Assembly: GCA_012960225.1 (NCBI GenBank)
Contig: DUBS01000044.1
Coordinates: 1 to 64,000, forward strand
DNA: 64,000 bases
Reading direction: 5' to 3'
Origin: Gemmatimonadota bacterium
Lineage (GTDB): Bacteria > Gemmatimonadota > Gemmatimonadetes > Longimicrobiales > Gaopeijiaceae
Part shown: positions 1-64,000 of the stretch, in pieces
How the letters are laid out: the number at the start of each line of letters is the position of its first letter
How positions within the stretch are numbered: position 1 is the stretch's first letter
Position numbers and translations under genes: made by a program
Notes under the pieces: generated by a model
What the model saw: the letters and a program-made list of their open reading frames with translations, nothing else
Database searches by the model: none
What the model was told of the DNA's origin: nothing

Positions 1-1
1 G

Positions 2-208
2 CGGACCGCATATGATCTGGAGCGAGGAGCTTTCAATGACCATACCATCCGGCTATCACGAGACCTTCATCGGTGGGAGGCGAACTTTGACTTTCTGCAA
101 ACTGCCACCGGTAACTGGACATTCCGGTTCGAGGTTAGCCTGATCGATAACCGGGATCTTAAGTTTGACTACAAGCAGCGGAACCTTGATGTAGGGTTGC
201 CTCGCTGA
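2..208 (+). CDS. lptD: LPS-assembly outer membrane protein LptD, C-terminal end (partial)
   Basis: An open frame runs in from the left edge and ends at the TGA at 206-208, giving the last 68 residues of a larger protein. The visible tail alternates polar and aromatic residues like the final beta-strands of an outer-membrane barrel, with the segments RLSRDLHRWEANFDF and NWTFRFEVSLIDNRDLKFDY. This tail resembles the C-terminus of LptD-like proteins, which insert lipopolysaccharide into the outer leaflet of the outer membrane. The start and most of the protein lie outside the window, so the name rests on this short tail and on the envelope-rich gene set. Another large barrel protein remains possible. 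Confidence 0.6.
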   Translation, partial: RTAYDLERGAFNDHTIRLSRDLHRWEANFDFLQTATGNWTFRFEVSLIDNRDLKFDYKQRNLDVGLPR

Positions 209-231
209 AGATGTACATAAGTTCAGGAGTG

Positions 232-627
232 CTAAATGCGCTTCTTGATTGCATCCATAGAGGTGAGAAGCCCTTGGATGGCCGATATTCTGTCACTACC
301 GATTGCTTTCTGGTAGGCAGACTCAAGTGCATCATTGATTCCAATTTTCTTACCCTCAAAAACCTCTCGCAGTAATTCGGTATTTGGTTGCCTCTTCTTC
401 ATCCGAATTGACTGTCGTTGTGCCCCTTTCTTGGGTCCGGGTTTCTTTCCTGACAGCTTGCGACTGACTGCCAACACATACCGCCCACGAAATTGATTGA
501 GTTTCAATTTCGTGATGCTTTTCTTGATCTGTACAGCTTTTTCAAAAAGTTCCACCGTGGGCGTTTTTGGATCCTGCACGAGCGCTTTCTCGACCATATC
601 TTTGACCTGGTCTTCTAGCTTAGACAA
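232..627 (-). CDS. Hypothetical basic protein, possibly nucleic-acid binding
   Basis: This 131-residue protein starts at a TTG with an AAGGA-like ribosome site about nine bases upstream. It lies opposite to its neighbours, converging on the lptD tail with only 23 bases between stops. I do not recognise the family. The N-terminal 50 residues look helical. A central lysine/arginine-rich stretch at about residues 58-80 contains KKPGPKKG, reminiscent of AT-hook or histone-tail-like DNA-contacting segments. A second helical part ends in IKKRI. There is no signal peptide or membrane segment. A DNA- or RNA-binding role is inferred only from charge. Codon use looks like the neighbours, so I take it as real. 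Confidence 0.7.
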   Translation of the reverse strand: MSKLEDQVKDMVEKALVQDPKTPTVELFEKAVQIKKSITKLKLNQFRGRYVLAVSRKLSGKKPGPKKGAQRQSIRMKKRQPNTELLREVFEGKKIGINDALESAYQKAIGSDRISAIQGLLTSMDAIKKRI

Positions 628-846
628 GGTGGATATTCCTTATTTAGGGTGAATCGTGCTACCAGGTTAAAGATATATGTACAAATAGCGATTTATGCCA
701 TGCTTATGGAGTTATATATCGGTTATATCTATAAAATGGACTAGGGTAGAATTATAATAACAACTTATAGCACGACTTTTGAATAACCCAAATTCTATGA
801 TGGTAATCACGCTTAGTCTTGTCTCAGTGGGTGTTAACTTTGATTC

Positions 847-1752
847 ATGATCCCCGTACTTGAGGCTGTCCCAAATTTTTCTGAGGGTCGTGACCTGGAA
901 AAGATTCAGGCACTCGTCGACACGATTGCTAAGAAAGATGTGGACATTCTGGATTGGTCTGCGGACTCTGACCACCATCGGTGTGTTGTTACTTATATAG
1001 GTGATCCTCGGTCAGTGATATCTGCTTCTATAGCCGCAGCCAAGTTCGCGGTCCGAGAATTTGATCTTAGTCACCACCGTGGTCTGCATCCGCGTATCGG
1101 CGCACTTGATGTGCTTCCGTTTGTGCCTCTTAGGGGACTTCATATGAGCGATGCTATCGCTGCTGCTCACGAAGTTGGTCAGGCCATCTCGTCGTTGGGT
1201 GTACCCGTATTTTTCTATGGTGAGGCATCGAATCCTCCAGGTCGTGGACTCGCGGAACTCAGGCGGGGTGGGATCGAGGCGCTCCAGGACGGTTTCCACA
1301 AAAACCGCAAACCTGATTTACCAAGTTCAGCGAAATTTCCACATACAACGGCAGGGGCTACCTGTGTGGGGGCAAGAGATGTGCTATTGGCGTGGAACGT
1401 TCTTGTAGCTGGGATCAATGAAGAACAAGCAAAGGTGATCGCGTCTAAGATCCGTGAGCGTGACGGTGGATTTTCAGGTGTTCGGGCTCTTGGAATTTAT
1501 CTGCATCAGAGGGAACAAGCCCAGATCTCAATGAACATAGAAGACACAATGAGGACCGCGCCCACGGCTGTATACGAAGAGATTACTCAAGCAGTATCTG
1601 AGATGGCTGGAGAAGTAGTTGGAATCGAAGTAATTGGGATGGCTCCGGATGCCCTTGTGCTTCCAGGGTCGGAGAGCAGATTAGACCTCCTTAACCTAGA
1701 TCCTAAACGGGTTTTATCCTTTCGGGTCAATGAGTATGTGCAAACCCGGTAG
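847..1752 (+). CDS. ftcD: Glutamate formimidoyltransferase (FTCD N-terminal type)
   Basis: The enzyme moves the formimino group from N-formimino-L-glutamate to tetrahydrofolate, the last step of one histidine degradation route, and so feeds one-carbon folate. The 301 residues match the formiminotransferase part of FTCD: the start PVLEAVPNFSEGRD is the family signature, followed by DHHRCVVTYIG, HHRGLHPRIGALDVLPFVPL and FYGEAS. The cyclodeaminase domain of the animal bifunctional enzyme is absent, as usual in bacteria. No other hut genes are nearby. An AT-rich stretch of about 220 bases precedes it and probably holds its promoter and that of the divergent minus-strand gene. Confidence 0.93.
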   Translation: MIPVLEAVPNFSEGRDLEKIQALVDTIAKKDVDILDWSADSDHHRCVVTYIGDPRSVISASIAAAKFAVREFDLSHHRGLHPRIGALDVLPFVPLRGLHMSDAIAAAHEVGQAISSLGVPVFFYGEASNPPGRGLAELRRGGIEALQDGFHKNRKPDLPSSAKFPHTTAGATCVGARDVLLAWNVLVAGINEEQAKVIASKIRERDGGFSGVRALGIYLHQREQAQISMNIEDTMRTAPTAVYEEITQAVSEMAGEVVGIEVIGMAPDALVLPGSESRLDLLNLDPKRVLSFRVNEYVQTR

Positions 1753-1927
1753 GGATGGGTGGAGGTTCCGGAAGATCTGTCGTGAATATCCTGTTACTTA
1801 GTCGAGAGTCTAGTCACCATGAGTAAAAGAAAGGGTGGGAGAACACTTTGAACGAGTGTGGTAGTGCTCTGAAGGGCCGGAAGTCAAACGGATCCTTCAT
1901 TCGGTATGATATCGGATACCAACCTTT

Positions 1928-2935
1928 GTGGGTAAAAGTGTGAACCAACTCGTAAAGTCTCAGCCTCAGGAACTCTCCTCGATTCAGGAGTTGGTCAAAG
2001 AGGACCTAGATCTTGTAGCGACTGAGTTACACCGGATTATGGTCTCAGATTTTGAACTAATCGATCAGGTGAATGAGCACTTGTTCTTGACACGTGGGAA
2101 GCTTTTCCGCCCAACTCTTGTGCTTTTGTCGAGCCGAGTGGGTGGTGAGACTTCGGATGAGGTATTGACGTTGGCGGCTGTCGTAGAACTTGTCCATCTA
2201 GCGACACTGGTGCATGACGATGCGGTGGACCACTCAGTTCTCCGGCGTGGGCTTCCTACCGTAAATGCTGCCTGGACCCACCAAGTGGCGATCATCATGG
2301 GTGACTACCTTTATTCTCGGGGAGTTACCGAGCTTAGCAAGCTCGGTAATCTTCCGGCATTGGAAGTACTTGCTCAAGCTGCGAACGAGATGGCTGTGGG
2401 CGAAATGCGCCAACTCATGTCTTACGATGCACTTAGCTTCGGAGAGGACGACTACTACAGGTTGATAGGATCTAAGACTGCATCGCTCATGTCAGCGGCC
2501 TGTGCAATGGGTGCTCTAGCAGGAATTCCGAGCTATCAGTCTCGGCTTGCTGAATATGGCAACCACCTTGGGATGGCATTTCAGATAGCTGATGACCTTC
2601 TCGACTATACGGCTTGTGAGACGATTACAGGCAAGCCGAGTGGCCAAGATCTACGTGAGCATAAGGTCACACTCCCATTGGTCGGGGCACTCGCGAATAC
2701 CACGGAAGGTGAGCATGGTCAGATAAGGTCTTTTTTCGATACTGCTAACCCCTCGGATGAGGACATCTCAAGGATTATTGGGATTGTTGAAGAAAGGGGG
2801 GGGCTAGAGTACGCTCGAGTGCACGCAGATCGCTGCGCACAAATGGCCCAGACTTCGCTGTTGGGACTATCCGAGGACCCAGCCCTCAGCGCTTTAAGTG
2901 ATGCGGTGAGCTGGGTCGTGGATCGTCAACGATGA
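1928..2935 (+). CDS. Trans-polyprenyl diphosphate synthase
   Basis: This 335-residue all-helical prenyltransferase chain-elongates isoprenoid diphosphates with isopentenyl diphosphate, most likely for the quinone side chain (octaprenyl, heptaprenyl or solanesyl type). Both aspartate-rich motifs are present: DDAVD in LVHDDAVDHSVLRRG (about residues 97-101) and DDLLD in FQIADDLLDYTA (about residues 222-226). The GKLFRPTLVLL motif binds IPP. The start is a GTG at 1928; another in-frame GTG lies four codons later. Product chain length cannot be read from the sequence. It is followed directly by a small membrane protein and tatA. Confidence 0.92.
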   Translation: MGKSVNQLVKSQPQELSSIQELVKEDLDLVATELHRIMVSDFELIDQVNEHLFLTRGKLFRPTLVLLSSRVGGETSDEVLTLAAVVELVHLATLVHDDAVDHSVLRRGLPTVNAAWTHQVAIIMGDYLYSRGVTELSKLGNLPALEVLAQAANEMAVGEMRQLMSYDALSFGEDDYYRLIGSKTASLMSAACAMGALAGIPSYQSRLAEYGNHLGMAFQIADDLLDYTACETITGKPSGQDLREHKVTLPLVGALANTTEGEHGQIRSFFDTANPSDEDISRIIGIVEERGGLEYARVHADRCAQMAQTSLLGLSEDPALSALSDAVSWVVDRQR

Positions 2936-2938
2936 AAC

Positions 2939-3223
2939 TTGATTATGCTTGTTGACACTAGGCGGCGGAGTATCGTTCGTCTCATTTGGACTTTAGTATT
3001 GGGATTATTCCTCGGTGGACTATTCACAAAGCTGTCGGAGCTGTTCTTACCTGATAGTGCAGCTAGGGATTTTCTGACCACGTCAGTCGAAGCTTCACTC
3101 GGTCCTTTGTCGATCGACTTAATAGCTGTTGCATTCACACTGGGTCCGATCTCGATTAGCCTGAATGTGTTAACATTGGTCGGAATCTCGTTTGTTGCGA
3201 TGATTGCACGATCATTGATCTGA
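2939..3223 (+). CDS. Small membrane protein of DUF4321 type
   Basis: A 94-residue protein with two hydrophobic segments, about residues 14-34 (LIWTLVLGLFLGGLFTKLSE) and 70-92. Between them lies a stretch of the form GPLSIDLIAVAFTLGPISISLNV. The two-helix layout with this amphipathic middle matches the DUF4321 family, known mostly from Gram-positive bacteria and without an assigned function. The start is TTG at 2939 or ATG at 2945, three bases after the polyprenyl synthase stop, so the two genes are probably co-transcribed. Proximity to tatA may hint at an envelope role, but nothing specific can be claimed. Confidence 0.75.
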   Translation: MIMLVDTRRRSIVRLIWTLVLGLFLGGLFTKLSELFLPDSAARDFLTTSVEASLGPLSIDLIAVAFTLGPISISLNVLTLVGISFVAMIARSLI

Positions 3224-3300
3224 TCATTTCATTTGCTTTCAAAAGCATGAGGAAGCCAAGGGAAACTTGTGGGGCTAAGCCCCGACGGAGGTTTTAAGAT

Positions 3301-3582
3301 ATGGGTTTCGGTGGATTAGGAATGTGGGAAATGATTATGATCTTCATGGCCGTACTGCTTCTTTTTGGAGCTAAGCGACTGCCAGAAATAGGATCATCAC
3401 TTGGAAAGGGAATCCGGGAGTTCAAGAGTTCTGTTCGTGATATCGAGACTGAACTCAAGCATCCTGATCGGCAGATTCATAAGACGACTTACCCACCCGG
3501 AGAGACCGAAGACGAGGAGGATCAGGGTGATAAAGATGACTCTGCGACAGATGATGGGCCAAGGAGCTTAAGCGACGATTGA
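3301..3582 (+). CDS. tatA: Sec-independent translocase subunit TatA/TatE
   Basis: TatA forms the size-variable pore of the twin-arginine system that exports folded proteins. The 93 residues show the family layout: one N-terminal membrane helix (WEMIMIFMAVLLLFGAKRLPEI), the FGAKRLPE hinge, an amphipathic helix (GSSLGKGIREFKSSV) and an acidic, disordered tail. A clear GGAGG-like site precedes the ATG, and a short GGGGCTAAGCCCC hairpin (3271-3283) lies just upstream of it. No tatC is in the window, though a protein with a twin-arginine signal starts at 63810. TatA versus TatB cannot be fully separated, but the short length favours TatA. Confidence 0.93.
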   Translation: MGFGGLGMWEMIMIFMAVLLLFGAKRLPEIGSSLGKGIREFKSSVRDIETELKHPDRQIHKTTYPPGETEDEEDQGDKDDSATDDGPRSLSDD

Positions 3583-3608
3583 CCAAGGGATGTCCCATAG
3601 CCGAAAGA

Positions 3609-3655
3609 AAACCAGGGCTGAGACATTATGCTTTCTAATGTTTCAGCCCTGGTTT
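3609..3655. terminator. Bidirectional rho-independent terminator
   Basis: Arms at 3609-3628 and 3636-3655 form a 20-pair stem with one G-T pair and a 7-base loop. Six Ts at 3653-3658 follow on the plus strand, and the A-rich 3604-3611 supplies a T-rich tract for minus-strand transcripts. It lies between tatA and ppiD, which converge here, so it can serve both. Confidence 0.92.
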
Positions 3656-3683
3656 TTTCTATTGGTACCCCAGCATCTGTTTT

Positions 3684-5513
3684 CTAGAACGCCATAGGCA
3701 GTTGAACGACATCTTCATCGGCGGGGGCTAGTACTTCATCGCGACGATCTACAATTCGAGCTGCGCCCCGAAGTGCATCGATCCACTCTTGTAGGCGTTG
3801 CTGTTGCAGAATCAATACTTGAGTTTGCCGCTGTTCAGCTCGCTGACTAATCCAAGCCGCAGAGTCGGCAGGGACGTAACCGACCAAGTCTAGAATAAAC
3901 GCGTTCGTCGGTGTCGTGACCACTTCACTTACTTCGCCAGATCGGAGCCCAAAGGCTGCTCCAATGGCAGTATTTTGCCTACCTAGTCCTGGAACAAAGC
4001 TACTGCGCGAGAAGAGTCCAGTATCACGTATTTCTAGTCCCAAGTCTGCTGCGATGTCTTCAAGTGTTTCCCCGGATCCGATTCGTGCCACGGCTGCCTG
4101 ACCGTCAATCCTAGCCTGCGACATCTTGCTCTCGAATAATAGTGTAGACTCGATCGCGGCCCGTGCCTGTTCCAAAGGCAAGACCCCCTCGGGTTCAGAA
4201 CTCACCAATTCCAGCATATAGAAGGCCTGTGTTGTCTCGAAGACAGGGCTGATGTCTCCGGCTGAAGCCTCCTCAAATACCCAATCGGCTCCTTCCGAAA
4301 TCTGTCCGGCTCCTACGAGGAACGGAAAGTTTTGTGAGATGTCTACAGTTTGAACACTGACACTCGCCGTGGTGCCTACGTCTTCCATCACCATTGACTC
4401 TCCTAGATCCTCGATCGAATCAGCCAGAGTCAATAGGGCAATCTCGCTTTCGTCAGTGCGCTCTATTGGAACTAGGATATGTCGCGCTTGAGCACTGTCT
4501 TGGCCCCACCGCTCCTGGATTTCGATGACGTGGAATCCAAAGGCGGTTTGTATCGGATCTGTAAGCTCTCCTGCTGGAGTTGAGAAGACAGTGCTGTCAA
4601 AAGCTCCAGTCATTCTGCCTTTTGGAAATACCCCAAGTTCTCCACCTAACTGGGCACTTCCTTGATCTGCCGAGGCCTGCTGAGCGGTTTCTGCGAAGTT
4701 TGCTCCGTCCAATAGCTCCTGCCGAATTTCGGCAGCTCGCTCGCCTGACGCCGCTGTGTCAGCAGTCGTTGGGGTCTTATCTAAGACGACGACCTTGACG
4801 GTTGCTCTTGCCGGAACCTCAAATTCCTCCTGTTGATCTCGGTAATAATCTTCGATGTCAGAATCAGGAATTGAGAATTGCCCATCTTCGTAGCGGTTAG
4901 CAGGATCGAAGGCCAGATAGCGAACTTCAACCTGTTCATTTTGATCATTCCAGAGTTGCCAAAGCTCAGCGTCACTCAGGTAAATCCCTGCTGACACCTG
5001 CCTGAGCAGCTTGCCCCGAGGGATCACGTCCCGATAGTACGCTTCCAGAAGGAGAAGTTGCTCAGGTGGTAAGGTGGCCAAGAATATTTGGTAGCCGTTG
5101 AAGTCGAACTGTCCTTCCTCATCCGTAAACTGCGGGCGTAGCTCACCAGGGGGACTCAGCAGCGCTGCTTGGCTAATCTCTAGATCACTTACTCCAATGC
5201 CGCGGCGTCGGAGTTCCTGGCGAATTAGAAGTTGGTTGACCACTTCCTCGAATGCTGCATCCTCTATTTCCGTATTCTGCTGAGAGGAAATAGGCTCTTC
5301 TTGCGAGGCTTGAATTTCGTCATAGAGATTTCGGTATGCCGCCATATACTCAGTATACATTACTGGATCTGAGTTAACTCGACCGATCTCACCCAGGCCA
5401 CCAGAACTCTGGCCGGTGATATCCATCCCCCACTGGAAGACCATGAGGGCGACGAACGCGAATGCAGTAACAAGCATGATCGGTTTCGTCGCATCTCGCA
5501 TCTGACGCATCAT
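3684..5513 (-). CDS. ppiD: Periplasmic peptidyl-prolyl isomerase of PpiD/SurA type
   Basis: A membrane-anchored parvulin chaperone, expected to help fold exported proteins at the outer face of the inner membrane. From the ATG at 5513 the protein has about 609 residues. A short basic start is followed by one membrane helix (IMLVTAFAFVALMVF) and a SurA-N-like helical region with FEEVVNQLLIRQELRRRGI. A parvulin domain then shows GGELGVFPKGRM and AFGFHVIEIQERWG. A second, weaker parvulin-like part starts at QARHILVPIE. The frame stays open upstream to 5600, but the MMRQMRDATKPIML start gives a normal PpiD N-terminus. It is transcribed alone and diverges from the TPR-aroQ operon. Confidence 0.88.
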   Translation of the reverse strand: MMRQMRDATKPIMLVTAFAFVALMVFQWGMDITGQSSGGLGEIGRVNSDPVMYTEYMAAYRNLYDEIQASQEEPISSQQNTEIEDAAFEEVVNQLLIRQELRRRGIGVSDLEISQAALLSPPGELRPQFTDEEGQFDFNGYQIFLATLPPEQLLLLEAYYRDVIPRGKLLRQVSAGIYLSDAELWQLWNDQNEQVEVRYLAFDPANRYEDGQFSIPDSDIEDYYRDQQEEFEVPARATVKVVVLDKTPTTADTAASGERAAEIRQELLDGANFAETAQQASADQGSAQLGGELGVFPKGRMTGAFDSTVFSTPAGELTDPIQTAFGFHVIEIQERWGQDSAQARHILVPIERTDESEIALLTLADSIEDLGESMVMEDVGTTASVSVQTVDISQNFPFLVGAGQISEGADWVFEEASAGDISPVFETTQAFYMLELVSSEPEGVLPLEQARAAIESTLLFESKMSQARIDGQAAVARIGSGETLEDIAADLGLEIRDTGLFSRSSFVPGLGRQNTAIGAAFGLRSGEVSEVVTTPTNAFILDLVGYVPADSAAWISQRAEQRQTQVLILQQQRLQEWIDALRGAARIVDRRDEVLAPADEDVVQLPMAF

Positions 5514-5676
5514 AACAAGGCGTTTCCCTGAAAACCTGGGATAAGCGAAAAGCACTAATAAACGAACGAGAACGATAACCGCTCTCCGAGTACCTCTCAA
5601 CGGAAGCCCTAGCGGAAATCTTCACAAGGGGATCATGTTTCCACTATTTCCGTGGATTATCCCTAACCTTAGTTCG

Positions 5677-5706
5677 TTGACACTATTTCCAAGACGTTCG
5701 TATTTT
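5677..5706 (+). promoter_or_regulatory. Predicted sigma-70-type promoter for the TPR-aroQ-efp genes
   Basis: TTGACA at 5677-5682, an 18-base spacer and TATTTT at 5701-5706 lie about 60 bases ahead of the TTG start at 5764, in the divergent gap between ppiD and the TPR gene. The -35 box is perfect and the -10 box is fair. This is a sequence match only. Confidence 0.5.
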
Positions 5707-5763
5707 TCGCTGTACCAATAGTCATATTGCAAGTTTCCTCTTTCCCTCGTTTTCGGAGTCTCT

Positions 5764-6090
5764 TTGTCTGATTCACTCGAAGTTCAGATTGAGGCGGAAA
5801 GGGTTCGCAGTAGTACAGGGCCGGAACATTCCGAGCCGATCCAAACACGCACGATGGCTGAACTCTTTGTCCAACAAGGATCGATCGGGAAGGCTATCGA
5901 GATTTTCCGACAACTCGCTAGCCTAGATCCGGATGATGCCTTACTTCGTGCACGGCTGGCTGAACTTGAAGACGAAGTTGAAAATCCGCCCGCTTCGAGT
6001 GAAGAGATTGTGGAGGATAGTTTGACGATTGGACTGTACTTCCGAAACCTATTGAAGTTTGACCCTAGAACCGGACCAGACGATTCATGA
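5764..6090 (+). CDS. Small TPR-repeat protein
   Basis: A 108-residue soluble protein with one clear tetratricopeptide-like repeat (TMAELFVQQGSIGKAIEIFRQLASLDPDDALLRARLAELE, about residues 30-69). Acidic flanks and a C-terminal segment (TIGLYFRNLLKFDPRTG) follow. TPR units mediate protein-protein contact; the partner is unknown. It starts at a TTG, and its last codons overlap the aroQ start (ATGA at 6087-6090), which implies translational coupling. Its function is not recognisable beyond the repeat. Confidence 0.75.
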   Translation: MSDSLEVQIEAERVRSSTGPEHSEPIQTRTMAELFVQQGSIGKAIEIFRQLASLDPDDALLRARLAELEDEVENPPASSEEIVEDSLTIGLYFRNLLKFDPRTGPDDS

Positions 6091-6521
6091 AAATTGCAGT
6101 CATTCACGGTCCAAATCTCCGGTCACTGGGTAAGAGGGAGCCGGAGGTTTATGGGACCGACACACTTGAAGATATCAATGACCACTTGCAGAAGATGGCA
6201 AATGAGTTGGGAGTTGAGATTACGGTGTTCCAGTCTAACCATGAAGGTGAATTGATTGATTATATTGAGCGCATGGCTCCGGAGGTTGAGGGCTTCTTAA
6301 TTAATCCAGGTGCATACACTCATACTTCAATCGCCCTTAGGGACGCTTTCGTGGGTGTGGAGAGGTCTTTCGTTGAGGTTCACCTTTCGAATACCACAGC
6401 TCGTGAGCGTTTTCGCCGGCATTCTTATCTTGCCCCTGTTGCTGCGGGTATGGTTTATGGCTTCGGCCTCCATAGCTATCTTCTAGGCCTTCAAGGCCTT
6501 GTGGCTAAGTTACAGCAGTAG
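6087..6521 (+). CDS. aroQ: Type II 3-dehydroquinate dehydratase
   Basis: It dehydrates 3-dehydroquinate to 3-dehydroshikimate in the shikimate pathway; type II enzymes are dodecamers acting by an enolate mechanism. The 144 residues show the full family pattern: HGPNL near the start, the catalytic tyrosine loop (KREPEVYGTDTL), FQSNHEGELIDYI, INPGAYTHTSIALRDA and VEVHLSN, with an RRHSYLAPVAAGMVYGFG end. One oddity is GPNLRSLG where most family members have GPNLNLLG. This changes a residue flanking the active-site loop. The gene is otherwise complete and coupled to the TPR gene upstream. Confidence 0.95.
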   Translation: MKIAVIHGPNLRSLGKREPEVYGTDTLEDINDHLQKMANELGVEITVFQSNHEGELIDYIERMAPEVEGFLINPGAYTHTSIALRDAFVGVERSFVEVHLSNTTARERFRRHSYLAPVAAGMVYGFGLHSYLLGLQGLVAKLQQ

Positions 6522-6573
6522 AGATTCTTAATCGTCCACTGGCAAAAGACTAGACTTCCAGAAGCGAGGCTAC

Positions 6574-7140
6574 ATGGCGAGCACCGCTGATTTCCGAAAC
6601 GGAATGGTTCTCGACATTGATGGGAACCTCTGGGCGATTACCTACTTTCAGCATGTAAAGCCGGGTAAGGGAGGTGCTTTTGTACGCACTAAGCTCAAGA
6701 ACGTGCTTTCAGGTGCCGTTGTCGATAAGACCTACAGGGCGGGTGAAAAGGTCAAGGATATCCGGCTAGAGCGGCATCCAGTGAATTACAGCTATACTGA
6801 TGGTGACCTGTATTACTTCATGGACACCGGTACGTATGAGATGATCCCAATCGCCCGTGATCTCCTTGGTGAAGACCAATTGAGGTATCTCAAGGAAAAC
6901 ATGGAGTGTGAGGGGTTGGTCCATGATGGAGCTGTGATTAGCGTGGAGTTGCCCCAATTTGTAGAGCTCCTAGTTACTAAGACTGATCCAGGATTCAAGG
7001 GGGATACCGCACAAGGCGCTACTAAGGGTGCGACGCTTGAAACTGGAGCTGAGATTCAAGTGCCACTTTTCGTCGAAGAGGGTGACATTCTAAAAATTGA
7101 TCGTCGGGAAGATAAATACCTGTCTCGGGTAAATAAATGA
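6574..7140 (+). CDS. efp: Translation elongation factor P
   Basis: EF-P binds between the P and E sites and rescues ribosomes stalled at consecutive prolines. The 188 residues span the three beta domains. The tip loop at residues 29-34 reads KPGKGG, with Lys32 at the position modified in many bacteria, so a lysine-type rather than arginine-rhamnose-type factor is expected. The C-terminus shows [17 protein letters not shown] and VPLFVEEGD. Its stop overlaps the accB start (ATGA at 7137), the common efp-accB-accC order. No epmA/epmB genes are in the window. Confidence 0.97.
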
Positions 7141-7595
7141 TTGATCCAGATCTAATCGAACATCTTATAAAGGTTCTCGATGATAGCGGTATCGACTCGC
7201 TAGAAATCGAACGTGGTGGCACCCGTATCCGGCTAGGGAAAACTCCAATCCATCCGGTTACTGTTGGGTCACCAGCTTCCCAAGACGTGCAAGATGTTTC
7301 TTCAGATCCTCTGGTCCAGGATTCACCAACCAGTTTCGATACGAAGTCGAGTAACCTGATTGAAGTAAACTCACCGATGGTAGGTACATTTTACTCAGCC
7401 CCTACTCCGGATGCTCCCCTCTACGTGGAAATTGGTGCTGAGGTCAAGCCTGGAGATGGTCTCTGTATCATCGAAGCCATGAAATTGATGAACGAGTTAG
7501 AATCAGAGGTGGCAGGCACCATTGTCGAAATCTGCGTGGAGAACGCCCAGCCAGTCGAATATGGTCAGGTACTCTTCCTCGTGGATCCGGCCTAG
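7137..7595 (+). CDS. accB: Biotin carboxyl carrier protein of acetyl-CoA carboxylase
   Basis: AccB carries CO2 on biotin between biotin carboxylase and carboxyltransferase in the first step of fatty acid synthesis. The 152 residues comprise an N-terminal helix/strand part, a proline/serine-rich linker (about residues 45-75) and a C-terminal biotinyl domain. That domain carries EAMKLMN, with the biotinylated lysine at residue 116, and the thumb [17 protein letters not shown]. It overlaps efp by four bases and is followed 11 bases later by accC, forming an efp-accB-accC unit. The carboxyltransferase genes accA and accD are not here. Confidence 0.96.
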
Positions 7596-7606
7596 CCAAG
7601 ACATCC

Positions 7607-8980
7607 TTGTTCGAGAAGGTTCTGATAGCGAACCGTGGGGAGATTGCGCTTCGGATTATACGGGCTTGCCATGAATTAGGAGTACAAACAGTTGCCGTGT
7701 ACTCTGAGGCTGATCGAGAATCTCTACATGTCCGGTTTGCAGACGAAGATGTCTGTATCGGTGAAGCGCCGCCGGTCGATAGCTATTTAAATATTCCACG
7801 GATCATTGCTGCGGCAGAGGTCACAGGTGCCGAGGCGATTCACCCTGGGTATGGCTTTCTCTCAGAGAATGCTGAATTCAGTGAGATCTGTGTCCAATCT
7901 GGCTTGGAGTTCATTGGACCCACCCCCGTGCAGATCAGCTCGATGGGAGACAAGTCCCGAGCGCGGCAGAAGATGAAGGATGTCGGTGTGCCGACGATAC
8001 CAGGGTCCGATAGTGTAGTCTCAGATGTCGATGAGGCTAGGGAGCTGGCGAAAGAGATCGGATTCCCGATCATGATAAAAGCCTCGGCGGGTGGTGGCGG
8101 TAAGGGCATGCGCATCGTTGAGGACCCGGAACGCTTCCTCAACTTGCTTAATGCAGCCCGGGCAGAAGCGAAAGCCAGCTTCGGTGATGATCGGGTATAT
8201 CTGGAGCGCTGTATCCCGCGTCCACGCCATATCGAGATTCAAGTATTTGGTGATGCAGAGGGTCGAGTTGTGCATCTAGGGGAGCGGGAGTGTTCTATAC
8301 AGAGGAGGCACCAGAAGTTGGTAGAAGAGGCGCCGTCACCTGCTCTTTCCCCTGAACTCAGACAAGAGATGGGAGAGGCAGCGATTCTAGCTGCGAGATC
8401 TATCGATTATGTGGGTGCTGGAACTGTAGAGTTCCTGTTGGATGAGGATGGCTCGTTCTATTTCTTGGAAATGAACACGCGGATTCAGGTCGAGCACGCG
8501 GTCACAGAGGTTACAACGGGATTTGACCTGGTAAAGGAACAGATCCGTGTCGCCGCAGGTGAGGCACTGGCATTTCCTACGAATGACTTAGTCAATCTCC
8601 ACCAGCGTGGACACGCGATAGAGTTTCGGGTGAATGCTGAGGATCCGGATAGGAATTTCATACCAGGTCCTGGCAAGATTACAACGTTTCACCCTCCTGG
8701 CGGACCCGGTATTCGGATCGACACACACGTTTACGCTGGCTATAACGTGCCGCCCTACTACGACTCACTTCTTGCAAAATTGATTGTTAGTGGTGCGACG
8801 CGAGAGGAGGCGATTCTCCGCGCACGGCACTCGCTAGAGCAGTTCATCATTGAGGGTATCCCTACGACACTGCCATTCCTTCGGAGAATCCTAGAGGATG
8901 ACGCATTCCTAGAGGGGGATATCGATACGAGTTTTGTAGCTCGGATGTTAGGCGAAACTGATGACCGGATTGAAGCGTGA
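7607..8980 (+). CDS. accC: Biotin carboxylase subunit of acetyl-CoA carboxylase
   Basis: It carboxylates biotin on AccB using ATP and bicarbonate. The 457 residues cover the pre-ATP-grasp domain (FEKVLIANRGEIALRIIRAC), the ATP-grasp domain with the glycine-rich loop KASAGGGGKGMR (about residues 158-169) and ECSIQRRHQKL. The catalytic EMNTRIQVEHAVTE motif and the C-terminal biotin carboxylase domain follow. Length equals stand-alone AccC, not a fused propionyl-CoA carboxylase. The start is TTG, which gives the expected LFEKVLIANRGE beginning; no in-frame ATG fits better. Confidence 0.96.
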   Translation: MFEKVLIANRGEIALRIIRACHELGVQTVAVYSEADRESLHVRFADEDVCIGEAPPVDSYLNIPRIIAAAEVTGAEAIHPGYGFLSENAEFSEICVQSGLEFIGPTPVQISSMGDKSRARQKMKDVGVPTIPGSDSVVSDVDEARELAKEIGFPIMIKASAGGGGKGMRIVEDPERFLNLLNAARAEAKASFGDDRVYLERCIPRPRHIEIQVFGDAEGRVVHLGERECSIQRRHQKLVEEAPSPALSPELRQEMGEAAILAARSIDYVGAGTVEFLLDEDGSFYFLEMNTRIQVEHAVTEVTTGFDLVKEQIRVAAGEALAFPTNDLVNLHQRGHAIEFRVNAEDPDRNFIPGPGKITTFHPPGGPGIRIDTHVYAGYNVPPYYDSLLAKLIVSGATREEAILRARHSLEQFIIEGIPTTLPFLRRILEDDAFLEGDIDTSFVARMLGETDDRIEA

Positions 8981-9013
8981 AAATAGGTATGGAGTTAGCG
9001 CTTTCGGAGACTG

Positions 9014-11452
9014 ATGTGGAGACTCTTGCTTGATGTACAAATCATGCTAACTAGGGAACAAAGACAGCAGATTCTAGGGGTTTGTCTACTAGGTCTTGCC
9101 CTATTTGCGCTTGTGTCTCTTTTGCCTGATTCGTGGTTTGGTGGAGTAGGTGACAGGATTTCTGTGGGTATCGTCGGATGGACTCTCGGTGATTTCCTCT
9201 ATGCTTTAATCGGTTATTCTGCTTTTCTGGTCCCAGTCCTATTGCTTTTTCTAGGTCTTCACATTGGTGAGTGGATTGCAGAGGACTGGACGGTCAGGCT
9301 CTCCGTTCTTACCGCTGGGCTCATCGCGCTTCTGCCAATCTTCATGTCTCTCTGGCTTAACGACCCGAGCGCTGGAGCTGGGTGGTTTGGAAAAAGTTTG
9401 GGAGCAGCTCTGGTCAGCCTCATTGGCGTTGTCGGAGCGACAATCGTGACGGGCACAGGTCTTGTGATTCTTTCGATTGGAACGTTGGCATGGAATCCTC
9501 TCATCTCTGTGTATAGAGGGATGCTTGCTAGTGGTGAAATGGCCGGACGTACTGCAAAGGCCGTTGCAGATCGCGGGCGGGAGTTTGCAGAAGCTCGAGC
9601 TCAAGCTGTAGCAGAGCCAGATTCGAGCAAAGCAGCATCGGGTGATCCATTACCTGGGCTGGAGCCGGAATGGATGGAATCGGAAGAGGATGAAGGAAAA
9701 GGAGCTTCAGAGAGCGAAATACCACCTCCGGATAATATTGATCCGGACCCTTTGCCGGATGAAGTACCAGGTCTGGGTGACGTTGAGGATGCGTCTTCAG
9801 ATGTTGTAGCTGATGAGGATCTCGAGTCTACGGACTTGGTTGGTGACGAGGTTGAGGTGGACGAGCGCGAGAGTATTCCAACCAGTACGTCACAGGAAAC
9901 TGAAATCGAGCATGAGGTCCCGCCGATGGGGCTTCTATCTGGTCCTGATAATCGAGACGATGACGATATGGACCGGCAGCTTGAAGAGTTGGGCCATGTC
10001 CTGATAGAGAAGCTTCTTACTTTTAATGTTGAGAGTTCCCTGGGTGACCGAACAACTGGGCCAATGGTAACGCAATTCGAGGTTATTCCTGCACCAGGTG
10101 TAAAGGTGAACCGAATAGCCAACCTCGATGCTGATCTTGCCTTGGCTATGAAAGCGAAAAGCGTCCGAATTGTCGCTCCTATACCAGGTAGGGGCGCTGT
10201 AGGTGTCGAAATCCCTAATCCAAAGCCTGAAATCGTGAATCTTAGGGAGGTGCTGGAGGCACCAGAGTTTAAGCACGCTAAGGGGGAGCTCCCCCTCGCC
10301 CTTGGAAAGGACTTAAACGGTCGTCCGTACGTTTCGTCGCTGGAGAAGATGCCGCATGTGCTAATTGCAGGGGCAACAGGTTCAGGAAAGTCGGTTTGCT
10401 TAAATACAATCGTCACAAGTTTGGTATACCGCCATACTCCGGAGACCCTCAGGCTTCTGATGATTGATCCAAAGATGGTCGAACTCTCTGTCTACTCGAG
10501 GCTGCCACACCTCAGGCACAATGTCGTGACAGACCCTCGTGATGCGGCTGGGGTACTCAAGTGGGCTGTTATCGAGATGGAACGGCGCTATCGCCTACTT
10601 AAGGCGAACTATGTTCGGTCGATTGCGGAGTTCAATCGCAAGGTCCGCGATGGCGTGACGATGAAGCGTTTTGAACCGGATGGGCCAGAAGGATTTGAAG
10701 ATCGATGGATCTATCAGGATGGTATTATCCCCTACATCGTCGTTGTGGTAGATGAGTTGGCTGATTTGATGGTGACTGTGCAGGCTGAGGTGGAGAGGCC
10801 GCTTACTCAACTTGCCCAAAAGGCTCGTGCGATAGGGATCCATTTGATCGTGGCGACCCAGCGTCCGTCAGTGAACGTGATCACTGGTCTCATTAAGGCG
10901 AACTTCCCCACACGCATCGCTTTCCGTGTGGCATCCAAGACTGACTCACGTACAATCCTCGACCAAAATGGAGCGGATGCTCTACTTGGAAACGGTGACA
11001 TGCTGTTTCTTCCGCCCGGGCAAAGTGACCCGGTTCGAATACAAGGCGCGTACCTCCCAACCGAAGACACCGAGCGGCTCATGGGTTGGTACACCGAGTT
11101 GATTGAGCAGCATAGCGAGGGTGTTGTTTCTGTCGAACCAGGGTTAGAGACCGATATCCTAGAAGAGATGCGTGGTCGGGAACTTGAGGAAGCGGAAATC
11201 ACCTCAGAGGAAATTGGTGGCGAATGGGATGAGTTGTTCCAGGAAGCAGCCGAGGTCTGTATACAGAACGGTACGGGTTCGACTTCACTTCTGCAGAGAC
11301 GATTAAGCATCGGCTACGGGAGGGCAGCACGTATTGTTGATCAACTCTTTGATGCAGGGGTGCTCGGTCCTTCTGATGGAGCCAAGGGGCGTGAGGTCCT
11401 TATGTCGATGAGTGATCTTAGTGGCATGTTTGGCTTTGAGGACGACAGCTGA
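9014..11452 (+). CDS. ftsK: DNA translocase FtsK/SpoIIIE
   Basis: FtsK pumps chromosome ends across the septum and activates dimer resolution at dif. The 812 residues hold about four N-terminal membrane helices (residues 20-165) and an acidic, low-complexity linker (about 200-310). The motor follows, with Walker A GATGSGKSVCLNT near residue 454, Walker B IVVVVDELADLM and the ATQRPSVNVITGLIKANFPTRIAF region. A C-terminal winged-helix gamma domain ends it (TSLLQRRLSIGYGRAARI). The start is ATG at 9014; an ATG at 9044 is a reasonable alternative. Its stop overlaps the lolA start (TGATG). Confidence 0.96.
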   Translation: MWRLLLDVQIMLTREQRQQILGVCLLGLALFALVSLLPDSWFGGVGDRISVGIVGWTLGDFLYALIGYSAFLVPVLLLFLGLHIGEWIAEDWTVRLSVLTAGLIALLPIFMSLWLNDPSAGAGWFGKSLGAALVSLIGVVGATIVTGTGLVILSIGTLAWNPLISVYRGMLASGEMAGRTAKAVADRGREFAEARAQAVAEPDSSKAASGDPLPGLEPEWMESEEDEGKGASESEIPPPDNIDPDPLPDEVPGLGDVEDASSDVVADEDLESTDLVGDEVEVDERESIPTSTSQETEIEHEVPPMGLLSGPDNRDDDDMDRQLEELGHVLIEKLLTFNVESSLGDRTTGPMVTQFEVIPAPGVKVNRIANLDADLALAMKAKSVRIVAPIPGRGAVGVEIPNPKPEIVNLREVLEAPEFKHAKGELPLALGKDLNGRPYVSSLEKMPHVLIAGATGSGKSVCLNTIVTSLVYRHTPETLRLLMIDPKMVELSVYSRLPHLRHNVVTDPRDAAGVLKWAVIEMERRYRLLKANYVRSIAEFNRKVRDGVTMKRFEPDGPEGFEDRWIYQDGIIPYIVVVVDELADLMVTVQAEVERPLTQLAQKARAIGIHLIVATQRPSVNVITGLIKANFPTRIAFRVASKTDSRTILDQNGADALLGNGDMLFLPPGQSDPVRIQGAYLPTEDTERLMGWYTELIEQHSEGVVSVEPGLETDILEEMRGRELEEAEITSEEIGGEWDELFQEAAEVCIQNGTGSTSLLQRRLSIGYGRAARIVDQLFDAGVLGPSDGAKGREVLMSMSDLSGMFGFEDDS

Positions 11453-12144
11453 TGTCGAGTTCGTGTTGGCCAGCTATCCGATTGTGTCTGCTTTTGACTT
11501 TAGCTTTCACCCCGGGAAATGGGGGTGCGCAGAACACAGTAAGTGAGAGTGACCAAGTTGCTGCGATGAAGATTCTTGAGTCCGCGGCGATTCACTACCG
11601 CGGCATCGATACGCTCTGTGCAGACTTCACTCAACACTTGCTAGTTCCGCTCTTGGGTGAAGACCGAACTGGGGTTGGCCAACTTTGCCAAGCACAGCCA
11701 AATCGGTTCGTGATGCGCTTCTCTGACCCTGAGGGCGATCTCGTACTAGTCGACGGATCATTCGTATGGCTGTATTACCCGAGCTTAGACCCTAAGCAGG
11801 TGTTCAAGGTGCCGATGGTTGAGAATGGGGGGCACTATGATTTTCACCGGGAATTCTTAGATCAACCCGCCCGGAAATATCAGGTGACCTATGAACATGA
11901 GGACAAGGTCGCTGGCCAGCCTACACATCGATTACGGTTGATCCCGCTTGTACCCGCACAATATGAAGCTGCCGTGGTATGGATTGACCAGGCACAGCCG
12001 CTACTGAGGCAGATTCGTATCGAGGAAGAGAACGGCTCCGTTCGTACTATCACTATGGAACGTATTGATTTTAATCCGGCCTCTTTGCCCGAGGACTGGT
12101 TTACATTCACGCCGCCCGAGGGGGCGCATGTGATCTCAGGTTAA
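11452..12144 (+). CDS. lolA: Outer-membrane lipoprotein carrier protein LolA
   Basis: LolA ferries lipoproteins through the periplasm from the LolCDE exporter to the outer membrane. The 230-residue protein has a signal peptide (about residues 1-26, AIRLCLLLTLAFTPG with cleavage near GGAQ). The LolA half-barrel then shows TLCADFTQHL, RFVMRFSDPEGDLVLVDGSFVWLYYPSLD and a terminal PEDWFTFTPPEGAHVI. The ftsK-lolA order is common in bacteria. No LolB or LolCDE is in the window. Confidence 0.9.
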   Translation: MSSSCWPAIRLCLLLTLAFTPGNGGAQNTVSESDQVAAMKILESAAIHYRGIDTLCADFTQHLLVPLLGEDRTGVGQLCQAQPNRFVMRFSDPEGDLVLVDGSFVWLYYPSLDPKQVFKVPMVENGGHYDFHREFLDQPARKYQVTYEHEDKVAGQPTHRLRLIPLVPAQYEAAVVWIDQAQPLLRQIRIEEENGSVRTITMERIDFNPASLPEDWFTFTPPEGAHVISG

Positions 12145-12161
12145 GGGAGTTCAGACCGAGG

Positions 12162-13607
12162 ATGCGTACCAGAGATCTGCCTGTATTCCCGCTTGTCCCG
12201 AATCCGGTAAGACCGGACGTTAACCCGGACGTCGCGCCAGTCAGACATGAGTTCGAAGCCGTGGGTAGTCCAGATGGCCCTCGCGTCGCCCTCGTAACAC
12301 TCGGTTGCGATAAGAATACCGTCGATTCAGAACGGATTATGGCTTCCTTGGTCGGCCATGGTGCTAGAGTATCATCGGATATCCGAGGGGCCGAGATCTT
12401 AATCATAAATACTTGTGGTTTCATACAGGATGCCAAGGAACAATCTGTAGAGACGATCTTGGATGCGTGTGATCTAAAGGCTCGGGGACACTTGAATGCT
12501 GTAGTGGCAGTCGGGTGTCTTGTGCAGAGGTACAAGACGGAACTCGAGCTCGAGATTCCTGAGGTCGACTTCTTCATGGAATTGACTGAACTACAGGGTC
12601 TTGTTCCTGAGTTGCGGAGGCGTGGCCTCCTGCCTGCTACTCAGTCGATCCCGACTATGGAGCAACCCCTGAGGATCCTATCCACGGAGACCCCTCATAC
12701 GTCATACCTCAAGATCAGTGAAGGTTGTGACCATACCTGTGCCTTCTGTGCGATTCCGCTGATGCGAGGCCTTCACCGCTCTGAGCCCGTTGAGGATCTG
12801 GTTAGAGAAGCCGCAGGGCTAGGAGTTCAGGGGGTAAAGGAGATCAATGTGATCTCACAAGACACGACTTGGTACGGCCGCGACAGGAAACGACTTGATC
12901 CATCAGCCCCACTACTCCCAGATCTTCTGCGGGCACTTTTAATGGGGACGGACGTGCCCTGGTTTAGGCTTTTTTACATGTACCCGTCAGGTATTACATC
13001 TGAACTGATTGAATTAATTGCGAATGAGGATCGAATCTTACCGTACTTAGATATGCCGATCCAACATGGTGCCGACCGAATGCTTCGGCTTATGAGACGC
13101 CCGGAGCGTCAGGTGACCATACGTCGGGGGGTCGAGCAGCTTAGGCAGGCAATCCCGGAACTCACTCTAAGAACAACAGTGATTCTAGGCTTTCCAGGAG
13201 AGACAGATGATGACTTTGCCGAGATGCTTGACTTCCTCGCAGAGATCAGGTTCGAGCGGGTTGGAGCTTTCGCCTACTCTAAGGAAGAGGGTACTAGAGC
13301 TGCTGAGATGGAAGGGCACGTCCCCATTGAACTTATGAATGAGCGCATGGGAGAGCTAATGGACGTCCAACGAGAAATCAGCTTCGAGAAGAACACAGAA
13401 CTCGTTGGTCAACGCTCGATGGTTCTCGTGGATCGAGTCCTAGAGGAAGATGGTGATTTTGATGCTGTCGCCAGGACTATTGGACAGGCGTTAGATGTAG
13501 ATGGGGTCACGAATCTTTGTAACGCAGCAGATGTGCAGTCTGGAAACATGATCGAAGTCGAGATTGTCGACTGTCTAGACTATGATCTAATTGGTACAGT
13601 CATTTAG
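12162..13607 (+). CDS. rimO: Ribosomal protein uS12 methylthiotransferase RimO
   Basis: RimO adds a methylthio group to an aspartate of ribosomal protein uS12, using two iron-sulphur clusters and S-adenosylmethionine. The 481 residues carry the N-terminal cluster cysteines at about 49 (TLGCDKNTVDSE), 85 (NTCGF) and 119 (VGCLVQRY). The radical-SAM motif CDHTCAFC follows (Cys189, 193, 196), then a C-terminal TRAM-like domain. LGCDKNTVDSE identifies RimO rather than MiaB. The first 40 residues are a proline-rich extension not usual in the family, so a later start cannot be excluded, although no better ATG precedes RVALVTLGC. Confidence 0.94.
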   Translation: MRTRDLPVFPLVPNPVRPDVNPDVAPVRHEFEAVGSPDGPRVALVTLGCDKNTVDSERIMASLVGHGARVSSDIRGAEILIINTCGFIQDAKEQSVETILDACDLKARGHLNAVVAVGCLVQRYKTELELEIPEVDFFMELTELQGLVPELRRRGLLPATQSIPTMEQPLRILSTETPHTSYLKISEGCDHTCAFCAIPLMRGLHRSEPVEDLVREAAGLGVQGVKEINVISQDTTWYGRDRKRLDPSAPLLPDLLRALLMGTDVPWFRLFYMYPSGITSELIELIANEDRILPYLDMPIQHGADRMLRLMRRPERQVTIRRGVEQLRQAIPELTLRTTVILGFPGETDDDFAEMLDFLAEIRFERVGAFAYSKEEGTRAAEMEGHVPIELMNERMGELMDVQREISFEKNTELVGQRSMVLVDRVLEEDGDFDAVARTIGQALDVDGVTNLCNAADVQSGNMIEVEIVDCLDYDLIGTVI

Positions 13608-13656
13608 TCGTAAGCTTTCGAGACCGCAGGTGGATGCTGTAGAGGAGGGCTTCGCG

Positions 13657-14334
13657 ATGGGCTTCAGGAAATGGATCGGAGGACTCGTGCTTGTCCTGTT
13701 GATCATTAGACCAGGATTCGGCGTGAGTCAGGAGTTAGCAGACCTAGACTACGATAAGCTGTCTTTTCGGGGTGTGGGCATTGAGTGGGGTAAGCTGTAC
13801 CCGACTCGAGTGGACCAAGCCGAGAGTTATGGTATACGTATTGATCTGGGATACTTGGGCCCCGGGCTGCGTATACTACCTGGAGTGAGTTATTGGACTT
13901 CACCTCTTACAACCCGAGAGATCGTTAGGTTGGAGGATCGTGTAGCAACCCTAGTCCAGAGTCAGACTGATGGGCTTCAGCCGGTTGTCGACTTGGGGAT
14001 GATCGAGTGGAGAGATATCTCTTTTTCCCTAGATGGGCAGGTTGTATGGGAGGTCCCTCTCGATTTCTTGACCTTTGCCGGACTCGGTGTTGCGGCTCAT
14101 GTATTAAATGGAGAGGGTGCGTCGATCAATGGCACGTTCATTGAAGACTTGCTCGACTCTGTAACTGCTGGTTTCAATCTGCACGCCGGCCTCGAATATC
14201 CTGTGACTAATTGGTTTAGGATTTATGGGCTCGGGCGTTATGAAGTCCTTGGTGACTTACAGTACTTCAATACAAGGTTTGGGGTGCAGGTAATGATTGG
14301 TGACAACGCGCCTGGTGAAGAGCGGGGTCGATGA
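13657..14334 (+). CDS. Putative outer-membrane beta-barrel protein
   Basis: From the ATG at 13657, preceded by a strong GAGGAGGG site, the protein has 225 residues. A signal peptide (KWIGGLVLVLLIIRPGFG) leads into repeated amphipathic strands such as YGIRIDLGYLGPGLRILPGVSYW and RIYGLGRYEVLGDLQYFNTRFGVQVMIG, typical of small eight-strand barrels. The open frame extends back to 13591, overlapping rimO, but that extension lacks a ribosome site. The stop overlaps the lnt start by four bases (ATGA). No specific family or ligand is recognisable. Confidence 0.72.
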   Translation: MGFRKWIGGLVLVLLIIRPGFGVSQELADLDYDKLSFRGVGIEWGKLYPTRVDQAESYGIRIDLGYLGPGLRILPGVSYWTSPLTTREIVRLEDRVATLVQSQTDGLQPVVDLGMIEWRDISFSLDGQVVWEVPLDFLTFAGLGVAAHVLNGEGASINGTFIEDLLDSVTAGFNLHAGLEYPVTNWFRIYGLGRYEVLGDLQYFNTRFGVQVMIGDNAPGEERGR

Positions 14335-15965
14335 CCAATACGATCAACTTAGCTCGCCGCCACTTCACGAGTGCTAGAGTTCTCTTGTGGCCCCGGCCTG
14401 GCGAACGTCTACTTCCAGCACTCTCTGGCATTCTCCTCGCAGCCTCATTTCCGCCTCTTCATCTTTTTGTCCCCCCCTTTGTCGGCTTGGTCCCGTTTGC
14501 GCTTTGGGTCCAAGATTTGAGTCGTGATGCTGAAGGGCGTCACGCCGCGGTGCGTGGTTCTCTGGTCTTTGGATCGATCTATTTTGGGCTCGTCTTCTAC
14601 TGGATCCTGATTGCACTGATCTGGTTTACTCTGCTTGCGATTCCGGCGTTCCTCGGCTTGATGATGATGTTTGTCGGTTTGGCTGCCTTTTTTGGCTGGT
14701 CGCTCCACCATTTTCTGCACACTGTGCGCGCGCCACTCTGGATCGCACTACCCATCGCTTGGACAGCCGCTGAGTGGTTCCGAGCGCACTGGCCGAGCAC
14801 GTTGGCGTCTTCATGGTTGGGACTCGGGACATCCTTGACCGGTTTCCCAGAGTTGGTTGGCTTTGCTGAGATCGTAGGGGCCCGAGGTGTGACACTATGG
14901 CTAGCTCTAGTGAATGGACTCATAGCGTCACTAGTGCTCGATCTGCGTGCCCGACGAGGGTGGGGACAGAAGAGCTTATTGATCTTGCTCGCCATCACCG
15001 TGCCCATGGGTTGGGGTTTGTGGCGTGCAGAGACGCTCCAACTGCGTGAAGCCGGGCGCGTTGCGGTGGTGCAACCGAACATACCCGAGCACATCAAACT
15101 AGATCAGCGGATAGCCATAGATAGCACTCACGCTTCGTTGAGCCGACTCATGCAAGGCATCAAGCCCGGTTCGGTTGATCTTGTTGTTATGCCAGAAGTG
15201 ACACTGCCTGTATTCCCGAAAGCCGAGGTGTATTCAGGGTTTGTAGCTCCAATACTAAATTATGCCCACGAACTCGGTGTCCCGGTTGTCTTCGGAGCTA
15301 CGGGCTTCACTGGTGATATCTACGGGGAGTTCACGCCATTCAATTCTGCTTTCGTTATGGAACCGAGTGGTCTCACAGACTTTCAGTACGATAAGAGGTA
15401 CTTGGTACCTTTCGTCGAGCGCGTTCCATTCTTGCCGGATTCCTGGCTTACCGGACTTCCTTACTTTGGTGGGTTCGGTGTTGGCAGTGGCTGGCCTCTT
15501 TTGAAGGTCAATGGTAGTACCTACGGCGTACTAATCTGCTATGAATCAACCTATCCTGAGGGGGCTCGCACCTTCAGGCTCAAAGGGGCCGAAGTACTTC
15601 TCAACATCACTAACGATGCTTGGTATGGCAGAGAACCGTTGTATGCTCGAACGACTGCCCTCTGGCAGCATCCTGCACATTTGGTGATGCGGGCAATAGA
15701 GAACCGAATGGGTATAGCTCGCTCTGCCAACACAGGTATTTCTCTATACGTTGATCCTATCGGGCGTGTTCATGGCCAAACTGACCTCTTTGAGTCAGAT
15801 ATCAGGATCGATAATGTCCTCACTACCGACGAAATCACCTTTTTTACTCGTTTCGGCGATCTTGCTGGAAATGGTGCGGCGTTTGCTGCTTTTCTGCTTA
15901 TACTAGCTTCTTTGAAGTTCAGCAGACGCTCCGCGTCCCTGGACCCTTCTGAAGCACAGGTTTAG
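14331..15965 (+). CDS. lnt: Apolipoprotein N-acyltransferase
   Basis: Lnt adds the third acyl chain to the N-terminal cysteine of lipoproteins in the inner membrane, the step that licenses Lol transport. The 544 residues have about seven membrane helices (residues 25-230) and a periplasmic nitrilase domain (about 240-500). The catalytic triad is visible: Glu in VVMPEVTLPVF (about 288), Lys in YDKRYLVPFVERVP (about 354) and Cys in LICYEST (about 402). A last helix follows. Lgt and LspA are not in the window. Presence of Lnt together with LolA confirms a diderm lipoprotein pathway. Confidence 0.96.
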   Translation: MTNTINLARRHFTSARVLLWPRPGERLLPALSGILLAASFPPLHLFVPPFVGLVPFALWVQDLSRDAEGRHAAVRGSLVFGSIYFGLVFYWILIALIWFTLLAIPAFLGLMMMFVGLAAFFGWSLHHFLHTVRAPLWIALPIAWTAAEWFRAHWPSTLASSWLGLGTSLTGFPELVGFAEIVGARGVTLWLALVNGLIASLVLDLRARRGWGQKSLLILLAITVPMGWGLWRAETLQLREAGRVAVVQPNIPEHIKLDQRIAIDSTHASLSRLMQGIKPGSVDLVVMPEVTLPVFPKAEVYSGFVAPILNYAHELGVPVVFGATGFTGDIYGEFTPFNSAFVMEPSGLTDFQYDKRYLVPFVERVPFLPDSWLTGLPYFGGFGVGSGWPLLKVNGSTYGVLICYESTYPEGARTFRLKGAEVLLNITNDAWYGREPLYARTTALWQHPAHLVMRAIENRMGIARSANTGISLYVDPIGRVHGQTDLFESDIRIDNVLTTDEITFFTRFGDLAGNGAAFAAFLLILASLKFSRRSASLDPSEAQV

Positions 15966-16016
15966 CTTTTCTTCCCTATTCTGTAGAGGATTGCTTGGGC
16001 ATCACTTTTCAGAACC

Positions 16017-16049
16017 AACGGGTGAGTATTTGAGTGTGAGAAGCCCGTT
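16017..16049 (+). promoter_or_regulatory. Possible leader hairpin upstream of rpmE
   Basis: AACGGG at 16017-16022 pairs with CCCGTT at 16044-16049 across a 21-base loop, ending 23 bases before the rpmE ATG and just ahead of its ribosome site. Ribosomal protein genes often have autoregulatory leaders, but a six-pair stem with a long loop is weak evidence. I record it only as a candidate. Confidence 0.2.
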
Positions 16050-16072
16050 TAACATTGTGTTTGGAGCAGGCC

Positions 16073-16282
16073 ATGAAACAGGGTATCCATCCCGATTTTA
16101 CTACGACGCCGGTCACGTGTGCCTGCGGTAACCGCTTCGATACAAAATCAACCGCAGAAGAGATCCATATTGAGATCTGTTCGGTATGCCACCCGTTCTA
16201 TACTGGTAAGCAACGTCTAGTGGATACGGCGGGCCGGGTTGACCGTTACAAGAGGAAATACGAGAAAGTCGCAGAGAAGTGA
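16073..16282 (+). CDS. rpmE: Large ribosomal subunit protein bL31, zinc-binding type
   Basis: A 69-residue protein of the 50S subunit central protuberance/bridge region. It has the family start MKQGIHPDF and the zinc ligands of the cysteine-containing bL31 form (CAC near residue 16 and CSVCHPFYTGKQ near residue 37), then DTAGRVDRYKRKY. The ATG at 16073 has a GGAGCAGG ribosome site; an upstream in-frame TTG at 16055 would add a non-homologous extension. bL31 next to prfA and prmC is a widespread arrangement. Confidence 0.96.
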   Translation: MKQGIHPDFTTTPVTCACGNRFDTKSTAEEIHIEICSVCHPFYTGKQRLVDTAGRVDRYKRKYEKVAEK

Positions 16283-16367
16283 TCACTGTGGCCGGAGTGG
16301 GGCTCCGGTCAACAACTGACCCCGGGGTTAGCACTAGAACGCCAGGGTCAGGACTGCGACCCTACCG

Positions 16368-17471
16368 ATGAAGCCTCCGACTCTAGATCCTCGATTACAC
16401 GAGCGCCTAAGAGGGGCGGAACGTCGTTTCAAAGAACTTGATATTGAACTTATCAGCCCTGAAGTGCTTAAGAGTCCCCAAAGGCTTCGTGAGCTTGGTC
16501 AGGAACGATCCAGACTAGAGGAAATCGTCGGACTTGGTCGTGAACTCGGTCAGGCGACCCAAGAGCTTGAAGGAGCTATAGAACTCCTGCAAGACTCGAC
16601 GGATGACGAGTTGCAAGCTCTAGCTGAGGAGGAGTGTGCGAGCCTCCAACAGCTCATCGAGAAGCTGCTTCTCGACCTTCGGGAGGTTCTGATTCCTAAG
16701 GACCCACTTTCTGATCGAGCGGCAGTTGTGGAGATTCGTGCCGGGACTGGAGGTGATGAGGCCGGGCTCTTTGCTGCTGATCTGATGCGAATGTATAGAC
16801 GACTAGCTGAACGAAAAGGTTGGTCGGTTGAGTTGATGAGCCACTCTGAGGGAATACCTGGATCGATCAAGGCGGTGATCTTCACCGTTCGTGGCAAAGG
16901 CGTTTACGGCCGCTTGCGTTACGAATCGGGGGTACACCGTGTTCAGCGCGTGCCAGAGACAGAGAGTCAAGGACGAATTCACACTTCTGCTGCAACTGTT
17001 GCAGTCCTCCCTGAAGCCGAGGAGGTCGATTTGCAGATCGATCCTAACGATCTCAGGATTGATGTATTCCGTTCTTCAGGACCAGGCGGACAGTCTGTGA
17101 ACACTACCGATTCAGCAGTGCGGATCACGCATATCCCAACTGGGCTGGTTGTATCCTGCCAAGACGAAAAATCTCAGCACAAGAACAAAGCGAAAGCCCT
17201 CAAGGTACTCCGGAGTCGCTTGTTAGATCGGATGGTTGCGGAACAAGAAGCTGAGCGAGCTCGTGCACGCAGAACACAAGTTGGTACAGGAGATCGTTCT
17301 GCGAAGATTCGCACTTATAACTTTCCTCAAGGCCGCGTCACTGACCATAGAATCGGTCTTACACTGCACCGTCTAGATGAAGTGCTAGATGGAGACCTGG
17401 AAGAGGTCATCTCCTCACTCAGACTCGCTGAGGAACAGGAGCGCCTTGAGGAGACCGAAGCTGGAGCTTAG
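16368..17471 (+). CDS. prfA: Peptide chain release factor 1
   Basis: RF1 recognises UAA and UAG and triggers peptide release. The 367 residues show the codon-recognition tripeptide region [14 protein letters not shown] (a PxT motif with Glu in the middle, where PAT or PVT is usual). The catalytic loop is [16 protein letters not shown], with GGQ at about residues 239-241, followed by [13 protein letters not shown]. There is no RF2-type frameshift site. It abuts prmC, whose product methylates the GGQ glutamine, with no bases between them. Confidence 0.96.
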
Positions 17472-18365
17472 GTGTCTAATTTAGGCCACCATCGCGATTG
17501 GACAGTCCTTAAACTCATTGAATGGAGCGGGCAGTACCTGGACGAGAAAGGTGTTGAACGGGGACGATTAGACGCAGAGCACCTACTTGCCCATGCGATG
17601 AGCACCAGCCGGTTGGACTTATATCTTCAGTATGATCGACTTCTTTCTGGGGAAGAACTCGACCAGTATCGGCCATTGTTAACCAGGCGGGCTCGGCGGG
17701 AGCCACTGCAATATATCCTGGGACGAGCCGGATTTCGGAATTTGGAATTGGAGGTTGACCAAGCAGTTCTGATCCCTCGTCCGGAGACTGAAATCCTAGT
17801 TGATGAAGTACTCCAGTGGGTTGCTGACAATGAACTCAAAGAGCCTATGGCCCTTGATATCGGGACTGGGTCAGGAGCAATTGCACTGTCCTTGGTTCAC
17901 GAGGGTCCGTTCAGTAGAGTCGTAGCAACTGATACTTCGAGGATCGCGCTTGAGGTTGCCACCCGAAATTCATTAATATCAGGACTTTCAGATCGAGTCG
18001 ATTTCCGGTTCGGTGAGTATTATCATCCATTGACCGCTGGTGAAATATTTGAGGTCATCGTTTCGAATCCTCCGTACATTGCTGATGGGGAAGCTCAGCA
18101 TCTTGACCCGGAAATCCGGGAATGGGAGCCAGGAGCCGCCCTCTACGCTGGTCCAGACGGACTTGCTGCGTTACGAAGAATCGCCACCGGAGCTGGTCCA
18201 TATCTGAAGCCGGGAGGATTGCTCGCACTTGAGGTAGGACTTGGCCAGGCGGCCTACATCATGGAAATTTTGGAGAATACTGGCGAATTCGTAAGGGTGC
18301 GGGTTCGTCGAGACCTCACCGGTCGTGAACGGATCGTGCTGGCTCACAGAGTGATGAATGACTAG
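17472..18365 (+). CDS. prmC: Release factor glutamine N5-methyltransferase
   Basis: PrmC methylates the glutamine of the GGQ loop in release factors. The 297 residues include the N-terminal helical substrate-binding part (LDAEHLLAHAMSTSRLDLYL) and REPLQYILGRAGF with LIPRPETEILVDE. The SAM-binding DIGTGSGAIALSL and the catalytic NPPY motif (SNPPYIADGE, about residue 199) follow. The GTG start follows the prfA stop directly, so the pair is coupled. Confidence 0.96.
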   Translation: MSNLGHHRDWTVLKLIEWSGQYLDEKGVERGRLDAEHLLAHAMSTSRLDLYLQYDRLLSGEELDQYRPLLTRRARREPLQYILGRAGFRNLELEVDQAVLIPRPETEILVDEVLQWVADNELKEPMALDIGTGSGAIALSLVHEGPFSRVVATDTSRIALEVATRNSLISGLSDRVDFRFGEYYHPLTAGEIFEVIVSNPPYIADGEAQHLDPEIREWEPGAALYAGPDGLAALRRIATGAGPYLKPGGLLALEVGLGQAAYIMEILENTGEFVRVRVRRDLTGRERIVLAHRVMND

Positions 18366-18419
18366 AGTTTTTCGAGTGGAATTGTCTAATTAAGGAAGCT
18401 GCTGACCCTGGAGATTTAT

Positions 18420-18779
18420 GTGGGTGAGATAGATGAAAGAGCAAAAGAACTTGGCAATGCACTTGCGAGAACAGATGAGTACCGTGTCCTCCGTCAGGCA
18501 ATCGATGCTGCAGATAAAGACCGAGAATTAGTGGAATTGCGAAACCGGATTCGTGAACTGGAAACTGGGATCGAAACATCAATCCGAGCTGGTCGCGAGC
18601 CAGATGAGGACATCACGAAGGTTTACACTGAGTTAACCGAAGAGCTTCAGATTAAACCTGGATTTCAGCGACTAATCTCTACTCAGGCGAACTTTGAGAA
18701 GGTTATGTTTAAGGTGAATGAAACTGTGACGAAAGGGATCGAAGAAGGTGGAGATAGTCGTATTATCCTTCCGTCATGA
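18420..18779 (+). CDS. YlbF/YmcA-family helical protein
   Basis: A 119-residue, almost wholly helical protein beginning MGEIDERAKELGNALARTDEYRVLRQAIDA, the pattern of the YlbF/YmcA (Com_YlbF) family. In Bacillus, members of this family with YaaT support RNase Y-dependent mRNA maturation and developmental signalling. Neither YaaT nor RNase Y is in this window, so the partner is unknown here. The start is a GTG at 18420; the nearer ATG at 18418 is out of frame and stops at once. It sits between prmC and ino1. Confidence 0.75.
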   Translation: MGEIDERAKELGNALARTDEYRVLRQAIDAADKDRELVELRNRIRELETGIETSIRAGREPDEDITKVYTELTEELQIKPGFQRLISTQANFEKVMFKVNETVTKGIEEGGDSRIILPS

Positions 18780-18797
18780 GGAAATAATGGCTGCCGG

Positions 18798-20153
18798 ATG
18801 TTGTGTGGTAAAACACACAACCCAACAAGAGAGCCTCGATTGAAGCAACCGCATCAAATTCAACCAGCCGAAGGAAAATTGGGAGTCCTGCTTCCTGGCT
18901 TTGGCGCTGTAGCTACGACCTTTATCGCAGGAGTAGAGTCAATAAGGCGAGGTTTAGCTGAGCCGTTTGGGAGCTTGACCCAGATGAATACTATTCGTTT
19001 GGGCAAGCGAACTGACGAGAGGACCCCACTGATCAAGGATTTTGTACCTCTTGCTGGACTTGAGGATCTAGTATTTGGGGCTTGGGATCCAATCTATGAT
19101 GATGGTTATGAGAGCGCTCTTAAGGCGGGTGTGCTCAACAAGGATAGTCACCTTGAACCTGTCAGGGATTTCCTTTCCTCAATTCAGCCGATGAAGGCTT
19201 CCTTCAGCACCCAATATGTCAAGAAACTGGAAGGTCCTCATAAGAAGAGTGGAAATAAGAGGGAACAGGCTGAGGAACTCCGGCAGGATATCAGACGTTT
19301 CAAAGAAGAGAATGATTGTGATCGTTTGGTAATGATTTGGTGTGGCTCCACCGAGATTTTCCTGAGGCCTGGCCCAACGCACGAGACACTGGAATCCTTC
19401 GAGAAAGCGATGCAGGAGGATGACGAGTCGATTGCTCCGAGTATGCTTTATGCCTATGCAGCAATCATGGAGGGTGTGCCCTACGCAAACGGTGCCCCAA
19501 ATTTGTCTGCAGATATTCCGGTGCTTGAGCAACTTGCGATTGAGAGAGGAGTCCCGATTGGTGGAAAGGACTTCAAGACCGGCCAGACCCTCATGAAGAC
19601 AATCTTAGCTCCTGGTCTCAAGACTAGAATGTTGGGGCTATCAGGCTGGTTTAGTACGAATATTCTTGGAAATCGTGATGGTGAGGTTCTGGATGATCCA
19701 GAATCTTTTAAGACCAAGGAGGAGTCGAAGCTCAGTGTACTGGAGCAAATCCTTCAACCCGACATGTACCCTAAGCTATACGGGGATATGTATCATAAGG
19801 TAAGGATCAACTACTACCCACCCAGGGGAGACGATAAGGAGAGTTGGGACAATATCGACATCTTCGGATGGTTAGGTTATCCGATGCAGATAAAGATTGA
19901 TTTTCTTTGCCGTGATTCGATACTCGCTGCTCCAATCGTGCTTGACTTAGCACTTTTCCTTGACTTGGCAATGCGTTCCGGACTAGATGGCATACAAGAG
20001 TGGCTCTCATTCTACTTCAAATCGCCACAGGTAGCTCCAGGTCTCTATCCAGAGCACGACATTTTTATTCAGCACTGGAAGCTTAAGAACACTCTCCGTT
20101 GGTTGATGAATGAGGACATGCTAACACACTTGGGCGTGGAGTATTACGACTAG
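18798..20153 (+). CDS. ino1: Inositol-3-phosphate synthase
   Basis: It cyclises D-glucose 6-phosphate to 1D-myo-inositol 3-phosphate with NAD as recycled cofactor, the only de novo route to inositol. The 451 residues show the NAD-binding GVLLPGFGAVATTFIAGV near residue 30, VMIWCGSTEIF, PNLSADIPVLEQLA and the family signature GGKDFKTGQTLMKT. Further motifs are GWFSTNILGNRDGEVL and IDFLCRDSILAAPIVLDLA. In bacteria inositol serves for inositol phospholipids or compatible solutes; which applies cannot be decided here. It lies between a YlbF-like gene and tmk. Confidence 0.93.
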   Translation: MLCGKTHNPTREPRLKQPHQIQPAEGKLGVLLPGFGAVATTFIAGVESIRRGLAEPFGSLTQMNTIRLGKRTDERTPLIKDFVPLAGLEDLVFGAWDPIYDDGYESALKAGVLNKDSHLEPVRDFLSSIQPMKASFSTQYVKKLEGPHKKSGNKREQAEELRQDIRRFKEENDCDRLVMIWCGSTEIFLRPGPTHETLESFEKAMQEDDESIAPSMLYAYAAIMEGVPYANGAPNLSADIPVLEQLAIERGVPIGGKDFKTGQTLMKTILAPGLKTRMLGLSGWFSTNILGNRDGEVLDDPESFKTKEESKLSVLEQILQPDMYPKLYGDMYHKVRINYYPPRGDDKESWDNIDIFGWLGYPMQIKIDFLCRDSILAAPIVLDLALFLDLAMRSGLDGIQEWLSFYFKSPQVAPGLYPEHDIFIQHWKLKNTLRWLMNEDMLTHLGVEYYD

Positions 20154-20157
20154 CGCT

Positions 20158-20802
20158 GTGAGTGGACAGTTCATAGTCCTTGAAGGGGCAGATGGCGTTG
20201 GTAAAACAACTCAAACGGCTCTTTTGTCATCGTGGATGGAGTCCAAGGAGATTGAACATGTAGTCGCGCGTGAGCCGGGAGGAACACCGCTCGGTGAGGC
20301 TGTGCGGGACTTGATCCTCCGGGAAACGGATCTCCACATAGCACCCGAGCCAGAGTTACTCCTGATTTTGGCATCCAGGGCAGCTTTTGTTAGCGAGGTC
20401 GTAAAACCGGCATTGGCAGCTGGAAAAGTGGTTCTTGCGGATCGCTTCGCTCTCTCAACACTTGCCTACCAGGGTTACGGCAGAGGTCTCCTACTTGATG
20501 ACGTTCGTGATGGACTGCGGATTGCCACCGGTGGACTTGAGCCAGACTTGTATATCATACTGGACATACCTATTGAGGAAAGTTCGGCCCGCCAAGCTGC
20601 AAGTGGCATCGAACTTGACCGGATAGAGCGTGAAGGGGATGGCTTTCTTCAGTCTGTACGCCAAGGGTATCTAGCACTAGGAGATTCAGAGTCCGGCGTT
20701 CGAGTCCTAAACGGCTCGGGCCCGCCAGAGGCCGTGCAGGATAGGGTACGTGAGCTTCTAATTAAGATCTTCCCAGAAACCTTCGGTGGTTCAGCTTTAT
20801 GA
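20158..20802 (+). CDS. tmk: Thymidylate kinase
   Basis: Tmk phosphorylates dTMP to dTDP for DNA synthesis. The 214-residue protein has the P-loop LEGADGVGKTTQTALL at residues 7-22, the DR(Y/F) motif in LADRFALSTLAYQGYGRGL, and a LID region (SGIELDRIEREGDGFLQ) with few arginines in the expected place. VAREPGGTPLGEAVR is the family signature for substrate binding. The GTG start follows the ino1 stop by four bases, so they are likely co-transcribed. Confidence 0.95.
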   Translation: MSGQFIVLEGADGVGKTTQTALLSSWMESKEIEHVVAREPGGTPLGEAVRDLILRETDLHIAPEPELLLILASRAAFVSEVVKPALAAGKVVLADRFALSTLAYQGYGRGLLLDDVRDGLRIATGGLEPDLYIILDIPIEESSARQAASGIELDRIEREGDGFLQSVRQGYLALGDSESGVRVLNGSGPPEAVQDRVRELLIKIFPETFGGSAL

Positions 20803-20855
20803 AGCGAGGCGTATCTTGGAGGCCCTTCCATCTAACTTGATATGGGGAATGACAC

Positions 20856-22475
20856 GTGAAGCGAAGCACCTTGACCGCAGTTGCCGTTGTAGCATCAGCA
20901 GTTGTGGTAGCTGGTTGGTTGCTCCAAGAGGGTGTGGGTCGCACAGATAACGCTTATCTGCGCGTTCGTGTACTTCAGGAAGTGATAGACAGGGTTGAGT
21001 CCAGCTTTGTCGACGAAGTCGAATATGATCGTCTGCATGAATCTGCGATTGATGGCCTATTTAGGGATTTAGGAGATCCTCACTCATCGCTTATCCCAGC
21101 AAGCTCCTATGAAAATCTTAGAATTCGGACTGAGGGTGAATATGGGGGGATCGGACTTGAGGTAGCCGATCGTAACGGATGGGTAACCGTAGTAAGTCCG
21201 ATCCCGAATACACCCGGAGCACGAGCAGGTATCAGGGCGGGAGATCAGTTTTTTGAGATTGAAGGAGTACTTGCAGATACGATGGTCACTGATCAGGCTG
21301 TCGAAATGCTTCGTGGCCGTCCTGGAACAGAAGTCAGCGTTAAGATGATACGGCCGGGTGTTGATGAGCCGATCCCATTTACGGTCGAGCGCGCGGAGAT
21401 CCAACTTAGGGCGGTCCCATTTGGCATGATGCTCGAGCATGGAATAGGGTATGTCCCGCTACAAACATTCCAAGCAGGGTCTGAGCGTGAGATTACCACA
21501 GTACTTGATTCTCTTCGAGAGGTTGAAGGCGCTCGTTCTCTGATTCTCGATCTTCGCGGGAATCCAGGCGGATTGTTGGACGCGGGTATCGCGGTCTCGG
21601 ACCTTTTCTTAGATGTGGATCTTTCGATAGTAGAGACTCGAGGACGTGCTTCTGGCCAAAACGAAACATATTCTGCTAAGAAGCCTGATACGTATCCCAA
21701 TCTTCCGATTGTGGTTCTTGTTGACCGTGCCAGTGCGTCAGCATCGGAGATCGTTGCGGGAGCATTACAAGATCATGATCGGGCGGTAATCGTCGGTCAA
21801 CAAACATTCGGTAAGGGATCTGTACAAACCCTTTATCGCTTGACTGGAGGGGACGTACTCCGCTTGACAACAGCGCGGTGGTACACGCCAGTGGGGCGTT
21901 CTATCCATCGTGGCCCTCAGAGAGGAGTGGAGACGGACGGACAAAGCTTCGGTATCTCTGGAGAGCTTGTAACACCCGGTGATGTGTCGGAGCGCCCCGA
22001 GTTTTCTTCAATGGGTGGACGCCTGCTTTATGGTGGCGGAGGGATTACTCCTGATCTTTTCGTGGTATCTGAGACTTTATCAGCAGAAGAAACTGAGGCG
22101 GTTGGTAGGGTATTTCGTCAGGCGAGTGCCTTCAACATAGCCCTCTTCAACTACGCAGTGTCATATATTCATGATCATCCTGAACTTGAAGTTGGTTACA
22201 CTCTAAGTGATGAGGACCTCGATATCTTTTTTGATACGCTTCAAGAGTCGGCCGCTGAAGTTGATGAAGCTGCTTTCATTGCCGGTGCCCGTTTTATTCG
22301 GTATCACCTTGAGAGAGAAATTGCTCTACAGGCATGGGGTGACTCCGGAGTATTCGAGCAATCCCGAAAGTACGATGAAGAGCTGGTATCTGCCCTGGAA
22401 CTGTTGCGTGGTATTTCGACCCAAGATGATCTCATTGAGGCGGTAGAGCAGGCCCGTCAAAGTCGGAAGCCTTGA
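20856..22475 (+). CDS. ctpA: C-terminal processing serine protease, S41 family
   Basis: A periplasmic S41A protease that trims or degrades envelope proteins. The 539 residues have an N-terminal membrane or signal segment (TAVAVVASAVVVAGWLL), an N-terminal helical lid and a PDZ domain (GEYGGIGLEVADRNGWVTVV through SVKMIRPG). The protease core shows LDLRGNPGGLLDAGIAVSDLFL, the nucleophile serine in DRASASASEIVAGAL (about 296) and the general-base lysine in QQTFGKGSVQTLY (about 320). A C-terminal helical extension of about 140 residues follows. The GTG start is the only one giving the full signal segment. Confidence 0.94.
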   Translation: MKRSTLTAVAVVASAVVVAGWLLQEGVGRTDNAYLRVRVLQEVIDRVESSFVDEVEYDRLHESAIDGLFRDLGDPHSSLIPASSYENLRIRTEGEYGGIGLEVADRNGWVTVVSPIPNTPGARAGIRAGDQFFEIEGVLADTMVTDQAVEMLRGRPGTEVSVKMIRPGVDEPIPFTVERAEIQLRAVPFGMMLEHGIGYVPLQTFQAGSEREITTVLDSLREVEGARSLILDLRGNPGGLLDAGIAVSDLFLDVDLSIVETRGRASGQNETYSAKKPDTYPNLPIVVLVDRASASASEIVAGALQDHDRAVIVGQQTFGKGSVQTLYRLTGGDVLRLTTARWYTPVGRSIHRGPQRGVETDGQSFGISGELVTPGDVSERPEFSSMGGRLLYGGGGITPDLFVVSETLSAEETEAVGRVFRQASAFNIALFNYAVSYIHDHPELEVGYTLSDEDLDIFFDTLQESAAEVDEAAFIAGARFIRYHLEREIALQAWGDSGVFEQSRKYDEELVSALELLRGISTQDDLIEAVEQARQSRKP

Positions 22476-22574
22476 TTTCAAGGCGGTATGGCGGAGGAAA
22501 TTATCTCACCACACTATCCCTGGGATTGAGCCAGACTCTGTCATTCAACCCATGTCCAATTACTTGACTGATTA

Positions 22575-23561
22575 ATGAGTGCGGTAGAAGTCCTACGAGG
22601 CGATGTCGTGGAAGCACAACATATTGTCCACGTTGTGGTTGCTGATGCCCATGGGAGAGTGGTTGCCAGGGTGGGTAACGGAGACGGGCTAACTTATTAT
22701 AGATCTGCAGCAAAGCCCCTCCAGGCGCTTCCGCTTGTGGAGGAGGGGCTAGTCAGAAAATTCGGAATTTCTCTTCCCGAGCTTGCTCTTTGCTGTGCCT
22801 CACATGAGGGCGAACCTGAACATGTTGCAACGGCCCGGTCGATTCTTTCCAAGATCGGCGTAGATGAGGCGCTAATCCGGTGTGGTTCTCACCTTCCATT
22901 TGGTGCTGATGCTAGCCAGGAACTCTTAATGTTTGGTGGCCAACCTATGCCGATCCATAACAACTGTTCAGGTAAGCATGCAGGAATGCTGGCACTAGCA
23001 GTAGGTATGGGATGGGATCCGGTAGACTACCATCTACCCGGTCACCCCGTGCAGGATCGTATGTTGCGGGAGATTCTCAGGTGGACGGGGCTTGGTGAAG
23101 CTGAAGTGGCTACAGGAGTGGATGGATGCGGCGTGGTCTGTTTTGCTGTTCCTTTATTCCAGATTGCTAGGTCATTCGCGCGGTTCTCTGTCGCAGCGGC
23201 TGATAATGAGGGCCCTGCGGAGATCGTTCGTGCAATGACCACACATCCTTTCATGGTTGGTGGGACGGGACGGGCATGCACCCAAGTTATGGAAGCTGCG
23301 GCAGGTAAAGCTTTTGTGAAACTCGGAGCAGAGGGGACATATATTGGAGGGATTCCAGCTTCAGGGCTCGGTTTTGCGATCAAAGTTGAAGACGGAGGAC
23401 GCCGGGCAGTTGAGGTAGCTCTTGTGAAGGTTCTTGAGGAGCTTGGTGTTCTTACAGAAACAGCCGTCACCGCGATCAGCCACCACGGTAATCCGATAGT
23501 GTATAATACTCGGGGTGAAGCAGTTGGTGAGATCAGGCCGGCTTTTCATCTGGAGTTTTAG
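22575..23561 (+). CDS. L-asparaginase II-type protein (Rhizobium/plant-like family)
   Basis: A 328-residue protein of the asparaginase II family first described from Rhizobium, which is unrelated to E. coli AnsA/AnsB and resembles serine beta-lactamase-like folds in its motifs. Visible signatures are TYYRSAAKPLQALPLVEEG (Ser-x-x-Lys type), CCASHEGEPEHV, IHNNCSGKHAGMLALAV and GVDGCGVVCFAVPLFQ. The expected reaction is asparagine to aspartate plus ammonia. No transporter or regulator lies beside it. It is followed six bases later by a carboxymuconolactone decarboxylase-like gene. Confidence 0.9.
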   Translation: MSAVEVLRGDVVEAQHIVHVVVADAHGRVVARVGNGDGLTYYRSAAKPLQALPLVEEGLVRKFGISLPELALCCASHEGEPEHVATARSILSKIGVDEALIRCGSHLPFGADASQELLMFGGQPMPIHNNCSGKHAGMLALAVGMGWDPVDYHLPGHPVQDRMLREILRWTGLGEAEVATGVDGCGVVCFAVPLFQIARSFARFSVAAADNEGPAEIVRAMTTHPFMVGGTGRACTQVMEAAAGKAFVKLGAEGTYIGGIPASGLGFAIKVEDGGRRAVEVALVKVLEELGVLTETAVTAISHHGNPIVYNTRGEAVGEIRPAFHLEF

Positions 23562-23566
23562 TTGCC

Positions 23567-24187
23567 ATGAGCCAGCATTTGCAACCATCAGTCGAGATGC
23601 TGGTGCATCTTAGTGCCGTGATTGCCAGTCGACAGACCGACGAACTCTCAAAGCACTTCAACTTGATAGCCACTCGAGCAGATGCTGTCCAAGTTGAAGA
23701 GGTAATCCTTCAAAGCTACCTCTTTCTTGGCTATCCCATAGCGTTAAACGTGATGGCTCTATGGCGTGAAAAAATTGGACCGAACACTTCTATAAGATCA
23801 CTAGAAAACCACGACACTTGGGCAGTTCGTGGACAGGAGGTTTGCGGTGCTGTTTATGCCGGTCAATACGCTGAGCTCCGCGCACATATACGCAGGCTTC
23901 ATCCGGACTTGGAGCAATGGATGATCCAAGAGGGATACGGAAAAGTCCTAGGGCGTTCGGGGCTTTCACTGGTGGATCGCGAACTATGCATCGTTGCGCT
24001 CTTGGCGGTATTAGACGTCCCAAAGCAACTCTATTCTCACCTCCGAGGTGCACTCAACGTTGGAGCGCACGTCTGGCAAGTCTCACAGGCGCTCGAGATC
24101 GGACTCGGATATGCTGAGGATGATGTTGCTGCTCGTGGCTGGAAAACTTGGAAAACCCTCGAATCGCGTGCTGCTGTGAGTGGGTGA
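23567..24187 (+). CDS. Carboxymuconolactone decarboxylase/AhpD-like protein
   Basis: A 206-residue all-helical protein with two CMD-like units; the clearest is the second, LVDRELCIVALLAVLDVPKQLYSHLRGALNVGA. The AhpD catalytic CxxC pair is missing, so peroxidase-reducing activity is unlikely. A decarboxylase or structural role is possible, but no beta-ketoadipate genes are nearby. It sits between asparaginase and obg with four bases to the obg start. The substrate is unknown. Confidence 0.78.
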   Translation: MSQHLQPSVEMLVHLSAVIASRQTDELSKHFNLIATRADAVQVEEVILQSYLFLGYPIALNVMALWREKIGPNTSIRSLENHDTWAVRGQEVCGAVYAGQYAELRAHIRRLHPDLEQWMIQEGYGKVLGRSGLSLVDRELCIVALLAVLDVPKQLYSHLRGALNVGAHVWQVSQALEIGLGYAEDDVAARGWKTWKTLESRAAVSG

Positions 24188-24190
24188 ATC

Positions 24191-25213
24191 GTGTTTATAG
24201 ATCATGCAGTAATCGAAGTGAAAGCGGGCACAGGTGGCTCTGGATCGGACGCTTTCCGCCGCGAAAAGGGAGTCCCGCGTGGTGGGCCTGCTGGTGGAGA
24301 TGGTGGGAAGGGTGGGGACGTTCTGCTAGAGGCGGATGTGCAGCTTACGACATTGCTCGATTATTCATATCGACGGCACTATAAAGCGGATCGAGGGAAG
24401 CACGGCGGAGGAAAGAACTGCACAGGTCGGTCCGGTGAAGATCTGATCCTGAAAGTTCCGAGGGGGACGGTAGTTTTCGACGTTGATTCAGGAGATCCCT
24501 TGGGCGAACTCTTAGAAGACGGCGAGCATCTGATAATTGCGTCTGGCGGGCGAGGGGGTCGTGGCAATACCCATTTCAAGACAGCAACACGCCAGGCTCC
24601 ACGCCATTGGGAGGTTGGTGAAGATGGTGAGGAATGCCGGATTCGGCTTGAACTCAAGCTGATTGCAGATGTGGGACTGGTCGGTGAGCCAAATGCGGGG
24701 AAATCCACATTCTTGGCGACGGTCACCGATGCAAGACCGAAGGTTGCCGACTACCCGTTCACCACGTTGGAGCCGAATCTCGGTGTTGTAAGACTCCGTG
24801 ATTTCCAGTCATTTGTGATTGCGGATATTCCTGGAATTATAGAAGGAGCACATCAGGGAAAGGGCTTAGGCCATAAGTTTCTGCGCCATATTGAACGGAC
24901 CCGAACTCTCGCTCTGATGATTCCAGTGGATACGGAGAACATTCAACAAGCATTCCAGGCCCTGAGAGCTGAACTCGAAGCCTATTCTCCAGACCTCGCG
25001 ACAGCTCCGTTCTGTGTAGTACTAACGAAGATTGACCTTCTTCCTCCAGATGCTGAGTTGCCGAAGTTTCAGGCCCAAGGTGCTTGGGCAGTTTTCGAGG
25101 TCTCATCGTCAACTAACAGAGGGTTAGATGATGTCTTGATAGCCCTCTGGAAGGCGAGTCGTCCCTCTGAGGAACCAACGGGTGACGGGGGCGACCAAGC
25201 ATGGGCGCCCTGA
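24191..25213 (+). CDS. obg: GTPase Obg/CgtA
   Basis: Obg is an essential GTPase that checks 50S subunit assembly and links it to stress signals. The 340 residues hold the glycine-rich Obg fold (VKAGTGGSGSDAFRREKGVPRGGPAGGDGGKGGDV split across residues 10-45). The G domain has G1 GEPNAGKSTF near residue 165, G3 DIPGIIEGAHQGKGLGHKFL and G4 LTKIDLL. The C-terminal OCT domain of Gram-positive members is absent. The start is GTG at 24191. Its last 13 bases overlap the hemW start. Confidence 0.96.
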   Translation: MFIDHAVIEVKAGTGGSGSDAFRREKGVPRGGPAGGDGGKGGDVLLEADVQLTTLLDYSYRRHYKADRGKHGGGKNCTGRSGEDLILKVPRGTVVFDVDSGDPLGELLEDGEHLIIASGGRGGRGNTHFKTATRQAPRHWEVGEDGEECRIRLELKLIADVGLVGEPNAGKSTFLATVTDARPKVADYPFTTLEPNLGVVRLRDFQSFVIADIPGIIEGAHQGKGLGHKFLRHIERTRTLALMIPVDTENIQQAFQALRAELEAYSPDLATAPFCVVLTKIDLLPPDAELPKFQAQGAWAVFEVSSSTNRGLDDVLIALWKASRPSEEPTGDGGDQAWAP

Positions 25214-26352
25214 ATAAGGTTACGGTCTCATCCATTTACGTGCACGCACCATTTTGTTCAAAACGTTGTTTCTATTGTGATTTTGCTGTAGAGGTAAATT
25301 CCTCCGACAATCTCAGTGCCTGGACAAGAGCACTTTCGGGTGAACTGACAGCAGTCGAACGAGAAGGTGTCTTCGCTATGTCTGAGGCAATAAAAACCCT
25401 ATACGTGGGAGGTGGTACCCCATCCCTGCTTGGCCCTCAAGCGATGAAAGGCCTTGCAGAAGTAATTGGATATAGCCGGCTCGAAGATCCTGAGCTTGAG
25501 TGGACTGCCGAGGCCAACCCTGAGACTGTCACGCATGATTTAGTTGAAAGTTGGTACAATACCGGTGTTAATCGGATGAGCCTGGGTGTACAAAGCTTTG
25601 ATACACAGGTACTCACCTGGATGGGGCGCTTGCACGGTCCAGACGGCGCATTCCAGGCGGTCAATGCAATAAAGGAAGTAGGGATCTGTAATCTCAGCGT
25701 TGATCTAATTTTTGGGTTGCCGCCTCGACTAAAGCGGTGTTGGCGCACTGATTTGTTCAAGGTGTTAGAACTAGACGTTCCACATATCAGTTTGTACGGA
25801 CTCAGCATAGAGCCTGACACCCCATTAGGTCGATCAGTCAGAGACGGTAGTGAGTTCCCTGTTGATGAAGGGCAATACAGGGATGAATACCTGACTGCCG
25901 TAGAGTTATTAAGAGCTGCTGGATATCAACATTATGAAGTCTCCAGCTTCAGCCACCCAGGGTTTGCATCAAGACATAGCTCTGCATACTGGGATGGAAG
26001 TCCTTATTTGGGCTTGGGCAACTCTGCCCACAGTTACTCGGAATCCTACCGCCGCTGGAATGTCAGAGATTGGGGTGCATATAAGGCCTTGGCCACAGGG
26101 ACAGGGATCACTTGGGGGGAAGGTGAGCACCTTGATCTAGCCTCTAGATCTCTAGAGCGATTGTGGCTGGGTCTGCGAACAGCGTCAGGGCTGCGGCTAG
26201 AGGATCTAGATGACCCACAGCGGGCGATCCTCGAGTCCTGGGTGCAGGAAGGTTGGAGCGTGCTTGAGGATGGAAGAGTGCGCCTTACTGCGGAGGGTTG
26301 GCTTCTGTTGGACCGACTCACTTTGGAGCTTGATGGTGCTCCGGTGGGTTGA
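25201..26352 (+). CDS. hemW: Radical SAM heme chaperone HemW (coproporphyrinogen oxidase-like)
   Basis: HemW belongs to the radical-SAM HemN-like family but acts as a heme chaperone rather than as an oxygen-independent coproporphyrinogen III oxidase. The 383 residues start with HAPFCSKRCFYCDF, carrying the Cx3Cx2C cluster motif. TLYVGGGTPSLL, NPETVTHDLVESW and RMSLGVQSFD follow. The heme-binding HNxxYW motif of HemW appears altered to HSSAYW in SRHSSAYWDGSPYLGLG. It overlaps obg by 13 bases and is followed by hrcA, the usual hemW-hrcA order. Confidence 0.93.
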   Translation: MGALNKVTVSSIYVHAPFCSKRCFYCDFAVEVNSSDNLSAWTRALSGELTAVEREGVFAMSEAIKTLYVGGGTPSLLGPQAMKGLAEVIGYSRLEDPELEWTAEANPETVTHDLVESWYNTGVNRMSLGVQSFDTQVLTWMGRLHGPDGAFQAVNAIKEVGICNLSVDLIFGLPPRLKRCWRTDLFKVLELDVPHISLYGLSIEPDTPLGRSVRDGSEFPVDEGQYRDEYLTAVELLRAAGYQHYEVSSFSHPGFASRHSSAYWDGSPYLGLGNSAHSYSESYRRWNVRDWGAYKALATGTGITWGEGEHLDLASRSLERLWLGLRTASGLRLEDLDDPQRAILESWVQEGWSVLEDGRVRLTAEGWLLLDRLTLELDGAPVG

Positions 26353-26383
26353 CGCTGGAATCAACCACACTCGATCTTCGACT

Positions 26384-27457
26384 ATGACTGTTTTGGAAAG
26401 GGCAGAGTTTACCGGTGCCGAGCTCACTGAACGTGAACGGCAGGTCTTGGAGGCGGTGGTGCGTGCTTATGTAGAGACCGCTGAACCGATTGGTAGTGCA
26501 ACGGTCTCTCGGAACTTTAATCTAGGTATCTCATCTGCTACGGTCCGAAGCACCATGGGTGATCTTGAGGATAAGGGATATCTCTTCCACCCTCATACTT
26601 CTGCAGGACGCATACCTACAGACCTTGCCTATCGGTTTTTCGTTGACCGGCTCATGGCACCGCAGAGACTTACCGGCACAGAAAGAACGAATCTTCGACG
26701 CGAACTAGATGGAACTAGTACCTCCGTTGTCGACCGACTCATGATGAAAGCAACACGTGCGTTGAGCTTTGTCTCGAACGAACTCGGTGTAGCAATCGCT
26801 CCTCGCTTGGAAACGGCAGTTCTAGAGAAGATCGAGCTGATACAGGTCTCTTCAAGCCGGGTATTGTTTGTAGCAACGATTCGAGGTGGAGTGGTGCGAA
26901 CGGTCTATGTGGACTTTCCGCTAGAGGTGCCCCAGAAAACTCTTGTTACTGTCACAGTTGCCATGAATGAGCGCCTGGCCGGGCTCACTCTCCAAGAGAT
27001 TCGCCATACACTTCCCGAGAGGATGCGGGATTCTCATTCGGGAGAGTTCGGCGCAGCTGAGTTCATGAACATCTTTGTGCAGTCGGGGGCAAAACTTTTC
27101 GATCTGCAAGAGCTAGATAGAACAAGTATCCTTTTGGGGCATACGAGTGTTCTCGCGTCACAACCGGAGTTCGAGGCACGTGACCAGTTAACTAACCTGA
27201 TTGAACTCACTGAAAGACGGGACCTTCTCGCAGACACCATGGGTAAACGCGAGCACAGAGGTCAGATTATGATCACGATCGGTGGGGAGAATGATAGGAA
27301 TGAGCTCGCTGACTTCACGCTAGTGACTTCTGAGTACCAGGCAGGTGATCTTACAGGAGTAATTGGAGTCATTGGCCCGACCCGTATGCCTTATGAGAAG
27401 GTAGTGACGATCGTTGACTACACTTCGACGCTTATCACCCGGATGCTCCAAAGCTGA
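26384..27457 (+). CDS. hrcA: Heat-inducible transcription repressor HrcA
   Basis: HrcA binds CIRCE operators and represses chaperonin and dnaK operons; GroEL helps it fold. From the ATG at 26384 the protein has 357 residues. A winged-helix N-terminus (TERERQVLEAVVRAYVETAEPIG, SSATVRSTMGDLEDKGYLFHPHTSAGRIPT) leads into the HrcA effector domain (KIELIQVSSSRVLFVATI, VIGPTRMPYEKVVTIVDYTS). The frame stays open upstream into hemW, but that part is not HrcA-like. No CIRCE palindrome was seen in the window, and grpE/dnaK are not between hrcA and dnaJ. Confidence 0.95.
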   Translation: MTVLERAEFTGAELTERERQVLEAVVRAYVETAEPIGSATVSRNFNLGISSATVRSTMGDLEDKGYLFHPHTSAGRIPTDLAYRFFVDRLMAPQRLTGTERTNLRRELDGTSTSVVDRLMMKATRALSFVSNELGVAIAPRLETAVLEKIELIQVSSSRVLFVATIRGGVVRTVYVDFPLEVPQKTLVTVTVAMNERLAGLTLQEIRHTLPERMRDSHSGEFGAAEFMNIFVQSGAKLFDLQELDRTSILLGHTSVLASQPEFEARDQLTNLIELTERRDLLADTMGKREHRGQIMITIGGENDRNELADFTLVTSEYQAGDLTGVIGVIGPTRMPYEKVVTIVDYTSTLITRMLQS

Positions 27458-27499
27458 TCCAAGTCTACTACCGCACTATATATCTCCAACAGTTTTCTG

Positions 27500-28666
27500 A
27501 TGGCTGATTACTACGAATTACTTGGCTTGTCGCGTGATGCGGACCTCGAGGAAATCAAAAAGAGGTACCGTAAGCTTGCGTTTAAATATCATCCTGATCG
27601 GAATGAAGGTTCTAAGGAAGCTGAGGAGCTATTCAAGCAAGTCACGAAAGCTTATGAAGTTCTTCGTGATCCTGAAAAACGGTCGACGTATGACCGCTTT
27701 GGCGAACAAGGCCTTAGGGGCTCCGCTGATTCTGGTGGCAGGGGAGGTTTCGATCCTGCTGATCCACGAGCGATCTTCGAGCAGGTGTTCGGAGCTGGTG
27801 GTTTTTCAGGATTTGAAGATCTCTTTGGAGCAGGTGGTGCGCGGACACAACGAACTGCATCTCGTAAAGGAAAGACCATACGGATACAGGTATCTCTTAC
27901 ACTTCCGGAGGTTGCACACGGAGTAAAGAGAACTTTGCGTGTTTCAATCCTGGGGGAATGCGAGCCGTGTGGGGGGTCAGGTGCGAAATCTGGGACGCAG
28001 CCGGTGGTTTGTCCCGGTTGTGGTGGGGCAGGAGAAAAACGGCATGCGCAGCGGTCAGTTCTTGGACAGTTCGTGAGTGTTCAGCCCTGTCAAAACTGTC
28101 ATGGTGAAGGTCGGGTGATCCAGGAGCTGTGTAGTGCTTGTCGCGGTGAAGGACGAACCCGAGGTTATGAGGAAATAGAAATAGAGGTGCCGGCTGGGGT
28201 GACAGCGGAGAATTTCCTCACGCTCAGAGGACGTGGAAATGTTGGGCCGAGGGGAGGGCCTCGAGGAGATATCGCAGTACTTATTGAGATTGAAGACGAT
28301 CCACGATTCTCACGCGATGGATCAGATATTTTCCATGAACTCCCAATAACCTTTAGTCAGGCTGCGCTCGGGGACGAAGTCCGAGTGCCTACGATCGAGG
28401 GTACTGCTCAAGTGACGATTCCTGCCGGAATACAGAGTGGAGACCACCTTAATCTTAAGGAACTTGGCCTACCTGATCTCAATGGGCATGTCCGAGGAGA
28501 TCAGATTATTAGGGTGGCAGTGTGGACGCCGACGGACCTCAACAGCCAACAGGAAGAGGCTCTAGGGAACTTGCGCGGTGTTGAAGCACTCGCGCCGGAG
28601 CAGATCCGTCGTCGAACACATAGGGGATTCTGGTCTCGAGTGAAGGAGGCGTTCACGGGAGGATGA
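27500..28666 (+). CDS. dnaJ: Chaperone DnaJ
   Basis: The Hsp40 co-chaperone stimulates DnaK ATPase and delivers unfolded clients. The 388 residues are full length: a J domain with HPD at residues 31-33, a Gly/Phe-rich linker ([35 protein letters not shown] region), and four zinc-finger repeats starting [24 protein letters not shown] and CSACRGEG. The C-terminal substrate domain shows [18 protein letters not shown]. It follows hrcA by 42 bases and overlaps prmA by four bases. Confidence 0.97.
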
Positions 28667-29535
28667 AGTACCCGAAACTTCGGTGGCTGGAAGTAGGGAT
28701 TCGTACACCGGTGACGGATAACGAGGCTTCGATTTTGGTGGATATATTAGTGCAGATGTGTGGTCGGGGCGTGCTTGAACGCGACGGTTGGCTCTACACG
28801 TACTTTGAAGAACCCGATGAGCTATCTGGCTTTATAGAGCTTTTAAGGTCTCGTATCAGCTCTGCTATCGGCAATGAAGAAATCCACTTAGTAACTCGTT
28901 GGCAGGCAAATGAAGACTGGTCTGAGAAATGGAAACGCGGACTCGGCCCCAAAAGGATCACGGACACTATTGTGGTGTGTCCATCGTGGGTGCAATTCCA
29001 TCCCGAACCTGACGATATCGTGATCGTGATTGACCCCGGCATGGCTTTTGGAACTGCTGAACACGGTACAACTCGTGGAAGCTTGAGGCTCCTCGCCTCA
29101 GCTCTCCAGGTTGATGACCGAATACTAGATGTTGGCTCAGGATCTGGGATATTAGCGATTGCAGCAGCGGCACTAGGTGCGAGTGAAGCTATCGCAATCG
29201 AGGGAGATTCGCCGTCATTTGAAGCCCTCCAAAAGAACGCGGAAAGAAATGCAGTGTCTAGCCGAATCAACTGTGTTGAGGAGTGGGCTGACACCCATAG
29301 TCTTCAAGCAATGGGACCCGTTGATGGTATCGTCGCTAACATAGAGACCAACGTTCTGCGCCCGTTTCTCCCTATTTTCCGTAATGCACTAATTGAAGGC
29401 GGGTGGTTAGTTCTGTCAGGTATTCTCTCAATGGAATGGCCTCGTTTTCTCGAGAATACAAGGACTGAAGGGTTTAGGTGCGTTGAAGTCGACCGTGACG
29501 GCGAATGGACAAGTGGGTTATTCAGGAGTGTTTGA
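28663..29535 (+). CDS. prmA: Ribosomal protein L11 methyltransferase
   Basis: PrmA trimethylates ribosomal protein uL11. The 290 residues include an N-terminal ferredoxin-like recognition domain, [14 protein letters not shown], the family motif [21 protein letters not shown], the SAM-binding [20 protein letters not shown] and [16 protein letters not shown] in the place of the usual NIL motif. The ATGA overlap with dnaJ implies coupling; dnaJ-prmA is a widespread pair. Confidence 0.92.
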
Positions 29536-29733
29536 GACACTCTACGTAGCTAGTAGCCTATGTTGGAGCCTATGAATGTAAGAAAAGCAGCTCTTCAAGA
29601 CTGGCTCTTCTCAATATAGAAATCCCGCCGGACACGGTGATCAATCCTACCATTGCGCTCCATTCCAACCAACCACAAGATCGGTTGGGCGGGTGACTAC
29701 GCCTGCTAATCCCTCTATTTAGAAGTTCGCTTT

Positions 29734-30084
29734 ATGGCTGATAATGAGTGTCTCTTCTGCAAGATTGTCGTTGGGGATGTTCCGGCGGATATCGTGTATG
29801 AAGATGATGAAGTGCTTGCATTTCGTGACATTAATCCTCAGGCACCCATCCATGTTCTAGTAATTCCCAAACAGCATTTGGACTCACTTGCATCAGTCGC
29901 TGATGAGAACCGTAACCTTATGGGACACATCATGCTTACCGCTAAAGAGATTGCTAGAGATGAAGGCCTGTCCCACAGTGGTTATCGAACTGTGATAAAT
30001 GTAGGGGCAGATGGTGGTCAGACTGTTAATCACCTACACCTACACCTACTTGGTGGCCGGGCGCTCCGGTGGCCACCAGGATGA
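29734..30084 (+). CDS. HIT-family (Hint/HinT-like) nucleotide hydrolase
   Basis: HinT-like proteins hydrolyse purine nucleoside phosphoramidates. The 116-residue protein has the whole family pattern: ECLFCKIVVGDVPADIVYEDDEVLAFRDI, PIHVLVIPKQH and the catalytic histidine triad HLHLHLLGG near residue 101. The 198 bases upstream (29536-29733) hold no gene, only a weak hairpin (29669-29688). Physiological substrate unknown. Confidence 0.95.
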   Translation: MADNECLFCKIVVGDVPADIVYEDDEVLAFRDINPQAPIHVLVIPKQHLDSLASVADENRNLMGHIMLTAKEIARDEGLSHSGYRTVINVGADGGQTVNHLHLHLLGGRALRWPPG

Positions 30085-30172
30085 GAGTGGTTTCCTCTGG
30101 TTGACTCGGTACGTTACTAGGATCGCTGTTTTGGTTGGCCTAATAAAACCCAAGTGAAGGGAAGAGTGACCC

Positions 30173-30613
30173 GTGTCTCACGAACTGAAGAACCGATTGA
30201 GGTCTGACCTTATATCTGCGAGGAAAGACCGCGATAAGCTTCGCACGCTTGTCCTTTCGACCATCTTAGCCGATGTCCATAACAGGGAAATAGAACTGGG
30301 GGCAGAGCTGAGTGATGACCAAACTGTCAAGGTGCTCTCAAGAGGTATCAAGCAGCGGAAGGATGCCGCGTCTCAAATGCGTGCTGCTGGTCGTGATGAG
30401 CTTGCCAGCGTAGAAGAAGCTCAGCTTACAGTCTTGAGTGAATATCTCCCAGAAGGTATGTCAGAAGATGAGGTTAGAGCGTTGGTGCGGGCTGCAATTG
30501 AGGACGGTGTAGACCAAATGGGGATGTTGATGGGTCGGGTCATGCCGCAAATCGGAGGCCGATATGATGGTAAAGAAGCAAATCGGATAGTGCGTGAAGA
30601 ACTTGGCCGGTGA
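30173..30613 (+). CDS. yqeY: GatB/YqeY-domain protein
   Basis: This 146-residue protein matches the YqeY family, which shares the C-terminal tRNA-binding-like domain of GatB/GatE. The start LKNRLRSDLISARKDRDKLRTLVLSTILADV, the middle EYLPEGMSEDEVRALV and the end MGRVMPQIGGRYDGKEANRIVREEL are typical. A role in tRNA-dependent amidation is suspected from the domain but not proven. The GTG start has a GGGAAGAG site. It precedes the Smr gene and dnaG; in many bacteria yqeY sits beside rpsU and dnaG, but no rpsU is here. Confidence 0.92.
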   Translation: MSHELKNRLRSDLISARKDRDKLRTLVLSTILADVHNREIELGAELSDDQTVKVLSRGIKQRKDAASQMRAAGRDELASVEEAQLTVLSEYLPEGMSEDEVRALVRAAIEDGVDQMGMLMGRVMPQIGGRYDGKEANRIVREELGR

Positions 30614-30658
30614 ACTTGATTCACAAATCCAAACCAGAGTCAGGGCAAGGTTACAGGG

Positions 30659-31156
30659 GTGAGTGAGCAAAGAAGAGTCCCTCTGTCACGTTCTGTGCTA
30701 CAGGTTCAGAAGGGTACAAGCGTGCGGGTTCGTACAACCGGAATTCGGGGTAAAGTGATTGAGGTCAGTCGTGATCGTGTGATTCTTGAAGCGGGGGAAC
30801 TCAAGCTAGATATGGCTCTTTCAGAAATCGAAGCTATCACTGCTCGGTCTGAGGGTATCCAAAGTGATCAAGATAGGGGATGGCAGGGACCCGAGTTGGG
30901 AACCACCAAACTTGAAGTCGACCTCCATGGAATGCGGGTGAATCAGGTGGAGCTTGAACTTTCGAGAGCATTGGATGACGCAGTTTTGGAGGATCTAGCT
31001 GAGATCCGCGTTATTCACGGCAAAGGTACAGGAGCACTCCGCAAACGTGTGGCTGAGATACTTGAAAAAGACTTACGTGTAGTGGACACCCGCATGGGTT
31101 ATCCCTACGAAGGCGGAGCGGGTGTCACAATTGTGATGTTCGGCGGAGAACCATGA
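30659..31156 (+). CDS. Smr-domain protein resembling the MutS2 C-terminus
   Basis: A 165-residue protein. The first part (about residues 10-60) resembles the small beta KOW-like linker of MutS2 (VQKGTSVRVRTTGIRGKVIEV, DRVILEAGELKLDMALSEIEA). The last 80 residues are a Smr nuclease-like domain with KLEVDLHGMRVNQVELELSR, VIHGKGTGALRKRV and a GGAGVTIVMF end. The LDLHG-type and HGxGxGxLR motifs seen in active Smr domains are both present. The MutS ATPase part that precedes these domains in full MutS2 (about 780 residues) is missing. The function may be nucleic-acid cleavage, for example ribosome rescue-related mRNA cleavage. It overlaps dnaG by four bases. Confidence 0.88.
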   Translation: MSEQRRVPLSRSVLQVQKGTSVRVRTTGIRGKVIEVSRDRVILEAGELKLDMALSEIEAITARSEGIQSDQDRGWQGPELGTTKLEVDLHGMRVNQVELELSRALDDAVLEDLAEIRVIHGKGTGALRKRVAEILEKDLRVVDTRMGYPYEGGAGVTIVMFGGEP

Positions 31157-32955
31157 TTCCCGATGAAATAGTCGAAGAAATTCGCGCCCGCGCCGATATT
31201 GTTGATGTCATTGGCGAATTTGTAGCGTTGAAGAAAGCCGGCAAGGAATTCAAAGCGAATTGCCCGTTCCATGAGGAACGCACTCCAAGCTTTCATGTTG
31301 TTCCTGACAAGGGCTTCTTCAAGTGTTTTGGATGTGGCCAGTCGGGCGATGTGTTCAAGTTCTTGATGGAACACCAGGGTATGGACTTTGTGGAGGCTGT
31401 AAAACACGTAGCCGGGCGAGCTGGGGTCGAAGTACGTGAGGTAAAGAGGTCTGCCGAAGCGGACGACCCGAATCGTCCTCTATACGCCATCAACGCGTTT
31501 GCACAGGACTGGTTTCGAGAGTGTCTCACAGACCCTGATGGTGGTGCGGCGGCCCGAACCTACATAGAAGGGCGAGGGATCAGTCCAGAAGTAGCAGAAC
31601 GATTTGGTGTGGGGTATGCCCCAGATGATTGGGAGGCATTGCGCAGTGCTGCAGGGAAGCACGGACTAGAAGACGACCTCATGCTGGAGGTGGGTCTCCT
31701 TAATACCAGTGATCGCAAGAAAGACCCGTACGATCGTTTTCGGGGTCGTATCATGTTTCCCATCGAAAGCGTTTCGGGTCGGGTCATCGCGTTCGGCGGA
31801 AGAGATTTTGAGTCAGATCAAGCAGGCGCACCCAAGTATCTCAATTCTCCAGAGACGCGGATCTACAGGAAAGGTGAAAATCTATACGGACTGTCGTGGG
31901 CTCGGCACGCCGTCCGCCGTGAAGAGTGTGCACTATTGGTTGAAGGGTACATGGACGTGGTCTCACTTGCAGCCCATGGTTTCAATCACACAGTCGCGTC
32001 TCTGGGAACCGCTCTGACGCCCGAGCAGGCAAGACTTTTGGCACGCTACACAAAGCGCGCACTGATACTCTTTGACTCAGATGCTGCCGGGCTCCGGGCC
32101 ACATTCAAGGCTGGGGACACCCTTCTAGAAGCCGGACTCCATCCAGGAGTAGTGACTTTGCCACCGGGTGAGGACCCAGATACGGTTGTGAGAAATCAAG
32201 GTCCGGAAGCTCTGGGTGAATACCTGGATCAGGCAGTCGATGTTCTCGATCGTAAGCTTCAGATCCTGGAAGAGAGAGACTATTTCTCCTCTATCGGGGG
32301 GAAGAGGTCCGCGCTTGATCGCCTGTTACCCACTATCCGATGCGCAGCGGATGCTGCCCTTCGGGACATCTATGTGACCAAGGTTGCAGGCAAGACAGGA
32401 GTCCGTAGAGAGACTCTCGAAGAAGAGTTGAAGAAGCAGCGCCCACGCGTCGCAAAGACAACCAAAGCCTTTAAATCTGGGAAAGATCCTACCAAGCTCT
32501 TACCCTTAGTGCCAAAGGCTGCTGTAGAACGGCAGGTTCTCCTCATGATGACGAAAGGCCCCGAGTGGGTGGAACGAGCTACGGAATTGATCTCACCGGA
32601 GGACTTTGACGATCAGTCGTACCGCACCATCTTTCACGCTCTTCTTGATAACCCTGAACTGCGTGTCGTACCCGCGTCTATGGACGCTCTAGCTGCTCAG
32701 AAATTTGAGGAGATTCTGTCGGATCCGATAGAGATCAATCACGGGCTGGAAGTATTCAGGAAGTCCGTGGATCGGATTCGTGCAGAGGTAGTTTACCGAC
32801 ACGTCAAAGATATCCAGCATCAGATGGAATTGACACAGGATGAAGATGAGAAATTAGAGCTTCTTAAGACACTGAAAGAGTGGACTAAAGAAGTGCGTGA
32901 CCTGGATCCGACAATTCTGCAAAGACACAGTGCGTCGGTGGGCGATACAACCTAA
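31153..32955 (+). CDS. dnaG: DNA primase DnaG
   Basis: DnaG synthesises RNA primers for replication. The 600 residues comprise the CHC2 zinc domain (CPFHEERTPSFHV with CFGCG, about residues 37-65), the catalytic core with EGYMDVVSLAAHGFNHTVAS and the TOPRIM acidic motif LILFDSDAAGLRA, and a C-terminal DnaB-interacting helical domain from about residue 440. It overlaps the Smr gene by four bases and is followed by a zinc-ribbon protein rather than by rpoD, its frequent neighbour elsewhere. Confidence 0.96.
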   Translation: MIPDEIVEEIRARADIVDVIGEFVALKKAGKEFKANCPFHEERTPSFHVVPDKGFFKCFGCGQSGDVFKFLMEHQGMDFVEAVKHVAGRAGVEVREVKRSAEADDPNRPLYAINAFAQDWFRECLTDPDGGAAARTYIEGRGISPEVAERFGVGYAPDDWEALRSAAGKHGLEDDLMLEVGLLNTSDRKKDPYDRFRGRIMFPIESVSGRVIAFGGRDFESDQAGAPKYLNSPETRIYRKGENLYGLSWARHAVRREECALLVEGYMDVVSLAAHGFNHTVASLGTALTPEQARLLARYTKRALILFDSDAAGLRATFKAGDTLLEAGLHPGVVTLPPGEDPDTVVRNQGPEALGEYLDQAVDVLDRKLQILEERDYFSSIGGKRSALDRLLPTIRCAADAALRDIYVTKVAGKTGVRRETLEEELKKQRPRVAKTTKAFKSGKDPTKLLPLVPKAAVERQVLLMMTKGPEWVERATELISPEDFDDQSYRTIFHALLDNPELRVVPASMDALAAQKFEEILSDPIEINHGLEVFRKSVDRIRAEVVYRHVKDIQHQMELTQDEDEKLELLKTLKEWTKEVRDLDPTILQRHSASVGDTT

Positions 32956-32968
32956 GAGAGCGGAGCAC

Positions 32969-33871
32969 ATGACGGAGCAAGATCGCAACAACCTTGTAGA
33001 GCTTCAACGAATTGACCTTAAGATCGTTGCGGCACAACAGCGGATAAGGGAATTCGATCCGTTACTTGATGAGGTTGAGCAACCAGCGCTGGTGTTGGAG
33101 AGTGATGCCGAGAAGACGCGAGCTCGACTCAAGGAAATGAACCTAGAAGAACGTCAACTGGAGCTTAGCGTAGCGGAGAAACGCGAACGCCAGAAAAAAT
33201 TAGATGAACGATCGGGGTCAGTAAGAAATCTCCGAGAAGAAGCAGCGGTCAGTGCAGAGCTCGAGATGGTGAAACGAGCGTTGCAGAATGATGAGCAGGA
33301 GGCACTATCGATACTTGATCAGATCCGGAAAATGGAGGGTCGTCTAGAGGAATTAGATGAGGCGATAACTGAGGCTCGGGCGTTCGTTGGTCCGCGATTA
33401 GAGGAATTGAAATCTGGACGTGGCACGGCTGAGAAAGAACTTGATGCAATGGAACAGGACAGGGAGAACTTCGTTGATGCAATGGATGCTATGGAGCTCA
33501 GGTTATATGAAGGCATCAGGCGAGGTGGAAGGGTTACTGCAGTTGCGGCTCTGACTGAAGATGGTGCCTGTAGTCATTGTTTTGGGATTGTTCCTCCTCA
33601 ACTTCAGAATGAAATTAGACATGGAAAGGCTCTGATCCGGTGTGAAGGATGTGGAGTTATTCTCACCGTGACTGAGCACGGAGACGAGCTAGCGGGAGTG
33701 ATGGAAGCCGAGGAGCCAGCTGAGGAAGAAGCTGCTGAGGAGCCAGCTGAGGAAGAAGCTGCTGAGGAGCCAGCTGAGGAAGAAGCTGCTGAGGAGCCAG
33801 CTGAGGAAGAAGCTGCTGTATCCCAAGAAGTCTCTGGAGACACAATAGATGAGGATCAGGTAGACGAGTGA
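32969..33871 (+). CDS. Coiled-coil protein with C4 zinc ribbon (DUF164/zf-RING_7 type)
   Basis: From the ATG at 32969, with a GAGCGGAG site, the protein has 300 residues. Residues 1-180 form a long coiled-coil hairpin rich in Glu, Lys and Arg. A C4 zinc ribbon follows, CSHCFGIVPPQLQNEIRHG with CEGCGVIL (about residues 205-240), the layout of the widespread bacterial DUF164 family, whose structure suggests nucleic-acid or protein tethering. The tail is acidic and contains four exact 27-base repeats. It sits between dnaG and recJ and shares the GTGA overlap with recJ. Confidence 0.85.
   Translation: MTEQDRNNLVELQRIDLKIVAAQQRIREFDPLLDEVEQPALVLESDAEKTRARLKEMNLEERQLELSVAEKRERQKKLDERSGSVRNLREEAAVSAELEMVKRALQNDEQEALSILDQIRKMEGRLEELDEAITEARAFVGPRLEELKSGRGTAEKELDAMEQDRENFVDAMDAMELRLYEGIRRGGRVTAVAALTEDGACSHCFGIVPPQLQNEIRHGKALIRCEGCGVILTVTEHGDELAGVMEAEEPAEEEAAEEPAEEEAAEEPAEEEAAEEPAEEEAAVSQEVSGDTIDEDQVDE
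33710..33817 (+). repeat. Four perfect 27-base tandem repeats in the acidic tail
   Basis: Four identical in-frame 27-base copies (33710-33736, 33737-33763, 33764-33790, 33791-33817) encode EEPAEEEAA four times in the C-terminal tail of the zinc-ribbon protein. There is no base difference between copies, which points to recent expansion or active homogenisation. Confidence 0.97.
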
Positions 33872-35640
33872 CGAGTGGTGGGCCTTGCGGAGGAGAGTCC
33901 GGTGGCCTGGGTCCAGGAAATTATTTATCGGAGCGCCAGTGGGTCATCTCTGAACAACCTGATTCGGAGACCGTTCAATCTCTCATTGATGAGCTGCGAT
34001 TACCCGAACCGGTCTGTGCACTTTTAGCTGTCCGAGGATTAACACCCCCGGAAAAAGCAAAGCATTTCTTACGACCGGACCTCAGTCAACTCCACGACCC
34101 TGCGACTCTGGCAGATGCGGAGATCGCTGCTGAGAGGATTGTTGGGTCAATTGATTCTCATCAAACAATTCTTGTGCATGGAGATTACGATGTTGATGGA
34201 ATAAGTGCAGCGGCACTTATGACTCGCTGGTTAGCTTCTTTGGGTGGGAAGGTGGTTCCTTTCGTGCCCCACAGACTCAGAGATGGTTATGACTTCGGAG
34301 CTGCAGGGTTGCAGGCAGCGCGCGATGTGGGAGCCGAACTAATCATTACTGCTGACTGCGGCACTGCTGCACACCGGACGGTGGAAGCTGCTCGTGCAGC
34401 AGGGATTGATGTAATCATCACTGATCATCATACGGTTTCTGACTCACTTCCTAATGCGACCGCAGTGGTAAACCCATTAAGACCAGATTGTACGTATCCA
34501 AACAAGGGACTTTGTGGTACTGCACTGGCTTATAAGATCTGTGAATTAGTGGCGACAGCAGCTGGCAAGGACCCCAAACCGCTCGTCGAATACCTTGACC
34601 TAGTTGCTCTCGCCACGGTGGCAGACATGGTTCCTCTGTGCGGAGAAAACCGGAGTTTAGTACACTTCGGTCTGCGCCGTTTCGCCCATACTATCGTTCC
34701 TGGGATACGAGCCCTCCTCGATGTCACAGATATTTCGAGCCAGGACATCACAGAAAGAGAGATCGGCTTTGTAATTGCACCAAGGATTAATTCTGCTGGT
34801 CGGGTTGGTGAGACTACAGACGCCCTCCAGCTTCTGCTAACTGACGATCCTTCTGAAGCTCTTTTACTAGCAAGAAAACTTGATCAGACCAATCAGGAAC
34901 GGAGAGCAGAAGATCAGCGGACTTTTGACGAAGCTCTAGAGATACTCGAACGTGATTATGATCTGAGTCGTGAAATGGGCGTTGTTCTGGCTAACGATGG
35001 GTGGCATCCTGGAGTGATTGGTATTGTTGCTACCAGGATCGTGGAAAAGATCCAGCGCCCAGTTCTAATAATTGCCCTAGATGGAGAAAGAGGTCGCGGA
35101 AGCGGGCGCTCAATTGCTGGATTCAACCTCTTTGAGGCGTTGAAGGAATGTTCGGAGCACTTAATCCGTTTCGGTGGCCATAAGCAAGCTGCGGGAATGG
35201 ATGTGACTCGGGAAGCTCTGCCTGATTTGCGCGAGGCCTTCAACATTGCTGCTAACCGGCAGTTCTCCATGGATGAACTACACTCCGAATTGTTCGTGGA
35301 CCTTGAAATAAGTCTCGCTTCGATAGACCTAAAGCTAATTCATTGGCTTAAATACTTGGGCCCACATGGTATAGGTAACACTTCTCCGGTCTTTATTATC
35401 CGTGAGGTGGCGTTTGAGCAAACCAAGATTGTCGGTACCAATCACATCAAGACGACGTTGATTGGGAATGGTGGCACTATGGAGGCGATCGGCTTTGGTT
35501 TGGCTGACAGGCATTCACCTGACAACCTTTCCCACGGTCTATACGACATTGCAGTTCAGCTTGAGCGAAATGAATTCAGGGGAAAGGTCAGTGTGCAGGC
35601 TCGCCTTCTCGAAATCAGAGTGCATAGGAAAGACAATTGA
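33868..35640 (+). CDS. recJ: Single-stranded-DNA-specific exonuclease RecJ
   Basis: RecJ degrades single-stranded DNA 5' to 3' in recombination and mismatch repair. The 590 residues carry the DHH-family motifs: VHGDYDVDGISAAALM, ITADCGTAAHRTVEAA, IITDHHTVSDSLP and NPLRPDC. The DHHA1 domain has GRGSGRSIAGFNLFEAL and FGGHKQAAGM, followed by the OB-like C-terminal domain. The GTG start overlaps the upstream stop; the first 25 residues (glycine-rich) are weakly conserved, so a slightly later start is possible. It overlaps rsmD by four bases. Confidence 0.95.
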   Translation: MTSGGPCGGESGGLGPGNYLSERQWVISEQPDSETVQSLIDELRLPEPVCALLAVRGLTPPEKAKHFLRPDLSQLHDPATLADAEIAAERIVGSIDSHQTILVHGDYDVDGISAAALMTRWLASLGGKVVPFVPHRLRDGYDFGAAGLQAARDVGAELIITADCGTAAHRTVEAARAAGIDVIITDHHTVSDSLPNATAVVNPLRPDCTYPNKGLCGTALAYKICELVATAAGKDPKPLVEYLDLVALATVADMVPLCGENRSLVHFGLRRFAHTIVPGIRALLDVTDISSQDITEREIGFVIAPRINSAGRVGETTDALQLLLTDDPSEALLLARKLDQTNQERRAEDQRTFDEALEILERDYDLSREMGVVLANDGWHPGVIGIVATRIVEKIQRPVLIIALDGERGRGSGRSIAGFNLFEALKECSEHLIRFGGHKQAAGMDVTREALPDLREAFNIAANRQFSMDELHSELFVDLEISLASIDLKLIHWLKYLGPHGIGNTSPVFIIREVAFEQTKIVGTNHIKTTLIGNGGTMEAIGFGLADRHSPDNLSHGLYDIAVQLERNEFRGKVSVQARLLEIRVHRKDN

Positions 35641-36155
35641 GGATTATTTCGGGATGTTGGAAGGGGCGACGCTTGGGCTCCCTGGGGGGGACTAGCGTTA
35701 GGCCTACGGCCGATAGGGTTAGAGAGGCATGGATGTCGGCAATGGGTGGAAATATGGATAAAATCACCGTACTTGACCTTTTCTCAGGCTCCGGTGCACT
35801 TGGACTGGAAGCGCTAAGTCGAGGGGCTTCATCTGCAGTTTTTGTTGAGCAAGACCGAGGCGCTCTTCGCATTGTCCGAGCCAACATCAAATTGCTTGAT
35901 GCCTCGGATAAGTGCATGGTTGTAGAGGATGACGTGTTCCATTATTTGGATGGTAACCATAAGGTTTTCGATGTTGCTCTTGCGGATCCACCCTACGGGA
36001 CTGCAGCGTCAGACAAGCTAGTTTCTTTTTTTCTTAAAAGACCCTTTGCGCGTGAGCTTTGGTTGGAGCATCGTTGGCGGGAAGAGTTAGATACGACTGA
36101 TGTCGCGCGTACGAGGCGTTACGGCGATACTGCAGTCACGACTTTTACTACTTGA
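35637..36155 (+). CDS. rsmD: 16S rRNA (guanine966-N2)-methyltransferase RsmD
   Basis: RsmD methylates G966 of 16S rRNA. The 172 residues start MRIISGCWKGRRL, the usual RsmD N-terminus, which fixes the TTG at 35637 as the start. Further motifs are VRPTADRVREAWMSA, the SAM site VLDLFSGSGALGLEALSRGA, FVEQDR and the catalytic DPPYG. It overlaps recJ and precedes coaD; rsmD-coaD is a widely conserved pair. Confidence 0.95.
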   Translation: MRIISGCWKGRRLGSLGGTSVRPTADRVREAWMSAMGGNMDKITVLDLFSGSGALGLEALSRGASSAVFVEQDRGALRIVRANIKLLDASDKCMVVEDDVFHYLDGNHKVFDVALADPPYGTAASDKLVSFFLKRPFARELWLEHRWREELDTTDVARTRRYGDTAVTTFTT

Positions 36156-36157
36156 TC

Positions 36158-36655
36158 ATGAGCCCACACAGACCTGTCATCGCAATTTACCCAGGCTCTT
36201 TTGATCCGATCACTAAGGGTCACGAGGACCTTGTACGACGCACCCTCCGTGTTACGGACCGACTAGTAATTGCTGTTAGCAGTACTTCTACGGAAAGCAA
36301 AGAACACTTGTTTGATGTAAACGAGCGTGTAGAACTCATCCAGGAAATTTTTGCTAAGAATGACCATGTTGAAGTCAGTAGATTCGATGGGTTACTTGTC
36401 GATTTTGCTCGTGACCTAGGTGCTCAGGTGGTTATTCGAGGACTGCGGGCTGTGTCCGACTTCGATTACGAGCTTCAAATGGCGCAGATGAACCAAGAAC
36501 TTGGCCCAGAGATTGAGACACTGTTTCTTGTGCCTGAGGTAGAGTACTCCTTTCTGTCAGCTTCACTCGTTCGGGAAGTCGCGTCACTCGGTGGTGATGT
36601 GTCGAGATTCGTTTCTGCTGTAGTTCTCCGACGTCTCAAGGAAAAGATAGGTTAG
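36158..36655 (+). CDS. coaD: Phosphopantetheine adenylyltransferase
   Basis: CoaD makes dephospho-CoA from 4'-phosphopantetheine and ATP. The protein of about 165 residues shows AIYPGSFDPITKGHEDLVRR (the TxGH nucleotidyltransferase motif), VIRGLRAVSDFDYELQMAQMN and EYSFLSASLVREVASLGGDVSRFV. The ATG at 36158 is preferred; a TTG two codons earlier at 36152 overlaps the rsmD stop and is also usable. Confidence 0.96.
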   Translation: MSPHRPVIAIYPGSFDPITKGHEDLVRRTLRVTDRLVIAVSSTSTESKEHLFDVNERVELIQEIFAKNDHVEVSRFDGLLVDFARDLGAQVVIRGLRAVSDFDYELQMAQMNQELGPEIETLFLVPEVEYSFLSASLVREVASLGGDVSRFVSAVVLRRLKEKIG

Positions 36656-36787
36656 TGACGAGCCTTCTGCTGCTGGGTGGGTGTTCCCAGGCTTATTGTT
36701 TTTCTGGTATTGGTCTATATGGTCAGCCAGTTATGCTAGTTGGTATGAGAGGGACTCAACGTAAATCCCCGTCGGTGCAAAACTTCT

Positions 36788-37093
36788 GTGGGTTTTAAGG
36801 TCTTAGAGAGGGGTGACGTAACACTCATTGAGATCGGAGGTGAGTTGATCGTAGGAAACCGACAATTACTCAAGGAGCAGGTGCTTGAGCAATTGGAGCG
36901 AGGAGGTCGTAAGTTCATAGTCGACTTCTCAAATACGGATTATATCGATTCATCTGGCCTCGGAGTCCTAGTGACACTCTCGAAGAAGATTCGAGAACAG
37001 GGAGGAGAGCTTAGCCTTGCTAGCCTTAGCAAAGATCTTCGAGCCCTCTTCGAATTAACCAAATTAGACACTCTTTTCCTTTTCTCCGATTAA
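36788..37093 (+). CDS. STAS-domain anti-sigma factor antagonist
   Basis: A 101-residue single STAS domain like SpoIIAA/RsbV. Residues 10-20 (VTLIEIGGELI) form the first strand, and the phosphorylation-site loop is YIDSSGLGVLV with the conserved serine pair at about 56-57. A partner kinase/anti-sigma factor would phosphorylate it; none is adjacent, so the target sigma factor is unknown. The start is GTG at 36788. The 132-base gap upstream (36656-36787) separates it from coaD. Confidence 0.9.
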   Translation: MGFKVLERGDVTLIEIGGELIVGNRQLLKEQVLEQLERGGRKFIVDFSNTDYIDSSGLGVLVTLSKKIREQGGELSLASLSKDLRALFELTKLDTLFLFSD

Positions 37094-37169
37094 GAACGAG
37101 TTCGATGTACGCTGGGACGAACCCACTGCTCTTCTAGTTGGTGACTGAGGCTCTTTAACCTCGGACATT

Positions 37170-37976
37170 ATGGATCCCAACTTAGGTCGACCAAAGCGCT
37201 CGCTGAGCCAAAACTTCCTGGTCGATGTCAATATCCAGAAGAAGATTGTGGCGGCCTTGAGCGCTGATGCTACCGAGGTGGTGGTGGAGGTGGGACCAGG
37301 ACGTGGTGCACTTACCCAGCATCTTGTGGGTGCGGTCTCTAAGCTTGTCCTGATAGAACTTGATCATGATCTAGCGGCGATGTGGTCTGAAAAATACAGA
37401 GACCGTGATGATGTGACTGTCCTCCAGGGAGATGTGCTAACGATTCCTTTCTGGGAATCAGTTGAAGATCCTTCTCAAGTTCATGTCATAGGAAATATTC
37501 CCTACAATATCACCTCTCCCATCATCTTTCGCCTCCTGGAGCGTCCACGTCCTAAGAGCATTTTATTGACTATCCAGAAGGAGGTAGCGCAGCGAATCAC
37601 AGCTCCTGTGGGGTCAAAGGAATATGGGGCCTTGTCTGTAGGAGTTCGAAGCATAGCGAGTGCGGAAATACTTTTCGGAATCGGTAGGCATGCGTTCAAA
37701 CCTAAGCCAGGGGTCGATTCTTCCGTGATTCGAATTGTTCCGGTTCGCCCTGAGCCTCTTTCACTCGAAGAAGAGTTGAGCCTGCGCAGGCTCGTGCGAT
37801 CAGTTTTCCAATGGCGAAGAAAGCAACTCAAGAAAACCTTGAGGGATCATGAAGCACTCAACATCTCGCCAGAGCTAATTGAAGAGGCAGCTGAACGCGC
37901 CGAGATAGACCTCACAGACCGCCCAGAACGCCTGTCTCCCGAGGCATTCCTACGACTTTCCGGGACATTGCCGTAA
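37170..37976 (+). CDS. rsmA: 16S rRNA dimethyladenosine transferase RsmA/KsgA
   Basis: RsmA dimethylates A1518 and A1519 in helix 45 of 16S rRNA, a late checkpoint of 30S assembly. The 268 residues show KRSLSQNFLVDVNIQKKIV, the SAM site VVEVGPGRGALTQHLV, VLQGDVL and the catalytic NIPYNITSPIIF. The C-terminal domain has VFQWRRKQLKKTLRDH. It stands between the STAS gene and the Rex operator. Confidence 0.96.
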   Translation: MDPNLGRPKRSLSQNFLVDVNIQKKIVAALSADATEVVVEVGPGRGALTQHLVGAVSKLVLIELDHDLAAMWSEKYRDRDDVTVLQGDVLTIPFWESVEDPSQVHVIGNIPYNITSPIIFRLLERPRPKSILLTIQKEVAQRITAPVGSKEYGALSVGVRSIASAEILFGIGRHAFKPKPGVDSSVIRIVPVRPEPLSLEEELSLRRLVRSVFQWRRKQLKKTLRDHEALNISPELIEEAAERAEIDLTDRPERLSPEAFLRLSGTLP

Positions 37977-37997
37977 TCCATACCTGCCCGTACTTTC

Positions 37998-38015
37998 TTG
38001 TGAATCTTTTCACAA
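37998..38015. promoter_or_regulatory. Rex operator palindrome
   Basis: TTGTGAATCTTTTCACAA is a perfect inverted repeat of TTGTGAA around a 4-base centre, extended by one more C-G pair (37997/38016). It matches the known Rex-binding consensus TTGTGAA-N4-TTCACAA. It ends 37 bases before the rex start, so Rex probably represses its own gene when NAD+ is high relative to NADH. Confidence 0.9.
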
Positions 38016-38052
38016 GCGGCTGCCTACCCCGCGAGCTGCCTGGTTCGGTCCT

Positions 38053-38685
38053 TTGTCTAAACGCATATCCGATTCAACTGTTCGCCGACTCTCGCACTAT
38101 TTGCGAGTGCTAGAGCTGATTCAGGATGATGGTGGAGTGACGGTTTCAAGTGAGCAACTTGCAAGGCGCGGGCACACCACCGCAGCTCAGGTCAGAAAAG
38201 ATCTTTCTCACTTCGGTTCCTTTGGTAAGCGCGGACTCGGCTACAGTGTAGATGAGTTAAGGGATCGTCTAAGGATAATCCTCGGCCTAGACCGAGTGTG
38301 GCGAGTAATTCTAGTCGGTGCAGGACGTATTGGTTCTGCATTGTTTGAGTATCCCGATTTCAAGAAGCGAGGATATGATTGCGTAGCTGTTGTCGACAGC
38401 GATCCTGCAAAAATTGGCGAAAAATGGGGTGAACGAGTGATCCGGCCAGCTGAAGAACTAGAGTCACTCATCAAGGAATTACACGCCGCTTTAGTGATCC
38501 TCGCTGTCCCGGCTTCAGCTGCTCAATTGGTCGCAGAGCGCTCCGTAAATGCTGGAGTCAGAGGGATTCTCAATTTTGCTCCCGTGCAGATCCAAGTCCC
38601 GGAAGATATCCCGGTTGAAAACGTGAATCTTGTGATGGAGCTCGAAGCTCTTTCGTTCCAGATAACCCGAGCCTTGACGCCTTGA
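38053..38685 (+). CDS. rex: Redox-sensing transcriptional repressor Rex
   Basis: Rex dimers bind DNA when NAD+ dominates and release it when NADH rises, derepressing fermentation and respiration genes. The 210 residues carry an N-terminal winged helix (TVRRLSHYLRVLELI, AAQVRKDLSHFGSFGKRGLGY) and a Rossmann domain with VILVGAGRIGSALFEY near residue 85. VVDSDPAKIG, ILAVPASAAQ and a swapped C-terminal helix (VNLVMELEALSFQI) follow. The start is TTG at 38053. The perfect operator just upstream supports both identity and autoregulation. Confidence 0.96.
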   Translation: MSKRISDSTVRRLSHYLRVLELIQDDGGVTVSSEQLARRGHTTAAQVRKDLSHFGSFGKRGLGYSVDELRDRLRIILGLDRVWRVILVGAGRIGSALFEYPDFKKRGYDCVAVVDSDPAKIGEKWGERVIRPAEELESLIKELHAALVILAVPASAAQLVAERSVNAGVRGILNFAPVQIQVPEDIPVENVNLVMELEALSFQITRALTP

Positions 38686-38723
38686 AACACAGACCACATG
38701 AAGGCAGGTGAAAGTAGAGGGTT

Positions 38724-38756
38724 GCCAGTCAGGATCGGTGATTGTGGCCAGTCAGG
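38724..38756. repeat. Direct repeat of GCCAGTCAGG
   Basis: Two identical 10-base copies (38724-38733 and 38747-38756) lie 23 bases apart start to start, in the gap between rex and the MBL-fold gene. The spacing is close to two helical turns, so a regulator site is conceivable. No matching known operator is recognised. Confidence 0.4.
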
Positions 38757-38840
38757 CTGATACCTTTTAATCTGGAGCTAAGGCAATTATTGACCGCCGT
38801 GGCCACCTTATGCCTACGAGCAGAGAGATCTGGGGATATC

Positions 38841-39722
38841 ATGACAGAGTGGATTTCAAATTTACCTCTCAGTAGGGAAATCTCAGTAGGTTCTATTAGA
38901 ATCCACGCTATTGAGTCCGGTATCCAGTGGCTTGATGGAGGCGCCATGTTTGGTGTAGTGCCTAAGCCTCTCTGGCAACGCCGAATTCCTTCTAATGACC
39001 AGAATCGCATTCCCCTCGCGCTGCGGTGTCTAGTCATAGAATCACCCGACGAACTTGTGCTGGTGGATACTGGGATCGGCAATAAGGAGAGCAAGAAATT
39101 TCACGAGCTCTATGGCGTAGAGAATTCCGGGAATCCAACTCGTTTGGAGGATGGCATAAAAGCCGCAGGGTTCATGCCAGACGATATAGGAATTGTATTG
39201 TGTACACATCTACACTTCGATCACGCGGGCGGTAACACATTCCAAGATTCCGAGGGTAGCATTCGACCAGCTTTCCAAAACGCTCGTTATGTTGTACAGC
39301 GTGGTGAGTTTGATTTCGCTCACAGTGGGAACGAACGAATACGGGCAAGTTATCTGCGACAGAACTTTGACCCCATAGAAGAAGCCGGCCTTTGGGATTT
39401 TGTTGAGGGTGCAACCGAAGTTATCCCAGGTGTAAGAGTGCTACCGACACCCGGACATACTCCATTCCATCAGTCAGTTGTGATCGAGAGCGATGGAGAA
39501 ACCGCGTGTTTTCTTGCGGATGTATGTCCGACGGCAGCACACATCCCGCTTCCGTGGATCATGGGTTATGACCTTGAGCCGCTTGTTACACTTGAGTCAA
39601 AGCGGAAGCTTTGGGCTTTAGCACGTGACCAAGAATGGCTGCTTATCTTCGAACATGATCTACTTATACCATGGGGTCGTCTCGATATTGATTCGAAACG
39701 ACCTCGACTAAAGAACAGCTAG
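38841..39722 (+). CDS. Metallo-beta-lactamase-fold hydrolase
   Basis: From the ATG at 38841 the protein has 293 residues. The zinc motif reads CTHLHFDHAGGN, with further ligands in PTPGHTPFHQSV and the aspartate of CFLADVCPT. The layout (a leading EGP-type region GGAMFGVVPKPLWQRRI, then LVDTGIG) resembles quorum-quenching lactonase-like and related MBL hydrolases. The substrate cannot be deduced. An upstream in-frame ATG at 38742 would add 33 residues without a recognisable motif. It precedes glyA by 41 bases. Confidence 0.88.
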   Translation: MTEWISNLPLSREISVGSIRIHAIESGIQWLDGGAMFGVVPKPLWQRRIPSNDQNRIPLALRCLVIESPDELVLVDTGIGNKESKKFHELYGVENSGNPTRLEDGIKAAGFMPDDIGIVLCTHLHFDHAGGNTFQDSEGSIRPAFQNARYVVQRGEFDFAHSGNERIRASYLRQNFDPIEEAGLWDFVEGATEVIPGVRVLPTPGHTPFHQSVVIESDGETACFLADVCPTAAHIPLPWIMGYDLEPLVTLESKRKLWALARDQEWLLIFEHDLLIPWGRLDIDSKRPRLKNS

Positions 39723-39763
39723 GATAGCTTGGACTGGATGTTCTTCCAAAGGACCCCCATGAC

Positions 39764-41023
39764 ATGATGGATCATCTTCGAGTGAGTGACCCAGATATTC
39801 TTGATGCAATTATCTCGGAGGCTAGAAGACAAGGGGATGGACTCGAACTGATAGCCTCTGAAAATTTTGTTTCCCCGTCAGTGCTAGAGGCGATGGGGAC
39901 CGTAATGACAAACAAGTATGCCGAGGGTCTCCCTACTAAGCGCTATTACGGAGGTTGCCAGTTCGTCGATATTGTGGAGGAACTCGCTCGGGACCGGGCT
40001 AAGGAGCTTTTTAGTGCTGAGCATGCTAATGTGCAACCACATTCGGGTGCTCAGGCCAATATGGCTGCCTATTTAGCATTTTTGGACCCGGGAGATAAAA
40101 TTCTGGGGATGAATCTGAGTCATGGTGGCCATCTGACTCACGGATCGCCTGTGAACTTTAGTGGGCGTCTGTTTGAGGTTGCCGCTTATGGTGTCCGGGA
40201 AGATGATGGACGAATCGACTATGACGCTCTAAGAGATCAGGCTCTTGCTGAGCGCCCGAGTATGATTATCGCTGGAGCAAGTGCCTATCCGCGGACGATC
40301 CACTTCGATGTTTTTTCCGAAATTGCGAAAGAAACAGATGCGATCTTAATGGTAGATATTGCCCATATAGCAGGGCTTGTTGCCACGGGACACCATCCTA
40401 GCCCGGTGCCGCACGCCGCCGTGGTTACAACCACCACACACAAGACTCTTAGGGGTCCTCGTGGTGGCATGATCCTTTGTTCTCAGGAGCATGCTAAGGC
40501 AATCGACAAGTCGGTTTTTCCTTGTATACAGGGCGGACCACTTATGCACGTGATTGCGGCAAAAGCTGTTGCAATGCGCGAAGCATTGAAGCCAGAATTC
40601 AGGGATTACTCGGCTCAGGTAATAGCAAATGCGAAGGCTTTAGGCTCTGATCTCAATGATCTCGGCCTGCATCTAGTAAGTGGAGGCACTGATACTCACC
40701 TAATACTGCTTGATCTAAGGGGTAGCCACGAAGACTTGACTGGTAAGGATGCCGAGGCAGCCTTGGAGGCGTCTGGGATCACCGTGAATAAGAATACTGT
40801 CCCCGGAGAGACGCGTTCTCCATTTGTCACATCAGGTCTAAGGATTGGGACCCCAGCACTGACATCGCGCGGTATGAAGGAAGCCGAGATGAAGCTTATT
40901 GCAGGTTGGATCTCACAAGTCTTAGAGTCACCTTCTAATGAGAGCCGAATCCTTCGGATAAGAGGAGAAGTTCTGGAATTATGTCACGACTTTCCGCTTT
41001 ACAGGGAAATGCGGTTTTCATAG
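39764..41023 (+). CDS. glyA: Serine hydroxymethyltransferase
   Basis: GlyA interconverts serine and glycine with tetrahydrofolate, the main source of one-carbon units. The 419 residues show the PLP-enzyme pattern: [38 protein letters not shown], the PLP lysine in [16 protein letters not shown] (about 225), [17 protein letters not shown] and [14 protein letters not shown] second ATG follows the first directly. The C-terminus is of normal length. Confidence 0.97.
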
Positions 41024-41085
41024 AAATTAGGAGTGAGTACGCTCCTGACTAGCGAACAACATTTCAGCATCCCACATTTGGAATC

Positions 41086-41466
41086 ATGACTGAGTTTACG
41101 AGCACTGATGAACTTCTAGACCTCCTGCGCGAGAGGAACCCTCGTTTTGATCCGCGTTCATACTCCTTTGTACTTGAGGCCTTAAACTCGGTTTTCCATT
41201 CGCTTGGGGAGAAGAGGCACATAACAGGTGCGGAACTTGCTGAGGGTGTCCGCCAGTTAGCGATGGAACGATTCGGCCCCCTTGCTAGAACTGTCCTTGA
41301 GCACTGGGGAATTCATTCAACGCGGGATGTCGGATCTGTTGTTTTTGCCCTGGTTGAGCAGAAAATCTTGACTACCCAGGATGGGGACTGTCCAGAGGAC
41401 TTCGCTGACGTATTCGATTTCGAAGAAGCTTTCGAACTAAATTACCCCTGGAAAGCTCAAATTTGA
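41086..41466 (+). CDS. Minf_1886-family conserved protein
   Basis: A 126-residue protein whose pattern (FDPRSYSFVLEALNSVF, RHITGAELAEGVRQLAMERFGPLARTVLEHWGI, and a terminal EDFADVFDFEEAFE) matches the Minf_1886 family seen in Planctomycetes, Verrucomicrobia and related phyla. Function is unknown. It is soluble, with no metal motif or signal peptide, and lies between glyA and a small cysteine-rich protein. Confidence 0.85.
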   Translation: MTEFTSTDELLDLLRERNPRFDPRSYSFVLEALNSVFHSLGEKRHITGAELAEGVRQLAMERFGPLARTVLEHWGIHSTRDVGSVVFALVEQKILTTQDGDCPEDFADVFDFEEAFELNYPWKAQI

Positions 41467-41579
41467 TGACGAAGATTCGGTATGAGAACCTGGATCTGAG
41501 ATCTTTATTTGGACAAGGGGAGGGGGAGAGAGCACTCGAGTGTTGCTCGTTGTTACCACGCTAATGGGAGGGGTTGAAT

Positions 41580-41777
41580 ATGGAGCAAGGGAGCGAATTT
41601 CCAGGATGTCAAAAGTGCGGAAATGGGGTTCTATTGCCGCTTTCGGATTATGGTAGAGAAGGAGCTTCGATCCGCTACAAGGCTTGGGTATGCTCACATC
41701 CAGATTGTGGTTTCAATATTCGGATTGATAACGGCGAGGTGACAGTCGGTCGCCAGATAGGCCAGAGTTACAAATAG
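41580..41777 (+). CDS. Small zinc-ribbon-like protein
   Basis: A 65-residue protein from the ATG at 41580 (a TTG two codons earlier is also in frame), with a strong GGGAGGGG site. Two cysteine pairs, CQKC near residue 10 and CSHPDC near residue 39, are spaced like a rubredoxin-type zinc ribbon; the tail is FNIRIDNGEVTVGR. No family name is recognised. Small zinc ribbons often serve as protein- or nucleic-acid-contact modules. Confidence 0.7.
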   Translation: MEQGSEFPGCQKCGNGVLLPLSDYGREGASIRYKAWVCSHPDCGFNIRIDNGEVTVGRQIGQSYK

Positions 41778-41854
41778 TACGATCTGAAATTAATGTCCCA
41801 GGAGAATGCGGATGGGAGGGTCTGGAGCAGCACTCATTGTAAAGGATAGAGTCT

Positions 41855-43486
41855 GTGCCATGGACTTCTGGCATGGCGGATAGCTTCGGTGCGTCACTAA
41901 GTGCTCCGATGATTGATAGCAGAAATCCGTTACGCCCTTTCGCACGCGAAGTGGTTTATGCGCTGACTGCTGGGGAGTCTAAGACGCTGGATAGTGCGGC
42001 TATCCAAACAATTGGTGTGCCGCAGCCGGTACTAATGGAGAATGCTGGTCGTTCCGCAGCTCAGATAACTCAATGTTTGTTCTCAGAGGGGTCTGTGGTC
42101 GGGATTGTAGGTTCGGGCAATAACGGAGGAGATGCTCTGGTACTCCTGCGTACTCTGCGGGCCTGGGGCCGAGAAGTTTGTGCCGTGCTTGTGGCTGAAC
42201 GAGCTATGGACGACCCCCTTCTGCATGGCTGGGATATCCCTGTGATCATGGATGAGGTGCTCGACCAGAGTGGTTGGGATGCGCTCCTTGGTCCTTGTGG
42301 AGTTGCCATAGATGGAATCCTGGGGATCGGTGCGAAAGGCCCACCTCGTGATCGCCAGGCGTCAGCTATAGCCCAGCTGAATAGGGCATCTTGTCCGGTA
42401 CTCGCGATCGACGTTCCCTCTGGGATTGATTCCTCAATGGGTGCAGTCCAAGGCGAGGCCATTCACGCGACAGTGACGGTGGGGTTTGGGGCTCCCAAGC
42501 TAGGTAGCCTCCTCTCCCCCGCACGCGCTCATACAGGCCGTATAGTCGTTGTCGACATAGGTTTTCCACCTTCAGGGAATACGGATGACCTTGCACAGGT
42601 GATCACTCCTCTCTGGGCACAGAGACGATTACCTAGCCGCCCCGTAGATACCCATAAGAATGCCGTGGGACGTTTGACGATAATTGCAGGTCAGCCTGGT
42701 ATGGCCGGAGCTGCGGTCTTGACTACCCAAGCTGCGTTGACTGCAGGTGTAGGCCTAGTCCGAGTATGCTCAGTGCCAGAGAACAGAGAAATCTTACAAA
42801 AATCTACCCCCGAGGCGATCTATGTGGACGTCTCGGATGACGAGGCGATTGAATTAGCGCTAGAGGATACTGACGCAGTAGTACTCGGGCCTGGCCTTGG
42901 GACTAACGGACTGTCTGTCGACCTAGCGAACAAGGTTACTAAAGGGCCTGGACGGCCGCTTGTTCTGGATGCTGATGCTCTAAATCTGGCAGCAGAAGGT
43001 TTTTTTGATCTTAGAGCCCTGGGTAAGTCGCGGCCTATGCTTTCGACGCCACATGCGGGTGAGATGAGTCGGTTACTCGGTGAGTCAAAGTCAAATATAA
43101 TTGGAGATAGGTTAGCTGCCTTACGGGAGGCGGTAGAGCGCTTTGAACATTGTTTCCTTCTTAAGGGAACTCCTTCTCTGATTTCCAATACGGGTAGAGG
43201 TATTCTGGTCGGTAGCCAAGGGACTTCCGATCTTGCCGTTGGAGGAATGGGAGACACGCTAACCGGGGTGTGTGGAGCATTGATTGCTCAGGGTCTGGGA
43301 GTGATGGAAGCCGGTGCGGTGAGTCTCTATCTTACGGGGAGGGCCGCGAACCTAGCTGCACGCGGAGCATCACTCACGCCCAGTGACGTGATCCGCTGGA
43401 TGCCGGATGCACTTATCGAGCGTGGTGCAGGAACCTCTGAACTAGGCTTCCCGTTTGTCTTTTATGATGCGGATGCTGCGAGGTGA
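41855..43486 (+). CDS. nnr: Bifunctional NAD(P)H-hydrate epimerase/dehydratase
   Basis: It repairs hydrated NADH/NADPH: the N-terminal YjeF domain epimerises R to S, and the C-terminal kinase-like domain dehydrates S-NAD(P)HX using ADP. In 543 residues the epimerase shows VLMENAGRSAAQ, GSGNNGGDALVLLR and IDVPSGIDSS; the dehydratase has LGPGLGT, VLDADALNLAA, STPHAGEMSRLLG and GGMGDTLTGVCGALI. The GTG at 41855 is used here; an ATG at 41873 is possible. It overlaps thiL by four bases. Confidence 0.94.
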   Translation: MPWTSGMADSFGASLSAPMIDSRNPLRPFAREVVYALTAGESKTLDSAAIQTIGVPQPVLMENAGRSAAQITQCLFSEGSVVGIVGSGNNGGDALVLLRTLRAWGREVCAVLVAERAMDDPLLHGWDIPVIMDEVLDQSGWDALLGPCGVAIDGILGIGAKGPPRDRQASAIAQLNRASCPVLAIDVPSGIDSSMGAVQGEAIHATVTVGFGAPKLGSLLSPARAHTGRIVVVDIGFPPSGNTDDLAQVITPLWAQRRLPSRPVDTHKNAVGRLTIIAGQPGMAGAAVLTTQAALTAGVGLVRVCSVPENREILQKSTPEAIYVDVSDDEAIELALEDTDAVVLGPGLGTNGLSVDLANKVTKGPGRPLVLDADALNLAAEGFFDLRALGKSRPMLSTPHAGEMSRLLGESKSNIIGDRLAALREAVERFEHCFLLKGTPSLISNTGRGILVGSQGTSDLAVGGMGDTLTGVCGALIAQGLGVMEAGAVSLYLTGRAANLAARGASLTPSDVIRWMPDALIERGAGTSELGFPFVFYDADAAR

Positions 43487-44471
43487 CCTCTCCCCGTGCC
43501 ATTGGTCCCGTCCGCTTCGGTCCTGGTGCAGAATTTGATCTAATTCGTAGGCTTGTTAACCCAGATGATTTACTCCCAATGGGAGTGAATTTAGGCCCGG
43601 GAGATGATGCCGCGGTCCTTGAAGGGGGATGGGTTCTCAGCACAGACATATCCTTGGAGGATGTCCACTTTCGCAGAATCTGGTTAGAGGATAAGGAAAT
43701 CGGGTTCCGCGCGGTTTCATGTGCACTGTCCGATCTCGCTGCGATGGCTGCTGTCCCAGTGGGGGTTTTCGTATCAATGGCAGCCAATGACGAGGAAGTG
43801 GTGGAGGCGCTGCAGTCTGGATGTAGAGAGGCAGCTTCGGAGGTGGGAGCAGTGATTCTTGGTGGAGATCTCTCGAACACGTCAGGCCCAGTCTTCATTG
43901 ACGTAGTTGGGCTTGGTAGCACTAACCGACCTGGGCTAAGGAGTGGAGCTATCACCGGGAACGATATTTGGGTTACAGGAAGGCTTGGAGCTAGTTCCAC
44001 TGCTGTGCGGGTGTGGCAGCGTGGAGGTGAGCCACCACCCGAGGCTAGAAAAGCATTTGCTCGACCCTCCCCGCGATGTGAGGAGGGCTATTATCTGGTA
44101 GAGCAAGGTATTGCTAATGCCTTAATCGATCTCTCAGATGGGTTGGCTGGAGATTCAGCTCATCTTGCCGCAGCGTCAGGCGTGCAAATCGTACTGGAGG
44201 CGGCTGCAATTCCTGTGGCACCTATCGCAGTTGAAGTGCTAGGACCCGAGGAAGCACTCCAAGTGGCACTCCACGGAGGTGAGGATTACGAACTATGCTT
44301 TGCAGCTGGTCCGGATGCAGTGGATCCATCCTATTTCCAAGACCATTTCGGCCTTGAGATCACAAGGGTTGGACATGTTTGTGAGGGTTCTGGTGTCTGG
44401 ATCGACCAAGGCGGGAGTGATCCTGAGCCTTTAGTGAGAAGTGGGTTTGACCATTATGCTGCGGACGTGCT

Positions 44472-44475
<4 letters not shown>
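43483..44475 (+). CDS. thiL: Thiamine-monophosphate kinase
   Basis: ThiL phosphorylates thiamine monophosphate to the active cofactor thiamine diphosphate. The 330 residues show the PurM-like fold motifs GPGDDAAVLEGGWVLSTDISLEDVHF near residue 40, GFRAVSCALSDLAAMAAVP, GGDLSNTSGPVFIDV, NALIDLSDGLAGDSAHLAAAS and GGEDYELCFA. The GTG start overlaps nnr, and its own stop overlaps plsC in the same GTGA manner. No thiamine riboswitch or other thi gene is in the window. Confidence 0.95.
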
Positions 44476-46522
<2,047 letters not shown>

Positions 46523-46849
46523 ATGAGCAGGCTGAAGAAGACTATCTTACCGCTCATCCTTCTGCTTGCTGCGTATTATGCTGTTTTCAGTGGAGAATAC
46601 TCTTGGTTTGCTCTCCGAGAAGTTCGTATGGAACTAGAGCAGGTAGAGGACGAACTTGCAAGAAAGCGTCAGCAAATTGACTCACTTCTAGCACTGGCGG
46701 ACTCCGTGGAGTCCGACCCTAGTATGCTTGAAAGGATCGCTAGAGAGCGTTTTGGCATGATCAGAGACGGAGAGACCCTATATCGTTTTGCAGAGCCGTC
46801 TAACTTAGCAAGGCCGTCTATGGATTCGGCAGGGACGGAAAGGCGCTAG
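46523..46849 (+). CDS. Septum formation initiator DivIC/FtsB-like protein
   Basis: A 108-residue bitopic membrane protein: one N-terminal helix (TILPLILLLAAYYAVF), then a coiled coil (EVRMELEQVEDELARKRQQIDSL) and the DivIC/FtsB-like motif ERIARERFGMIRDGETLYRF. Members link late cell-division proteins at the septum. Downstream of eno is the classic place for ftsB. Confidence 0.88.
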   Translation: MSRLKKTILPLILLLAAYYAVFSGEYSWFALREVRMELEQVEDELARKRQQIDSLLALADSVESDPSMLERIARERFGMIRDGETLYRFAEPSNLARPSMDSAGTERR

Positions 46850-46890
46850 TCTGTTTGATGCCCTAGGGAAGCGCATTATGGGTTATCCGG

Positions 46891-46918
46891 TTGACACGCT
46901 CTCAACCCCGGATAAGCT
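46891..46918 (+). promoter_or_regulatory. Predicted promoter of the CAT-anticodon tRNA
   Basis: TTGACA at 46891-46896, a 16-base spacer and TAAGCT at 46913-46918 lie just before the mature tRNA start at 46930. The -35 box is perfect; the -10 box is weak. Position supports it. Confidence 0.5.
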
Positions 46919-46929
46919 TTTCCCCCGCC

Positions 46930-47003
46930 GCCGGAGTAGCTCAGTCGGTTAGAGCAGCGGAATCATAATCCGCGTGTCGGGGGTTCGAGTCCCTCCTCCG
47001 GCA
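46930..47003 (+). tRNA. tRNA with anticodon CAT, probably elongator Met
   Basis: A 74-base cloverleaf. The acceptor GCCGGAG (46930-46936) pairs with CTCCGGC (46996-47002), with discriminator A at 47003. The anticodon stem GCGGA/TCCGC encloses loop ATCATAA, with CAT at 46964-46966. The T arm is GGGGG/CCCTC around TTCGAGT, and the variable loop has five bases. No 3' CCA is encoded. Elongator Met is favoured by overall resemblance, but an Ile2 tRNA read after lysidine modification by TilS (gene at 47932) has the same CAT and cannot be excluded. Confidence 0.95.
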
Positions 47004-47089
47004 TCTAAGAATCATATCTTCCGATGAAATCGAGCGTGTCGAAACAGACATCCAAAGCTCGAGCCAAGCGAGCTAACTAGTCTATAGGA

Positions 47090-47935
47090 ATGCTTAGACC
47101 TCAGCGCTTTCGTACCGGGTGCATATATCTTTCAGGGGCACCGTTATTAGTCGCACATCGCGGTGGCGCAAAACTAGCGCCTGAGAATACTCTAATAGCA
47201 TTTCAGAGAGCAGTTGAGTGGTGGGGGGCAGACATGTTGGAAATGGATGTCCGCCTAACGCGTGATGGATGCGTAGTCGTGATACACGATGCAACAGTCG
47301 ATAGGACGACAGATGGGATTGGCTCAGTAGAAGAGTTGACCCTGGATGAGATCCGCAGATTGGATGCGGGATATCACTTCAAGGACTTAACAGGTGAGCA
47401 TTTGTTTCGGGGTGAGGGCGTGACCGTGCCGACCTTTGAAGAGGTACTGATGGCTCTCCCGCACACACGCATGAATGTCGAGGTAAAGGAACCCCAAGTA
47501 GCGGGGCCACTGGTTGAGTTAATAGAACGTCATTCTGCCGAACATCGTGTGCTTATAGCGGCAACCTTCGAACGGTGCCGCAGGAAGATCAGGCACTATA
47601 TAGGCCCCTGGGGTGCTAGCCGCCAACAAGTCTTTTCGTTTTGGCTAGGACATCTTCTCCCGTGGCGGAACTCCTACAATCTTCCCGCAGATGTGCTTCA
47701 GGTCCCTGAGATCTGGAAGGGTCTACGAGTTGTATCGCCGCGCTTTATTCGGCAGGCGCATGCCCAAAATATTCCGGTGCACGTTTGGACTGTGGATGAA
47801 CCAAGTGACATGCGTCGTCTTATCAACTGGGGTGTTGATGCCATTCAAAGTGATCGTCCGGATCTACTTGCGTCAGTATTGACCCAGATCAGATCTCGCC
47901 CCCCCGAATTGATGCTACAAGACGATTTAAAATGA
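47090..47935 (+). CDS. Glycerophosphodiester phosphodiesterase
   Basis: GDPD enzymes release glycerol 3-phosphate from glycerophosphodiesters. The 281-residue TIM barrel shows VAHRGGAKLAPENTLIAF, the metal-binding EMDVRLTRDG, the catalytic IHDATVDRTTDG, MNVEVKEPQ and the C-terminal VWTVDEPSDM with GVDAIQSDRPDLL. There is no signal peptide, so it acts in the cytoplasm. It overlaps tilS by four bases. Confidence 0.92.
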   Translation: MLRPQRFRTGCIYLSGAPLLVAHRGGAKLAPENTLIAFQRAVEWWGADMLEMDVRLTRDGCVVVIHDATVDRTTDGIGSVEELTLDEIRRLDAGYHFKDLTGEHLFRGEGVTVPTFEEVLMALPHTRMNVEVKEPQVAGPLVELIERHSAEHRVLIAATFERCRRKIRHYIGPWGASRQQVFSFWLGHLLPWRNSYNLPADVLQVPEIWKGLRVVSPRFIRQAHAQNIPVHVWTVDEPSDMRRLINWGVDAIQSDRPDLLASVLTQIRSRPPELMLQDDLK

Positions 47936-49302
47936 GTGGAGATCAAGTCAGTCTTGTCAGACGCTTTCAGTCAAGGTTTAGGTCGGCTCGTAGCAGTTTT
48001 CTCTCAGATGCTCCTATTGTAGTAGCAATCTCCGGAGGTCTAGACTCTGTCGCACTGCTCCACCTCTTGCGCTTTGCAATTGCTCAGTCCCATCAGCTTC
48101 ATGCGGCACACTTTGACCATTGCTCACGGGATGACAGCGCAGCTGATGCCCAGTGGGTATCTGGACTCTGTCGTGCTTGGGGTGTGCCACTCGAACTGGG
48201 ACGTGCTAAGGAAGCACTGATGTCAGAAGAGTCAGCCCGCAACGCACGTCATGACTTTCTTGAGTCTGTCCGGACCCGTGTTGGAGGGGGAGTAGTTGTG
48301 ATGGCGCACCATGCTGATGATCAGGCCGAGACTGTGCTCTTTCGGATGGTTCGAGGTAGCGGGTTGAGAGGGCTTAGTGGCATGAGCGAATACCGAGATC
48401 CTGGAGTTTGGCGCCCACTTTTACCCTTTTGGCGAGATGAAATCGCTCTGTATGCCCAGGACGTGTGTCTAAATTGGCGGGAAGATCCCACAAACCGAGA
48501 ACAGCGCTTCACACGTAACATTATCCGCAACGATGTGTTACCAGAAATAGAATCAAGGGTTGCGCCTGCTGCGAGGAGGTCTCTCGTTCGTTTGGCAAAT
48601 CTAGCGAGAGAGGATGAGGAAGCCTGGCTCAGCTTGCTTAACGAAGTGCTGGGGTCTCTTGAATTGGAGCAGGATAGGGAGGCCCTTTCACTTGATTTCA
48701 AAAGGATAACTGAGTTCCATGGAGCAGTTCGCGGTCGAATCCTTCGCGAAGTCGCGAGGAGACATGGGTACCCGCTGGATGCTACTGGAACCAGGTTGGC
48801 TTCGGATTTTGTTGACTCAGCACAGAGTGGTCAGCAAATCGACTTAACCGGAGGATTACGTCTGCGGCGAGATCTGGACCGTTTGGTTTTTTCCACTAAA
48901 ACCGTGAGCATCGTTGATAGACCTGTACTGATCTCAAACTCACAACCAGGTTCAGGTAGAGCGCTCTTGGGTGGCCGTGAACTACTTGTTAAGTGGAATC
49001 CCGCAAAGAGTCTCGCTTTGATGTCTGAATGCCTGACTTTGGCTTCACCTCGCTTTCCCTTAACGATCCGTGCACGCCGACCCGGAGACCGGATTCACCT
49101 GACAGTCGGCACTAGGAAATTGAAAAAACTCTTTCTGGAAGCTCGGATTCCCGAACCCGAGCGGCGCCAGGTTCCTCTATTGGTTGATGGGGTCGGGAGT
49201 GTGCTCTGGATTCCAGGCGTTGCTGAAGCAACGCCTCGCGGTGATACAAGCGAAACAAGAAATGTTCTACACATAGGGATCTCGGATGCGAAAGCTGTTT
49301 GA
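47932..49302 (+). CDS. tilS: tRNA(Ile)-lysidine synthase TilS
   Basis: TilS converts the wobble cytidine of the CAU-anticodon Ile tRNA to lysidine so that it reads AUA. The 456 residues have the PP-loop SGGLDSVALLHLL at residues 34-46, HFDHCSRDDSAADAQWV, ESARNARHDFLESV, MAHHADDQAETVLFRMVRGS and NIIRNDVLP. A C-terminal TilS domain shows RRPGDRIHL and KKLFLEARIP. It overlaps the GDPD gene, and its 3' end overlaps the start of the broken hpt gene. Confidence 0.95.
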   Translation: MSGDQVSLVRRFQSRFRSARSSFLSDAPIVVAISGGLDSVALLHLLRFAIAQSHQLHAAHFDHCSRDDSAADAQWVSGLCRAWGVPLELGRAKEALMSEESARNARHDFLESVRTRVGGGVVVMAHHADDQAETVLFRMVRGSGLRGLSGMSEYRDPGVWRPLLPFWRDEIALYAQDVCLNWREDPTNREQRFTRNIIRNDVLPEIESRVAPAARRSLVRLANLAREDEEAWLSLLNEVLGSLELEQDREALSLDFKRITEFHGAVRGRILREVARRHGYPLDATGTRLASDFVDSAQSGQQIDLTGGLRLRRDLDRLVFSTKTVSIVDRPVLISNSQPGSGRALLGGRELLVKWNPAKSLALMSECLTLASPRFPLTIRARRPGDRIHLTVGTRKLKKLFLEARIPEPERRQVPLLVDGVGSVLWIPGVAEATPRGDTSETRNVLHIGISDAKAV

Positions 49303-49551
49303 GGAAGGACAGCCAGTTTGCAAAGTCCTTACCATGAGGGAGATTTGGGTGCGCGTCCACGAGATAAGACATGACATTGAAAAAGCGTACTCACGCCAGG
49401 ATCACCCGATTGTTTTAGGCGTATTAAGTGGATCATTGGAGGATTTTCGCCCTGCTGGCTAGGCTTTAATGCACCTAATGAGTTTATTGTGGGGTATGGC
49501 CTAGATCATGCTAAGGACTTTCGCCATTTACCATATATTGCGAGCCTATGA
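49286..49551 (+). pseudogene. hpt: Broken hypoxanthine phosphoribosyltransferase (hpt) remnant
   Basis: Two fragments in different frames match the two ends of an Hpt enzyme. The first (49286-49462, 58 residues then TAG) contains [19 protein letters not shown] and [11 protein letters not shown], the N-terminal part. The second (49462-49551, 29 residues then TGA) reads [15 protein letters not shown] and RHLPYIASL, the typical Hpt C-terminus. Roughly 90 residues in between, including the PRPP-binding loop with its paired acidic residues, are missing, and the frame shifts by one base at the junction. It lies exactly between tilS and ftsH, where an intact hpt is usual. An assembly error could produce the same picture. 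Confidence 0.85.
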
Positions 49552-49601
49552 TGAGTTTCCTGTGCCATGCAATAAGGTTGGCCACGCGAGGTTAAAGCAG
49601 T

Positions 49602-51632
49602 ATGCCAGAACCTGAACCGATACGTCCGGACGACAACAAACCGTTAGGCCGGTTCTCTAAGAACACGGCACTCATCGGGATGCTGATCATTTTGTTCCTA
49701 ATGGCAACCAGTTTAGTCCGGAACAACGATCCGTCGTCCGCCGAGGTCACATACACGGAGTTCCGGGCCGAACTTAGTCGCGGGAACGTGCATAAGGTGA
49801 CCGTTATTGATCGCAAGATAGATGGCGAGTTTCGTGCTCCGTTCAGTAAGGCGGATCAGGAAATCACACAATTTCAGCTTACTCTTCCGGGTGGGATAAC
49901 TGATGGACTCATAGAGGACCTAGAGGCGGAAGACGTCATCATTGATGCAAAGACGTCGCAACCTGGCTGGGGCGGAATACTGCTCAGTGCACTTCCTTGG
50001 CTGCTATTTATTGCTTTCTGGATCTGGATTTTCCGTACGATGCAGGGTGGTGGTAATCGTGCATTCCAATTCGGTCGATCTAAGGCCAAGCTTATTTCAC
50101 CTGACACACCTAAGGTCACTTTCGCAGACGTTGCTGGAGCGGATGAAGCAAAGCAGGAGCTTGAGGAGATTATCGAATTCCTTAAGGATCCGAGTAAGTT
50201 CTCTCGATTGGGTGGGCGCTTGCCAACTGGAGTTCTACTCGTTGGTCCACCGGGAACAGGTAAAACTCTTCTAGCAAGAGCAGTTGCTGGAGAAGCAGGG
50301 CGTCCCTTCTTCCAGATGTCTGGTTCAGATTTTGTCGAAATGTTTGTCGGTGTTGGTGCTTCACGAGTTCGTGACCTTTTTGAGCAAGGCAAGGAGCACT
50401 CCCCCTGTATCATCTTCGTAGATGAAATCGATGCTGTTGGAAGACATCGTGGGGCAGGGCTTGGTGGTGGGCATGATGAACGTGAACAAACCCTTAATGC
50501 ACTCCTCGTCGAGATGGATGGTTTTGAGCAGAACGAAGGTGTAATTCTTCTGGCAGCGACCAATAGACCAGATGTACTTGATCCTGCACTTCTGCGGCCG
50601 GGGCGTTTTGACCGACAGATCGTCGTCGATGCCCCAGACGTGAAAGGCAGAGAGGGTATCCTACGGATTCATGCCAAGAAACTTCCACTTGCCGATGACG
50701 TTGAGCTTGCACTCATCGCCCGAGGAACACCAGGTATGAGTGGTGCTGATCTTGAGAATATTTGCAATGAAGCCGCGCTCCACGCAGCTCGTCAAGATGC
50801 TGAGAAAGTAGCCATGAAGGACTTCGAGCAAGCCAAGGACAAGGTCATGTTTGGTACGGAGCGCCGAAGCTTAGTCCTCACGGAGAATGAGCGTCAGCTC
50901 ACTGCGTATCATGAAGCAGGGCATGTGGTCCTTGGAGTGAAGATTCCAGGGCTAGATCCGGTCTATAAGGTCAGCATCATTCCAAGAGGACGTGCCCTAG
51001 GGATCACGGCCAGTCTCCCGGAGGAAGACCGGCACTCGTACACCAAAGAGTGGATGGAAGGGCAGCTTGCCATGCTGTTTGGTGGACGGGTTGCGGAGGA
51101 AGTCATCTTCGGCCCGAAGGATGTTACGACGGGTGCGGGCAATGACATTGAGCGGGCAACCGCTATGGCCAGAAAAATGGTGATGACTTTTGGAATGAGT
51201 GATGTCGTTGGGCTGGTATCTGTAGGTGATTCTGAGCAAGAAGTGTTCTTGGGTAGGGAACTCGGCCAGAGGAGGGTTGTTTCTGAATACACTGCTAGGT
51301 TGGTTGACGAGGAAGTGAAACGTCTCCTAGACACAGCCCACGAACGTGCTCACGAAGTGCTGAAGGAACACGGAGATCTACTTGAGAGCGTGGCGCAAGC
51401 ACTCTTAGAACGTGAGACGTTGGGTCGCGAAGAAATCGAGGCTCTTGAGCGGGGCGAAGCACTCCCTCCTCAACCGGTTCCAGCTAGCGAAGAAATCTCT
51501 GCCAGCCCATCTGATCCGTCGAAGCAACCTGAAAAAGCCCTACCTCCACTAAGTTTACCCGGGGCAGACGGGCCGCTCCCAGGACCTGCTACCAGCATTT
51601 ACGAAGCTCCCGATCATAACAACGAAGGGTGA
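49602..51632 (+). CDS. ftsH: ATP-dependent zinc metalloprotease FtsH
   Basis: FtsH degrades misassembled membrane proteins and selected cytosolic regulators. The 676 residues comprise two membrane helices (about 24-41 and 127-147) around a small periplasmic domain. The AAA+ domain has Walker [14 protein letters not shown] near residue 216, Walker [18 protein letters not shown], and the second region of homology [20 protein letters not shown]. The M41 protease domain has the zinc motif HEAGH near residue 438. The tail is proline-rich. The usual neighbour hpt is present only as a remnant. Confidence 0.97.
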
Positions 51633-51659
51633 CGGGAACTTGACCGAGGAGCCGTAGCG

Positions 51660-52454
51660 GTGGTCTGGATCTGGGAACAACTGGAATTCTTGAAGCCGGG
51701 ATGGACTGATGTAGTGGAAATCATTCTTGTAGCGTTCCTGGCTTACCGGATCCTACTTGTCATTCAGCGTACTCGTGCGATGCAGATCATGCTTGGACTG
51801 GTTTCGCTCGCGTTCATATACGGTGCTGCTCGCTTGCTGGATCTAGTTTTGATCCGAACTTTGTTAGAGGCGGTTTTTCAGTACGGGGCGATCGCAGCGC
51901 TTGTGGTATTCCAACCTGAGCTCCGGTCGGCACTTGCTCGCCTTGGTCGTAGCAAGATGGTCCGTGTTTTCCAGCGTATGGAAGTAGGGAGAATTGCAGA
52001 AGAGGTGTTAGACGCTGTGATCAGCTTATCTGGTTCAGGACATGGAGCGATCATTGCGATACAACAGGAAATCGGCCTAGATGAATATGCCGAGACTGGA
52101 AGCTCGATTGACGCTCGTGTGTCGGCGGAAATCCTCAAGACGATATTTACACCGTATTCGCCGCTTCACGATGGGGCTGTTCTAATCTCTGGAGATCAGA
52201 TCCGCAGCGCGGGTGCTATCCTCCCGCTGACACAGTCGCAGGTTGACCATTCCCTTGGGACACGACACCGTGCGGCTATTGGTCTGAGCGAGGAAACGGA
52301 TGCAATCGTAATTATCGTAAGTGAGGAGACTTCCCAGATTGCTGTAGCCATTGAAGGCCGCTTGGAGCAAGATCTTGGTATCGACCGTTTGCGAGAAATT
52401 CTGCTAGGTAGACTGCCAGCACTGGACACAGCGTTGGAACCGGCAGGGCTATAG
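51660..52454 (+). CDS. cdaA: Diadenylate cyclase CdaA (c-di-AMP synthase)
   Basis: CdaA makes cyclic di-AMP, which controls potassium and osmolyte transport and cell-wall balance. The 264 residues have three N-terminal membrane helices (about 17-90) and a DAC domain with the catalytic motifs LHDGAVLI (about 168) and GTRHRAAIGLSE (about 201). ALVVFQPELRSALARLG precedes the domain. The start is GTG at 51660, 27 bases after ftsH. The usual partners cdaR and glmM are not adjacent, so how it is regulated here is unknown. Confidence 0.94.
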   Translation: MVWIWEQLEFLKPGWTDVVEIILVAFLAYRILLVIQRTRAMQIMLGLVSLAFIYGAARLLDLVLIRTLLEAVFQYGAIAALVVFQPELRSALARLGRSKMVRVFQRMEVGRIAEEVLDAVISLSGSGHGAIIAIQQEIGLDEYAETGSSIDARVSAEILKTIFTPYSPLHDGAVLISGDQIRSAGAILPLTQSQVDHSLGTRHRAAIGLSEETDAIVIIVSEETSQIAVAIEGRLEQDLGIDRLREILLGRLPALDTALEPAGL

Positions 52455-52503
52455 GTGTGAAACCCCACGAATCCGTCCGTATTTTCTTGTCAGCATTCAT
52501 GCG

Positions 52504-52533
52504 TTGACACTTTCCTCAGACCTACTCTACATT
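52504..52533 (+). promoter_or_regulatory. Predicted promoter of the exbB-exbD-tonB operon
   Basis: TTGACA at 52504-52509, an 18-base spacer and TACATT at 52528-52533 lie in the 179-base gap ahead of the exbB-like gene. This is sequence matching only, but it is the best match in that gap. Confidence 0.5.
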
Positions 52534-52633
52534 CTGCAGGTGTTGTAAGGATCTGTCAGCGCTAAGCATAGGTTCAGCCTAGGATTTTCTGCTCAAGCGG
52601 TTGGTCCCAAAATTCAATCAGGAGTAGGCCTAA

Positions 52634-53482
52634 GTGGGCACCCAATACCAGTTGATGACCCTATTTGCGGATGGCGGGTGGATGATGTATCCGCTCACTC
52701 TGTGCTCGATGGTTGCCTTGGGTGTGATTTTTGCCAAATTCTGGACGCTCCACGTCGCTCACCGCGGTACTAACCGCGTCCTGGAAGAAGTAGAAGAGGT
52801 TGCTACCACGGGAGACGTGTCAGCGGCTATTGAGATTTGTCGGGATACCCCAGGACCGGCAAGTGCGATTCTACTTGCTGGGCTCCGACGAATTCAGACG
52901 CGTAGGCTTGTCGCTGGTGAGTTAGAATCTGCAGTTTCCACAATAGGAACTATAGAGCTTGGCTTTTTGGAGCGGGGCCTTGTCATTCTGGCAACGATTG
53001 CCAACGTTGCCCCGCTTATGGGATTTCTGGGTACTGTGGTAGGCATGGTTCTAGCGTTTGCTGCTATTGAGCTGGCCGGTGATGTGGATCCAACTCTTGT
53101 GGCTGGCGGTATTAAAGTCGCACTGCTCACTACGGCAGCTGGACTACTTATCGCAGTCCCAGTGAACATCTCATACAACTTTTTTGTTACCCGTATCGAC
53201 AAGCTGATCGTCGATATGGAACAGGGAACTCAGAAAATCCTCAATCTTGCTTGGGATATGGAGAAATCTGGGCAGATCCAGATTCTCAGAGAAGGAAGTG
53301 ATGGTGAGGAACAGGTGCCGGCTGGTGTGGCAGCTGCAGCTCCAACTTGGGAGGCTCCTGCAGATGGGCCAACTCAGCAACTTGCTGCGTCTCAAAACGA
53401 GAGTGTGACTAAGAAGGCCTTAGGTTGGCTTACTAGTTTCTTTGCATCGGAAGAATCTGACGAGGATACAGATAAGGACTAA
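52634..53482 (+). CDS. exbB: MotA/TolQ/ExbB-family proton channel protein
   Basis: A subunit of a proton-driven energy transducer complex. The 282 residues have a first membrane helix (WMMYPLTLCSMVALGVIFAKF) and a cytoplasmic part. Two further helices follow, with ANVAPLMGFLGTVVGMVLAF and VALLTTAAGLLIAVPVNISYNFF, the ExbB/TolQ signature. The C-terminal 60 residues are alanine-rich and poorly conserved. The GTG start has an AGGAGTAGG site. With two exbD genes and tonB it forms one operon; TolQ-like use cannot be excluded. Confidence 0.9.
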   Translation: MGTQYQLMTLFADGGWMMYPLTLCSMVALGVIFAKFWTLHVAHRGTNRVLEEVEEVATTGDVSAAIEICRDTPGPASAILLAGLRRIQTRRLVAGELESAVSTIGTIELGFLERGLVILATIANVAPLMGFLGTVVGMVLAFAAIELAGDVDPTLVAGGIKVALLTTAAGLLIAVPVNISYNFFVTRIDKLIVDMEQGTQKILNLAWDMEKSGQIQILREGSDGEEQVPAGVAAAAPTWEAPADGPTQQLAASQNESVTKKALGWLTSFFASEESDEDTDKD

Positions 53483-53539
53483 GATTTCGAAGTCATATAG
53501 CACTAATCACCACTATTTTGTTAGTTAACAAAACCGGGA

Positions 53540-53971
53540 GTGGAAATGTCGGTTCTAGGTAACAAGAAATCGAAGGCCAGCAGCGAGGTTCCTACATCGT
53601 CGATGGCCGATATCGCTTTCCTACTGCTGATCTTCTTTCTGGTCACGACTACGTTTCCCAAGGATAAGGGCTTGGCAATTGTACTTCCCGAGCCAGGTGA
53701 GGAAGCCCAGGTCAGCCAAAAGAACATTCTACACCTTCTGATCCAGACATCTGGCATCGTAGTTGTGAAAAGAGGTGAGAGTCAGCAGGAGCAACAGATG
53801 CGCCCGCAAGAGATCGAAGGATTGTGGCGCCAGGAAGTGACTTCAAATCCCAATTTGATTGCTGCTGTCAAGACGCACCCGGATGCTCCTTATAAATTCA
53901 TGGTTGATGTTTTGGACGCACTACATTCAGCTAATGCAGAGCGCATCTCACTCCAGGTATTGGAGAACTAG
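53540..53971 (+). CDS. exbD: ExbD/TolR-family protein, first copy
   Basis: A 143-residue bitopic protein: a cytoplasmic start, one membrane helix with the essential aspartate (SSMADIAFLLLIFFLVTT), then a periplasmic domain. It works with ExbB to carry protons and energise TonB. The second copy two bases downstream shares the same KASSExPxSSMADIAFLLLIFF core but diverges after it, so the pair arose by duplication and specialised in the periplasm. Confidence 0.9.
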   Translation: MEMSVLGNKKSKASSEVPTSSMADIAFLLLIFFLVTTTFPKDKGLAIVLPEPGEEAQVSQKNILHLLIQTSGIVVVKRGESQQEQQMRPQEIEGLWRQEVTSNPNLIAAVKTHPDAPYKFMVDVLDALHSANAERISLQVLEN

Positions 53972-53973
53972 GT

Positions 53974-54423
53974 ATGGCGATCAAGGGTGGTGGGTTCCAG
54001 AAAAGTTCAAAAGCGTCGTCAGAGATTCCTTCTTCGTCGATGGCTGATATCGCGTTTCTCTTATTGATCTTCTTTATGGTCACTACTGTCTTCCAACGTG
54101 ACCGTGATCGTCCGATCGAGTGGACAGAGGCAGAGTCTGCACAGAAGATTGATGAGAAGCAGAAAAATATCCTTAATATTTGGCTGGAACGGGAAGGCGG
54201 AGTCTTCATCAACGACCAACCACACACGATGGAGCAAGCTACCACAGTTGTCGCTCCTCTCTACGCCGCATCTGAAAGAGCCCTAGTGATCTCCGTTCGA
54301 GGCGATCGGGAAGTGCCATACCGCTATATGGACCAACTGCAGACAGCGCTGGTGAACGCCGGTGTTGTTCGTGTGGTTTTCGCAACACAGTTAGAGCAAA
54401 GCATGCAGAGGGAGAGACGATGA
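53974..54423 (+). CDS. exbD: ExbD/TolR-family protein, second copy
   Basis: A 149-residue paralogue of the preceding protein, with SSMADIAFLLLIFFMVTT as its membrane helix and a different, more charged periplasmic domain (ERALVISVRGDREVPYRYMDQL, ending in VVRVVFATQLEQSM). It begins two bases after the first copy ends and overlaps tonB by four bases, so all are co-translated. Two ExbD-type proteins may form a mixed dimer in the ExbB pentamer; that is inference. Confidence 0.9.
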   Translation: MAIKGGGFQKSSKASSEIPSSSMADIAFLLLIFFMVTTVFQRDRDRPIEWTEAESAQKIDEKQKNILNIWLEREGGVFINDQPHTMEQATTVVAPLYAASERALVISVRGDREVPYRYMDQLQTALVNAGVVRVVFATQLEQSMQRERR

Positions 54424-55097
54424 GCGCTGACGGAGCTGTAACAGTCGAAAGTCAAGAGACTGCTAATGATCGTCTGAAACGAAGTTTTAGTTCTTGGTTT
54501 TGGGGGTCTATGATTGTAGCTACGGTCTTCCACTTCTCTGCGTTTGCTTTTTGGCCAGAACTTACCGCGGCGGACTTTTCTTTCGAGTCTGCGGAGTTAG
54601 AGGCAATCGAGCTACCACCAGAGATTGAAATTCCACCGCCACCGCAACAGATAGCTCGTCCAGCTACACCGGTGATGGCATCTGCAGATATTGATGAAGA
54701 TATAACGATTGCTCCGACCACCTTTGAGGACAATCCGGTCGAAGACTTACCTCCGCCCCCTGAAGAGCAGGCTGTAGATCTTTCGGCGGCACCGACATTC
54801 ACACCCTTTACAGTGGCTCCGGATATCCAGAATAGAGCAGAAGTTATCCGGGCCATGGAACGTGAGTATCCACCTCTTCTTAGGGATGCTGGCATCGGTG
54901 GTACTGTTCAGGTGTTTTTCTTCATTGATGAGGAAGGGACTGTGCAGCAGTTCCAGGTCAATGAGACTTCTGGACACCAAGCACTTGATGATGCAGCACT
55001 AGCTGTAGCAGGAGTGTATCGTTTTTCAGCGGCATTAAACCGAGATAAAAGGGTTCCTGTGTGGGTCTCTTTCGGGATTACATTCCAAGTCCGCTGA
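54420..55097 (+). CDS. tonB: Energy transducer TonB
   Basis: TonB couples the proton-driven ExbB/ExbD motor to outer-membrane transporters. The 225 residues show a cytoplasmic start, one membrane helix (SMIVATVFHFSAFAFW) and a proline-rich spacer (ELPPEIEIPPPPQQIARP, EDLPPPPEEQ). The C-terminal TonB domain reads REYPPLLRDAGIGGTVQVFF with VNETSGHQALDDAAL and FSAALNRDKRVPVWV. It ends the operon and is followed by a strong hairpin. Confidence 0.92.
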   Translation: MSADGAVTVESQETANDRLKRSFSSWFWGSMIVATVFHFSAFAFWPELTAADFSFESAELEAIELPPEIEIPPPPQQIARPATPVMASADIDEDITIAPTTFEDNPVEDLPPPPEEQAVDLSAAPTFTPFTVAPDIQNRAEVIRAMEREYPPLLRDAGIGGTVQVFFFIDEEGTVQQFQVNETSGHQALDDAALAVAGVYRFSAALNRDKRVPVWVSFGITFQVR

Positions 55098-55118
55098 TAC
55101 GGAGCCTTAAAGGATCCA

Positions 55119-55154
55119 AAGGGGACCCCGCCGGAGCTCCGGCGGGGTCCCCTT
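55119..55154. terminator. Perfect 36-base palindrome after tonB
   Basis: Two 18-base arms (55119-55136 and 55137-55154) are exact reverse complements with no spacer; the innermost bases must open into a small loop. It is GC-rich but lacks a T run (CGTTTA follows). It lies between tonB and yggS and probably stops or stabilises the tonB transcript. Confidence 0.7.
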
Positions 55155-55171
55155 CGTTTACTTAGTACGCT

Positions 55172-55891
55172 ATGAAATCGAATATTACGATGAATCCCAG
55201 CTATGAGACACGTCTCTCTAAGACGCTCCCTCAAGTTCATGACTGCATCGCTGAAGCCGCGGATGCTTCCGGTCGTGAATTCGAGAGTGTCCGCTTGATA
55301 GCGGTCACCAAAGCGCACCCAGTAGATGCCGTATCAGCTGCGTTGGCTGCAGGGTTAACCGATCTGGGTGAGAATCGGGTAGAAGAACTTGAGGAAAAGG
55401 TTCGTGAGTTCGGGCGAGATCTTGCTACCTGGCACATGATTGGGCATTTGCAGAGCCGTAAAGCAAGGCGAGCTTCTCAGCTTGCGCATCTGATTCAGTC
55501 AGTCGATTCAGTAAAACTTGTAAATCGTATCTCCAAGTTTGCTCAAGAAGAAGGAATTACAGTCCGGATCTTGACCCAAGTGAACACTTCTGGGGAGCAC
55601 TCAAAGAGTGGTTTTGATATGGCTTCGGCGGTGGATGATATCTTGTGTGTAGCCGAATTTCCGGGTATCCGAGTCGAAGGCTTAATGACAATGGCTCCGT
55701 TTGGAGCTGATGATAAGAAATTGATCAGCACGTTTCGGATTTTGCGAAAGATTCACGAAAAATTACGGACTCAGGGGGATATGGTGGGTCCCGAGCTATC
55801 TATGGGCATGACTAAGGATTTCGAGATCGCAATCCGAGAGGGAAGCACTATGGTTCGGGTTGGTACGGCACTCTTTGGTGCACGCACATGA
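55172..55891 (+). CDS. yggS: YggS/PROSC-family PLP homeostasis protein
   Basis: YggS binds pyridoxal phosphate without a known catalytic reaction and keeps free PLP balanced. The 239-residue TIM-barrel-like protein has the PLP lysine in [14 protein letters not shown] (about 48), [51 protein letters not shown] and [28 protein letters not shown] (residues 208-235). An ATG at 55190 is an alternative start. It overlaps ileS by four bases. Confidence 0.95.
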
Positions 55892-58800
55892 ATATGAGTT
55901 ATCCCAAGTTACCGGACACGCTGATCCAGATAGAGAAGGAAACCCTCAAGCGCTGGAAAGAGGAAGATCTTTTCCGCCAATCTCTTGCGGCGAACGAGGG
56001 CGGGGAACCCTTCGTGTTCTATGAGGGTCCGCCAACCGCCAATGGACGCCCTGGATTGCACCATGTAATTGGCCGAACGATCAAAGACCTGGTCTGTCGC
56101 TTTCATTCGATGGAGGGTCGGACTGTAACCAGGATCGCCGGGTGGGATACCCATGGCCTACCCGTGGAAATAGAGGCAGAGCAAAAGCTTGGGATAAGTG
56201 GGAAGCCCGAGATTGAAGAGCTTGGTATCAAGGAATTCAATCAAGCCTGTAAGGATTCTGTTTTTACCTATAAGGAGGAATGGGAGGAACTCAGCGAAAG
56301 GATCGGCTACTGGCTGGAATACTGGAGACCGTATGTAACCTTTCGCCCCGACTACATCGAATCAGTCTGGTGGATAGTCAAAGAATTTGCTGAGAAGGGG
56401 TTACTCTATCGTGGCCACAAGAGTGTTCCGTATTGCCCACGTTGTGGAACAGCGCTCTCCTCTCACGAAGTAGCGCAGGGGTATAAGGAGGTCGAGGATC
56501 CTTCACTCACATTCATTGCCCATGTCGTAAATGATCAAGGTGACCCGGATCCGGCGGGTCGTGCTTTCTTGGCCTGGACTACAACCCCTTGGACTGTCCC
56601 CTCTAATACTGGGTTGGCAGTTCATCCGGATCTCACTTACGTGGAGGTTCTGAGTGATAACGGCTGTTACATAGTTGCTGAAAGCCGAGTGGAAGCTCTG
56701 TTTGGCGAAACAGCCACAGTCCGCGCGAAGTGCAAGGGAGTTGAGCTAGCGGGTCTCCGTTATGAGCAGCCGCTAAACCTCGTTCCCGATCCTATAGATA
56801 GTGATAATGGTTGGACTGTCGTTGTGGAGGACTTCGTCAGTGCCGAAGAGGGCACTGGCGTTGTTCACATGGCTCCTGCGTTCGGTGCAGATGACTACGT
56901 AGCCGGCCAAAAGCACGGTCTTCCTATGATCAACCCAATCGATGATGCCGGTTGCTTCATAGATAGTACTGCCTTAGTGGGTGGTCAGTTTGTTAAAGAT
57001 GCTGATTCCGCTTTGGTCGATGAACTTCGCTCGAGGGGAAAGCTTTTTGACATTGGACGAGTAACCCACAGCTACCCACACTGTTGGCGTTGTGCATCAC
57101 CTCTTCTATACGTTGCTCGAGACTCTTGGTTTGCCGCTACGTCACGCTTCCGAAAAACCCTCCTAGCGAACAATGATCAGGTAAAGTGGTATCCGGCGGA
57201 GATCGGAGAGAACCGGTTCGGCGAGTGGCTCCGGGGCAATGTTGATTGGGCACTTTCACGTGACCGCTACTGGGGCACTCCACTTCCAGTCTGGGTTTGC
57301 GACGAAGATAGGGATCATCTTCGGTGGGTTGGATCTTTCTCTGAATTGTCTGAACTAGTTGGAAAACTACCGGAAGACTTTGACCCTCACCGTCCATTCA
57401 TTGATGACTATAGCTGGCCCTGTGCTGAGTGTGCGGGAACGATGAGGCGTACGCCTGAGGTTATTGATGTATGGTTTGATTCAGGTGCAATGCCATTTGC
57501 ACAGTGGCACTATCCCTTCGAAAACAGTGATGAATTTGACACACACTTTCCGGCTGACTTCATCTCGGAAGGACTGGATCAGACTCGAGGCTGGTTTTAC
57601 TCGCTCCTAGCTATCTCGACCTTGCTAGGGAGGGGTACTCCATTCAAGAACGTAATCGTCAATGATCTCGTTTTAGATGCAGAAGGCCAGAAGATGTCCA
57701 AGTCGAAGGGGAATGTGGTCAACCCCTGGGATGCAATCGAAGAACACGGGTCTGATGCTCTGCGTTGGTACTTTATCACTTCTTCAAATCCTTGGGTCCC
57801 TAAGCGATATGATTCAATGGGTGTCAAAGAGGCAGCTCGCCGGTTCTTCGACACGCTTTTTAATACTTATCGATTCTTCACACTTTATGCTTCTGCGGAG
57901 GAGTGGTCTCCATCAGATGCTGACCCCTTACCAGAGGAACGGACGTTGCTGGACAGATGGTTGTTGTCGCGGTTGGATTCTGTAGTCTCTGTCGTGCGAC
58001 AAGATTTAGAGGCTTACCAGATTACCCGTGCCTACAGGGCTCTCGGAGATTTCGTTGTGGAAGACCTATCTAATTGGTATGTGCGCCGGAGTCGTCCTCG
58101 ATTTTGGGGGAATAGTGATATTCAGGATATGAGAGCGGCATTCAGAACTCTATGGGAGGCTTTGAGCACTGTAACTCGGCTTGCCGCCCCGATCATTCCT
58201 TTTTCCTCTGATTGGATGTACCGAGCCCTCACTAACCAAAGTGTTCACCTACAACGCTTCCCGGAAGAAGTCCAATTAATTAATGAAGACCTAGAACAGG
58301 AAATGTCGGCTGCGCGTCTACTGGTTTCACTTGGTCGGGCGGCTAGGGAGGAGGCGCAGATCCGGGTGCGGCAACCGTTAAGGTGTGCTGAGGTAATTTT
58401 GCCGCAAGGCAAGGAGCTCTCTAGCGAGGTCCTCGGTGTCGTCCGGGAAGAACTCAATGTGAAGGACGTGATTTTCCGGTCTAGCTTGGAAGGTCTTGTC
58501 ACGCTTGTGGCGCGGCCGAACTATGCTGCTCTTGGACCAGTATTCGGAAAGGCGACGAATACCGCTGCTGAAGTCATTCGAGCACTATCTCAGGAAAAAC
58601 TGGAGGAATACCGAGACGGAGGGATAGTAGAGATCTCGGTTGATGATCAACTCTACCGTTTGGTAGATGGCGATGTGGAGATTGTCCAGGAAGCTTCGGG
58701 GACCCTTTTAGTAAAGGGGGAAGGCACGACGACTTTGGCGCTTGATACCGAACTCGATGATGAACTGCTGGACGAAGGTATTGCTAGGGAGCTTGTGAAT

Positions 58801-59043
58801 CGGGTTCAGCGACTCCGGAAGGACGCAGGTCTGGAGATTACCGATCGTATAGAGCTAGGCATAGCGGGGGCACCAGGATTGCAGAATGCAACTGCTTCGC
58901 ACCGGGAGTTTATCTCTGGGGAAACGCTTGCGCTTAATCTGGTTGTTGATAACGAGATTGATGGGGAGAAATTTGCTCACCTACGCGAGGTTGAAATCGA
59001 TGACATGCTTGTGCAGATCGGATTGAGCATGGTAACAAAGTAA
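55888..59043 (+). CDS. ileS: Isoleucyl-tRNA synthetase, type 2 (eukaryote-like)
   Basis: It charges Ile tRNA and edits mischarged valine. The 1051 residues have the HIGH-type motif HHVIG (about residue 60), the editing domain CP1 ([19 protein letters not shown]), KMSKSKGN near residue 603, and the anticodon-binding and C-terminal domains. [23 protein letters not shown] and [17 protein letters not shown] are typical of the type 2 subgroup, which lacks the C-terminal zinc finger of the usual bacterial enzyme and is often naturally less sensitive to mupirocin. Sensitivity here is untested. Confidence 0.94.
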
Positions 59044-59049
59044 GCAACC

Positions 59050-60009
59050 GTGGAAGCACAAACACACAACTTGATAGTCCGAGAGACTGAGGTTGGGCGG
59101 GTCGATCGGATATTGGCCGACCGCCTGGGTCTGTCGCGTACTCGCGTACAGAAACTACTTCTCGGGGGGCTTGTCTCTGTAAATGGAGAGCCTGCGAGAA
59201 AATCCTTAGTTGTTGCTACTGGTGACGAACTCGAAGTGGTCGTTCCGCCTGCACAGCCGGTGAAAATGATCGCTGAAGAGATACCCCTCAACATAGTACA
59301 TGAGGATCATGCTCTGGTGGTTGTCGATAAGCCCGCTGGGATGGTTGTTCATCCTGCTCCGGGTCACCGGTCAGGTACGATGGTTAATGCTCTATTGTAT
59401 CATGTCTCCGATCTTTCTGGAGTCGGAGGAAGACTGCGTCCCGGGATTGTTCACCGGCTAGACCAAGACACATCTGGTCTCTTGGTCGTGGCAAAAACAG
59501 ACCAAGCGCATCATTTTCTTTCGGATGCTTTCAGGGAGCGACGGATTAAGCGTGTTTACCGCGCGGTCGTTTGGGGACACCTCTCCACGACTATGATGAC
59601 TATCAACGCATCATTGGGTCGAGATTCGAAGGATCGGAAGCGCATGGCTGTGCGAGAGGATGGTCGAGTAGCGATCTCCCACCTAAGGGTCCGCGAACAG
59701 TGGGCACGGGCAGATTTTCTTGATGTTCGTCTCCAGACGGGCAGAACACACCAGATCCGGGTACACCTTGCTCACATTGGTCATCCTGTCGTGGCTGATC
59801 CGGTTTACGGAGTGGGGTGGGAGCGGGGCATGGGAGGACCTCAGAGGGCATGGGCTCGTGAGTTGGCGCGTCGAGTTCCCAGACAGTTTCTTCATGCGGC
59901 AGAACTCAGCTTCGAGCACCCGGTAACGGGAATAGAGATGCACTTTGAAGCGGATCTTCCAGATGATTTATCTGGTGTTGTAGCATGGGCACGAGGTGAA
60001 CTTAGCTGA
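59050..60009 (+). CDS. rluD: RluA/RluD-family pseudouridine synthase
   Basis: Members isomerise uridines in 23S rRNA. The 319 residues carry an N-terminal S4 RNA-binding domain (GRVDRILADRLGLSRTRVQKLL) and the catalytic domain with VVDKPAGMVVHPAPGH. The catalytic aspartate is in RPGIVHRLDQDTSGLLVVAK, and LQTGRTHQIRVHLAHIGHPVVADPVYG follows. S4 plus RluD-like core favours RluD (positions 1911/1915/1917), but exact target specificity is inferred. GTG start, six bases after the ileS stop. The lspA often found between ileS and rluD is absent. Confidence 0.92.
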   Translation: MEAQTHNLIVRETEVGRVDRILADRLGLSRTRVQKLLLGGLVSVNGEPARKSLVVATGDELEVVVPPAQPVKMIAEEIPLNIVHEDHALVVVDKPAGMVVHPAPGHRSGTMVNALLYHVSDLSGVGGRLRPGIVHRLDQDTSGLLVVAKTDQAHHFLSDAFRERRIKRVYRAVVWGHLSTTMMTINASLGRDSKDRKRMAVREDGRVAISHLRVREQWARADFLDVRLQTGRTHQIRVHLAHIGHPVVADPVYGVGWERGMGGPQRAWARELARRVPRQFLHAAELSFEHPVTGIEMHFEADLPDDLSGVVAWARGELS

Positions 60010-60075
60010 TTTGCTAGGGGCTATTCTTTGGAGCGAGGCATCTTCTTAGCTCCTTGAGGAGCAGATAGAATACGA

Positions 60076-61029
60076 GTGAGTACTATCTCCGCGCGCGGTG
60101 TTGGTCCGTTCATACTATCCATCACCATATTGGTGGCTGCAACTCCCACCCAGGAAAACTTGACTGATTCACTAGCTGGCGAGCCCTATCGTCGGATTAG
60201 CGGAGAACGTGTATTTATAGATTTTACTGCTAATGACTCACTTGTTGCTGCAGCGGTTTTGGGCTTTTTGGATGGGCAAGTTGGCTTACCAGGACTTCCA
60301 GACTCTGTGCCCGGTACCGTCCGGGCAGTATTAGCTCATTCGCTTGAAGCGTTCGACGAAGTCACGGGATCAGTCGTTCCAGAGTGGAGTGCAGGAGTAG
60401 CAATACCTCGACTTAGCACTTTGGTGGTTACAACAGCAAAGGGATCCCGCCTACTAGATCCAGAGGGGAGACGTACGCTCCGACATGAGTGGGCCCATCT
60501 TGGTTTAGCGGACGCACTTGAGGGTTTACGGGCTCCCCGATGGTTTGATGAAGGTTACGCTCAGTGGGCGTCAGGTGGATTCAGAGCGATGGAAGCTTGG
60601 AAGCTGAGGTTGCTCTTAACACTAGGAAAGGCCCCACCGATGGACTCTCTTACGCTACGATGGCCATCGAATCGGGCTGAGGCAGAATTTGCGTATCTCT
60701 TATCTGCTAGTGCGGTTACCTACCTTCTCAGTGAGAGTGGTGATCGAGGGCTCAAGGTCTTCTTAGAGCGCTGGCGTCTCGACAAAGCCTTTGAGCCCGC
60801 CTTTCGATCCGTGTTTGGTCTTACCACGAGTCAGTTTGAGGAAGATTGGAAGAAACATGTTAAGGACCGATACGGTTGGCTCTTCATTTTGAGTCACTCG
60901 GCCATCTTTTGGATGGCGTTGGCACTCATCTTGCTTCTGGTTGTACAAGTGCGTCGAACTAGAAACCAGGAAAAGATGGCTAGGCTCAGGGCCAGAGAAC
61001 TGCCTGAGCAGCCAGCGTACTGGATATAA
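60076..61029 (+). CDS. Membrane-anchored zinc metalloprotease-like protein (MA clan)
   Basis: A 317-residue protein with an N-terminal signal segment (GPFILSITILVAAT), a gluzincin-like zinc motif RHEWAHLGLADAL (HEWAH near residue 137) and a downstream ligand glutamate in RWFDEGYAQW. A C-terminal membrane helix (FILSHSAIFWMALALILLLVVQV) precedes a basic cytoplasmic tail. The protease domain therefore faces the periplasm. Substrate unknown. GTG start; the gene stands alone between rluD and the NtrC-type regulator. Confidence 0.82.
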   Translation: MSTISARGVGPFILSITILVAATPTQENLTDSLAGEPYRRISGERVFIDFTANDSLVAAAVLGFLDGQVGLPGLPDSVPGTVRAVLAHSLEAFDEVTGSVVPEWSAGVAIPRLSTLVVTTAKGSRLLDPEGRRTLRHEWAHLGLADALEGLRAPRWFDEGYAQWASGGFRAMEAWKLRLLLTLGKAPPMDSLTLRWPSNRAEAEFAYLLSASAVTYLLSESGDRGLKVFLERWRLDKAFEPAFRSVFGLTTSQFEEDWKKHVKDRYGWLFILSHSAIFWMALALILLLVVQVRRTRNQEKMARLRARELPEQPAYWI

Positions 61030-61114
61030 GTGATTGGAGGAGATTGTTCAGATGAGGATAGTTATGAGTCAAGATAGGTGCAGAATAGGGATCTTTGGGG
61101 TATAAGAAGAACAT

Positions 61115-62419
61115 ATGTGTCGCCGGATAATGATCGTTGATGACGATAAGGATGCCCTTGAGGTCTACAGGACCCGCCTAAGTCACGCCGGGTTTGATGT
61201 GGAAATCGCTGAAAGTGCTGAACAGGCACTTTCTCGGGTAAAGAAATTTGATCCAGGTCTAATTGTGACAGACGTACGGATGTCTGGTATGTCCGGGCTA
61301 GAACTTCTGAGCAAAATTCGGGAGGCCATGGAGGGCGTTTACGTTGTCGTCATGACAGGTCATGACGACATGGAAACTGCGGTGACAGCGATGAAATCGG
61401 GTGCTTTCGATTTTCTCGTAAAACCAGTAGATCCGAAGATACTACAAGCTCTAGCAGAACGCTGTTTCCGTGAACTCAATGAGGACGATGAGGGTCCGGA
61501 TACTGAAGATGAAGAAATTACTCTTCGAAGTGGTCAGCTCATCGGCCGTGATCCTCAGATGGTTGAGATCTACAAGACGATCGGTGTCCTGGCACGAAAC
61601 CGTGCAACTGTCCTTATTCGGGGTGAGACGGGAACTGGTAAGGAGGTTATCGCACATGCGATTCATCAGCACTCTGTATTTTCCGGAGAGCCATTCATTG
61701 CAGTCAACTGCACAGCTTTAACAGATACGCTGCTGGAGTCAGAGCTTTTTGGGCACACAAAAGGTTCATTTACAGGAGCGATTAGCGCTAGGAGAGGCTA
61801 TTTTGAGTTAGCGGGTGAAGGGACAATCTTTCTGGATGAAATAGGTGATACGAGTCCGGACTTCCAGACAAAACTCCTTCGAGTCTTACAAGAAAGATCT
61901 TTCTACCCTGTGGGGGGAGAAGAACCCAAAACCACCCATGCTCGTGTGATTGCTGCGACACATCAGCCGGTTGAACAGTTGATAAAGGAAGGCCGGTTCC
62001 GGGAAGATCTCTATTTTCGGCTTAGGGTTGTTGAGATCGTAGTTCCACCCCTGCGAGATCGTCCGGGGGACATCCCTCTCATTGCGAGTGCATTGTTGGG
62101 GCGCGTTCGTGAAGAAACCCACAGGGAGGTGTACCGTATCTCTGATGCAGCACTAGAAAATCTTCTTTCGTATAACTGGCCAGGCAATATTCGGGAGCTT
62201 GAGAACGCTCTAATGAGAGGAGCAATTATTGCGAGAGGATCGGTAATCGGAGAAGACCATCTGGTATTAGGAGATCATGGTGTGACCTCGGATGATCTGA
62301 CCCTGGACCTGGCGATTACTCGTCACGTCCAATGGGTTCTCGCACGATGTGCAGGTGACAAAGCTGCAGCGGCTGAGCTTCTAGGAATCAGTAAGAAAAA
62401 ACTTAAAGATCTTCTCTGA
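61115..62419 (+). CDS. Sigma-54-dependent NtrC-family response regulator
   Basis: A 434-residue activator: receiver domain with phosphorylatable Asp53 (IVTDVRMSGMSG) and Lys103 (LVKPVD). The AAA+ domain has Walker A RGETGTGKEVIAHAIH, the sigma-54-contacting loop in the variant form GSFTGA (usual GAFTGA) and Walker B GTIFLDEIGD. A C-terminal Fis-like helix-turn-helix reads KAAAAELLGISKKKL. No histidine kinase and no sigma-54 promoter are nearby, so the signal and targets are unknown. Confidence 0.94.
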   Translation: MCRRIMIVDDDKDALEVYRTRLSHAGFDVEIAESAEQALSRVKKFDPGLIVTDVRMSGMSGLELLSKIREAMEGVYVVVMTGHDDMETAVTAMKSGAFDFLVKPVDPKILQALAERCFRELNEDDEGPDTEDEEITLRSGQLIGRDPQMVEIYKTIGVLARNRATVLIRGETGTGKEVIAHAIHQHSVFSGEPFIAVNCTALTDTLLESELFGHTKGSFTGAISARRGYFELAGEGTIFLDEIGDTSPDFQTKLLRVLQERSFYPVGGEEPKTTHARVIAATHQPVEQLIKEGRFREDLYFRLRVVEIVVPPLRDRPGDIPLIASALLGRVREETHREVYRISDAALENLLSYNWPGNIRELENALMRGAIIARGSVIGEDHLVLGDHGVTSDDLTLDLAITRHVQWVLARCAGDKAAAAELLGISKKKLKDLL

Positions 62420-62488
62420 GTGATACGTGAATTGATTAGTGTCGTGCCCCCAGATAGCATTAGCGACCCTCTAGCAAGCTGACGGAAT

Positions 62489-62689
62489 ATGGCTAAGAAG
62501 ATTCTACGAAAAATCTCCAAGCCCCCGGTTGCTCTTAAGTTTACGAAAATGAACGCGATGTTGGGTGGTGCGGGACTCATATGCCTAGCGCTTGGATATG
62601 GCTTGCTAGCTCAGGGGTCGATCACCGCCGCCCCACTTCTGTTAGTTCTGGCCTACTTGGTCTTATTGCCTATGGCGATTATCAAGTAA
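62489..62689 (+). CDS. Small two-helix membrane protein
   Basis: A 66-residue protein with a basic start (KKILRKISKPPVALKFTKM) and two hydrophobic helices (about residues 24-40 and 46-64). No family is recognised with confidence; the shape resembles small inner-membrane proteins of unknown role. It sits 69 bases after the NtrC-type gene and 19 bases before the aspartoacylase-like gene. Confidence 0.65.
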   Translation: MAKKILRKISKPPVALKFTKMNAMLGGAGLICLALGYGLLAQGSITAAPLLLVLAYLVLLPMAIIK

Positions 62690-62708
62690 GCGGAGGCCCA
62701 GAAGGAGA

Positions 62709-63767
62709 TTGACGTCCCGTTCTTACTTGAATTATCCAACTCCTGACGAGATGAAACGGATGAGAGACGCCTTCGAGATTGGAAATCGCAGTATCGAATC
62801 AGCAGCCATTAGCCAAGCAGCACTGCACGTAGGTCCTGCTGCTGATGGTCGAAACCGGGAAATTCCGTTGCTCGTTTGTCATGGTGCTACTGAAGGTCCC
62901 ATCCTATGGATCAACGGAGCGACACACGGTGATGAGCCGGAGGGGGCTTTCTCAATCTTTCGCCTCTTTGATCAACTGGATCCCTCAGTGATCTCAGGGA
63001 CAGTCGTCGGCGTTCCAGCCATGAATGTACCAGCTTTCGAAGCAGGCAAACGCGGCGATCCTCTGGATTCATTCACTTACGATATGAATCGGATATACCC
63101 CGGAAGCTTTGATGGCTATCCGACCGAACGCGCAGCATGGGCACATTGGATCGCCATGAAGGATGCTTGTGACCTGCAGATCGCGATTCACTCAGGGGGA
63201 GAACACTCATACCTCGCGCATATGATTTTTGCAGCGGATAACCCTCAGAGCATAGAACTTGCTGCCGCCATGGGCGCGACCTGGGATTTGGTTTTCCGCA
63301 GTGGGGTCGGTGGCAGCAATCCTGCCTCGAAAATGGCGGAACTCAAGAAAGCGGGCATCACCGTAGAACTAGGAGGCAATTGCCGAACACTCACGGGTGA
63401 TTTCCATGCAGTCGCTGATGACCTAGCGACCAGTTATCTGAACGTCATGCGCCATTATGGTATGGTTTCTGGGGACGCTGAGTATGCGCCTGAATGGAGA
63501 ATGGGTCATCAGCAGGCCCTGCTGGCTCCGGCGTCAGGCATGTGGGTTGGTAACCAGGAGTTGGTTTTTGAGAAACCGATCATAGGGGACACACCTCTGG
63601 GGAAGATTTACAATCTCTATGGTGAAGTGTGCGCCGAGGTTGTGGCACCAGAAGATGGTGTGGTATTCGGCCTGCGTTCGAGACCCGCAGTACTTGAGGG
63701 AGAATGGTGCTGCTTCTATGGCATCATTGACGAGGTGTGTAATGATTTGATACCGAGGCGGGGTTAG
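62709..63767 (+). CDS. Succinylglutamate desuccinylase/aspartoacylase-family protein
   Basis: A 352-residue member of the M14-like AstE/AspA zinc hydrolase family. Metal ligands are seen in NGATHGDEPEGA (His73, Glu76) and AIHSGG (His161), with DMNRIYPGSF between them and a C-terminal beta domain ending in GEWCCFYGII. The native substrate is unknown; it could remove acyl groups from amino acids or peptides. The TTG at 62709 is close to AAGGAG; an ATG at residue 15 is an alternative start. It precedes a Tat-exported protein. Confidence 0.85.
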   Translation: MTSRSYLNYPTPDEMKRMRDAFEIGNRSIESAAISQAALHVGPAADGRNREIPLLVCHGATEGPILWINGATHGDEPEGAFSIFRLFDQLDPSVISGTVVGVPAMNVPAFEAGKRGDPLDSFTYDMNRIYPGSFDGYPTERAAWAHWIAMKDACDLQIAIHSGGEHSYLAHMIFAADNPQSIELAAAMGATWDLVFRSGVGGSNPASKMAELKKAGITVELGGNCRTLTGDFHAVADDLATSYLNVMRHYGMVSGDAEYAPEWRMGHQQALLAPASGMWVGNQELVFEKPIIGDTPLGKIYNLYGEVCAEVVAPEDGVVFGLRSRPAVLEGEWCCFYGIIDEVCNDLIPRRG

Positions 63768-63809
63768 TCCGACCGACGGTAACATCGGCTCCTTCCAAGG
63801 GAGGTAGGG

Positions 63810-64000
63810 ATGACAGTCACTCGTCGGCAGTTCACCAAGGTAGCGGGTATAGGCGCTGCCGGTTTGGCTATGGTATGGCAACAGGCCTGTGCTCAGGTCG
63901 CTGAAACAGGTGAAGTTTCAACGGAAACACTACGTACGCTCCTTGATGCGCAGGGCCCGCGCGGCATCTACGAACGCGAAGAAGAGTTCGAACGACTGCG
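63810..64000 (+). CDS. Tat-exported protein, N-terminal part (partial)
   Basis: The gene runs off the right edge. Its first residues are a twin-arginine signal (TRRQFTKVAGIGAAGLAMVW) with a plausible cleavage site after ACA, so the product is exported folded, probably to the periplasm. The mature part visible (about 37 residues, including LRTLLDAQGPRGIYEREEEF) is too short to name. The GGGAGGTAGGG site fixes the start. TatA is encoded at 3301. Confidence 0.85.
   Translation, partial: MTVTRRQFTKVAGIGAAGLAMVWQQACAQVAETGEVSTETLRTLLDAQGPRGIYEREEEFERL

Follow-up and report, generated by a model that had tools for sequence, protein, structure and literature searches.

The window, a 64,000-nt stretch of DNA from a genome of 2.62 Mb in 57 contigs, harbors the rsmA (ksgA) gene, a short spacer and the rex gene in the same orientation (Table 1). 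The spacer contains the 18-base palindrome TTGTGAATCTTTTCACAA, which is separated by 37 nt from the TTG start codon of rex. The earlier note had described it as an ideal Rex palindrome 37 bases before rex, and sequence, coordinates and gap are all exact. The downstream open reading frame is a true rex gene, whose product comprises the N-terminal winged-helix domain PF06971 and the C-terminal Rossmann domain PF02629 of Pfam and scores over the cut-off of the NCBIfam Rex models. Its best solved relative is the Rex protein of Thermotoga maritima (5zz5, E 1e-51), and the genome itself has its nearest named relatives among Gemmatimonadota metagenome genomes, e.g., UBA7889, UBA1120, UBA1142 and RS373, with Rex proteins that are 87-97% identical. 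The rsmA gene is located upstream of rex in 48 of 52 loci. A metallo-beta-lactamase-fold gene follows downstream of rex (38742-39722); it resembles YtnP-type lactonases, scores far below the NCBIfam cut-off, and has a relative near rex in 32 of the 52 loci.

Table 1. Features of the rex locus and the second operator site (positions refer to the window unless a contig is named)
Feature	Position	Strand	Remarks
rsmA (ksgA)	37170..37976	+	upstream neighbor; 21 nt between its stop codon and the operator
predicted -35 element, TTGCCG	37968..37973	+	overlaps the last codons of rsmA
predicted -10 element, TACTTT	37991..37996	+	17-nt spacer; ends 1 nt before the operator
putative Rex operator, TTGTGAATCTTTTCACAA	37998..38015	.	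perfect match to TTGTGAANNNNTTCACAA; kept before rex in 51/53 loci
rex	38053..38685	+	210 aa, TTG start; winged-helix and Rossmann domain
one-mismatch Rex site, TAGTGAACAATTTCACAA	C15:76173-76190		14 nt before the nuoA start

The perfect operator occurs once in the whole genome, against 0.008 matches expected by chance. A single site with one mismatch was detected (0.35 expected), and eight sites with two mismatches are opposed to an expectation of 7.0. Since the 89 matches with up to three mismatches are close to the 83 obtained with a reversed control, only the top two sites exceed the background. Within the window, two matches with up to three mismatches were found (2.8 expected by chance), and the only one besides the operator itself is a three-mismatch match at position 5610, in agreement with the earlier note, in which no second copy had been noticed in the window. 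The two-mismatch sites of the genome (L004, L017-L023) were dismissed as chance matches, as their number is close to that expected and every one of them lies inside a reading frame of the ORF list. A third WNGTGAANNNNTTCACNW site (G000 C23:21372) is located about 125 nt inside a membrane pyrophosphatase-like ORF, a family named by eye, and was likewise taken as chance; hppA is among the Rex targets listed for Streptomyces avermitilis in passages from PMC5355995. The sequence TTGTGGTCCAGCTCACAA at C29:52386, which retains the outer arms only and lies within an ORF, was rejected.

The use of the operator as a query for the remaining regulon, as proposed in the earlier note, led to the one-mismatch site upstream of nuoA as a second target. 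The nuoA gene is followed by nuoB, and both are assigned to subunits of the NADH-quinone oxidoreductase by NCBIfam, with NuoA scoring below the equivalog cut-offs and NuoB above that of the subfamily; the gene on the other side of the site encodes a dCTP deaminase. The same combination, a perfect site at rex and one with a single mismatch at nuoA, is found in all four remaining genomes of the genus; the assignment of nuoA in G103 and G113 is based on near-identical flanking sequence. The match to TTGTGAANNNNTTCACAA is found in the promoter of rex and of a respiratory gene, as is typical of ROP sites, and the regulon beyond rex in the genome of the window looks like a single operon, that of complex I.

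Our comparison of 53 rex loci (the window and 52 others) with a threshold of at least 11 of the 14 fixed bases showed that the operator precedes rex in 51 Gemmatimonadota loci, 26 of them with a perfect site, and this conservation extends down to about 50% Rex identity. One of the two misses has just 35 nt of upstream DNA available (L093), and the operator is truly absent in the other, where rex is present (L068, genome G041). Further genomes with a close Rex harbor the operator before rex in 11 of 12 cases, and in five of five cases in another set; G072 contains rex with no operator within 450 nt. None of the six copies of a distant Rex-like protein is preceded by the operator. The lack of the palindrome in orthologous rex promoters had been named in the earlier note as evidence against its proposal; the palindrome is kept there in nearly all loci of these sets, and its recurrence before rex in Gemmatimonadota supports the proposed autoregulation. 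A conserved spacer without function, retained by chance or inheritance, would account for the similarity of the rsmA-rex spacer within the genus, but more distant loci have diverged except for promoter and operator, and 0.008 perfect sites are expected by chance in the genome. These results contradict such an explanation, and we regard it as extremely unlikely.

The operator adjoins a sigma70-type promoter-like pair (TTGCCG-17-TACTTT, 37968-37996), and the distance from the -10 element to the operator is almost constant across the loci. A rule that requires TTG, a spacer of 16-18 nt and TAnnnT, with the end of the pair at most 10 nt upstream of the operator or at most 2 nt within it, retrieved such a pair in 46 of 47 distinct rex loci, compared with a mean of 0.3 and a maximum of 3 in shuffled upstream sequence; this rule was drawn up after the inspection of eight aligned loci. 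A stricter version without overlap of the -10 element and the operator recovered 25 of the 47 rex loci and 21 of 27 nuoA loci. The conservation of the -35 element within the genus could partly reflect coding constraint, since TTGCCG overlaps the final codons of rsmA. Transcription is predicted to start about 7 nt after the -10 element and thus inside the operator, so that bound Rex would block the polymerase directly. The inverted repeat might alternatively act as RNA, either as the terminator of rsmA or as a hairpin in the rex leader, as its palindromic structure and its distance of 21 nt from the rsmA stop codon would allow. Yet the palindrome is not followed by a T-run, its 7-nt arms are both nearly fixed in contrast to the variable four central bases, the spacing to the -10 element hardly changes, and nuoA, in a different gene setting, is preceded by the same sequence. 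A role as RNA is accordingly very unlikely.

The distribution of the nuoA site bears on the identity of the binding protein. Across the family, a site with at least 11 of 14 bases precedes nuoA in 50 of the 52 genomes that possess a close rex, compared with one of 14 that possess nuoA but no rex (Fisher p 7e-11 when genomes are counted singly and 9e-5 when every genus or lineage has one vote). The 52 rex genomes stem from 58 that were drawn and 11 that were chosen from the genera g2 and g15; the pool comprised 131 genomes that gave a Rex match, and the absence of rex was verified with both a protein query and the PF06971 model. The two exceptions with rex but without the nuoA site belong to genus g31 (G116, G138) and have kept the operator before rex. 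The sole rex-less genome with a nuoA site is 73% complete (G120), and its rex gene may be missing from the assembly rather than from the genome. The 2x2 table covers neither three genomes with a nuoA site and an uncertain rex status (G146, G147, G148) nor G084, which was dropped because of a partial nuoA match, nor the rex-less G053 with no nuoA match, nor three genomes with only a distant Rex of 31-35% identity and variant sites of 9-10/14 (G078, G082, G137).

The operator is thus not only kept in orthologous promoters but also lost together with rex, and this co-loss ties it to Rex rather than to another regulator. The CRP half-site is TGTGA/TCACA, which is also contained in TTGTGA-N6-TCACAA, and a CRP/FNR-type protein could therefore be the main ligand of the palindrome in place of Rex. 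A CRP site would, however, not be expected to disappear along with rex, and the palindrome is located before rex in nearly all loci, while the nuoA site is missing in 13 of the 14 rex-less genomes. We consider it very unlikely that such a regulator, and not mainly Rex, binds the palindrome.

Two observations concern the nuoA upstream regions of genomes without a close Rex. In those of the three genomes with a distant Rex, the position of the site is taken by an altered palindrome, AAGTGACCGATTTCAC(A/G)C (G082, L195; G137, L201; G078, L204), which may represent a changed operator for a changed Rex. Most of the rex-less g5 genomes (L152, L154-L160, L162) exhibit the decayed-looking palindrome TGCGAAACCCCTCCACAT 12 nt before nuoA. 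Its score of 8/14 is equalled by 37-62% of shuffles and not above chance, and its interpretation as an operator relic is suggestive only.

Based on sequence comparison, the palindrome is very probably the operator through which Rex represses its own gene, with the same Rex controlling the complex I operon via the nuoA site and being released by NADH. By analogy with characterized Rex proteins, from which binding, repression and the direction of the NADH effect are adopted, Rex dimers in the NAD+-bound or apo form would occupy the palindrome at rex, cover the predicted start of the TTGCCG-17-TACTTT promoter and block RNA polymerase. A rise of NADH would cause the NADH-bound Rex to leave the DNA and allow the transcription of rex, and the same protein would act on the complex I operon through the near-identical site before nuoA. 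Given that Rex would also control nuo, an excess of NADH would raise the enzyme that re-oxidizes it. The same feedback logic applies to the Rex-Ndh regulatory loop of Bacillus subtilis, where an NADH sensor reportedly controls an NADH dehydrogenase, with the difference that complex I takes the place of Ndh here. The control of rex and nuo by Rex is textbook knowledge.

Passages from the literature on Streptomyces document the closest functional parallel. Footprinting in S. avermitilis, whose Rex binds DNA less strongly in the presence of NADH, located the same consensus upstream of rex-hem and nuoA1-N1 (PMC5355995), and a review lists nuoA-N among the Rex targets (PMC8063818). The Rex/ROP systems of S. 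coelicolor and S. avermitilis share with the present one the 18-bp consensus TTGTGAANNNNTTCACAA, autoregulation and nuoA-N under Rex, according to the same passages (PMC5355995, PMC8063818). They differ in that cyd, atp, hem, wblE and others are also targets, whereas clear sites were found here at rex and nuo only, and in that the Streptomyces rex operator, as described there, lies over the -35 element and between -35 and -10, but directly after the -10 element here. Mechanism, operator and main target are thus already known, and our analysis adds the phylum, a small regulon, the co-loss with rex and an unusual Asn residue. A literature search over open-licence papers retrieved no paper on Rex in Gemmatimonadota, to which the loop of Rex and NADH dehydrogenase would now be extended, and the lineages without rex that also lost the nuoA operator represent a natural experiment.

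The structural comparison with T. maritima Rex, the closest solved relative (PDB 5zz5, 7wb3), is in agreement with the recognition of this operator. Eleven of the 12 DNA-contact residues named for this protein in passages from PMC8836258 are identical in the Rex of the window, among them the recognition-helix residues Arg48 and Lys49. The sole differing contact residue is Lys43, with a change to Thr that Thermus Rex and all 52 orthologues share. All residues that served as a test for the Rex family (Arg12, Ser33, Gln46, Arg48, Lys49, Gly58, Gly61 and Tyr64 in T. maritima numbering) are identical, and the same is true for Ala96, Tyr100, Asp115 and Lys120 of the NAD(H) pocket.

A second difference from T. 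maritima Rex affects the redox switch, in which Asp is replaced by Asn. According to passages from PMC6125430, Asp188 plays a key role in the redox sensing of T. aquaticus Rex, and the switch triad is shared by T. aquaticus, T. thermophilus, B. subtilis and S. agalactiae. From the triad Arg16-Tyr98-Asp188 of T. aquaticus, Arg and Tyr are kept here (Arg18, Tyr100) and Asp is changed to Asn192. The 51 readable Gemmatimonadota orthologues contain Asn (34), Asp (15) or Ser (2) at this position. The triad is not strictly defining for the family, since T. maritima Rex lacks its Arg. By inference, Asn192 could still form the bond to Tyr in the NADH form but not the salt bridge to Arg in the NAD+ form, and the response to NADH may be weaker or shifted with Asn192 in place of Asp188. 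Because of this exchange, we only infer the NADH responsiveness that the earlier note had predicted. It is a tentative and on balance doubtful idea that a large Gemmatimonadota clade carries an Asn-for-Asp Rex with a shifted NADH/NAD+ set point, in which the Arg and Tyr partners and the operators were kept and the regulon was reduced to little beyond rex and complex I. The unusual sensor residue could help to identify the contacts that determine the redox threshold of Rex.

Rex sites linked to nitrate reductase, hydrogenase and cytochrome oxidase genes occur in some relatives only, and we treat them as leads for putative extra targets. G077, a member of the same genus, contains a copy identical to its nuoA site (L117:1501-1518) upstream of two genes, the first for a cytochrome c and the second for a molybdopterin oxidoreductase (Pfam) that resembles the nitrate reductase NarG, a name given by eye; this second gene is absent from the remaining four genomes of the genus, including that of the window. 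G094 has a perfect site (L171:1501-1518) upstream of the gene for the small subunit of a [NiFe] hydrogenase, at a distance of about 435 nt from its first in-frame start. Six of 15 genomes (L230, L231, L234, L236-L238; genera g8 and g13), but not that of the window, carry a site that coincides with the beginning of a DUF192 gene and overlaps codons. In the loci read, this DUF192 gene and a cytochrome c gene are divergent, and the same holds in G041 for a cytochrome oxidase subunit II gene.
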